DNA of 32,680 nucleotides, from positions 1 to 32,680 of IMG/VR virus record IMGVR_UViG_3300020032_000001. One strand, 5' to 3'. How positions within the stretch are numbered: position 1 is the stretch's first letter; every line of letters begins with the position of its first letter. Positions 1 to 32,680 of the stretch are shown here, one piece after another. Below the pieces are notes generated by a model. It was not told the origin of the DNA. It searched no databases and was given only the letters and a program-made list of their open reading frames with translations. The DNA is from a virus. The position numbers and the translations under genes were made by a program.

Positions 1-27
1 CAAATGGGGCCGGCGTTACGAAAATAA
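1..27 (+). CDS. 3' end of tail-tip gene (duplicate of 32554-32580)
   Basis: Reads Q-M-G-P-A-L-R-K-stop, the same codons that end the Gp37-like tail protein at 32580. It is not a separate gene; it shows that the tail module runs straight into the lysis module when the circle is closed. Confidence 0.9.
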   Translation, partial: QMGPALRK

Positions 28-127
28 AGGAAAATCATACCAAGACGGAGAATACAAGCCCATAAGAAAGGAGGACCAAGGAAAGGAGGAATGTTTCATG
101 TGGGGCGAAGCCGCACAATACGCCGCC
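1..127. repeat. Left copy of 127-bp terminal overlap (circular contig)
   Basis: Bases 1-127 are identical to 32554-32680. They hold the last nine codons of the tail-tip gene, a 70-base gap with two ribosome-binding sites, and the first ten codons of the holin. Because the repeat cuts through two genes and its length equals a common assembler k-mer, I read it as the overlap of a circular assembly rather than a biological terminal repeat. The unique genome is then 32,553 bp. Confidence 0.93.
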
Positions 128-349
128 GACACCGGCGCCGGCATATTTGCCGTTTTGTTTATTCTTTTACTGGGAACCGTGGCGGCCCTGGTTAAGTGGG
201 TTCTAAACACTAACAACCAAAGGGAACAGCGCTACATTGACGTAATAGACAAGCAAGCCGAAGCTATAAAGGAATACCACGGGAACATTAAGCACGACCT
301 TAACGACATTAAAAAAATGCTATATGCGAAAGGAGGGCCAAACGCATGA
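98..349 (+). CDS. BhlA/UviB-like holin
   Basis: An 83-residue protein of holin architecture: a short N-terminus, one strongly hydrophobic segment (about residues 15-37, rich in A, V, L, I and F), then a charged, predicted helical tail with many K, D and E. This matches the BhlA/UviB family of Firmicute phages and plasmids, which permeabilise the inner membrane and release the endolysin. The start ATG is preceded by AAGGAGGA at good spacing, and a second AGGAGG lies 20 bases further up. The stop overlaps the endolysin start (ATGA, 346-349), so the two are translationally coupled. Family call is from topology, size and context. Confidence 0.82.
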   Translation: MWGEAAQYAADTGAGIFAVLFILLLGTVAALVKWVLNTNNQREQRYIDVIDKQAEAIKEYHGNIKHDLNDIKKMLYAKGGPNA

Positions 350-1641
350 AAAAGCCAAAAATCAAGTGGGTGGGTTCGCCTAATTACGGCTACCCAAGAG
401 GGACCGAGGGCAGAGGCGGCCACCAGGTAATTGCTATCGTAAACCACATAATGCAGGGAACCCTTGCGGGGACCGACGCCTGGTTCAACAACCCGGCCGC
501 AAAAGCAAGCGCCCATTTTGGCATTGGAAGGGACGGAACTATCCACCAGTATGTTAAGCTAGGGAACGCCGCCTGGGCCAATGGTGCCGTAAGGTCGCCA
601 AGCTGGCCGCTACTCAAAAAAGGGGTGAACCCAAACCTTTACACCGTATCAATAGAGCACGAAGGATACAGCGGGGACAAGCTGACGCCGGAACAATACC
701 AAGCCACCCTGGCCTTGCACAAGTGGCTAATTAAAGAACTGGACCTGGAAGTAAACAGAGATACCATTATCGGGCATTATCGAATTGACAGCGAATGGAA
801 AGCAGGTTGCCCTGGGCCTGGGTTCCCGTGGGAGCGCCTTTTTAAGGACCTTCAAGAATTGCCAGGCACGCCTATTTTGGGACAAGCCGAAGCAACACCG
901 GAGCAATTGAAGGCGTTTTGGAAGAAGCACAACCCGGAAGCACCGGTGGACCTGGTGGACCTATATTACAGCATTGCGCCCATATACGGGGTGCGACCGG
1001 ACCTGGCCGTGTGTCAAATGTTCAAGGAAACCGGGTTCCTTAAATACGGCGGCCTGGTGAAAGACTGGCAGAACAATTATTGCGGCCTGGGAGCAACCGG
1101 AAGGCCCGCAAGAGGTAATGAGGACCTACGAGGGGCCGACCCGGACCTGGTGAGTTTTGAAGAAGGGGTCCACGGGGCCATATTCAAGACACCGGACGCC
1201 GGCGTGGAAGCACACGTCCAGCACCTTTTCGCCTATGCCGCAGACAAGAACAAACCCTTCCCGAAGGACCGCAAGCTGGTGGACCCACGGTTCCGCCTGG
1301 TGCGACGAGGAAGTGCGCCGCACATTGAGGACTTGAACGGCAAGTGGGCCGTTCCGGGCAAGGGATACGGTGAAAGTATAGTCAAGATATTGGACAAAGC
1401 CCTGGAAGTGGAAATGCAACCGGTGGGAACCTTTACCGACGTGCCGGACGACCATTTCGCCGCCAGGTCGGTGGGCCGACTAACCAGGGCCGGAATAATT
1501 GCCGGGTTCCCGGACGGCACATTCCGAGGGACCAGGGCGGTGGACCGCTACGAACTAGCGGTGATATTAGACCGGGCGCTTACGTTGGCAGGCTTTGACC
1601 TGGACGAAGTGGCCGGAACCGGAAAGGAGGGGACCGACTAA
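346..1641 (+). CDS. Endolysin: amidase + glucosaminidase + SLH domain
   Basis: A 431-residue peptidoglycan hydrolase with three modules. Residues 25-170 are an N-acetylmuramoyl-L-alanine amidase (Amidase_2): likely zinc ligands H34, H144 (GHYRI) and C155 (AGCPGP), with E104 in VSIEHEG as probable catalytic acid. Residues about 205-345 resemble the glucosaminidase fold (YYSIAPIYGVRPDLA, E228 in FKETG, NNYCGLGATG). Residues about 361-415 are one S-layer homology domain (FTDVPDDHFAARSV, AGIIAGFPDGTFR, DRYELAVILDRAL). The SLH domain would bind secondary wall polymer, which is inference from the family. No signal peptide is visible, so export depends on the holin. Starts by ATGA overlap with the holin and ends in a TAATG junction with the next gene. 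Confidence 0.92.
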   Translation: MKKPKIKWVGSPNYGYPRGTEGRGGHQVIAIVNHIMQGTLAGTDAWFNNPAAKASAHFGIGRDGTIHQYVKLGNAAWANGAVRSPSWPLLKKGVNPNLYTVSIEHEGYSGDKLTPEQYQATLALHKWLIKELDLEVNRDTIIGHYRIDSEWKAGCPGPGFPWERLFKDLQELPGTPILGQAEATPEQLKAFWKKHNPEAPVDLVDLYYSIAPIYGVRPDLAVCQMFKETGFLKYGGLVKDWQNNYCGLGATGRPARGNEDLRGADPDLVSFEEGVHGAIFKTPDAGVEAHVQHLFAYAADKNKPFPKDRKLVDPRFRLVRRGSAPHIEDLNGKWAVPGKGYGESIVKILDKALEVEMQPVGTFTDVPDDHFAARSVGRLTRAGIIAGFPDGTFRGTRAVDRYELAVILDRALTLAGFDLDEVAGTGKEGTD

Positions 1642-1982
1642 TGCTGGATAATTTAGGGCAGAACCTTGAAACCCTTTTCGTCCTGGCCATAATTGCTGAA
1701 ATGGTTACCCAGCTAATTAAAGGGTGGTTCGAGAAGGAAAAGGAACTGCCAAAGCAGGCCAAGCGCTATATTGCCATAGCCGTGGCCCTGGCCGTGGGTG
1801 TATATTACACCTGGCAGACCGGAACCAGCATACTGCAAACCCTGGGCTACGAAGTGCAAAACCCGACGGCCGACGTTGTAATGACCGGGGTATTTATAAG
1901 CGGCGGGTCGAGAATGTTATATAAACTTTACACCCTAGCGACCGGCTGGCTTAAAATCCTGGCCGAGAAAAACAAAAATTGA
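1641..1982 (+). CDS. Second holin-like membrane protein
   Basis: A 113-residue protein with two or three hydrophobic stretches: about residues 11-29 (LFVLAIIAEMVTQLIKGWF), 43-60 (YIAIAVALAVGVYYTW) and a weaker one near 78-103. The charged, lysine-rich ends are typical of holins or antiholins. It is the last gene of the lysis cluster, starting one base inside the endolysin stop (TAATG) and followed directly by a terminator. It may act as antiholin or second holin; I do not recognise the exact family. Confidence 0.68.
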   Translation: MLDNLGQNLETLFVLAIIAEMVTQLIKGWFEKEKELPKQAKRYIAIAVALAVGVYYTWQTGTSILQTLGYEVQNPTADVVMTGVFISGGSRMLYKLYTLATGWLKILAEKNKN

Positions 1983-2009
1983 CCCGAAAAATTAAGCATA
2001 AAAGCCAAG

Positions 2010-2053
2010 CCCTCTTTAATAAGATTTATTAAGACTTATTAAAGGGGGTTTTT
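2010..2053 (+). terminator. Rho-independent terminator of the late operon
   Basis: A 14-base left arm (2010-2023, CCCTCTTTAATAAG) pairs with the right arm (2035-2048, CTTATTAAAGGGGG) with one mismatch. The loop is 11 bases and five T follow (2049-2053). It sits 28 bases after the last lysis gene and before the first early promoter, so it separates late from early transcription on the circle. Confidence 0.85.
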
Positions 2054-2139
2054 ATTATGTATTTTGGGGCAGATAGCGGGAAAAAATCTTATACCAGGAA
2101 GTAGAGGGCCAAAAAAAGAAACGCAAAAAATAAGGAATA
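2054..2139. other. AT-rich leader between terminator and early promoter
   Basis: No gene is supported here. It is A-rich, with runs of seven and six A at 2111-2130, directly upstream of the promoter -35 box. An UP-element-like role is possible but unproven. Confidence 0.4.
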
Positions 2140-2168
2140 TTTACAAGCCATAAACCATATGCTATAAT
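2140..2168 (+). promoter_or_regulatory. Early promoter P1 (sigma-70 type)
   Basis: TTTACA (2140-2145), a 17-base spacer and a perfect TATAAT (2163-2168). The spacer matches that of the promoter at 2579-2607 at 14 of 17 positions, with the shared core GCCATA-NN-CCATATGC. This exceeds what promoter function needs, so a regulator may bind inside the spacer. It would drive the gene at 2215 and possibly the whole early region. Confidence 0.82.
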
Positions 2169-2214
2169 AAAAAATACAAACAGGATTGAAAAATTATAGA
2201 AGGGAGCGCATAAA

Positions 2215-2490
2215 ATGACTTTGCAAATAATCAAGACCGAAGGGAGCGCCAAGCTGGTGGGGGCCGACGGGCAAGAAATAGCCCAGGGGACCCTGGCAGA
2301 TATGGAAGCACTCAAAAAGTTTAAGGAAAGGCCCAGGAAGGTTATTTTTAGAATTAGCCAGGACCGCAAAGAACGCCTGGTGGAATACCTGGAAGAAAAC
2401 GAGAAGGCCGGCAGGGAACCGTCGAGCCAACAGGCCGCCTTTGACGAAGCAATGGCCGACTGGTTCAAAAAGCACGGCCTGGAATGGTAG
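2215..2490 (+). CDS. Unknown early protein, possibly ribbon-helix-helix
   Basis: A 91-residue protein, first gene after promoter P1, with GAAGGGAG at proper spacing before its ATG. Residues 1-40 look like a small beta-rich region. The second half (KVIFRISQDRKERLVEYLEEN, then two predicted helices ending WFKKHGLEW) has the strand-helix-helix outline of CopG/Arc-type DNA-binding proteins, but the match is by pattern only. First position in the early transcript would suit a regulator or host take-over factor. Function unknown. Confidence 0.72.
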   Translation: MTLQIIKTEGSAKLVGADGQEIAQGTLADMEALKKFKERPRKVIFRISQDRKERLVEYLEENEKAGREPSSQQAAFDEAMADWFKKHGLEW

Positions 2491-2511
2491 GTGGCCGGCG
2501 TGAGCGCCACC
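2490..2511. repeat. Small inverted repeat after the first early gene
   Basis: GGTGGC (2490-2495) and GCCACC (2506-2511) are perfect complements around a 10-base loop. No T-run follows, so it is not a normal intrinsic terminator. It could be an attenuator or RNA-stability hairpin between the P1 and P2 transcripts. Confidence 0.4.
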
Positions 2512-2578
2512 AAGAGTGGCGACCCAAATAAAATATTCCGTTAGGCCCAAAAAAATGGACCTATTTTTATTTTTTTAT

Positions 2579-2607
2579 TTGCAATGCCATACGCCATATG
2601 CTATAAT
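2579..2607 (+). promoter_or_regulatory. Early promoter P2, spacer-matched to P1
   Basis: TTGCAA (2579-2584), a 17-base spacer and TATAAT (2602-2607). The spacer TGCCATACGCCATATGC differs from the P1 spacer at only three positions. It lies in an AT-rich gap preceding the gene at 2651. Two promoters with the same spacer imply common regulation. Confidence 0.8.
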
Positions 2608-2650
2608 ATTATATAGAAAGAGGGAAACACAAAAACAGGAGGGCGACGAA

Positions 2651-2914
2651 ATGAAGGGAACAAGAATTTACTATCACGGCGACATGGCAAACCAAGGGGG
2701 GTTCGGCACAATAACCGAAGCAATACCAGCCAACAAATACGCACCGGAGCAAGTAAAGGTCAAAATGGACGACGGCCGAGAATTCACCATTTTTTCCAGC
2801 ATGATAGAAGGTGAATACAAAGGACACGGCGGAACCCGATTTGTAACAGAGGAAGCATATAAGAAGTGGCGCCAGGAAAAGCTGGAACAACTTAAAAAAT
2901 CAATTGGTAAGTAA
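2651..2914 (+). CDS. Unknown 87-residue early protein
   Basis: Starts at ATG 2651 (MKGTRIYYHGDMANQG) after CAGGAGGGCG; a longer reading from 2516 would cross promoter P2 and is rejected. The sequence looks like a small beta-barrel (TRIYYHGDM, KVKMDDGREFTIFSS) followed by a lysine-rich helix. No family recognised. It is the first gene behind promoter P2, and its stop is 58 bases from the next start. Confidence 0.7.
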   Translation: MKGTRIYYHGDMANQGGFGTITEAIPANKYAPEQVKVKMDDGREFTIFSSMIEGEYKGHGGTRFVTEEAYKKWRQEKLEQLKKSIGK

Positions 2915-2972
2915 GCAACCGGCCGGGGCCGACCCGGCCACCCATAATAAAAATTTTAAGGAGGTCCACACA

Positions 2973-3386
2973 ATGGAAAAAAGACAAATTAAATTTAATG
3001 CGGTGAACACAAGGGGCGAAGCAGTCGCCAGCGTAATAGCAGAGAACCCGGAGGAAGCCAGGCGGGCACTGGAAGCAATACTGGAAAAAGAGGTCGAGGA
3101 AGCAAAGGCCAAAGGGAACGACTGGGTTATCGAGTGGAAACAGGGCAACCTTATTTCCTGGAAGCAAAACGGGCGCAAAGTCCTGGCAGGGCACGCCTGC
3201 AACCTGGAAGTGCACCAGCTAACCCACAAGAAAAACACCGAAGTAATAATGGACCTGGTAAAGGGAAATATGCCGGAAGGGTTCGCCAAAAAAATGACCC
3301 TGGAATGGTTGCAACAGCTACACAGCAACGCCGACCTAATCGAGCACATAACCAGGGAATACGAAAAGAACTGGGGGTGTAAATAA
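2973..3386 (+). CDS. Unknown early protein, 137 residues
   Basis: Starts at ATG 2973 (MEKRQIKFNAVNTRGE) after a strong TAAGGAGGT; an in-frame start at 2904 lacks such a site. The N-terminal 40 residues alternate hydrophobic strands with an alanine/glutamate-rich helix (ENPEEARRALEAILEKEVEE). A second part (VLAGHACNLEVHQLTHKK) and a C-terminal helical segment follow. Family not recognised. The stop overlaps the next start by one base (TAATG). Confidence 0.72.
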   Translation: MEKRQIKFNAVNTRGEAVASVIAENPEEARRALEAILEKEVEEAKAKGNDWVIEWKQGNLISWKQNGRKVLAGHACNLEVHQLTHKKNTEVIMDLVKGNMPEGFAKKMTLEWLQQLHSNADLIEHITREYEKNWGCK

Positions 3387-3502
3387 TGTTAGGCGGCGGT
3401 CCATATGAATGTAAAAGGTGCCCGAAATGTGGTTCGCTAATGTGGAACGGTAGGTGTGAGGACACAGACTGCGAATATCATTGGCACCCACTAGAAGAAT
3501 AA
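3386..3502 (+). CDS. Small zinc-ribbon protein, 38 residues
   Basis: Reads MLGGGPYECKRCPKCGSLMW and ends CEDTDCEYHWHPLEE. The pattern CxxCxxC, then CxxxxC, with two His after the last Cys, is that of a rubredoxin/zinc-ribbon knuckle. The start overlaps the previous stop by one base (TAATG, 3384-3388). Small zinc ribbons recur in this early region and may bind nucleic acid or host proteins. Function unknown. Confidence 0.68.
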   Translation: MLGGGPYECKRCPKCGSLMWNGRCEDTDCEYHWHPLEE

Positions 3503-3508
3503 GCCGAA

Positions 3509-3524
3509 ACGCCCTGCGGGGCGT
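3509..3524. repeat. Perfect short hairpin (ACGCCC-TGCG-GGGCGT)
   Basis: A six-base GC-rich stem with a four-base loop lies seven bases after a stop codon. No T-run follows. It is a possible transcript-processing or attenuation site; nothing else explains the gap 3503-3584. Confidence 0.5.
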
Positions 3525-3584
3525 CCGTCGGGACTGGCCGCCCGGCGCTGATGAAGGCAGGCCACATAAAAGGAGGTTTTATAA

Positions 3585-3681
3585 ATGTTAAACAAAATGT
3601 TACGACATAGCAAGGGAAAAATGGTTCGAGAGCGCCCGCAAATACTTTGAATATGTGGACGAATTAAAGGGGGTGGAATAG
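3585..3681 (+). pseudogene. Small gene with apparent +1 frameshift
   Basis: After a strong AAAAGGAGG, ATG 3585 opens a frame that stops at 3650 after 21 codons. Dropping one A from the AAAA run at 3594-3597 gives a continuous 31-residue protein, MLNK then CYDIAREKWFESARKYFEYV and DELKGVE. Its stop (TAG, 3679-3681) overlaps the next GTG start in the same TAGTG style as intact neighbours. The extended frame looks coding and amphipathic; the short one does not. It may be a real indel, a consensus error, or ribosomal slippage. Confidence 0.5.
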
Positions 3682-3863
3682 TGAAGGTATCAGAAGCAGT
3701 AAAGAGGGGCAGGGAATTGGGCCTGGTGATATTCCAGGCCCGTGCCCTGGGCTGGGAGGACGACCCGAAGGAACATTATATCGTCAATGGCGAGTTAATG
3801 ACCGGCCAGGCGTTGGTGGACCTGGTGGTAAGAATACATAATGGGGAGGAAGTGGAAATATGA
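3681..3863 (+). CDS. Unknown 60-residue protein
   Basis: Starts at GTG 3681 after AAAGGGGGTGG. Sequence MKVSEAVKRGRELGLVIFQA, then a central WEDDPKEHYIVNGELMTG and a helical end. The N-terminus has the outline of a short helix-turn unit but no family is recognised. The stop overlaps the next ATG (ATGA, 3860-3863), placing it in a tight cluster of small proteins. Confidence 0.68.
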   Translation: MKVSEAVKRGRELGLVIFQARALGWEDDPKEHYIVNGELMTGQALVDLVVRIHNGEEVEI

Positions 3864-3997
3864 AAACAAAAGCCGACTTTTGGGACAAGCTAGAACAAGC
3901 ATTATTCGGGCCGGTCGCCGACAAGGTGGCTTATGTGGTCCTGGGCCTGGCGGCCGCATACATAACCGGCCATATTATTTTTTTTATTTGCCGCTAG
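3860..3997 (+). CDS. Single-span small membrane protein, 45 residues
   Basis: Reads MKTKADFWDKLEQALFGPVA followed by a hydrophobic stretch from about residue 22 to 43 (VAYVVLGLAAAYITGHIIFF) and a CR end. One membrane helix with a charged cytoplasmic N-terminus is likely. Start coupled by ATGA overlap. Small early membrane proteins in phages often modify the host envelope or block superinfection; here that is only a guess. Confidence 0.66.
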   Translation: MKTKADFWDKLEQALFGPVADKVAYVVLGLAAAYITGHIIFFICR

Positions 3998-4042
3998 AAA
4001 GACCCTTAACCTAATAGCCTATGCAATCCTAAAAAAATATTC

Positions 4043-4072
4043 TTCACTAGCAGGAATTTATGCTAGTATAGA
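4043..4072 (+). promoter_or_regulatory. Putative repressor promoter overlapped by a dyad
   Basis: TTCACT (4043-4048), 18 bases, then TATAGA (4067-4072) form a moderate sigma-70-type promoter. A perfect inverted repeat ACTAGCA (4046-4052) / TGCTAGT (4061-4067) fills the spacer and touches both boxes, so a bound dimer would block polymerase. Promoter strength is uncertain. Confidence 0.55.
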
Positions 4073-4090
4073 ATTAATTAAAATGTTGAC

Positions 4091-4102
4091 AGTGTTAACA
4101 CT
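4091..4102. promoter_or_regulatory. 12-bp palindromic operator candidate
   Basis: AGTGTTAACACT is its own reverse complement and sits 22 bases before the repressor ATG, overlapping a consensus-like TTGACA (4086-4091) that has no good -10 partner. Its position suggests autoregulation by the Xre protein or control by a host factor. Confidence 0.55.
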
Positions 4103-4124
4103 TTGTTTTTAAGGAGGTGAGTTT

Positions 4125-4382
4125 ATGGTTAATGGTATAAAGCACTACCGACTGAAACTTAAACAGACAGGCGAAAAAGAATGGTCCCAAAAAGCGGTTG
4201 CTGACCACGCCGGGATACCAAGGAGCAGGCTTTCAATGATAGAAAACGGCCACATGTTACCGACCGTCGAAGAATTAGAAAAAATAGCCGAATACCTAGG
4301 GGTATCACCGGGGCACCTTTACACGCCAAACCAAATTCAAATAATCCACGAGATGGACCGGGGGAGAATGGGAAATGCCTAA
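4125..4382 (+). CDS. Xre-family helix-turn-helix regulator
   Basis: An 85-residue protein that is essentially one HTH_3/Xre domain: SQKAVADHAGIPRSRLSMIE is the helix-turn-helix, followed by ENGHMLPTVEELEKIAEYLG and VSPGHLYTP. There is no C-terminal cleavage or dimerisation domain of cI type. The strong ribosome site AAGGAGGTG and the palindromes upstream suggest a dosage-controlled, autoregulated repressor. The end overlaps the HNH gene by eight bases. Without an integrase, it may control early-gene timing or immunity rather than lysogeny. Confidence 0.88.
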   Translation: MVNGIKHYRLKLKQTGEKEWSQKAVADHAGIPRSRLSMIENGHMLPTVEELEKIAEYLGVSPGHLYTPNQIQIIHEMDRGRMGNA

Positions 4383-4698
4383 TAAAAGAAACGAAAAACT
4401 GCCAACAACCTTTAGGGAGTATGCAAAAAAACACAAACGAAGGGGAAAACCTGCGGTTTATTGGGAAGTGTTAGAACGTGATAACTGGAAATGCCGCCGG
4501 TGTGGTGAGGAATACAGAGTGTTAGAGGTCCACCACATAATCCCAAAGGCGAAAGGAGGGAGCGACGACCCAGACAACCTTATAACTTTATGCTGGCCGT
4601 GCCACATGAGGGCACACAGGGAAAGACGGTGGAAACTGCGTTATGGAACGACAAATATTAATGAAATCAAAAATATTATTCTAAAGGGGGAATATTAA
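4375..4698 (+). CDS. HNH endonuclease
   Basis: A 107-residue HNH protein. Two CxxC knuckles (CRRCGEEY and CWPCHMRAH) bracket the core LEVHHIIPKAKGGSDDPDNL, in which HH then the N of DNL are the metal and catalytic positions. The N-terminus is basic. It overlaps the repressor end and directly precedes the exonuclease with no gap. It may be a homing-type nicking enzyme or serve recombination; it is far from the terminase genes, unlike the HNH proteins that assist packaging. Confidence 0.88.
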   Translation: MPNKRNEKLPTTFREYAKKHKRRGKPAVYWEVLERDNWKCRRCGEEYRVLEVHHIIPKAKGGSDDPDNLITLCWPCHMRAHRERRWKLRYGTTNINEIKNIILKGEY

Positions 4699-5802
4699 AT
4701 GGCTACTGCCAAAGTATTAGCTGAAAAGAAACTAAAATCATTATTAAAAAGCGACTTCGACCCAAAGGACATTCGACTATCAGAGAGCGGCCACAAATGC
4801 AGGCGCTTGCGTGTATTGCGTGCCCTGGGATATGAACCGGCACCGGTAGCCGACGACGTTTTGGGGCTTTTTGAAACCGGCAACGTGTGGGAAGAATGGT
4901 TCCACGGCCTACTGCGTGAGGAATACCCACGAAAGACCCGCACCCAAATGGAGGTCCAAACGCCTTATGGGGCCACCGGACATATGGACGTATGGTTCCC
5001 GAAGCCACCGGCGGACCTGGGGGGCGGTCGTCCGAGGTTCTACGAGTGCAAGGCCGTGCGAGAAGGGGCCAAGTATTACGGCCTACCAAAAGACGAACAC
5101 CTTTACCAGGTGCAGGCATATCACCATTTTGGCCGCAAATACGGCATTAAATGGGGCGGCCAAGTTACAAAACTGCCGGACGACACGGTGGCCGAAATTG
5201 TATATATAATCCGGGAAACCCTGGAAGTAATACCCTACGAAGTGGAATACAGCCCGGATATAGGCGAGGAAATCGAAACCGAAACCAGGCGGGTGCGCCG
5301 CATGATAGACAGCCAGGAAGTGCCGCCGGTGGAACTGGGCCACGCAGAATTCCCTTGTTACTACCAAACCAAGGATTACGAAGTATATTGCCCGTTTTAT
5401 ATATACTGCCACGCCGACGCAGAGAGCCAGGACGACGGCGCCCTGGTAAAAGCCGACCTGGAACCCAAGCTGAAAGAATACGACCAGGTAAGGGGTGAAT
5501 ATTCGGCCAAAAACAAAGCGGCGCAAGCGGTCAAAACCAAAAAGAAAGCGGTTGAAAAAGAATTGGACGGGCTATTTAACGCCCTGGGAACCGACGCCGT
5601 GGTCGCCGGGGACTTAAAGGTCCACAGAACCCTTATTAAAGGCCGTATATACCCGGACGTGGACAAGGCGCTAAAAATGGGCCGCATAGACCTAAAGACC
5701 TATAACGCAATTATGGAAGTGAGCAACAAAGGGTCCGACTATTACCGTTGGTATGTGAAGGACCTATCCAAGAAGAAGGGGGGAAAGAAGAATGGCAAAT
5801 AA
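4699..5802 (+). CDS. Cas4/AddB-like PD-(D/E)xK exonuclease with Fe-S cysteines
   Basis: A 367-residue nuclease of the RecB/Cas4 type. The active-site series is visible: H95 and D97 in GATGHMDVWF, E116 and K118 in FYECKAV, and Q137 in YQVQAYHH. Cysteines C34, C220, C231 and C237 (one early, three late with CX10C and CX5C spacing) resemble the split [4Fe-4S] ligand set of Cas4 and AddB, though the usual CxxC pair is not kept. The C-terminal third is lysine-rich and helical. It overlaps the Rad52-like gene by 11 bases, forming an exonuclease-annealase pair like lambda Exo-Beta. Not a CRISPR Cas4: no array or other cas gene is present. Confidence 0.83.
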   Translation: MATAKVLAEKKLKSLLKSDFDPKDIRLSESGHKCRRLRVLRALGYEPAPVADDVLGLFETGNVWEEWFHGLLREEYPRKTRTQMEVQTPYGATGHMDVWFPKPPADLGGGRPRFYECKAVREGAKYYGLPKDEHLYQVQAYHHFGRKYGIKWGGQVTKLPDDTVAEIVYIIRETLEVIPYEVEYSPDIGEEIETETRRVRRMIDSQEVPPVELGHAEFPCYYQTKDYEVYCPFYIYCHADAESQDDGALVKADLEPKLKEYDQVRGEYSAKNKAAQAVKTKKKAVEKELDGLFNALGTDAVVAGDLKVHRTLIKGRIYPDVDKALKMGRIDLKTYNAIMEVSNKGSDYYRWYVKDLSKKKGGKKNGK

Positions 5803-7018
5803 TCAGAAGCAGGACAAGCAATGGCCGCCGCTATTGGAGCACGGCGGGGCCGACGTCAAGAAAATGGCCGAGGAATTGGGCGTAAAAATACCGCTTGAAA
5901 GCCCGTTCACCGTGAACGACCTTAATAAATTATTCCCATTGTTACGGGCACCTATACGCCAGGACGCCGTGGAAGCTACCAAGGGACACCAAACTGGCAA
6001 GGGATACGACACCACCGGCTACGGCTACCAGGCCCTAGTGGACCGCCTTAACGAGGTTGTGGGCATAGGCCATTGGGACGCCCTGGTAACTGACACCACA
6101 TATACGGAAGGCAAATACAGCACCGGCCGCCTTAAATTCGTGTATGAACTTAATATCCGCCTGGAAATAGGTTACCCGGTAATCAAAGAGGACCCGGAAA
6201 CTGGCCTGCCGAAGCGCCATTGGGTTATGGTGGCATACAAGGAAATGGTGGGAACCCATGAAAGCCCGGTCCGTGGCGACGCATACAAAGGCGCATATAC
6301 CAACGGCCTTAAAAAGTGCGTTGGGTTCTTTGGACCAGGGGCGGACGCATACCTGGGCATAATTGACGAGGACAACCAACCGCTACCACCGGACCTTCAA
6401 GGCGAGCGTGTCGGATTTACAGAAGAACAACGCCAGCGCCAGGCGTCCAGTAGAAGAAGCAAAAAACAAAACAACAACAAGAAAAATCAAAGCGGAAGCC
6501 AGGGGCAAAACATGACACAAAAGACCTGGGACAAGCTGGTGGCCCTAGTGAAAGAACTTAACCTGGACAAGTCCACAGCGGCGAAAATATCCTGGAAGGT
6601 TACCGGGACAGGCAATTCCAAAAAACTAACCGAGGATAAGGCCAAAGCCTTAATTGAAAAGCTGGAACTAATGCGGGACGGCGCATTGACCTGGGACGGC
6701 AACGACTTTAAGGAAGAAGCGGACCAGGACCCAAACCAGCAGGAGCAGGACAACGGCCCGGAGCAAGAACAGGACGACGTAAAACCGCCCTGGGAACAAG
6801 ACCCGGAGGAGCCAGCCGAGGACCTGCCGAACAACGCCGAGGAACTGAACGTGGACCCGGAGGAAGTGGAGAAGCACGCAGAGAGGACCGAGCAAATAAA
6901 CAAAGCTATGGAAATGGACTGGAACGCAATGCAGAAGTTAGCCAAGGACCTGGGTATCAACCCGGTGGGGAAGAAAAAGCGGGAACTGGCGGAAATGATA
7001 GTGGAAGCCACCCAATGA
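5792..7018 (+). CDS. Rad52-like single-strand annealing protein
   Basis: A 408-residue protein. Residues about 35-205 match the Rad52/Sak-type annealase core: YQALVDRLNEVVGIGHWDAL, VYELNIRLEIG, KEMVGTHESPVRGDAYKGAY, TNGLKKCVGFFGPGADAYLG. A poly-N/K/Q linker, a helical middle and a very acidic E/D/P/Q-rich segment (about 305-355) follow, ending in a SAP/Rho-N-like motif (LAKDLGINPVGKKKRELAEM). It should anneal the single strands left by the upstream exonuclease and drive recombination or concatemer formation. The acidic segment may bind partners; that is inference. The stop overlaps the next start (ATGA). Confidence 0.86.
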   Translation: MANNQKQDKQWPPLLEHGGADVKKMAEELGVKIPLESPFTVNDLNKLFPLLRAPIRQDAVEATKGHQTGKGYDTTGYGYQALVDRLNEVVGIGHWDALVTDTTYTEGKYSTGRLKFVYELNIRLEIGYPVIKEDPETGLPKRHWVMVAYKEMVGTHESPVRGDAYKGAYTNGLKKCVGFFGPGADAYLGIIDEDNQPLPPDLQGERVGFTEEQRQRQASSRRSKKQNNNKKNQSGSQGQNMTQKTWDKLVALVKELNLDKSTAAKISWKVTGTGNSKKLTEDKAKALIEKLELMRDGALTWDGNDFKEEADQDPNQQEQDNGPEQEQDDVKPPWEQDPEEPAEDLPNNAEELNVDPEEVEKHAERTEQINKAMEMDWNAMQKLAKDLGINPVGKKKRELAEMIVEATQ

Positions 7019-7239
7019 CCTGGAAGCAAGGCGACCGGTTCCGGGTCCTGGAAACGGTCCGGGACCTAACCGGCCGACTAATAGCCAAGAAAGGAGAAAC
7101 GGGCCGGGTGGTGGCCGACCAAAAGGGGCCAGCGCACCCGGTGAGTGTATACCTTAATATCCGTAATAATATTTTTGACGGGGCCTACAAGACACTACCG
7201 GCCACCGCCAAACTTGAAAAACTTATGGGGTCGGGCTAA
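7015..7239 (+). CDS. Small SH3-like protein, 74 residues
   Basis: Reads MTWKQGDRFRVLETVRDLTG, then KKGETGRVV and a beta-rich end. The short turns and G-x-x-G-x-V pattern suggest an SH3-like or KOW-like barrel. Coupled by ATGA overlap to the annealing protein, so it may be an accessory of recombination. No closer family recognised. Confidence 0.66.
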   Translation: MTWKQGDRFRVLETVRDLTGRLIAKKGETGRVVADQKGPAHPVSVYLNIRNNIFDGAYKTLPATAKLEKLMGSG

Positions 7240-7280
7240 TTATACCATGCCAGCCCGGCCCTTAAAAAGGGGGCGAAGGC

Positions 7281-7505
7281 ATGAAAATGGTTAATTTATT
7301 CGGCGAGGAAGTGAGGGTCAAAAAAACCAGGGAACAGGTGGAGGGGTCGCAAGAGCGCAAGGAAGGCAAATGCCGCAGGTGCGGCCGTGCACTATCGGAC
7401 CCGGCGAGCGTGGAACAAGGAAGATATAATCGCCGAAGAGCCAAGGGTGGAAGTAGTCCTGAGAGAGATTTCCTAAGGAGGGTTAAGCGTGAATGTCGGC
7501 GATAG
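7281..7505 (+). CDS. Zinc-knuckle protein, probably frameshifted near its end
   Basis: Start ATG after AAAAAGGGGGCG. The first 48 residues look genuine: MKMVNLFGEEVRVKK and CRRCGRALSDPASVE, a knuckle seen in small phage proteins that usually continue with a second cysteine pair. The present frame then turns into an R-rich tail without cysteines and runs 17 bases into the next gene. The +1 frame instead reads AWNKEDIIAEEPRVEVVLRE then I-S and stops at 7474-7476, where TAAGGAGG forms the next gene's ribosome site. I infer an indel near 7400-7415 and loss of the second knuckle. Confidence 0.55.
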   Translation: MKMVNLFGEEVRVKKTREQVEGSQERKEGKCRRCGRALSDPASVEQGRYNRRRAKGGSSPERDFLRRVKRECRR

Positions 7506-7641
7506 AGTTTTTATAGCAGAAGAATTTACTTGTCAAGATTGTGAATATTACGATCACTATAACGGATTATGTAAAAAGACTAAAGAAGAAAAACACTTTT
7601 TAGATTCAGTATGTAAAGATTTTAAGTATGTTCCATTTTAA
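7489..7641 (+). CDS. AT-rich four-cysteine small protein, 50 residues
   Basis: Starts at GTG 7489 after TAAGGAGGG. Reads MNVGDRVFIAEEFTCQDCEY with later cysteines in LCKK and SVCKDF: CxxC-x9-C-x13-C, a compact metal-binding pattern common in small phage proteins. Codon use is strikingly different from its neighbours (GAT, AAT, TTA and TAT rather than GAC, AAC, CTG and TAC), and it carries one of only three GATC sites in the genome. This suggests recent transfer together with the next gene. Confidence 0.72.
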   Translation: MNVGDRVFIAEEFTCQDCEYYDHYNGLCKKTKEEKHFLDSVCKDFKYVPF

Positions 7642-7658
7642 TTTGGGAGGGTTGAGTG

Positions 7659-7997
7659 ATGAAACAACATATAACTGTTGAGCAATTATTTGAACTACAA
7701 GATTATAAACTAGCAGAGGTAATGGATGAAGAATTTCAAAATGCAGTAAGAAATCTTAATTGTAATCCATATATGTCTGATACAGAAAAAGACAATTTAA
7801 TCGAAGTGTTAGCAGAGCAAGTTACAATAGGCAAAATGATAGAGATATTATCGAACTTTGTATATGATATTGAAATGTTTCAGGGACATGGTTATTGGGA
7901 CACAATAGTTAGAATAACAACTGATAATGGCAAAAAAGAATATAAATCTGAATGGCTATGTGACGCTCTTTGGGAAGCAGTGAAAGAAGTATTATAG
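7659..7997 (+). CDS. AT-rich unknown protein, 112 residues
   Basis: Starts at ATG 7659, eight bases after GGGAGG; a GTG three bases earlier is possible but too close. Reads MKQHITVEQLFELQDYKLAE, is largely helical and acidic, and ends in an amphipathic segment (EWLCDALWEAVKEVL). Its central part (TDTEKDN-like acidic turn, then IGKMIEILSN) gives no recognised family. Like its left neighbour it uses AT-rich codons, so it belongs to an inserted island (moron-like cargo). Confidence 0.75.
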   Translation: MKQHITVEQLFELQDYKLAEVMDEEFQNAVRNLNCNPYMSDTEKDNLIEVLAEQVTIGKMIEILSNFVYDIEMFQGHGYWDTIVRITTDNGKKEYKSEWLCDALWEAVKEVL

Positions 7998-8008
7998 GAG
8001 GGGTCGAA

Positions 8009-8136
8009 GTGGAGAAGCTTACGAAAAGAGAAACGGAAGTTTTAGAAAAAAATTAAAGGAATTAGTGCCATATATGGCGAATATATCATATGGGCGGCAG
8101 GAAAGGAAAATGGTATACTTTGAAAAAGGGGGATAA
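8009..8136 (+). pseudogene. Small gene with -1 frame break at an A7 run
   Basis: After AGGAGGGG, GTG 8009 starts MEKLTKRETEVLEKN and stops at 8054-8056. The -1 frame from 8053 continues LKELVPYMANISYGRQERKM then VYFEKGG to a stop at 8134-8136. The two halves join sensibly (a helical region followed by a basic segment). The junction is A-AAA-AAT (8047-8053), itself a heptamer on which ribosomes can slip by -1. It is therefore a decayed gene, a one-base consensus error, or a programmed frameshift placed just before a stop. Function unknown. Confidence 0.5.
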
Positions 8137-8152
8137 TATGCCCTTTTGATAC

Positions 8153-8192
8153 CAGGCTGCCACCTGCCGCCCAAGCAGACAATGGCGGCCTG
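8153..8192. repeat. Inverted repeat before the initiator gene
   Basis: CAGGCTGCC (8153-8161) and GGCGGCCTG (8184-8192) pair at eight of nine positions around a 22-base loop, followed by TATTTATT. It lies in the 85-base gap before the replication gene. It may be a weak terminator or a leader structure limiting initiator expression. Confidence 0.45.
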
Positions 8193-8221
8193 TATTTATT
8201 CCCGGAAAGGGGGTTGAAGAT

Positions 8222-9241
8222 ATGGCGAACCCACAGCCAACGGACGCACACTTGCGCATTGCGCACGAAATCCAAGAACAAATCATGGCAAGAGAATTTA
8301 CCAAGCGGCAAAGGAACATTTTGGACCTAATCCTGCGGCTATCCTGGGGGTGCGGCAAAAAATACGCCATTATACCGAACCTTAAAGACTTTGAAGTGGC
8401 CGGGGTTCGCCGCACGCACGTTAAGGCCGAACTGGAATTCCTAGACAAAAGCCGGGTTATTAAGTGGGTCCGTGAAAGTAACTTATTTGTATTCAATAAG
8501 GATTATGACACCTGGGTGGTAAGTTACACCAGGACCCACGACGAAAAGCGCCTGGACGAGTTAATCCACATTAACCTGCAAGATAAAAAGCAAGGGGCAC
8601 CCTATGAAAGCCTAATAAACAACCTTTTGGGTTACCAAAACAGTAACCAAGTTACTGAAACAGGAACCGAGTTACCAAAACAGGAACTGAATTACCAAAA
8701 TAGTAATTCAGTTACTAAAACGGTGGTAAACGGTTACCAAAACAGTAACTTTTCAGAACAGCAACCGCCCGCCACGCCTGGCGTTGAGGGGTCCCTAAAG
8801 AAAGTATTAAATAAAGATATAAATAATATTAGTAGTAGTAGTATAGAGGACAACCCGGTGGAAAACTTTGTGGATAATGTGGACAACCCATTAAAAGACC
8901 CAAAGACTGGCGAATTAGTTAAGTTTTTTTCTGAACAATTTATTATTATGGCAAGCCCTTACCAGGTAGAAAAGGTCCTGGCCTGGACCAAAGAACCGGC
9001 AAACATGGACCCGGACCTGGTGAAATGGGCCATTGAACAGGCGTTGGTCGCAAACGTGCGCCGGTTGGACTATGTGGAAGGTATACTGCGGAACCTTTAC
9101 AACGAGGGCATAACGACCAGGGAGCAAGCGGAAGCGAGAAATAAACAAAAGGAGGGACAAGCCCGTGGAAAACAACAGAAGAAACAGCAAAAGCGAACCG
9201 GAGGGAATAGGAAAGACGTTGGGGACCTTGTTATCGAATAG
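8222..9241 (+). CDS. Replication initiator (phage O-type N-terminus, DnaD-like C-terminus)
   Basis: A 339-residue initiator. Residues 1-105 match the phage replication protein O winged-helix domain (HEIQEQIMAREFTKRQRNIL, LILRLSWGCGKKYA, FEVAGVRRTHVKAELEFLDK). A linker rich in N, Q, T and S (about 130-215) is encoded by the iteron array, as the lambda origin is inside gene O. Residues about 240-305 resemble DnaD/DnaB_2 helicase-loading domains (FFSEQFIIMASPYQVEKVLA, YVEGILRNLYNEGI). The protein should bind the iterons and hand host helicase to the origin with the DnaC-like loader, whose gene overlaps its last 77 bases. Start after AAAGGGGGTTG. Confidence 0.87.
   Translation: MANPQPTDAHLRIAHEIQEQIMAREFTKRQRNILDLILRLSWGCGKKYAIIPNLKDFEVAGVRRTHVKAELEFLDKSRVIKWVRESNLFVFNKDYDTWVVSYTRTHDEKRLDELIHINLQDKKQGAPYESLINNLLGYQNSNQVTETGTELPKQELNYQNSNSVTKTVVNGYQNSNFSEQQPPATPGVEGSLKKVLNKDINNISSSSIEDNPVENFVDNVDNPLKDPKTGELVKFFSEQFIIMASPYQVEKVLAWTKEPANMDPDLVKWAIEQALVANVRRLDYVEGILRNLYNEGITTREQAEARNKQKEGQARGKQQKKQQKRTGGNRKDVGDLVIE
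8631..8749. repeat. Replication origin iterons, six 17-20-bp units
   Basis: Consensus GTTACCAAAACAGTAAC, itself with GTTAC/GTAAC inverted arms. Units start at 8631, 8651, 8671, 8691, 8711 and 8733: four exact 20-base steps and one of 22. Because 20 is not a multiple of three, the repetition is in the DNA, not the protein. Two-turn helical spacing puts all units on one face, as expected for cooperative initiator binding. Units 1, 3 and 6 are closest to consensus; 4 and 5 are degenerate. Position inside the initiator gene parallels lambdoid origins. Confidence 0.85.
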
Positions 9242-10046
9242 CGGCAAGCAAATGGCCGACCAGGAGGACAAGCCCGAACCGACAACCTGCGAGAAGTGCG
9301 GCAGGACCCTGGACTGGTTCCAGGTGGACCTTTTGGGTCGCAAAAAATGGATAATGAAAACCTGCGAATGTATAAAGGCAGAGTGGGAGAAGGAAGAAAA
9401 AAGGCGCAAAGCAGAAGAACGCCGCCGACGCATTGAACGCCTTTTTAGTTTATCACGGCTAGGAACCAGGTTTATGGAAAGTAGATTCGAGAACTGGGAG
9501 CCAATGCCAGGAGCGGAAGCGGCCCTGGACTACGCCCTGGACTTCGCCGAAAACTTCGAGGAATACCAAAAGAGGGGCGAGGGCCTGCTAATATATGGAC
9601 CACCCGGAAACGGCAAAAGCCACCTGGCGGCCGCCGTGGTCCACCGACTGCTGGAAAGAGGGAAGCCGGCCATATTCCAAAGCGTGCCGGACCTGCTGGA
9701 CCGCATACGCCGCACATACGACAGGGACAATTCGACCAATGAAGGTCAAATCATGGCGGCCCTGGAAGAAGCGGACCTGCTAGTGCTAGACGACGCCGGC
9801 GCAGAGCAATGGACCGAATGGGCCGAAAGCAAGCTATATACCATTATAGACCACCGTTACCGCAATAAAAAGCCCATTTTTGTAACGACCAACACCGACG
9901 TGGAGGAACTGGAAAGCGCCGTCGGGTTCCGTGCTTACGACCGACTGCTGGAAATGTGCTTACTGGTGAAAAACAGCGGCGAGAGTTACAGAAGGATAAT
10001 TGCAAGGCGTCGCATACAGAGCATTAAGGAGGGGCGCAGAAAATGA
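9165..10046 (+). CDS. DnaC-like helicase loader (AAA+ ATPase)
   Basis: A 293-residue protein starting at GTG 9165 after AAAAGGAGGGAC, inside the initiator gene. Residues 42-69 form a four-cysteine zinc knuckle (CEKC, then CEC). A very basic helix (KRRKAEERRRRIERLF) precedes the AAA+ core: Walker A GPPGNGKS at 145-152, Walker B LLVLDDAGAE near 200-209, then IFVTTNTDVEEL (sensor 1) and an arginine-rich end with RRIIARRRI. It loads the host replicative helicase at the iteron origin; no helicase or polymerase is encoded, so the host supplies them. The stop overlaps the next start (ATGA). Confidence 0.9.
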   Translation: MENNRRNSKSEPEGIGKTLGTLLSNSGKQMADQEDKPEPTTCEKCGRTLDWFQVDLLGRKKWIMKTCECIKAEWEKEEKRRKAEERRRRIERLFSLSRLGTRFMESRFENWEPMPGAEAALDYALDFAENFEEYQKRGEGLLIYGPPGNGKSHLAAAVVHRLLERGKPAIFQSVPDLLDRIRRTYDRDNSTNEGQIMAALEEADLLVLDDAGAEQWTEWAESKLYTIIDHRYRNKKPIFVTTNTDVEELESAVGFRAYDRLLEMCLLVKNSGESYRRIIARRRIQSIKEGRRK

Positions 10047-10522
10047 AAAGATACCTAAACCGCCAGGAAAAAAACGAGGTCCTGGAACTGGCGGCCCTGG
10101 TGTCTTACCTGGAAGAAAAATTCCTGGAAAACAAAAGGAAGCCCAAGGAATATAAGACCTGGGCCAAATATGCAAGGACCTATATTTTTAAGATTATGGA
10201 CGCCTACATGGCGAACCTGGACCAGCACGAAGTGGAACGACTGGTGGCCGGCATGAAAAGCCGGGAAGTTACGGTCCTATACAAAACCGAAGCCAAGCGG
10301 GAATATGAAAAAATGCTGAAAATGGAAAGCACGGTCCCGGTGGAAGCGGACGACCTGCTGGACATAGTGGAGCAGGCAATAAATATTTGCGTTGAGTGCG
10401 AAAAAACAGGGAGCGAAGCACAAAACTGCCACCTTAAAAAACTATTTTTGAAATATGACATTGAACCGCTAGACCACCACGCACCACCAGGACGGTGCCC
10501 GTATAAATACAAGGAGGAATGA
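10043..10522 (+). CDS. Unknown protein with C-terminal cysteine cluster
   Basis: A 159-residue, mostly helical, basic protein starting after GGAGGGGCG by ATGA overlap with the loader. The first 110 residues are long helices (LNRQEKNEVLELAALVSYLE). The end has cysteines in INICVECEK, QNCHLKKLF and GRCPYKY with nearby histidines (DHHAPPG), a likely zinc or Fe-S site. Conserved position behind the helicase loader suggests a replication accessory, but no function is known to me. Confidence 0.74.
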   Translation: MKRYLNRQEKNEVLELAALVSYLEEKFLENKRKPKEYKTWAKYARTYIFKIMDAYMANLDQHEVERLVAGMKSREVTVLYKTEAKREYEKMLKMESTVPVEADDLLDIVEQAINICVECEKTGSEAQNCHLKKLFLKYDIEPLDHHAPPGRCPYKYKEE

Positions 10523-10525
10523 GCA

Positions 10526-11101
10526 ATGCAAGAAAGGCAAATACCTATTTATCTAATTCACCCTTACAGAGGGAAAGGCAGGCCGGGAGAATATGCCGAG
10601 AACCTGCAAAAAACCATTGATATAGCCCAAGAGATACAGGCGGCCCTGCCGCAGGTATTAGTAATTAGCCCGGTCCTGGCCCTGGGGCCTATTAATGACG
10701 AGAACCTGCACCCAAAAATTAGAGAGCAGGCCCTAATCAAATGTAAAAACCTTATGGAAATTGTATACCTGGCAGGGGGTGAAGCCTGGGCCTTTGGGGA
10801 CGTCGCAAACTCTAAAGGGTGCGGCATGGAAATGCACCACGCCGGCGCCCTGGGTATGCGCCTTCGTATTGACCCGGACCCGTGGGCGTTGGAAACAATA
10901 CAATGTTACGACCACGCCTGGGTCCACCTGGGAGAAACCACACCAAGCGGCAAAATCCTTTATAGGTGCGCAAAATGCGGGATAACAGACACAGTGCCAG
11001 TAAAGCCAAAGCATGAGGATAGACCATGCAGACCCGTAATAAGGGTGGCCCATTTTGCCACCTGCCCGCAGGCGTCGCAATTTAGAAGGGGGAAGAAATA
11101 A
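10526..11101 (+). CDS. Nucleoside-deoxyribosyltransferase-like protein with zinc ribbon
   Basis: A 191-residue protein after AAGGAGGAATG. Residues 1-120 follow the Rossmann-like pattern of the DUF4406/2-deoxyribosyltransferase-like group: an opening strand IPIYLIHPYRG, a long helix ENLQKTIDIAQEIQAALP, the strand VLVISPVLALG, then AWAFGDVANSKGCGMEMHHA with acidic/His residues. The C-terminus adds CAKCG and two later cysteines, likely a zinc ribbon. Related proteins are linked to nucleotide metabolism or base hypermodification; whether this copy is catalytic cannot be told. Confidence 0.72.
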   Translation: MQERQIPIYLIHPYRGKGRPGEYAENLQKTIDIAQEIQAALPQVLVISPVLALGPINDENLHPKIREQALIKCKNLMEIVYLAGGEAWAFGDVANSKGCGMEMHHAGALGMRLRIDPDPWALETIQCYDHAWVHLGETTPSGKILYRCAKCGITDTVPVKPKHEDRPCRPVIRVAHFATCPQASQFRRGKK

Positions 11102-11202
11102 TGGACAGAATAACCGAGAGGGTGGCCGAGGAAGTGGCCGACGTGGAAATCATGCTGGCCCAGGTCAAAATCCTGCTGGATATATTCGCCGACAAGCCAT
11201 AA
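11101..11202 (+). CDS. 33-residue protein resembling a MazG-like C-terminal helix
   Basis: Starts in a TAATG overlap and reads MDRITERVAEEVADVEIMLA, then QVKILLDIFADKP. The EEVADVEIMLAQ pattern is like the helix with metal-binding E/D residues at the end of phage MazG-like pyrophosphohydrolases, but the upstream part of such a domain is missing. It may be a remnant or a real short partner protein. Coupling to a deoxyribosyltransferase-like gene is consistent with nucleotide metabolism. Confidence 0.55.
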   Translation: MDRITERVAEEVADVEIMLAQVKILLDIFADKP

Positions 11203-11217
11203 AAGGCCGCCGGGGGA

Positions 11218-11254
11218 ATTACCAAAACAGTAACCGGGTTACCAAAACAGGAAC
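11218..11254. repeat. Two iteron copies in the ssb leader
   Basis: ATTACCAAAACAGTAAC (11218-11234) and GTTACCAAAACAGGAAC (11238-11254) match the origin iterons and keep their exact 20-base step. They lie in the 76-base gap between the small MazG-like gene and ssb, ending 24 bases before the ssb GTG. They may let the initiator control ssb or act as a second origin element. Confidence 0.85.
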
Positions 11255-11278
11255 CCGGAATGGAAGGGGGTTTTAAGT

Positions 11279-11668
11279 GTGATAAATATTTGCGTGCAAG
11301 TGGGACGACTTACACGGGACCCGGAACTGCGCTACACCGGGAGCGGAAACGCCATTGCAACCTTTACCCTGGCCGTTGACCGTGAATACACCGACGCCCA
11401 GGGAAACAGGCCGACCGACTTTATACCGGTGAAATGCTGGCGGAAGCTGGCCGAAACCGTCGCCAACCACCTAAACAAAGGGCGCCTGGTATGTGTGGTC
11501 GGGTCCTGGGAAGTGGAAGAATGGGAGAAGGACGGACAGCGCAGGCGCAGGGACATATTAAAAGCCGAAACCGTTAAGTTTTTGGACTGGCCGAAAGACC
11601 AGGGCCAAGGCGGTGGAGATTATAACGACGGCTTTATGCCCGTTGACGACGACGACGTGCCGTTCTAG
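11279..11668 (+). CDS. ssb: Single-stranded DNA-binding protein
   Basis: A 129-residue SSB with the standard OB fold: VGRLTRDPELRYTGSGNAIA, FTLAVDREY, DFIPVKCWRKLAETVANHL and GRLVCVVGSWEVEEWE. It ends in the acidic tip DDDDVPF, which in SSB family proteins recruits replication and repair partners. Starts at GTG 11279 after GAAGGGGGTT. It would coat single strands made by the exonuclease and by replication. The iteron pair just upstream suggests control by the initiator. Confidence 0.95.
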   Translation: MINICVQVGRLTRDPELRYTGSGNAIATFTLAVDREYTDAQGNRPTDFIPVKCWRKLAETVANHLNKGRLVCVVGSWEVEEWEKDGQRRRRDILKAETVKFLDWPKDQGQGGGDYNDGFMPVDDDDVPF

Positions 11669-11679
11669 GGGGTGAAACT

Positions 11680-11820
11680 ATGCTAAACATAATAAGGCGC
11701 TGGCTAATTAAGAAGCTGGCCGGGGACTGGATAGTGATAATTAATTACAAACTGGGACCCATTCACCTGGACAACCAGGGCCGTGGGGTTCTAATAGACA
11801 CGGGGAGGAATGAGCCATGA
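11680..11820 (+). CDS. Unknown 46-residue protein
   Basis: ATG 11680 follows AGGGGGTG at good spacing. Reads MLNIIRRWLIKKLAGDWIVI, then INYKLGPIHLDNQGRGVLID and TGRNEP. The N-terminal half is an amphipathic basic helix that could lie on a membrane. The stop overlaps the next ATG (ATGA). Function unknown. Confidence 0.58.
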   Translation: MLNIIRRWLIKKLAGDWIVIINYKLGPIHLDNQGRGVLIDTGRNEP

Positions 11821-12020
11821 GCAAAAGCGCAAGGTATAACGGGACCGTGTGGTGCGACCTTTGCGGGTCGTTCCACACCAGGCCCTTACAAAACAATGCG
11901 GGGGAAATCCGTTGCCCTTCGGTGGGAATATGGACCACCGAGTGGACGCCGGAGAGCGAAGGGGGTTTTATAGGTGCCGAAGAAGTGGAAGCCGAGGAAA
12001 AAACCAAGGACAAACCGTAA
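11817..12020 (+). CDS. Small CxxC protein, 67 residues
   Basis: Starts by ATGA overlap, preceded by GGGGAGGAATG. N-terminal WCDLCGSFHTR and a later RCPSVG give three cysteines and one histidine, a likely zinc site; the C-terminus is glutamate-rich (GAEEVEAEEKTKDKP). It overlaps the next gene by 47 bases, which is unusually long for this genome, so the start of the next gene or the end of this one may be adjusted. Function unknown. Confidence 0.6.
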   Translation: MSKSARYNGTVWCDLCGSFHTRPLQNNAGEIRCPSVGIWTTEWTPESEGGFIGAEEVEAEEKTKDKP

Positions 12021-12219
12021 ATGCGACGACTGCGGCGCCAGGGCCACCCATAGAATGGTGGGGCCGCTACCAAGCGGGGACCAGGTGCGCCGCTATCTAT
12101 GCAAAGAGTGTCGGGACCTATGGGTCCGTATACAAAAGAACCTGGACCAGGTGGCGGGTAAATATCCAAAAGAGCACCTGGCCGTTGTGGAGGGCGCCAG
12201 GTTCGAGAAATTGAAATGA
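11974..12219 (+). CDS. Zinc-finger protein, 81 residues
   Basis: Starts at GTG 11974. A basic N-terminus (MPKKWKPRKKPRTNRK) precedes CDDCGARATH and YLCKECRDLW, a complete CxxC...CxxC zinc ribbon, then a helix. The basic arm and ribbon suit a nucleic-acid-binding protein. It overlaps its left neighbour by 47 bases and the RecU gene by four (ATGA). A later start is possible but would remove the basic arm. Confidence 0.66.
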   Translation: MPKKWKPRKKPRTNRKCDDCGARATHRMVGPLPSGDQVRRYLCKECRDLWVRIQKNLDQVAGKYPKEHLAVVEGARFEKLK

Positions 12220-12743
12220 GCCGCAAAAGACATTTAGGCGACGCCCTGGAGAACTTAATAAACTGGTCCTGCCGCCAATACCAGGCCCAGGGCGTTGCCA
12301 ATATTCAAAAATACCCGACACCGTATAAAATCATAGGCCAGGACAAGCGCCGCAGGTGCCTGCTGGCCGTGCCGGAGGAAAAGGCCGGCGTGGACTATGT
12401 GGGCGAATACGGCGGCCGGCCCTTCGCAATGGAAGCGAAAAAGACAGAGAACCGGACCCGCTACCCGTTGGACCCGTGGAACCGGGAGAAGCACCAAAGG
12501 GAATTCCTGGACCGGTGGAACGGACTGGCCTTTTATCTTATATCATTTTGGAGCCTGGGGGAACATTACCTGGTCCCGTGGGCGGAATACAAGAAATGGC
12601 ACCAGCAAGCCCAGGAAGGCGGCAGAAAAAGCATACCGCTTGACTGGTTCCGGGAGAACATGCCCAGGATCAAGGAAGGCGGCAGGGTGGCCCTGGACTT
12701 TTTGGCCGCCGTGGACAAGTTGGTGGAAAAGGGGGCGTGGTAA
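12216..12743 (+). CDS. recU: RecU-like Holliday junction resolvase
   Basis: A 175-residue protein with the RecU core: GVDYVGEYGGRPFAMEAKKT holds D60, E73 and K75 of the PD-(D/E)xK site, followed by KHQREFLDRWNGLAFYLISF and the YLVPW strand. Slightly short compared with bacterial RecU because the N-terminal arm is reduced. It should resolve recombination and replication junctions before packaging. Context with the exonuclease, Rad52-like protein and SSB fits. Starts by ATGA overlap. Confidence 0.9.
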   Translation: MSRKRHLGDALENLINWSCRQYQAQGVANIQKYPTPYKIIGQDKRRRCLLAVPEEKAGVDYVGEYGGRPFAMEAKKTENRTRYPLDPWNREKHQREFLDRWNGLAFYLISFWSLGEHYLVPWAEYKKWHQQAQEGGRKSIPLDWFRENMPRIKEGGRVALDFLAAVDKLVEKGAW

Positions 12744-12950
12744 ATGAGAATAGCCGGACCACCTACCAGGGAACTGGTGGAAGTGGTCCAGGAAACCCTG
12801 GAAAGGGAGCAATGGCACAGGGAAAGAAAAGCGGCCCAAGAGAACCCGCCAGGTTACTGGGCCATGAAGGTGGAGGAAATTAACAACGCCCTGGACGCCC
12901 TGGAAGAACTGGGGCGCCGGGCGCAATACTACGACAAGGGGGAATTTTAA
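12744..12950 (+). CDS. Unknown helical protein, 68 residues
   Basis: Begins directly after the RecU stop (TAA-ATG) with GGGGGCG upstream. Reads MRIAGPPTRELVEVVQETLE, is rich in E, R and Q, and is almost wholly helical with coiled-coil-like spacing (VEEINNALDALEELGRRAQY). Abuts the next gene's GTG without a gap. No family recognised. Confidence 0.66.
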   Translation: MRIAGPPTRELVEVVQETLEREQWHRERKAAQENPPGYWAMKVEEINNALDALEELGRRAQYYDKGEF

Positions 12951-13406
12951 GTGAGTAAAAAAATGGACGAAGCCTTAAAGGAATTGAGAGAAGAAGCCCG
13001 CAGGCATCTTAAGGAAACGCTTGTAATCAATCAAGAAGAAGCCGAAGCCTTAAAGGAATTGAGAGAAGAAGCCCGCAGGCAGGGCAAACTTAACGACCAG
13101 GAACCGGACTACAAAAAAAGCACATACTGGCCCATTATGGAAGGATACACCCAGGAAGCGCTGGACCAAATGCTGACAGAATACGAGGGGCTTAATAAAT
13201 TCATTGAGAGCGCAACCAAGGCCATAACCGGCGCACACATGGAAGAAGCCTGGGCAGCCCTGGGTAAAGCACAGGTGCAAGGCGTAAACCCAATATTAAG
13301 CCTGTTATGGCAGGAACTACATGCCGCATATTTGTGCGGAATATTCATTGGCCGCAAGCTGGAAGCGGAAGGCGTGCCGGTGCCCAAAAAGCCCGGCAAC
13401 CATTAA
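12951..13406 (+). CDS. Unknown protein with internal 25-residue duplication
   Basis: GTG 12951 follows AAGGGGGAATTTTAA. A 151-residue protein whose N-terminus repeats EALKELREEARR twice, 25 residues apart; the DNA under it is a perfect 38-bp direct repeat. The rest is helical (TQEALDQMLTEYEGLNKFIE and a central AITGAHMEEAWAALGKA) and ends with a short proline-lysine tail. The repeats look like a recent tandem duplication that lengthened a helix. Family not recognised. Confidence 0.7.
   Translation: MSKKMDEALKELREEARRHLKETLVINQEEAEALKELREEARRQGKLNDQEPDYKKSTYWPIMEGYTQEALDQMLTEYEGLNKFIESATKAITGAHMEEAWAALGKAQVQGVNPILSLLWQELHAAYLCGIFIGRKLEAEGVPVPKKPGNH
12969..13081. repeat. 38-bp perfect direct repeat, 75-bp period
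   Basis: Bases 12969-13006 and 13044-13081 are identical. The 75-base period keeps the frame (25 codons). Perfect identity suggests a young duplication within the gene at 12951. Confidence 0.9.
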
Positions 13407-13418
13407 GGTGGTGGTATA

Positions 13419-13592
13419 ATGCCACAATGGAGAAAATGCCCAAAGTGCGGCGAATGGTATTACAGCGCCGACCATAGCCCAAAGGACTGGACATGCGAAA
13501 GGTGCGGGGCCACCATATCGGCAAAACAGGTAAAACCTGCGGGACCTGCCGGTGGTGGCGGCGGCCCTGGGCGTCGGTTCCTTATTGCATAG
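13419..13592 (+). CDS. Zinc-ribbon protein, 57 residues (possibly half of a longer gene)
   Basis: ATG 13419 follows AAGGTGGTG. Residues 1-36 (MPQWRKCPKCGEWYY, then WTCERCG) are a clear two-knuckle zinc ribbon. After that the frame becomes G/P-rich (GPAGGGGGPG), which looks like a shadow of the overlapping gene in the -1 frame. Either two genes overlap by 100 bases or this is one zinc protein broken by an indel near 13520-13535. Confidence 0.55.
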   Translation: MPQWRKCPKCGEWYYSADHSPKDWTCERCGATISAKQVKPAGPAGGGGGPGRRFLIA

Positions 13593-13687
13593 GGACCGGA
13601 GAACCGAGGGACCCGGCCGCACCTGGGTGCTATTTTTACAAAAATGCGACAAAAAAAGAGGATTTTACGGCCCGGCGTCAAAAATAA
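13493..13687 (+). CDS. Four-cysteine small protein (or 3' half of the zinc gene)
   Basis: The credible part is CGTCRWWRRPWASVPYCIGT and, after a short arginine/proline stretch, APGCYFYKN: CxxC...C...C as in many small phage proteins. The first 14 residues from ATG 13493 (MRKVRGHHIGKTGK) mirror the overlapping zinc ribbon and have no ribosome site. So the true start may lie upstream in the other frame through slippage or a lost base, or translation is coupled. Last gene of the early region. Confidence 0.55.
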   Translation: MRKVRGHHIGKTGKTCGTCRWWRRPWASVPYCIGTGEPRDPAAPGCYFYKNATKKEDFTARRQK

Positions 13688-13705
13688 TTAAAATAATTAT
13701 TGAAA
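13664..13705 (+). promoter_or_regulatory. AT-rich block, possible late promoter
   Basis: A nearly pure A/T stretch (13681-13701) follows TTTACG (13664-13669); TAAAAT at 13689-13694 gives a 19-base spacer. It is the most AT-rich spot before the terminase genes and separates early from late regions. The match to a promoter is weak; a packaging or activator site is equally possible. Confidence 0.3.
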
Positions 13706-13726
13706 GCGTAAAAGGAAGATGATACC

Positions 13727-13996
13727 ATTAAAATAACGGGGGCGCCGGACAAGGTAAAATCGAACATAAATAAGGCGACTGGGGAGAAATGCGCCCGAAT
13801 TTACGGCGAAGCCCTGCCGGTCGCCTTTTTGGCTTACCTGGCGACCTGGTGCGGGAACCGGCCAGGTGGCTGGGGTATAAATGGCAGGACCTTGCCCGTT
13901 AAAAGCCCGGTCGCCCTCCTGCCAGGAGTTCCCGTTCGGTGCGGGTCCTGCCCAATACATACCGGAAGGGGGTGCAAGGGGGTGGCCGAAACATGA
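13727..13996 (+). CDS. Hidden gene with a non-standard (ATT) start, 89 residues
   Basis: The frame is open from 13712 to TGA 13994-13996 but has no ATG, GTG or TTG near its beginning. AAGGAAG (13712-13718) lies eight bases before ATT 13727, which would give MKITGAPDKVKSNINKATGE. It continues KCARIYGEALPVAFLAYLAT and ends with CGSCPIHTGRGCKG, a balanced, protein-like sequence with a cysteine cluster. The stop overlaps the small-terminase ATG as ATGA, the junction style used throughout this genome. I infer a real gene initiating at AUU (as infC does) or at ATA 13733. Function unknown. Confidence 0.6.
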   Translation: MKITGAPDKVKSNINKATGEKCARIYGEALPVAFLAYLATWCGNRPGGWGINGRTLPVKSPVALLPGVPVRCGSCPIHTGRGCKGVAET

Positions 13997-14523
13997 CCCA
14001 GCAAATTGAACTGGACAAGCTAGACAGGCAAGTGGAAGAACTTTATTTGCGTGGAATAAGGTCCAAAGCCGAGATAATGCGCAAGGTCCTGGGGGACCCG
14101 GAAGGGTCCACGGACGAGGAAAAGGCAAAGGACTATAACGCCAAGTATCAGAAAATAAGCAGGTCCCTGGAACGCATAAAGAAGCGCTGGAAGGAAGGGT
14201 GGACCTACGAGGACCAAGCAAGCCTGGACGAACAGCGCTACCAGCGCATTGAAGAATTATACGAGATAGTGCGGGAAGCCTGGGACCTAGCCAAAAAAGC
14301 AGAGAGCGAAGCCAGCCGAGTGGGCGCCCTTAACGCCGTAAACGCCGCCCTGCGTGAAGTATCAGAATTGCAGGGACTACGGGCAAAAATTATCAAGGTG
14401 GAAGGGGGCCTGGGTATTGACTTTTCCACAGCAAGCGACGAGGACCTGGACCGAGAATTGGCAAAAATCCAGCGCAAACTTGACAAGAGGGGAAAAGGAA
14501 CGCCTGCTGGCGGCATGGCATGA
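13993..14523 (+). CDS. Small terminase subunit
   Basis: Starts at ATG 13993 (MTQQIELDKLDRQVEELYLR); a GTG at 13939 would add 18 unlikely residues that shadow the gene before it. The 176-residue protein has an N-terminal helix-turn-helix-like region (GIRSKAEIMRKVLGDPEG), long coiled-coil-like helices in the middle and a basic end (RKLDKRGKGTPAGGMA). Size, fold outline and position directly before the large terminase support the call. It would recognise the packaging site and stimulate the ATPase. Overlaps the large subunit gene by 44 bases if TTG 14480 is that gene's start. Confidence 0.8.
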   Translation: MTQQIELDKLDRQVEELYLRGIRSKAEIMRKVLGDPEGSTDEEKAKDYNAKYQKISRSLERIKKRWKEGWTYEDQASLDEQRYQRIEELYEIVREAWDLAKKAESEASRVGALNAVNAALREVSELQGLRAKIIKVEGGLGIDFSTASDEDLDRELAKIQRKLDKRGKGTPAGGMA

Positions 14524-16183
14524 AAAACAGGTCCGCCGGGCTAGGAAGAACGCAAACGCCTTTATGGAATATGTTATGTTCGACCTACCGGAACAGGAGC
14601 CTATACACGCCGCCATACAGGACCACATAAGCGCCCACAAATATGCCGGGGTCCTGGCACCAAGGGACCACGGGAAAACCGGGCAAATGATTGGCCGGGT
14701 ATTGTGGGAACTGGGCCGCAACCCGGACCTGCGAATTAAGGTTGTAAGGAACAGCGACCCAAAGGCCAGGGAATTCCTTTTCGCCTTAACCCAGCACATG
14801 CAAAACAACAGCCGCTTACACCGGGTATTCCCACACCTGCGCATTGAAAAGGGGCTGGACGAAGCGGCGCAGGCCACAGGTTCCAAAATACTGGTGAAAA
14901 GGAAAAAGCAAAGCCCGGACGCCAGCGTGGAAGCCTGCGGGGTAACCAGCACCGCAACCGGTGGGCGTGCAGACATAATTATATTTGACGACATAGTGGA
15001 CTTTAGAAACGCCATTGCTAACCCGGCCATGCGGCCGAAAATCAAACAAAGTTTTTACAGCGTATGGCTTAACCTACTAGAACCCTGGGGCCGCATAGTG
15101 TATATTGCAACCGTGTGGCACACCGACGACCTAACCCACGAAATTATGAGGAACCCGGAATATAACTTCATGGTGCTACGAGTTGCAGAGGACTTCGGGA
15201 GCATACAGGCGGACGACGGCCGCACCTTCCCGCTTTGGGAATGGGACTGGGCCGAGGACCCAAGAAACCAGGAAGCTGGAAGCATAACTGGGCTATGGGA
15301 GGACCCGACCGTCCGGGGTAAAATCCTGCTAAAGAAGGAACTGGACGACGGGGCCGTGCGGTTCCTGGTGAAATTCGCCAACGGCGTGCGCTGGATAGAC
15401 GCCCAGGACACCGTGGTGGAGAAATGGACAGCCAGGGCCTTAAAAGCAAGAAGCCGGGAAATAGGCCAGCGAGAATTCGACAGGGGTTACCGGAACCGGG
15501 CGCTATCCGACGACGAAGCAACCTTCCCGGAAGCCGTGGTGGACGGCATGGTGGACCGAAACATGCACCCGCACGACATACCGGCCGACTGGCCGAGGTT
15601 CGGGGGTGTGGACCTGGCAATATCAAAGCAGGACCAGGCCGCATATACTGTATTTTTCGTCCTGGCCGTGAACCCAAAAGACGGCGAGCGGGTCCCGGAA
15701 AAAATCGTCCGGGGAAAATTCGGAAGCCCGGAAACCGTGGACATATTGGAAGAACTACACCACCGCCACAATGTGCAAATGTGGTATGTGGAAAATAACG
15801 CCTACCAGGAAGCGGTCCTGCAATGGATAGAGTATAAGCGCAAGCAGGGCCTAATGAAGAACCCGGAGCCTATACCATTAAAGGGCTTTATGACCGGGAA
15901 GCAAAAGGCGGACCCATTCGTGGGCCTTCCTGGGGTCGCTACAGAAATGGCGAATGGCGGGTGGCGCTTGCCGCTAGGCGACGGGCCGCACAGGTCCGAC
16001 TGCACATGCGCAAGGTGCGTATGGGTGCAGGAATTAAAAACCTACCCAATAGGCAAAAACACCGACACCGTTATGGCGTCCTGGTTCGCAAGAGAAGCCG
16101 CCAGGGCCGGCATAAGGCCAAGCACCAAGAAATTAGCGCAAAGGAAATATAAAAAATCAATGGCCGCAGGTGTTAAGTGGTAG
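14480..16183 (+). CDS. terL: Large terminase subunit (ATPase-nuclease)
   Basis: From TTG 14480 a 567-residue packaging motor. The ATPase domain has Walker A PRDHGKT at 61-67 and Walker B IIIFDDIVD with D170-D171. The RNase H-like nuclease is marked by D378 in GGVDLAIS, E438 in WYVENNAY and D529 in NTDTVMAS. The protein cuts concatemeric DNA and pumps it through the portal. The start is uncertain: a GTG at 14354 would overlap the small subunit by 170 bases, ATG 14564 would cut off the N-terminal helix, and no start has a good ribosome site, so coupling to the small subunit is likely. Closest in style to terminases paired with Mu-type portals. Confidence 0.9.
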   Translation: MTRGEKERLLAAWHEKQVRRARKNANAFMEYVMFDLPEQEPIHAAIQDHISAHKYAGVLAPRDHGKTGQMIGRVLWELGRNPDLRIKVVRNSDPKAREFLFALTQHMQNNSRLHRVFPHLRIEKGLDEAAQATGSKILVKRKKQSPDASVEACGVTSTATGGRADIIIFDDIVDFRNAIANPAMRPKIKQSFYSVWLNLLEPWGRIVYIATVWHTDDLTHEIMRNPEYNFMVLRVAEDFGSIQADDGRTFPLWEWDWAEDPRNQEAGSITGLWEDPTVRGKILLKKELDDGAVRFLVKFANGVRWIDAQDTVVEKWTARALKARSREIGQREFDRGYRNRALSDDEATFPEAVVDGMVDRNMHPHDIPADWPRFGGVDLAISKQDQAAYTVFFVLAVNPKDGERVPEKIVRGKFGSPETVDILEELHHRHNVQMWYVENNAYQEAVLQWIEYKRKQGLMKNPEPIPLKGFMTGKQKADPFVGLPGVATEMANGGWRLPLGDGPHRSDCTCARCVWVQELKTYPIGKNTDTVMASWFAREAARAGIRPSTKKLAQRKYKKSMAAGVKW

Positions 16184-16197
16184 AAAGGGGGGAGAAA

Positions 16198-18492
16198 ATG
16201 GCAAAGGAAAACGTGGTAAAAATGCAGGAAAAGAAAAAGCCGCCCACCAGCGAACTGGGAGCCATAGGGACTTCGGTTTTTGGCACCCTGGTGGACAGCG
16301 AATATTTGCGGGAAATGACCTGGCCCAACAGCGTGAAGATATACGACCGCATGAGAAGGTCCGACGCCCAGGTCCAGGCGCTACTTTTGGCCCTGGAACT
16401 GCCTATCCGTTCCACCCGTTGGTATGTGGAGCCATACAGCAACGCAAGCAGGGACCGACAAATCGCCGAGTATATCGAGGAAAACCTAATGGCCGGGCCG
16501 CCCAACGGAATGACTATTCATTGGGACGACTTCTTGCGCCTGGCGCTAGGAATGAACTGGGCCGGATATACCATATTTGAAAAAGTATTCGAGGTCCAGG
16601 ACGACGGCCTGGTGAAGTGGCGCAAATTCGCCGAGCGCCCACAAAGGACCATAAAAGCCTTTTTTTACGACGACACCGGAGGACCTGCCGCAATAGAACA
16701 ATGGACCCAGGGCACGGCGGCCGTAAAAATACCCATTGACCGCCTGCTGGTATTCACCAAGAGAAAAGAAGGCGGACACATGGAAGGCATGAGCGTTTTA
16801 AGGGCCGCATATAAGCATTGGTTCATAAAAGATTTTTTATACAAGGTAATAAATATCGGAATTGAACGCAACCTGGTGGGAACACCGGTTGGAAAACTGC
16901 CGGAGCAATACACCGAGGACGACGAAGAACTAATGCACCAAATAGTTACGACGTTAAGGTCCGCCGAGCAGGCCGGGGTTACCCTGCCGCCTGGCTTTGA
17001 ATTGGACCTATTCGAGGGCAAGCGCAACCTTTACGAGGTTAAGGACTACCTGGAACACCACGACACCAGCATATTAAAAGCGGGCCTGGCCCAATTCCTT
17101 AACCTGGGAACCAAGGACGTGGGAAGCTGGGCACTATCAGAGGACCAAAGCAGTTTTTTCCTTATGGCGCTTAATGCTGACGCCCAATACATTGCCAACA
17201 CCATAAACAGCTATGCAATACCGCAATTAGTGGACTATAACTGGGACGTGGAAGGATACCCGACCATAAAATGCGACCCGGTGGGGAACAGGGGCAAGGA
17301 TAAAATCATAAACGGCCTTAAAACCCTAATTGACGGCAAGGTGGTGCTACCGGACGACAACCTGGAAGAATTCATGCGGGACCTTATGGGCCTGCCGGAG
17401 CCAGGAGAGCCGAGAATGGCCGCACCGGCGCCACAGCCACAAGACCCGGAGAACCCGGAGCAGGACCCACCGGCGGAACCCGTGGCCGCTACGGAACCGA
17501 GAACCAGGAAAAAACGCAAGCGCCTGGCCCTGCGGGAACCGGAACAAAAGAAGCCGGAGCCACAACAAAGAACTGGGGACAAACACCCACAGGTCCACGT
17601 CCACAACCTGGCACACGACCACGGCGCCCAGGGGTGCGGGTGCGGTGCGCATGATAGAGCGGCCAGGGCCTTCAATGAGGACGGGACCAGGAAGTGGCGC
17701 AGGGACCTAACGACCTATGAAAGACGCATACGCCTGGACGAAATCGAACGCCGCATGGACACGGCCGAAGATTTAATCCAGGCCAAGGGGCTAGAAATCA
17801 TTAACGACGCCCTGCGGGAATACCTGGACAAGCTGGTGCCCTACGTCCAGGAAGGGAAGCTGGCCCAAATAGCAAAGGCCGACGTAAACCTGGAAGCCCT
17901 GGAAACCTGGCTGGCTAATTACCTGGTGGACCTTTCAATGTTCGGGGCCAGGGAAGCGGCCCAGGAGCATGAGAAGGAGCCACCGGAGAAGCCACCAAGG
18001 GAATTCAAGCAGAAGGCCGACACCAGGGCCGCATTGGTAACCCAGCAAGTGGCCGCAAGGATAAGCACCAGGGCGGGCCATGTGCTAACCACAGCCATAG
18101 AAAACGGCGTGGACCCGACGGCCGCAATTGCACAGGCCAGGAGGTCCGCCGAGAAGGTGGCCGAAACTGAAATGAAAGGCCACGCCAGCGCCCAGGTTGC
18201 CGGCGCTATCAACACCGGACGCAACCACCTGGGCACACGCATGGGCGCAAGATACGCCCAAAGGTCCGAAATATTGGACGAAAGGACCTGCCCGCTATGC
18301 CGAGCAATTGACGGCATGGTGGCCCGCACGGACAGCAGAGAATTTAAGAAATACAGGGGTCTGGTGCATAACAATTGCCGGGGAATATGGGCCTTTATAT
18401 TGCCGGAGGAAGAACCGGAGCCACAAGAAACCTGGCAGGACCCACCCAAGGACCTGGAAGAAGAATTCGGCAACCTATTGCCGGAAGTATAA
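16198..18492 (+). CDS. Portal protein (DUF935/Mu gp29-like) fused to MuF-like domain
   Basis: A 764-residue fusion. Residues about 5-410 match the Mu gp29-type portal (TSVFGTLVDSEYLREMTWPN, DAQVQALLLALELPIRST, WAGYTIFEKVFEV, YKHWFIKDFLYKVINIGIER). A P/E/K-rich linker holds a His/Cys cluster (HVHNLAHDHGAQGCGCGAHD). The C-terminus is a Mu gp30/MuF-like minor head domain, with ERTCPLCRAIDGMV and VHNNCRGIWAF. In Mu these are two genes. The portal ring is the DNA gate; MuF proteins associate with it in head assembly. Starts at ATG 16198 after AAAGGGGGGAG; a GTG 21 bases earlier has no site of its own. Confidence 0.9.
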   Translation: MAKENVVKMQEKKKPPTSELGAIGTSVFGTLVDSEYLREMTWPNSVKIYDRMRRSDAQVQALLLALELPIRSTRWYVEPYSNASRDRQIAEYIEENLMAGPPNGMTIHWDDFLRLALGMNWAGYTIFEKVFEVQDDGLVKWRKFAERPQRTIKAFFYDDTGGPAAIEQWTQGTAAVKIPIDRLLVFTKRKEGGHMEGMSVLRAAYKHWFIKDFLYKVINIGIERNLVGTPVGKLPEQYTEDDEELMHQIVTTLRSAEQAGVTLPPGFELDLFEGKRNLYEVKDYLEHHDTSILKAGLAQFLNLGTKDVGSWALSEDQSSFFLMALNADAQYIANTINSYAIPQLVDYNWDVEGYPTIKCDPVGNRGKDKIINGLKTLIDGKVVLPDDNLEEFMRDLMGLPEPGEPRMAAPAPQPQDPENPEQDPPAEPVAATEPRTRKKRKRLALREPEQKKPEPQQRTGDKHPQVHVHNLAHDHGAQGCGCGAHDRAARAFNEDGTRKWRRDLTTYERRIRLDEIERRMDTAEDLIQAKGLEIINDALREYLDKLVPYVQEGKLAQIAKADVNLEALETWLANYLVDLSMFGAREAAQEHEKEPPEKPPREFKQKADTRAALVTQQVAARISTRAGHVLTTAIENGVDPTAAIAQARRSAEKVAETEMKGHASAQVAGAINTGRNHLGTRMGARYAQRSEILDERTCPLCRAIDGMVARTDSREFKKYRGLVHNNCRGIWAFILPEEEPEPQETWQDPPKDLEEEFGNLLPEV

Positions 18493-18504
18493 GGGGGTGA
18501 ACAA

Positions 18505-20079
18505 ATGCTGGAATTCCTTAAAAGACTATTCAACAGCCGCATAAAAGCAACCGACACGACCGGCGCCATAAAATGCGCCAAGGACGTGGACGGGAAGAAC
18601 CCAAGGCGCCGATATTACGGGAAGCTAGCCTGGCTAATTCGCCAAGGTGTGCCGCTACCCGAAGCCAAGAGGAAAGCGGCCGGATATGCCGGCGGTAAAC
18701 AGGTTCCCGAAAAAGGGGACGGTGGCGACTATACAATGCCCTACCGCAACATAAACGAATTGCCGCAACAGGTAAGGGACGCCCTGCCGGCGGAAGCACA
18801 AAAAATATGGCTGGACGCCTACAACGCCGCCCACAATGACGGCGAGGACGAGAGCACGGCGGCAAGCATAGCATGGCAGGCCGTGAAGAACGCCGGGTGG
18901 AAGAAAGAGGACGGGAACTGGGTTAAGGCAAGCGAGCCACAGAAGGTCCACGGTATGGTTGACCTGGCCGGGGTAACCTTCGACGAATACATGCCCGACC
19001 CACAGAACCCGGACCGGGTGGAATTGGTAAGCGAAATCCAAATCATGCGCACCGGTTCCTGGAACCACCCGCTATATGGCAAATTCACAATTAAAGACGA
19101 GGACATGGACCTTTTCGTAAAGCACTTTTACGAGAACGTCCGAGGGGTGGACCTGGCCGTGGACCAGGAGCACGTCCCGGGAGGCGGGGCGGCCGGTTGG
19201 TTCAAGGACGTATTTAAGAGGGGGAACACCCTATGGGCCAAGATAGCCTGGACGCCGCTGGGTGCCCAGTTAATCAAGGACAAGGTATACCGTTATTTTA
19301 GCCCGGAATTCGACTTCGACTATAAGGACCCGGAAACTGGGCAGAAATACCGGTGTGTTCTTTATGGTGGGGCGCTGACAAATAGGCCCTTTATTAAGGG
19401 AATGGAACCCATAATGTTAAGTGAGGACGTGGCCCAGGAAATCCTGGACGCCCTTAAATATAACTTCTTGAAAGGGGGCGAACCAGCAGAACCGGAACCA
19501 GGGCCCGGTAACCAAGACCCTGGAAATTCACGAAAGGGGGAAACAGAATTGAAACTATCCGAATTAATAAAGCTATTCGGTTGGCCGGAGGACACAACCG
19601 AAGAACAGGCCAAGCAAAAGCTGGCCGAAATGGCGCAAGGAAACGATAACGCCGGCGACGGCGGAAGCGACGGGGGCGACGAACCCGAAGGCGGCAACAT
19701 GAACCTGGCCGAAACCGTAACCAAGTTAAGCGAGAGGGTTAAGGCCCTGGAAAAAGAAAACGGCGACCTTAAAGCCAAGGCGCTGAACGAGCGCTGGAAC
19801 AGGGTATGCCAGGACGCCTTCAAGGACGGCCGACTTACTCAAAAGTTGGCCGAGAAGTTTAAGCCCATGTTTGTGGCCGACCCGGACGGAACCGAAGAAA
19901 TAATCAAGAATCTGCCCAAGGCCGTGCCTAATCCACAAGGGAACGACGGCGGCGGCAATGGTGGGGGCGGTCCCGTCCAGTTAAGTGAAACCCACAAAGC
20001 TATTTGCCAGCAAATGGGCGTTGACCCGGAATTGGTCGTGAAGTATAACCCGGACCTGGCAAACAACCAGGGCGAATAA
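18505..20079 (+). CDS. ChaB domain + Mu gpI-like prohead protease + scaffold
   Basis: A 524-residue protein starting after AAGGGGGTG. The N-terminus carries a basic region and a ChaB-like domain at about 79-140 (MPYRNINELPQQVRDALPAE, STAASIAWQAVKNAGWK). Residues about 150-310 match the Mu gpI protease (VSEIQIMRTGSWNHPLYGKF, VDLAVDQEHVPGGGAAGWFK, YRYFSPEFDFDY, GALTNRPFIKG). The last part is an acidic scaffold with a coiled coil (LSERVKALEKENGDLKAKAL). It should guide capsid assembly and cleave itself and partners. The ChaB fusion is unusual for this protease. An internal start at 19549 is annotated separately. Confidence 0.87.
   Translation: MLEFLKRLFNSRIKATDTTGAIKCAKDVDGKNPRRRYYGKLAWLIRQGVPLPEAKRKAAGYAGGKQVPEKGDGGDYTMPYRNINELPQQVRDALPAEAQKIWLDAYNAAHNDGEDESTAASIAWQAVKNAGWKKEDGNWVKASEPQKVHGMVDLAGVTFDEYMPDPQNPDRVELVSEIQIMRTGSWNHPLYGKFTIKDEDMDLFVKHFYENVRGVDLAVDQEHVPGGGAAGWFKDVFKRGNTLWAKIAWTPLGAQLIKDKVYRYFSPEFDFDYKDPETGQKYRCVLYGGALTNRPFIKGMEPIMLSEDVAQEILDALKYNFLKGGEPAEPEPGPGNQDPGNSRKGETELKLSELIKLFGWPEDTTEEQAKQKLAEMAQGNDNAGDGGSDGGDEPEGGNMNLAETVTKLSERVKALEKENGDLKAKALNERWNRVCQDAFKDGRLTQKLAEKFKPMFVADPDGTEEIIKNLPKAVPNPQGNDGGGNGGGGPVQLSETHKAICQQMGVDPELVVKYNPDLANNQGE
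19549..20079 (+). CDS. Nested scaffold protein (Mu gpZ-like internal start)
   Basis: TTG 19549 lies in frame with the protease gene and is preceded by GAAAGGGGGAAA at normal spacing, the same site used by true starts nearby. The product would be 176 residues, MKLSELIKLFGWPEDTTEEQ onward: acidic linker, coiled coil and a conserved-looking C-terminus. In Mu the scaffold gpZ is made from an internal start in gene I, so the arrangement is expected. It would be made in excess over the protease and be removed on maturation. Confidence 0.72.
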   Translation: MKLSELIKLFGWPEDTTEEQAKQKLAEMAQGNDNAGDGGSDGGDEPEGGNMNLAETVTKLSERVKALEKENGDLKAKALNERWNRVCQDAFKDGRLTQKLAEKFKPMFVADPDGTEEIIKNLPKAVPNPQGNDGGGNGGGGPVQLSETHKAICQQMGVDPELVVKYNPDLANNQGE

Positions 20080-20110
20080 GCCCTAAAAATACCGAAAGGG
20101 GGAAAAGTGA

Positions 20111-20560
20111 ATGGCATTAACAGCAGATAGAAACGTCAAGAGAAAAGACGGAAAATTAATAAGCTACCCGGTGGCCGCAAACGCCGTAATTTATAAGGGT
20201 GCCTTACTTATGCTGGACGGTGGTTACATTAAGCCGGCCCAGGGACAAGCTACCGGCGACGCCGCAAACGCCATTTTTGCCGGCTATGCTTACGAAGCCG
20301 TGGACAATAGCGGCGGAGCAGACGGCGACAAAACCGTGAGAGTGGAAACCGAAGGAACTATCCTGGTGGACGGCGACGGCGTGGCCGCAGACGTCGGCAA
20401 GGAAGTTTATGTGGTGGACGACGCAACCGTGAGCGTATCCGCCAGCGCCGTGGCAGGCGAAGAAAACTTAAAATGCGGAATTTTGGTTGAGGTTCCAAGC
20501 GCCGGCAAGAACAGAATTAAAATTGACAACCACGTCGGCCAGGTAGCCGTAACCGTATAA
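20111..20560 (+). CDS. Head decoration-like protein
   Basis: A 149-residue, alanine/glycine/valine-rich beta protein after GAAAGGGGG. Pattern MALTADRNVKRKDGKLISYP, VIYKGALLMLDGGYIKPAQG, IFAGYAYEAVDNSGG resembles the capsid-stabilising/decoration proteins found between scaffold and major capsid in many phages. No cysteines. Position directly before the capsid gene supports the role. A strictly structural, surface-exposed role on the head is inferred. Confidence 0.78.
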   Translation: MALTADRNVKRKDGKLISYPVAANAVIYKGALLMLDGGYIKPAQGQATGDAANAIFAGYAYEAVDNSGGADGDKTVRVETEGTILVDGDGVAADVGKEVYVVDDATVSVSASAVAGEENLKCGILVEVPSAGKNRIKIDNHVGQVAVTV

Positions 20561-20589
20561 CAATAATTAATTGAAAGGGGGAAACATAA

Positions 20590-21489
20590 ATGGCAGTAGT
20601 AACAAGCGACTTTTTGGCGGGGCTATATCAGACATTTAAGGCCCTGTATAAAGACACTTACGAAAAAACACAAGTGGACTGGCCCAAAATTGCCATGCAG
20701 GTGCCGTCCGCTACCAGCCAAAACGACTATTCCTGGCTGGGCGAAGTGCCAGGCATGAAAGAATGGGTTGACGAAAGAACTATCGAGGACTTGAAAGCCT
20801 GGGACTACACTATCAAGAACAAGGACTGGGAAAGCACTATCGGGGTGGACAGAAACACCATTGAGGACGACCAGTTGGGAATTATTAACCCTAGAATTCA
20901 AGGACTGGCCGACGCCGCAAGGACCCACCCGGACCAGCTAGTGTTCCAGCTATTGGATACCGGGTTCGACGAAGTGTGCTTTGACGGCCAATACTTCTTC
21001 GACACCGACCACCCATTGGAGGACGGAAGCACCCAAAGCAATAAGATAACGACCGCTTTTGGTGAAACAGGGTTCCAGGAAGCCCTGGTATTAATCCGTA
21101 AAATGAAAGGGTGGACTGGCAGGGCCTTAAATATTAACGGACCTTTTACCCTAGTGGTAAGCCCGCAGGACGAAGTGGAAGCCTTGAAGCTGGCGACAAA
21201 CAGCAAGCTGGCGAATGGCGAGGACAACCCCTACAAGGCCCTAATCAAGGAAGTAATCGTAAGGGCGGACATTACAGACGGGCGTTGGTTCTTGCTTTGC
21301 ACCAACAAGCCAATAAAGCCGTTAATCCTGCAAATGAGAAAGCAACCCGAATTCGTGGCACAGGACGACCCAACAAAAAGCGAAACTGTATTCATGCGCA
21401 AAAAATTCCTGTATGGCGTGGACGCCCGTTACAATGTGGGCTTTGGACTTTACCAGCTTGCGGTTGGGTCCACCGGAACAGGAGCATAA
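20590..21489 (+). CDS. Major capsid protein (Mu gpT-like)
   Basis: A 299-residue protein close to the length of Mu gpT, with its typical opening and core: SDFLAGLYQTFKALYKDTYE, WLGEVPGMKEWVDERTIEDL, IGVDRNTIEDDQLG and later YGVDARYNVGFGLYQL. It forms the HK97-fold shell. Start ATG after GAAAGGGGGAAA. A stem-loop follows the stop, which may protect or limit the transcript of this highly expressed gene. Confidence 0.92.
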   Translation: MAVVTSDFLAGLYQTFKALYKDTYEKTQVDWPKIAMQVPSATSQNDYSWLGEVPGMKEWVDERTIEDLKAWDYTIKNKDWESTIGVDRNTIEDDQLGIINPRIQGLADAARTHPDQLVFQLLDTGFDEVCFDGQYFFDTDHPLEDGSTQSNKITTAFGETGFQEALVLIRKMKGWTGRALNINGPFTLVVSPQDEVEALKLATNSKLANGEDNPYKALIKEVIVRADITDGRWFLLCTNKPIKPLILQMRKQPEFVAQDDPTKSETVFMRKKFLYGVDARYNVGFGLYQLAVGSTGTGA

Positions 21490-21499
21490 ACCAATTAAT

Positions 21500-21534
21500 T
21501 AACTAGGCCCGGAACTGCCAACCAAGCCTAGTTA
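21500..21534. repeat. Stem-loop after the major capsid gene
   Basis: TAACTAGGC (21500-21508) pairs perfectly with GCCTAGTTA (21526-21534) across a 17-base loop. No T-run follows, so it is probably an attenuator or mRNA-stabilising hairpin rather than a full terminator. It accounts for the 64-base gap between capsid and next gene. Confidence 0.65.
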
Positions 21535-21553
21535 CTAAAAGGAGGGGTCAAGG

Positions 21554-22000
21554 TTGGCAAAACTATTAATAAAGGCCAAGCGCAAAGCCGGTTTTTGGAG
21601 AGCCAAGCGCTTTTGGCCGTATAAGGGAATTGTAATTGACACCGAGGAATTGACAAAAGAGGAACTGGAAGCAATCAAGGCCGAAAAAATGCTGGTGGTG
21701 AAACCCACAGAGGAAGAAAAGCCGAAGCAGGAGCAAAAGCCCGACGACAAGGAAACCAAGAAGCCGGAGCCGGAGCCTGCACCCGAACCCGAACCCACGC
21801 CGGAGCCGGAACCCGAGCCGGGGACCGAAGCACCGGAGGACGCAGGCGAGCAATTGAGCAAAGAGGAACTGGAAGCAATGACCGCCGAGGACCTGCGAGA
21901 AATGGCTAAAAACATGGGCCTATCGGGTTATAGTGGGGCAAAAAAAGCGGACCTGGTGAAAATGGTATCCGACGCCCTGGCAGTAGACGGCCAAGAGTAA
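21554..22000 (+). CDS. Unknown virion-module protein with PE-rich linker and SAP-like end
   Basis: A 148-residue protein starting at TTG 21554 after AAAGGAGGGG. The N-terminal 50 residues (KAGFWRAKRFWPYKGIVIDT) are basic then acidic. The middle is a long P/E/K repeat (PEPEPAPEPEPTPEPEPEPG). The end (MTAEDLREMAKNMGLSGYSG, AKKADLVKMV) is a SAP/Rho-N-like DNA-binding motif. Position between capsid and connector suggests a head or head-completion role. The acidic rod may be disordered. Confidence 0.72.
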   Translation: MAKLLIKAKRKAGFWRAKRFWPYKGIVIDTEELTKEELEAIKAEKMLVVKPTEEEKPKQEQKPDDKETKKPEPEPAPEPEPTPEPEPEPGTEAPEDAGEQLSKEELEAMTAEDLREMAKNMGLSGYSGAKKADLVKMVSDALAVDGQE

Positions 22001-22014
22001 GGGAGGAATAAGCC

Positions 22015-22458
22015 GTGGCATACGAACCGAAATACCACGACCAGGCGGCCGTGGAACAACTATTCCGCCAGGCAAAAGTAACATTCACCGAAACGTCGCC
22101 GGTTACCCAGGCGGACCTTGCCGACCATATCGAGAAAACCGAAGAATACGTCGAAAGCCGCATAAGGTCCAAATACCAGGTGCCGGTTACAGACAGCGAA
22201 GCGGTTAAAATCCTGGGGGAAATATGCGCAATGCTTACGGCGGCCAAGGTGTGGCGAATACTTAACCAGTTAAGCCAGGCCGGTGGCGCTAACCTGGGCA
22301 AAGACTGGGAAACAAGCGCCGAAAGAAAGCTGGACCTAATCGTGGCCGGTAAAATGACCCTGGGCGGCCTAACGGTCGAGGGGGCAGGAAGCGGACCACG
22401 AACCGGCATTGACACCAGCGAGGACCCGACCTGGAAGCTGGGGACGGACCAATGGTAA
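22015..22458 (+). CDS. Head-tail connector (Mu gp36/DUF1320-like)
   Basis: A 147-residue protein starting at GTG 22015 after GGGAGGAA. DLADHIEKTEEYVESRIRSK and ILGEICAMLTAAKVWRILNQ follow the helical DUF1320 pattern of Mu gp36, an adaptor under the portal. Gene order (capsid, adaptor, gpG-like, terminator, tube) agrees with the role. Confidence 0.83.
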   Translation: MAYEPKYHDQAAVEQLFRQAKVTFTETSPVTQADLADHIEKTEEYVESRIRSKYQVPVTDSEAVKILGEICAMLTAAKVWRILNQLSQAGGANLGKDWETSAERKLDLIVAGKMTLGGLTVEGAGSGPRTGIDTSEDPTWKLGTDQW

Positions 22459-22473
22459 AAAGGGGGTGGCGGC

Positions 22474-23040
22474 ATGGCTAACGACAGCCTGGTGCACCTG
22501 CGCTTTGAATTAGCGGGCACGGTGCAATTATCCAGGGTCCTGGAAGGCATAAGCGGCGACCTTTCGGACCTGCGCCCGGCATGGGAGCGCATGGCCCAGG
22601 AATACCGAGAAACAAGGCACGGGCTATTCGCCAGGGAAGGTTCCTTCGAGGGCGAACCGGCCTGGGACCCATTAAGCCCGAAATACGCAGAATGGAAGGA
22701 ACAACGCTACCCAGACCGGCCCATTTTAGTGCTAACCGGCGAAACCAGGGCCAGCTTAACCGACGCCAGCCACCCGGACCATTACTTTAAGGCCGAGCCG
22801 CAGGAAATGGCCGTGGGTTCGGTCCACAAAACGCCGGACGGGCGCTGGAACCTGCCGCTACTTCACCAGCTAGGGACCAGGAACATGCCCGCAAGGCCAC
22901 CCGGAAACCTTACCCAGCCGGAGAAGGGCCGGTGGGTGTCCATTCTCCACGAATGGCTTTGGGAGGACCGGGCCGCCTGGTGGGTTAATAAAGAAATGAA
23001 GGACATGGACCGGGAATTCCGCCGCAAATCCGGCCTATAA
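22474..23040 (+). CDS. Virion morphogenesis protein (Mu gpG/tail S-like)
   Basis: A 188-residue protein starting after AAGGGGGTGG. Matches the phage virion morphogenesis family: WDPLSPKYAEWKEQRYPDRP, ILVLTGETRASLTD, and the LLHQLGTRNMPARPPGNLTQ motif that is its hallmark. These act in neck or tail completion. Sits between the gp36-like adaptor and the tail terminator. Confidence 0.87.
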   Translation: MANDSLVHLRFELAGTVQLSRVLEGISGDLSDLRPAWERMAQEYRETRHGLFAREGSFEGEPAWDPLSPKYAEWKEQRYPDRPILVLTGETRASLTDASHPDHYFKAEPQEMAVGSVHKTPDGRWNLPLLHQLGTRNMPARPPGNLTQPEKGRWVSILHEWLWEDRAAWWVNKEMKDMDREFRRKSGL

Positions 23041-23052
23041 AGGGGGGCCAAT

Positions 23053-23526
23053 ATGGAGAAATTGCAAGAACATGCCAAGGACCTGCTGGTGGCGAACCTG
23101 GACGCCATGCTGGACCAGGTGGACCAGGAAATGAACACCGCCACAGGAGCAACGACCACAACGGAAAAAATACCAGGGTCCCAAATATACCCGCACGACC
23201 TAACCAACCGGCCCGCCTTCCCGTCGTGTTCTATCATGGCCCGAAGGGGGACGCCACACGACCAGCAATTCGACTTTGAGGAATGGGAATACACCCTGGA
23301 AATAGAAGTATACCAGGCCGGCCAGGAACCGGGGGACCTACTGCGGCAAATAGAGCGCTACGCCGAAGCTACTAAACGCATAATGAGGAACCCGGAGAAC
23401 TGGGACGGTGTGGCCCACGACCCAAGAGTTACCGGCATATTTTACAGCAATGTGCTACCGGACGAGAGCGGGCTAATAAGGGCCTGCCGGGTCAATGTGG
23501 CCGTTAGTGTAATAGAGAATTTTTAA
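23053..23526 (+). CDS. Tail terminator/neck protein
   Basis: A 157-residue protein after AAAGGGGGG. The alternating strand-helix layout (CSIMARRGTPHDQQFDFEEW, YTLEIEVYQAGQEPGDLLRQ, CRVNVAVSVIEN) is that of tail-completion proteins that cap the tube and join it to the head. Called mainly on position before the tube gene and on the beta-hairpin/helix outline. An aspartate/glutamate-rich segment near residue 95 is conserved in type. Confidence 0.68.
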   Translation: MEKLQEHAKDLLVANLDAMLDQVDQEMNTATGATTTTEKIPGSQIYPHDLTNRPAFPSCSIMARRGTPHDQQFDFEEWEYTLEIEVYQAGQEPGDLLRQIERYAEATKRIMRNPENWDGVAHDPRVTGIFYSNVLPDESGLIRACRVNVAVSVIENF

Positions 23527-23542
23527 AAAGGGGGAAATCCGA

Positions 23543-24100
23543 ATGAGTAAAGACGCAACAAAAATTCATGTGGGACCGGGAACCCTAACCCTGGACCCGG
23601 ACGGCGACGCCGTGGACCTGGGTTATACTAGGGACGGCGGCATATTAACCTTTAATAAAACCGTGGAACCCATAACCGTGGACCAATTGCTGGGGCCTGC
23701 CGGGTTCTTTATCCCAGGGGAAGAATGTTCCTTTGAAACCCTGCTGACCCAGTTAAGCATGGAAAAACTGGCCTATGCTATGGGACTGGACCCAACGACT
23801 TACGTTACCACACAAGCGGCAGACGTTAGCAACGCCGGTTACGACCAGCTAGACTTCGGGGAAAATTACGAGGTAATGGAAAAAGCAATCGAATACAGGG
23901 CGCCCAAGCGCACCAATAGGAACCTGGCAATTGTTATTCGCTTGTATATATGCGTAATCAAGCCCGAAATTGAACTGACATTCGCCAAAGACGGGTCCAC
24001 GGCTTACAGGTTCGCAATTCAAGCAAGGCCGGACACCAGCAAGGAAGCCGGCAAGCAATTGGGTTACTTTAGAGAAGAAACAGCCGTGGCGACTGGCTAA
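23543..24100 (+). CDS. Major tail tube protein
   Basis: A 185-residue beta-rich protein after AAAAAGGGGG: KIHVGPGTLTLDPDGDAVDL, DGGILTFNKTVEPITVDQLL, YRAPKRTNRNLAIVIRLYIC and IELTFAKDGSTAYRF. This is the tube-protein outline, and it is followed by the chaperone pair and tape measure as in other siphophages. No extra Ig-like domain is present. A GC-rich hairpin follows the stop. Confidence 0.8.
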   Translation: MSKDATKIHVGPGTLTLDPDGDAVDLGYTRDGGILTFNKTVEPITVDQLLGPAGFFIPGEECSFETLLTQLSMEKLAYAMGLDPTTYVTTQAADVSNAGYDQLDFGENYEVMEKAIEYRAPKRTNRNLAIVIRLYICVIKPEIELTFAKDGSTAYRFAIQARPDTSKEAGKQLGYFREETAVATG

Positions 24101-24108
24101 AACTAAAA

Positions 24109-24124
24109 GCGGCGTAATCGCCGC
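24109..24124. repeat. Perfect GC hairpin after the tail tube gene
   Basis: GCGGCG-TAAT-CGCCGC gives a six-base stem with a four-base loop, eight bases after the tube stop and 34 bases before the chaperone start. Lacking a T-run, it may raise tube-gene mRNA stability or partly attenuate downstream transcription. This fits the need for far more tube than chaperone. Confidence 0.55.
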
Positions 24125-24158
24125 ATAACGGGAACAAAACCAAAGGAGGGGCAAGAGT

Positions 24159-24593
24159 ATGGGAAGCAACAAAAAAGCCAATAGCGTGGCGTTTAACAAC
24201 GTCAAAACACGCACGGAAAAGGACGTATTGAGCCAAAGGGGCGAAAAGGTAAAACTGGGCAACCTGGAAGTGGAGGTCAAGCCCTTGCCCTGGGACGACG
24301 CCAACGCCCTAGAAGATAAAATATTGGAGGTCCTGGGGCAATTCGACGAATTGCAAACTATTGACACCACCGAGAAGGGCGCCGGCCAAAAAGTGGTCGG
24401 GCTTATCAAAAAAATGTTAAGGGACGACCTGCTGGCAATAGTATGCACGGCCGTGCCCGAACTAGACGAACAGAAAATCAAGGAGAGCGGGGCCACCAAG
24501 GCCGAGGTTATTAACCTGGCCGTGGAAGCAATTGCCGTAAATTACGGATATGTAAAAAACTTCGTGGCCCTGGCGTCCGGGGTTCTCAAATAG
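24159..24593 (+). CDS. Tail assembly chaperone G-type protein
   Basis: A 144-residue protein after CAAAGGAGGGG. Reads MGSNKKANSVAFNNVKTRTE, has an acidic helical middle (DALEDKILEV-like, QFDELQTIDT) and ends NYGYVKNFVALASGVLK. Position between tube and tape measure defines it as the short chaperone. Near its end a slippery heptamer diverts some ribosomes into the T frame (see 24554-24582), giving the long form at 24159-24874. Confidence 0.8.
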   Translation: MGSNKKANSVAFNNVKTRTEKDVLSQRGEKVKLGNLEVEVKPLPWDDANALEDKILEVLGQFDELQTIDTTEKGAGQKVVGLIKKMLRDDLLAIVCTAVPELDEQKIKESGATKAEVINLAVEAIAVNYGYVKNFVALASGVLK

Positions 24594-24874
24594 ACCCGGA
24601 TCCGGCCGACTGGGGCGACCTTTTCGACTGGTGGTTGCATGAATACCCTGGTTATACCATAAGCCGCATAAGGAAAGAGGTTACCAGGGAACAAATGGTG
24701 TTATTACAGCAGAAGGCCACCAGGCGGAACATGAACGAAAAGGACTTTTGGGCCAGGTTGCATAATCGCAAAATTAAAAAGCCTGGCCTGGACTTTTCGG
24801 GAGCCGTTGCCATTGAAGAATTGGTCGGCAGGGGTGTGCCTGGGTTCGGCGGTGGCCCGCATGAAAGGGGGTAA
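24159..24874 (+). CDS. Tail assembly chaperone GT fusion (via -1 frameshift)
   Basis: Translation in the G frame up to AAC 24558-24560, then one base back to CTT 24560, gives a 238-residue product. The T part reads LRGPGVRGSQIDPDPADWGD, then LFDWWLHEYPGY and a basic helical end RKEVTREQMVLLQQKATRRN. The T frame is open from 24515 and has no ribosome site of its own; its first in-frame TTG (24635) is unlikely as a start. GT proteins coat the tape measure while the tube is built. The region before slippage is shared with the G form. Confidence 0.82.
24554..24582 (+). promoter_or_regulatory. Programmed -1 ribosomal frameshift signal
   Basis: A-AAA-AAC (24554-24560), a classic slippery heptamer in the correct phase, is followed after seven bases by a stem-loop: CCCTGG (24568-24573), loop CGT, CCGGGG (24577-24582), with five Watson-Crick pairs and one T-G pair. 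Spacing and structure fit known stimulators. It links the G and T frames. Confidence 0.83.
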
Positions 24875-24877
24875 AAT

Positions 24878-26965
24878 ATGGCCCTTGTAGGTGATTTATT
24901 AATCCGCATACTGGGCGACAGCAAGGGCGGGTCCGCCGCCTTGCAGGACGTCCAGGGCGACATTGACAAAACAGAAAAGAAGGCCAGCACCTTCAAAAGT
25001 GCGCTGGCCGGCATGGGAAAGGGTGCCGGCGCCGCCCTGGGTGCCGTGGCACTAAAGGCGGGCCAGCTTGCCCTGGAACAAGAGAAGGCAAGCAGTAAGT
25101 TTGCCGCCGCCACCGGCATGAGCACGGAAGCGGTTAAGGAATTCGACCAGGCGGCCCGGAACCTTTGGAAAAACAATTTTGGCGAAAACTTCGCAGATAT
25201 TTACGACACAATGGGCAGGGTGAAAAAGGAATTCAACGCCACGGCCAAGGAAACCGAGGAATTAACCAAATATGCAATAATTCTTCGAGATACCTTCGAC
25301 TATGAAGTCAACGAGAGCATAAGGGCGGCCGGAACCCTTGCCAAAAACTTCAACATGGAAGGAAAAGAAGCCTTCGACATTATAACAGCGACCGCACAGC
25401 AAGCCGGGGACAAGGCCGACGACCTACTGGACACCTTCAACGAATATTCCGTCCAATTCGCAGAAATGGGTTACAGCGCCGAAGAATTCGCCGGCATTTT
25501 AGTTAAGGGCCTGCAAGACGGCGCCTTCAATACCGACAAAGTGGCCGACGCAGTAAAGGAATTCAATATCCGTATTAAGGACGGGTCCGACAGCACCAAC
25601 GAAGCGGTGCAGGCATTACTGGGAATGGAAGGAGCCGACCAGCTATTCAACGACCTATCCACCGGAGCAATTACCGGAGCCGACGCCATGAAGATATTAT
25701 CCGAGCAATTAAAGGGCATTGAGGACCCGCTAAAGCGTGAACAGCTAGGCGTTGCCCTTTTCGGGACCCAATGGGAGGACGTCGGGGACAGCATGGTGCT
25801 GGCCTTCACGGAAGGAACCACAGCCCTGCAAAACTTCGAGGGTTCCACGGAGCAGGCCGGGGACCAGGTCCGTAACAACCTAACCAGCAAAATGCAGGGA
25901 CTTTACAGGTCGGTAATGGGGAACGTCCTGGCTTTTTCTCAAAAATTCGGCCCGGCATTAACGACCTTTTCCAGCTTGTCCATGAGCGCAAGCACGATGT
26001 TACCAGGCTTAATAAGCCACATAAAAAGCCTTACAGTAGCAACAGAAGGGCAAACCATTGCACAACGAGCGCTTAACTTTGTAATGAGCGCAAACCCAAT
26101 TGGCCTGGTAATCACGGCAATAATGGCCTTAATCGGGGTCTTTGTCCTGGCCTACAATAAAAGCGAATGGTTCCGCAAAAAAGTGGACAAGGTGTGGGCC
26201 GCAATAAAAGAAAGCACAAGAAAGTTTTTAACCGGACTGGTGGAATTTTTTAAGGAACATTGGGACCTATTATTGACGGTTGCGTTAGGTCCTATTGGGG
26301 CGCTATTAGCCGCAGTAATAAAAAACTGGGACGAAATCAAAGCCAAGACAAGCGCTGTTTCGGACGCCGTGGTAAATACGGTTCGCAATGGGTGGGAAGC
26401 CGCAAAAACAAAAACCAGCGAAATATTAAACGGAATATCCACCTTTATTTCCCGAACCTGGGATAATATACGCAACACCGTGGCCCAAAAGGTCCAGGCA
26501 GTAAAAGACACAATAAGGGAAATACCCGACTTTATGAAAAACGCCTGGAAATGGGGACTTGATTTTATGCGCAACCTGGCCGACGGGATAAGGGACGGAA
26601 TAAGGCGCTTTGTTAAAAGCGCAGTACAAAAAGCAAAAAGCGTGGTAAGCAACCTTAATCCATTTAAGCGCCAAAGCCCGTCGCTTGTAGACCGAGTTAA
26701 GGCAGGCGTCAAGGTAATAAGCCAGGAATACGGAAAGCTGGCCCGACTGCGAATTGGCCCGCCCAACGTCCCGGTGCCGGTTCCAACCGGAGCGCCAGGA
26801 GAAACAGGAGCAGGAGGGGCTGGCGGGGTCGGTGGCGGCATGAGTGCCGGCCAAATGATAGGCCAGCTAATCGTCCAGGCGCCGACGCCTTTATCGCCGG
26901 CAGAGGTAGCAAGGCAAACAGAAATCACACAGCGCCGCCTGGCTTTGGAATGGGGGTTGAAGTAA
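24878..26965 (+). CDS. Tape measure protein
   Basis: A 695-residue protein after GAAAGGGGG. It begins VGDLLIRILGDSKGGSAALQ, has long helical TP901-like segments (ALGAVALKAGQLALEQEKAS, NLTSKMQGLYRSVM), hydrophobic segments near 395-430 (ANPIGLVITAIMALIGVFVL) and 465-482 (LLLTVALGPIGALLAAVI), and a G/P-rich linker near 631-656. It sets tail length and travels to the host membrane. From the known rule of about 0.15 nm per residue, the tail should be near 100 nm. A short protein for a siphophage, consistent with a modest tail. Confidence 0.92.
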   Translation: MALVGDLLIRILGDSKGGSAALQDVQGDIDKTEKKASTFKSALAGMGKGAGAALGAVALKAGQLALEQEKASSKFAAATGMSTEAVKEFDQAARNLWKNNFGENFADIYDTMGRVKKEFNATAKETEELTKYAIILRDTFDYEVNESIRAAGTLAKNFNMEGKEAFDIITATAQQAGDKADDLLDTFNEYSVQFAEMGYSAEEFAGILVKGLQDGAFNTDKVADAVKEFNIRIKDGSDSTNEAVQALLGMEGADQLFNDLSTGAITGADAMKILSEQLKGIEDPLKREQLGVALFGTQWEDVGDSMVLAFTEGTTALQNFEGSTEQAGDQVRNNLTSKMQGLYRSVMGNVLAFSQKFGPALTTFSSLSMSASTMLPGLISHIKSLTVATEGQTIAQRALNFVMSANPIGLVITAIMALIGVFVLAYNKSEWFRKKVDKVWAAIKESTRKFLTGLVEFFKEHWDLLLTVALGPIGALLAAVIKNWDEIKAKTSAVSDAVVNTVRNGWEAAKTKTSEILNGISTFISRTWDNIRNTVAQKVQAVKDTIREIPDFMKNAWKWGLDFMRNLADGIRDGIRRFVKSAVQKAKSVVSNLNPFKRQSPSLVDRVKAGVKVISQEYGKLARLRIGPPNVPVPVPTGAPGETGAGGAGGVGGGMSAGQMIGQLIVQAPTPLSPAEVARQTEITQRRLALEWGLK

Positions 26966-26966
26966 T

Positions 26967-27830
26967 ATGCCAGCAAGACTTGTATATATAAACAACAGAA
27001 CAAGCGAAACCATAACCCTTTCGACCAATGGGCCGTATTACCTGGTAAGTGCCGGGAACATGGGGACCGCACCGGTAGAAACCCAAACACAAAGGGCGCC
27101 CTACCAGGACGGTGCCGCTTATATTGACAGCCGACTGGAACCCAGGACCATAGCCATAAACGTGTTTATAAAAGCAACAAGTGAAGCGGACCTGGTGGAC
27201 AAGCGCCGCAAGCTGGTGCGGGTGTTCAACCCGAAAGACGGCGAGGGGACCCTAAAATGGCAAGGTGCCATTGAAAGAAACATAAAAGCGGTTCCAAACC
27301 CTGGGGTTGAATTCCCAGGAGGGGAGAGCATAGGCCCGAATTGGCAAAGGTGCACCGTTTACCTGCTGGCGGCTAAACCGTTGTTCTATGACCCGGAAAT
27401 AAACAAGCCAATAATGGCGGCGTTCCTGGGTGGCCTTTCGTTCCCGTTCTCTTTTCCCATGAGTTTTTCAACAGCCGGCAGTAAGCTGGAAATGAAAAAC
27501 ATGGGGGACGTGGCCGCACCGGTTGAAATAGACTTTTACGGTCCGGCCCTTAATCCTATCGTAAGGAACGAAACAACAGGAAAGCATATTAAAGTTATTA
27601 AGGAAATCCTGGACGGCGAGGTCCTAAAAATAAGGACCGCCCAGGGTGAAAAATCGGTGGTAATTGTGAAGGGCGACGGGTCCGAGGAAAACGCAATGCA
27701 CTACCTGGACGACACCAGCGAATTTTGGCACCTGGAACCCGGAGCCAATACGGTAAGCTACGAGGAAGAAAGCGGAAGCCAGGATGCCGAGGTTTACGTC
27801 CGTTGGTATGATTATTATATCGGAATATAG
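26967..27830 (+). CDS. Distal tail protein (Dit, sipho_tail family)
   Basis: A 287-residue protein starting one base after the tape-measure stop. The N-terminal part (YDGAAYIDSR-like AYIDSRLEPRTIAINVFIKA, KRRKLVRVFNPKDGEGTLKW) is the sipho_tail ring fold; the C-terminal part is beta-rich (TGKHIKVIKEILDGEVLKIR). Dit rings form the hub between tube and tail tip. Position after the tape measure agrees. No extra carbohydrate module is apparent. It should contact the Gp37-like tip protein. Confidence 0.87.
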   Translation: MPARLVYINNRTSETITLSTNGPYYLVSAGNMGTAPVETQTQRAPYQDGAAYIDSRLEPRTIAINVFIKATSEADLVDKRRKLVRVFNPKDGEGTLKWQGAIERNIKAVPNPGVEFPGGESIGPNWQRCTVYLLAAKPLFYDPEINKPIMAAFLGGLSFPFSFPMSFSTAGSKLEMKNMGDVAAPVEIDFYGPALNPIVRNETTGKHIKVIKEILDGEVLKIRTAQGEKSVVIVKGDGSEENAMHYLDDTSEFWHLEPGANTVSYEEESGSQDAEVYVRWYDYYIGI

Positions 27831-27844
27831 GGGGTGAATAACCT

Positions 27845-29767
27845 ATGACAGAACATTACAGGTTTTTTGATAGTGGGACAGGTGATACCAGGGAATACAC
27901 AAGCGGAGAATTCGCCGAGGTCCTGGCAAGGTTCATAAGGGACGGGGTGGTCCCGAACCAGGGCGAAGAATTGGCCGTGGAGCCGTTGACACCGGAAGCA
28001 ATGGGGGTCAATGTGCCGGCCGGCATGGCTTTTGTTCAGGGGAGGTTCTACTATAACGACGCAGACCTGACCCTAACTATCGAAGCCGCAGATGATACGA
28101 ACCCACGAATTGACCGTGTGGTCCTACGCCTGGACCTAACGGCAGAAAACCGAAACATTAAAGCCGTAATAAAAACGGGAACGCCGGGAGTTAGCCCAAG
28201 CCCGCCGGCCTTGCAACAGGACACCAGTATATACGAAATTAGCCTGGCCCAGGTTTATGTGGCCGCCGGTGCTATTGCTATTTATGCAGGGGACATAACA
28301 GACGAAAGAGCAACGAGCGCCTGCGGGTGGGCGGTGCCGCCGCACATTGACGACCACAGACACGACGGAAGCCAGGGCGACGGTCCGCAGGTTGACCATG
28401 TGGACCTTCTTAATAAGGGAAGCATGACCCACGCACAAATTGACGCACACGTTCACGACGGAACCAATGGGGACCAACAAGTGGACCATGTGGACCTGCT
28501 TAACAAAGGAACTTACACCCACGCACAAATTGACAGCCACATTAATGCGGCCAGCAATGTGCACGGCGTCGGGTCCGGCAAATATGTGGCCCGTTCAAGC
28601 CGAAGCGACCACCTGGTGGACTGGAACAGCGACATTGCTAACATTGCATTATCGGACGCACAGCACGGAAGCCGTGGTGGCGGAAGCCTTCACGCAACCG
28701 CAACAACCAGCACCGCCGGCTTTTTGAGTGCCACAGATAAACAGGAAGTTAACAAAATTCCCATGCTGGAAGGTGCGGTGGACAACCAAGCAATAGATTT
28801 TTACGAACTATACAGCGACCTTTATTATGGCGGGTATGTATCAGGCGGCGTCGTAAACGACTTTATAGCATACAACTTTGATATATTCAAAGACACCAGC
28901 AAAGTGGACACAGCAAACACGGAAGCATGGGTGGAAACAGAAGGACAGCGTGTTCTAGGCGCAGACGGGGCGGTGGCCGCAGTAACGGACACATCTAGCT
29001 GGTCCGGTGCATACTTTGGAGATATTAAATGGGGCCTAGAAATACAACCGAAAATAAACTGTAAACTAAAAACATTTACCTTTCACGTTAAGACAGATAG
29101 CGGGACGGACGGGCTTATCGCCTTCCAACTATACGACGCCGACACCAAAGGCAAAATATGGGAAACGGCAGGAAGCAACGCCGTAAATATAGGGTCGTAT
29201 AGGTTCCAGGTATCACCAAACCAAGTATTGCAAGCAGGAAAAAAATACGTTTTAACGTGTTACTTTCATGGGGCAGAATATGCCCGCCCGCACGCCTATT
29301 ATTACACAGGGGTCCAACAAAATGTATATATTGGGGATATTGTCGGAGCCTGCGAAGTGCTAGCGTATAGAACGACCGGGGACCCTTCCGGGGACGTTTT
29401 TCCACCTAATAGAACTACGACTAATGATGCCAATTATTTAGGGGCCTGGGGCTTTGATATTGACCCGGACCCCGGAACAGTTTACAGCTTTGAAAGCGAC
29501 AACTTTAATTTTGGCTTTGATATTCAAAAGTTAAGGGTCTATATTTCTTTGAAAGGTAGCGTTACAAATGTAAAAATATCCACAAATGGCGGGAGCACAT
29601 GGCAAACGCCCACTCAGGTATCTTCAAGGGCTGACCCGAAATTTTCCGCATACACGGAATTCACCTGCGAACTAGACGTGGGCGGGGCGTCGCAAACTGC
29701 GAAACTTTACTTTGAAACAAACGCCACAGGGGCCGAGGTTAAGCGTTACGGTCTTTATGCCAAGTAA
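27845..29767 (+). CDS. Tail fibre / receptor-binding candidate with His-rich repeats
   Basis: A 640-residue structural protein after TAGGGGGTG. Residues 1-160 resemble the N-terminal baseplate-attachment part seen in Firmicute phages (FFDSGTGDTREYTSGEFAEV, VNVPAGMAFVQGRFYYND). Residues about 175-240 hold 30-residue repeats, VDHVDLLNKG...THAQIDxH, likely a trimeric shaft with metal- or hydrogen-bonding His. The rest is beta-rich, in several jelly-roll-like segments (VKISTNGGSTWQTP). The last third uses more AT-rich codons, as fast-evolving or exchanged receptor-binding regions often do. The target receptor is unknown. Confidence 0.82.
   Translation: MTEHYRFFDSGTGDTREYTSGEFAEVLARFIRDGVVPNQGEELAVEPLTPEAMGVNVPAGMAFVQGRFYYNDADLTLTIEAADDTNPRIDRVVLRLDLTAENRNIKAVIKTGTPGVSPSPPALQQDTSIYEISLAQVYVAAGAIAIYAGDITDERATSACGWAVPPHIDDHRHDGSQGDGPQVDHVDLLNKGSMTHAQIDAHVHDGTNGDQQVDHVDLLNKGTYTHAQIDSHINAASNVHGVGSGKYVARSSRSDHLVDWNSDIANIALSDAQHGSRGGGSLHATATTSTAGFLSATDKQEVNKIPMLEGAVDNQAIDFYELYSDLYYGGYVSGGVVNDFIAYNFDIFKDTSKVDTANTEAWVETEGQRVLGADGAVAAVTDTSSWSGAYFGDIKWGLEIQPKINCKLKTFTFHVKTDSGTDGLIAFQLYDADTKGKIWETAGSNAVNIGSYRFQVSPNQVLQAGKKYVLTCYFHGAEYARPHAYYYTGVQQNVYIGDIVGACEVLAYRTTGDPSGDVFPPNRTTTNDANYLGAWGFDIDPDPGTVYSFESDNFNFGFDIQKLRVYISLKGSVTNVKISTNGGSTWQTPTQVSSRADPKFSAYTEFTCELDVGGASQTAKLYFETNATGAEVKRYGLYAK
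28391..28550. repeat. 90-bp in-frame repeat in the tail fibre gene
   Basis: Two copies begin at 28391 and 28481 (each G-T-tGACCATGTGGACCT...), a period of 90 bases or 30 codons, encoding VDHVDLLNKG and THAQID blocks. A partial His-Asp-Gly unit precedes the first. They are related but not identical, so the duplication is old or selected at protein level. Confidence 0.8.
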
Positions 29768-29779
29768 GGGGGTGTTAAT

Positions 29780-30058
29780 GTGAACCAAATAACAAGAAAC
29801 CCGGAAACAGGGGTGCATTACAAAAAGCCAAACGAGCAAGACCGCACCACCCTATTGACGCAAATACTGGCGGACGTGATAGACGCAGTATTAAAAGGGC
29901 AGGTGGACAGCAAAATGGCGGCCGCATTGCAAAAGCACAAGGAGGACCTGGAAGGTATTAACGCAGATATGGCAAGGCGAAAACAAATAATTGAAGCGGT
30001 GGAAAAAAAGGTAAACCTTCCACCGCAAGCAGGTGGACCGCAGGCAGGTGGTAAGTAA
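29780..30058 (+). CDS. Small tail-module protein, 92 residues
   Basis: GTG 29780 follows AAGGGGGTG. Reads MNQITRNPETGVHYKKPNEQ, then a helical stretch (LTQILADVIDAVLKGQVDSK) and a Q/G-rich end (PPQAGGPQAGGK). One base is shared with the tail-tip gene start (TAATG). Possibly a fibre chaperone or minor tail protein; family not recognised. Confidence 0.68.
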   Translation: MNQITRNPETGVHYKKPNEQDRTTLLTQILADVIDAVLKGQVDSKMAAALQKHKEDLEGINADMARRKQIIEAVEKKVNLPPQAGGPQAGGK

Positions 30059-32580
30059 TGGCTAGGTATGAAATCCGGGTCCTGGACCCGGCCCTTGCCT
30101 GGGTGGACGTGGCCGACCAGTATAAAAGCCTAACCTGGAAGCGGCGCTGGCAGAAGCCAGGCGAATTCCACCTGGTAATAAACAAGAACACCAAGGCCGC
30201 CGCAAATATCAAAAAAGGCGGGGTCCTCTATATCCGCAGGGACGGCAAACACGAAGCGGCCGGGTATATCCGCAGGGTAGCCCGCCGCATAGAAGAAGGC
30301 GGCAAAATAACCGAGGACCTGGAAGTGAGCGGCAACACCCTGGACGGCATATTGGCCCGCCGCATATGCCTGCCGCCTTCCGGGTCCGCATACGACGAGC
30401 GCACAGGCCCGGCCGAAACGGTTATGCACGGCTACGTCAACGCCAATGCAGTAAGCCCGGACGACCCGGCCCGCAAAATTCCCAACCTGGCCCTGGGAAC
30501 CGACCAGGGCCGAGGGGCCACCATAACCGAGCGCATGAGATACAACCCGCTACCGGAAGCACTTTTATTTTGCGCCCTGGCCGGCGGGAACCTGGGGTGG
30601 GAAATTACCCTGGAAGGGAAGCAGTTTATATTCAACGTCCTGGCCGGCACCGACCGGTCCAGCGCCCAAAGCACGGTCCCACCCATTATTTTTTCGCCGG
30701 ACTTTGAAAATATACGCCTTATGGCCTGGGAGCAAAGCGACATTGGCATATTTAATTCCGCATACGTCGCAGGCCAGGGGGAAGGAGCCGCCCGGACCAT
30801 TGTTACCCTTCCGGCAACGGAAACGGTGCAGGATACCGACGACGCCCAGGCGGACTTTTTGGAATACACCCTAGCCGACCTGGTGGCGACAGCCGCCCCG
30901 GACGTATTCCAGGACTACGAGGACGACACAGCGCAATACTGGTCCGGCAATATACAGGTAAGCACGGACCAAGCATATAGCGGGGCCAAATCCTTGAAAA
31001 TCATGGATAGTGCAAGCGGGGGACCTGCTTATAGTTACGACGGGGAAATAGTGGGAGATTATGCCACTTTTGACTTTAAAATTTACGTTCCTGCTGGTGT
31101 AATCCGGCGCCTGTATTGCACTAATGGCGTTTTTAGGTTCGTTCATGGCAACCTGTACTGCTACGACGGAAGCAGTTATGTTACATTCGCAACCTACAAC
31201 GAAGGAGCCTGGAACCATATAAAAATAACCAACGGCCCGCCAGGGTCTAAATACTACACCGTGGAAGTAAACGGGGCCACATACCAACCGGTAAGCAGAT
31301 ACGACAACGGTTACCCAATGGAAAGTATGTTCTTTCCCGACAGCGACGTGCTTTACATTGACGACTTTAAGCACTATGGTGGATACGAAGCCGGGGACCT
31401 GGAATTGGAGCAAAACCCAAACGTAATTCCCGACGGCGACTTTTCAACCAAGACATTACAGGCGCCTTATTCCAGCGCTATCCGTGGCAGTTTGTCTTTT
31501 GTGGACGACCCAACCGCACCAACTAGCGACGTGGCCTTAAAACATGAAGCGACTGGGACCGATAGCTACACGGTACCATATGCCGGAACAAATGCCGCCC
31601 TGGCACCTGCCGCAGAGGGGGAAACGTGGACCGGAAGCGTTTTTTGCAAGGTGGAGCAGGACGACACGCAAGTGCAAATATACGTTTTTGCCCTAGACGA
31701 AAATTATAATTATATAGACCTTGCACATTACAAGGAAAGCCACAATATAGCTGATGGGTGGTTCCGAATAAGCGCAACCCTTACAATGCCGGCAGGAACC
31801 AAATATGTGGCCTGCCGTGTGGATAACGACGGGGGCGCCGGTGCGGTGGTTTACTGGAACGGGTGGCTTTTAGAAAAAGCAGACCAAGCAGGACCTTTTA
31901 GGGAAACATATATGCCAACGGGAACCGGCCAAACGCCCGGCCTGGCCCTGGCCGACGCCGGAAAGTATACCACGTCCAGCATTACCTGGACCAGCACAGA
32001 GCCAGCCGGAACCAGTATACTGGTGGAAGCGAAGCTGGACAACCAAAGCGACTGGCAAGAGTGCACAAGCGGCCAGGAAATACCGGTATTTGAACACGGT
32101 CAAGACCTGGAAAGCCGGACCCTTTATATTCGTGTAACCGAGGAAACCACAGACACCACGACCACGCCGCAATTGCACAGCCTAACGGTTGAGGTCAACG
32201 GGTGCGAGCACGTCGGCCTGGGCCGTATAGAACAGTTTGTGGACGCCAGGGACCTGGACACAACCGACAAGCTGGAACAAAGGGGCCAGGCAAAGCTGGC
32301 CGAGCAGGACGAAAAAGAAAAGCTGGAAGCGGAAATCCTGCGACCGGTGAACCCTGCAACCTTTTTCCGCTACCGGGACGACTGGGACCTGGGCGACATT
32401 GTAACATTGCGGAACCTGGACTGGGGCCTTACCCTTCACAAGCGCATAATGGAAGTAAAGGTGGTCCTGGAACCAGGCAAAGAAGAAGAAATCGCCGTGG
32501 TATTCGGTGCGCCCTGGGCGACACTAGGCGACCAAGTAAAAAGCGGGCTGCAACAAATGGGGCCGGCGTTACGAAAATAA
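30058..32580 (+). CDS. Tail-tip protein (ReqiPepy6 Gp37-like) with inserted sugar-binding-like modules
   Basis: An 840-residue protein. Residues 1-275 match the siphovirus Gp37-like core (YEIRVLDPALAWVDVADQYK, FHLVINKNTKAAANIKKGGV, EDLEVSGNTLDGILARRICL), which resumes near 719-840 (GRIEQFVDARDLDTTDKLEQ, RDDWDLGDIVTLRNLDWGLT). Between them are three beta modules: about 282-450 (concanavalin-like), 452-624 (CBM_4_9-like, NVIPDGDFSTKT and YNYIDLAHYKES) and 625-718. This suggests a host-specific receptor-binding insert. Two of the genome's three GTAC sites lie in it. The gene is continuous across the circle's end at 1-27. Confidence 0.87.
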   Translation: MARYEIRVLDPALAWVDVADQYKSLTWKRRWQKPGEFHLVINKNTKAAANIKKGGVLYIRRDGKHEAAGYIRRVARRIEEGGKITEDLEVSGNTLDGILARRICLPPSGSAYDERTGPAETVMHGYVNANAVSPDDPARKIPNLALGTDQGRGATITERMRYNPLPEALLFCALAGGNLGWEITLEGKQFIFNVLAGTDRSSAQSTVPPIIFSPDFENIRLMAWEQSDIGIFNSAYVAGQGEGAARTIVTLPATETVQDTDDAQADFLEYTLADLVATAAPDVFQDYEDDTAQYWSGNIQVSTDQAYSGAKSLKIMDSASGGPAYSYDGEIVGDYATFDFKIYVPAGVIRRLYCTNGVFRFVHGNLYCYDGSSYVTFATYNEGAWNHIKITNGPPGSKYYTVEVNGATYQPVSRYDNGYPMESMFFPDSDVLYIDDFKHYGGYEAGDLELEQNPNVIPDGDFSTKTLQAPYSSAIRGSLSFVDDPTAPTSDVALKHEATGTDSYTVPYAGTNAALAPAAEGETWTGSVFCKVEQDDTQVQIYVFALDENYNYIDLAHYKESHNIADGWFRISATLTMPAGTKYVACRVDNDGGAGAVVYWNGWLLEKADQAGPFRETYMPTGTGQTPGLALADAGKYTTSSITWTSTEPAGTSILVEAKLDNQSDWQECTSGQEIPVFEHGQDLESRTLYIRVTEETTDTTTTPQLHSLTVEVNGCEHVGLGRIEQFVDARDLDTTDKLEQRGQAKLAEQDEKEKLEAEILRPVNPATFFRYRDDWDLGDIVTLRNLDWGLTLHKRIMEVKVVLEPGKEEEIAVVFGAPWATLGDQVKSGLQQMGPALRK

Positions 32581-32680
32581 AGGAAAATCATACCAAGACG
32601 GAGAATACAAGCCCATAAGAAAGGAGGACCAAGGAAAGGAGGAATGTTTCATGTGGGGCGAAGCCGCACAATACGCCGCC
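32554..32680. repeat. Right copy of the 127-bp terminal overlap
   Basis: Same sequence as 1-127. It includes the last codons of the tail-tip gene (to 32580), the 70-base spacer with two AGGAGG sites and the first ten codons of the holin (from 32651). It is removed when the circle is closed. Confidence 0.93.
32651..32680 (+). CDS. 5' end of the holin gene (duplicate of 98-127)
   Basis: ATG TGG GGC GAA GCC and following codons reproduce the holin start. Truncated only by the window edge. Confidence 0.9.
   Translation, partial: MWGEAAQYAA

Follow-up and report, generated by a model that had tools for sequence, protein, structure and literature searches.

Two origin-type iterons before ssb in a phage with a lambda-type O initiator: a candidate second binding locus

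Introduction

In iteron plasmids, Rep sites located outside the core origin control expression or copy number, through extra iterons, autoregulation and handcuffing. In bacteriophage lambda, an excess of the initiator O lowers transcription through ori, which was attributed to the O-some hindering the elongating polymerase (PMC3985674). According to another lambda study, handcuffing could not account for one iteron-dependent replication-inhibition phenotype (PMC3349717). In SPP1, a Firmicutes phage of Bacillus subtilis, the initiator G38P is also bound at a second, distant locus, oriR, where it was proposed to stall the replication fork and so to switch replication from the theta to the concatemer mode (PMC3485210, PMC6316719).

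Here we describe a linear virus record of 32,680 nt (IMG/VR IMGVR_UViG_3300020032_000001, positions 1 to 32,680; "the window" denotes this entire stretch) in which a pair of origin-type iterons lies directly before ssb. It is instructive to compare the general layout with the systems above. The window and lambda have in common an O-type initiator (PF04492), palindromic iterons with a step of about 20 bp within the O gene, A+T-rich neighbouring DNA and a helicase loader gene that comes next, and the iterons of the two phages have a CAAAAC-type core in common. There are two differences: the loader of the window is DnaC-like, unlike that of lambda, and lambda has no O site outside its array even if 4 mismatches are allowed, whereas the window has the pair at ssb. 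As in SPP1, the origin lies in the initiator gene and there is another locus, away from that gene, with sites of the same initiator. The comparison with SPP1 concerns layout only: oriR is origin-like, AT-rich and situated 12-13 kb from oriL in the late region, whereas the pair is 2.5 kb from the origin, next to ssb, and not accompanied by AT-rich DNA. The pair also differs from the plasmid cases, in that no recognisable promoter overlaps it and its neighbour is ssb rather than the initiator gene.

A sequence-only reading of the window knew of no standard precedent for such an arrangement. This is too strong, since the SPP1 initiator is bound at a second, distant locus, but the narrower statement stands: oriR is not at ssb, and no other example of initiator sites at ssb was found in the collections and the open-access literature that we searched. 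Initiator sites at a second locus were thus known already from SPP1, and what appears to be new, as far as these collections and this literature go, is the presence of O-type sites at ssb. Any action of O at these sites would mean that the phage initiator controls its own SSB supply, or the progress of the fork, via origin-type sites outside the origin.

Results and Discussion

The replication gene cluster and the iteron pair

The early region of the window is a co-directional, tightly packed replication cluster that comprises, in this order, the O-type initiator, the DnaC-like loader, two more genes, a 33-aa frame, ssb, several small genes and RecU (Table 1). A weakly Rad52-like protein is encoded in the window besides RecU and SSB. 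The palindromic iterons lie inside the initiator gene and next to A+T-rich DNA, i.e. the arrangement is that of a lambda-type O origin, and by analogy with the lambda layout the A+T-rich stretch is likely to be the unwinding region.

Table 1. Coordinates of the replication genes, the origin and the extra iterons in the window.
Feature	Position	Strand	Evidence or remark
O-type initiator	8222..9241	+	Phage_rep_O N-terminal PF04492 5e-19; DnaB_2 C-terminal PF07261 3e-13; phrog_16826 1e-53
Origin iteron array within O gene	8631..8749	+	copies 8631, 8651, 8671, 8691, 8711 (degenerate), 8733
A+T-rich stretch adjoining array	8780..8869	.	G+C 0.28-0.30
DnaC-like helicase loader	9165..10046	+	phrog_50 6e-78
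33-aa open frame, immediately preceding the gap with the pair	11101..11202	+	read from sequence
Extra O-type iteron 1, ATTACCAAAACAGTAAC	11218..11234	+	repeat search, pattern scans; 23.3 bits
Extra O-type iteron 2, GTTACCAAAACAGGAAC	11238..11254	+	repeat search, pattern scans; 29.0 bits
ssb, single-stranded DNA-binding protein	11279..11668	+	PF00436 2e-27; phrog_44 2e-45; GTG start at 11279
RecU Holliday-junction resolvase	12216..12743	+	PF03838 9e-35

Between 8222 and 13406 there is a single sizeable gap, of 76 bp, the other genes overlapping or being separated by about 12 bp or less, and this gap of the replication operon is filled by the pair. The sites directly precede the ribosome-binding site of ssb. 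Repeat search and pattern scans bear out the description given by the sequence-only reading, i.e. two 17-base units at the 20-base step of the origin array, 2.5 kb from the origin (about 2.47 kb from its last iteron) and with 24 bases between iteron 2 and the GTG start of ssb. Its identification of the units as origin-type iterons, and of the neighbouring gene as ssb, is upheld by a weight matrix derived from other phages and by the PF00436 and phrog_44 matches. Iteron 2 of the pair is identical to the third origin iteron (8671), and iteron 1 is one base off the origin iterons 8631 and 8733.

A chance origin of the pair can be ruled out on two grounds. A scan with a 19-base consensus, allowing up to 3 mismatches, returned 5 matches vs 0.02 expected in shuffled sequences. 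The weight matrix was trained exclusively on other GTTAC-class phages, 14 in number, with 64 in-gene iterons (median score of these training iterons 28.4 bits, 5% quantile 19.8). In the 32.7 kb window it puts the two sites of the pair in 3rd and 6th place, the remaining places in the top six being taken by the origin copies 8733, 8631, 8671 and 8651. Origin copy 8691 follows with 13.5 bits, and outside the iterons no place scores above 12.3. As a matrix from other phages picks out the pair, the two sites are recognisable as O iterons without reference to the window's own origin.

The O protein as a candidate reader of the iterons

The model of the N-terminal domain of O has a winged-helix-like topology with a recognition helix at residues 64-76 (pLDDT 89), and a Foldseek comparison of the O model with the PDB gave weak matches to winged-helix proteins. 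For 42 O proteins whose genes contain palindromic sites, the iteron arms fall into several classes (GTTAC, CTTAC, GTTGG, CTTCT, GTTCC and others). The second position of the predicted recognition helix is Glu in all ten proteins of the CTTAC/CTTAG/CTTGA/TTTAC types; the helix carries Lys/Arg in most O proteins of the GTTAC class and DKSD in most of the GTTGG class. The helix residues thus change in step with the iteron arms, which links O to the iterons and supports the view that O reads the arms, even though the covariation is inflated by shared ancestry. It may be added that residues 64-66 of the window O protein (encoded within 8222-8581) belong to the positions that track the arm class across the 42 proteins, and we speculate that this could be a specificity code for O-type initiators.

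Conservation of the pair among relatives

A near-identical contig of 12.3 kb (L030, 99.5% identical over 12.1 kb) retains the pair unchanged. The two sequences differ at a single base of the ribosome-binding site and by an indel of about 255 bases that lies about 180 bases upstream. At the indel (window 10526-11101, L030 2534-3357) the contig has two genes, of 190 and 94 aa, and the window has one 191-aa frame that ends like the 94-aa protein, which makes the window look like a deletion fusion. A weak site at 8018 of the window (11.4 bits) was discarded, as it is not conserved in L030. The stretch 8004-8040, just upstream of the O gene, has 18 differences from L030 in 37 bases, the rest of the alignment being more than 99% identical; possibly this is a mosaic junction.

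Extra sites of the phage's own type, with at most 2 mismatches, were found only in the window, its twin L030 and L043 among 65 distinct O loci, which were counted if they had at least 3 in-gene repeat copies each and in which some de novo repeats of distant members may be untrue iterons. A two-mismatch extra site in L240 apparently lies in a coding region and looks like chance. No site clearly outside the array was seen in whole-contig scans of 13 GTTAC-type records other than the twin, nor was a real-looking extra site present in 10 further prophages, most of which come from the class to which a Desulfotomaculaceae genome belongs. Altogether, some 70 further phages and prophages that have O-type repeats inside the gene lack the pair. 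Among these, a recognisable ssb is within reach only in L011/L012, L028 (phage Jimmer2), L029 (phage GBK2) and L081, none of which has sites there, so the comparison at ssb amounts to about four independent phages. The pair is likewise missing from the 293 bases upstream of the nearest viral SSB outside the twin (L033), and searches by helicase loader and by terminase recovered the near-identical contig alone.

General conservation of the pair is therefore rejected: among the relatives surveyed only L030 has it, and on these comparisons the pair is lineage-specific, being confined to one phage lineage. The sequence-only reading had proposed conservation in relatives as a check, and absence from all relatives with the origin array as a refutation. 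The pair is kept in the 99.5%-identical contig and missing from all other relatives that have the array, but this absence counts as a refutation only in part because few of those relatives carry ssb nearby.

Possible roles of O at the pair

We take the pair to be a genuine second, small O-binding cluster that, in one lineage, came to occupy the one real gap of the operon, and judging from the sites themselves it is likely that O binds there. A consensus scan found no sigma-70 promoter between the upstream genes and ssb, and with a promoter matrix of the sigma-70 type only, the best candidates near the pair rank 63rd or lower in the window. With no conspicuous sigma-70 promoter near ssb, transcription of ssb probably enters from upstream, crossing the origin and then the pair. 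In the reading that we favour, if tentatively and at somewhat less than even chances, the main effect of O at the pair would be a roadblock to this transcription. O dimers would fill both sites once O has built up, and the bound complex would slow RNA polymerase reading into ssb-recU, which would amount to a delayed negative feedback. The sequence-only reading had likewise suggested that the initiator might switch ssb expression with replication. A roadblock is favoured because lambda O cuts expression downstream of ori in vivo (PMC3985674) and because the surroundings of the pair show no conspicuous promoter. Two points speak against it: the origin array precedes the pair in this operon and would itself already obstruct the polymerase, and two sites may be too weak to stop it.

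A classical promoter operator is unlikely, as the stretch leading from the upstream genes to ssb shows no recognisable sigma-70 promoter, and we rejected it. A second complete replication origin would account for two iterons at the origin spacing, yet there are only two of them and the A+T-rich unwinding element is missing (G+C 0.42-0.53 around the pair vs 0.28-0.30 at the main origin), so this possibility was dismissed as well and has hardly any probability left. An RNA leader acting on ssb translation is very improbable: although the predicted fold does put iteron 2 into a hairpin (CCGGGTT...AACCCGG) that precedes the ssb ribosome-binding site, the iteron palindrome accounts for most of that hairpin, the fold is no better than that of shuffled sequences (z -0.68) and an Rfam search at the pair gave no match, on which grounds an RNA element was rejected.

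Two further explanations allow for binding of O. The sites may be idle, i.e. an origin segment was copied before ssb, or the sites arose there, and nothing depends on O at this place beyond, perhaps, a slight titration of O. The lineage-specific occurrence agrees with this, as does a 37-base match of the pair to origin copies 1-2 at 89%, with the GTAAC and GGAAC ends in equal order. On the other hand, both cores are perfect and iteron 2 is closer to the consensus than origin copy 2, and the similarity is bounded by the outer arms, the first of site 1 and the last of site 2, the spacer and the flanks being different. This is odd for a fresh duplication and fits selected sites better than a copy that was dragged along; selection on the pair is not measurable, however, as the pair is missing from all but one near-identical relative. 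We regard idle sites as possible but somewhat unlikely. A role in replication appears unlikely. Here O at the pair would stall the fork and switch theta to concatemer replication or, as the sequence-only reading suggested, loop to the origin (handcuffing) and so limit initiation. SPP1 provides the precedent of one initiator at two loci (PMC3485210, PMC6316719), and RecU, the weakly Rad52-like protein and SSB would be parts for recombination-dependent replication. However, the pair, unlike oriR, has no AT-rich region and is just 2.5 kb away, the other relatives do without it, and handcuffing, which could not account for one inhibition phenotype in lambda (PMC3349717), finds no support here.

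Promoter-linked sites in two sister phages

Own-type sites outside the origin were also seen in L043 and L050, sister phages of the CTTAC class whose O domains are 66% identical. A single own-type palindrome in L043 (at 4699; stretch 4699-4767) lies exactly 16 nt upstream of a strong consensus promoter, TTGACA-N16-TACAAT, before a methylase-like gene, and one in L050 (at 9939; stretch 9939-10010, which corresponds to the minus strand of L247) lies exactly 16 nt upstream of another, TTGACA-N16-TAAAAT, before a small-terminase-like gene; both gene names come from reading the translations. The interval between palindrome and promoter differs in sequence in the two phages, but the spacing is equal. 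A search of the whole collection for own-type palindromes located 16 nt ahead of TTGACA returned these two cases and no convincing third one; its six other matches, which lack a detectable O gene, are about as many as chance would give.

These arrangements suggest that O-type sites may be usable at promoters in the O-type initiator family, though another regulator may have the same target. One may go further and propose that O is also a sequence-specific transcription regulator that would couple replication or late genes to the level of the initiator, at ssb in the window and at the promoter-linked sites in the sister phages; we consider this broader proposal improbable. The survey nevertheless provides a comparison set, i.e. 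dozens of O proteins with co-varying helix and iterons and two sister phages with promoter-linked sites, which makes moonlighting of O-type initiators as transcription regulators directly testable. The L050 phage has one more palindrome, GGGACTTACTGAACCGGTAAGTCCC, with an iteron-like centre, which lies between two minus-strand genes (L248, 1012-1028; contig position 4211-4227).
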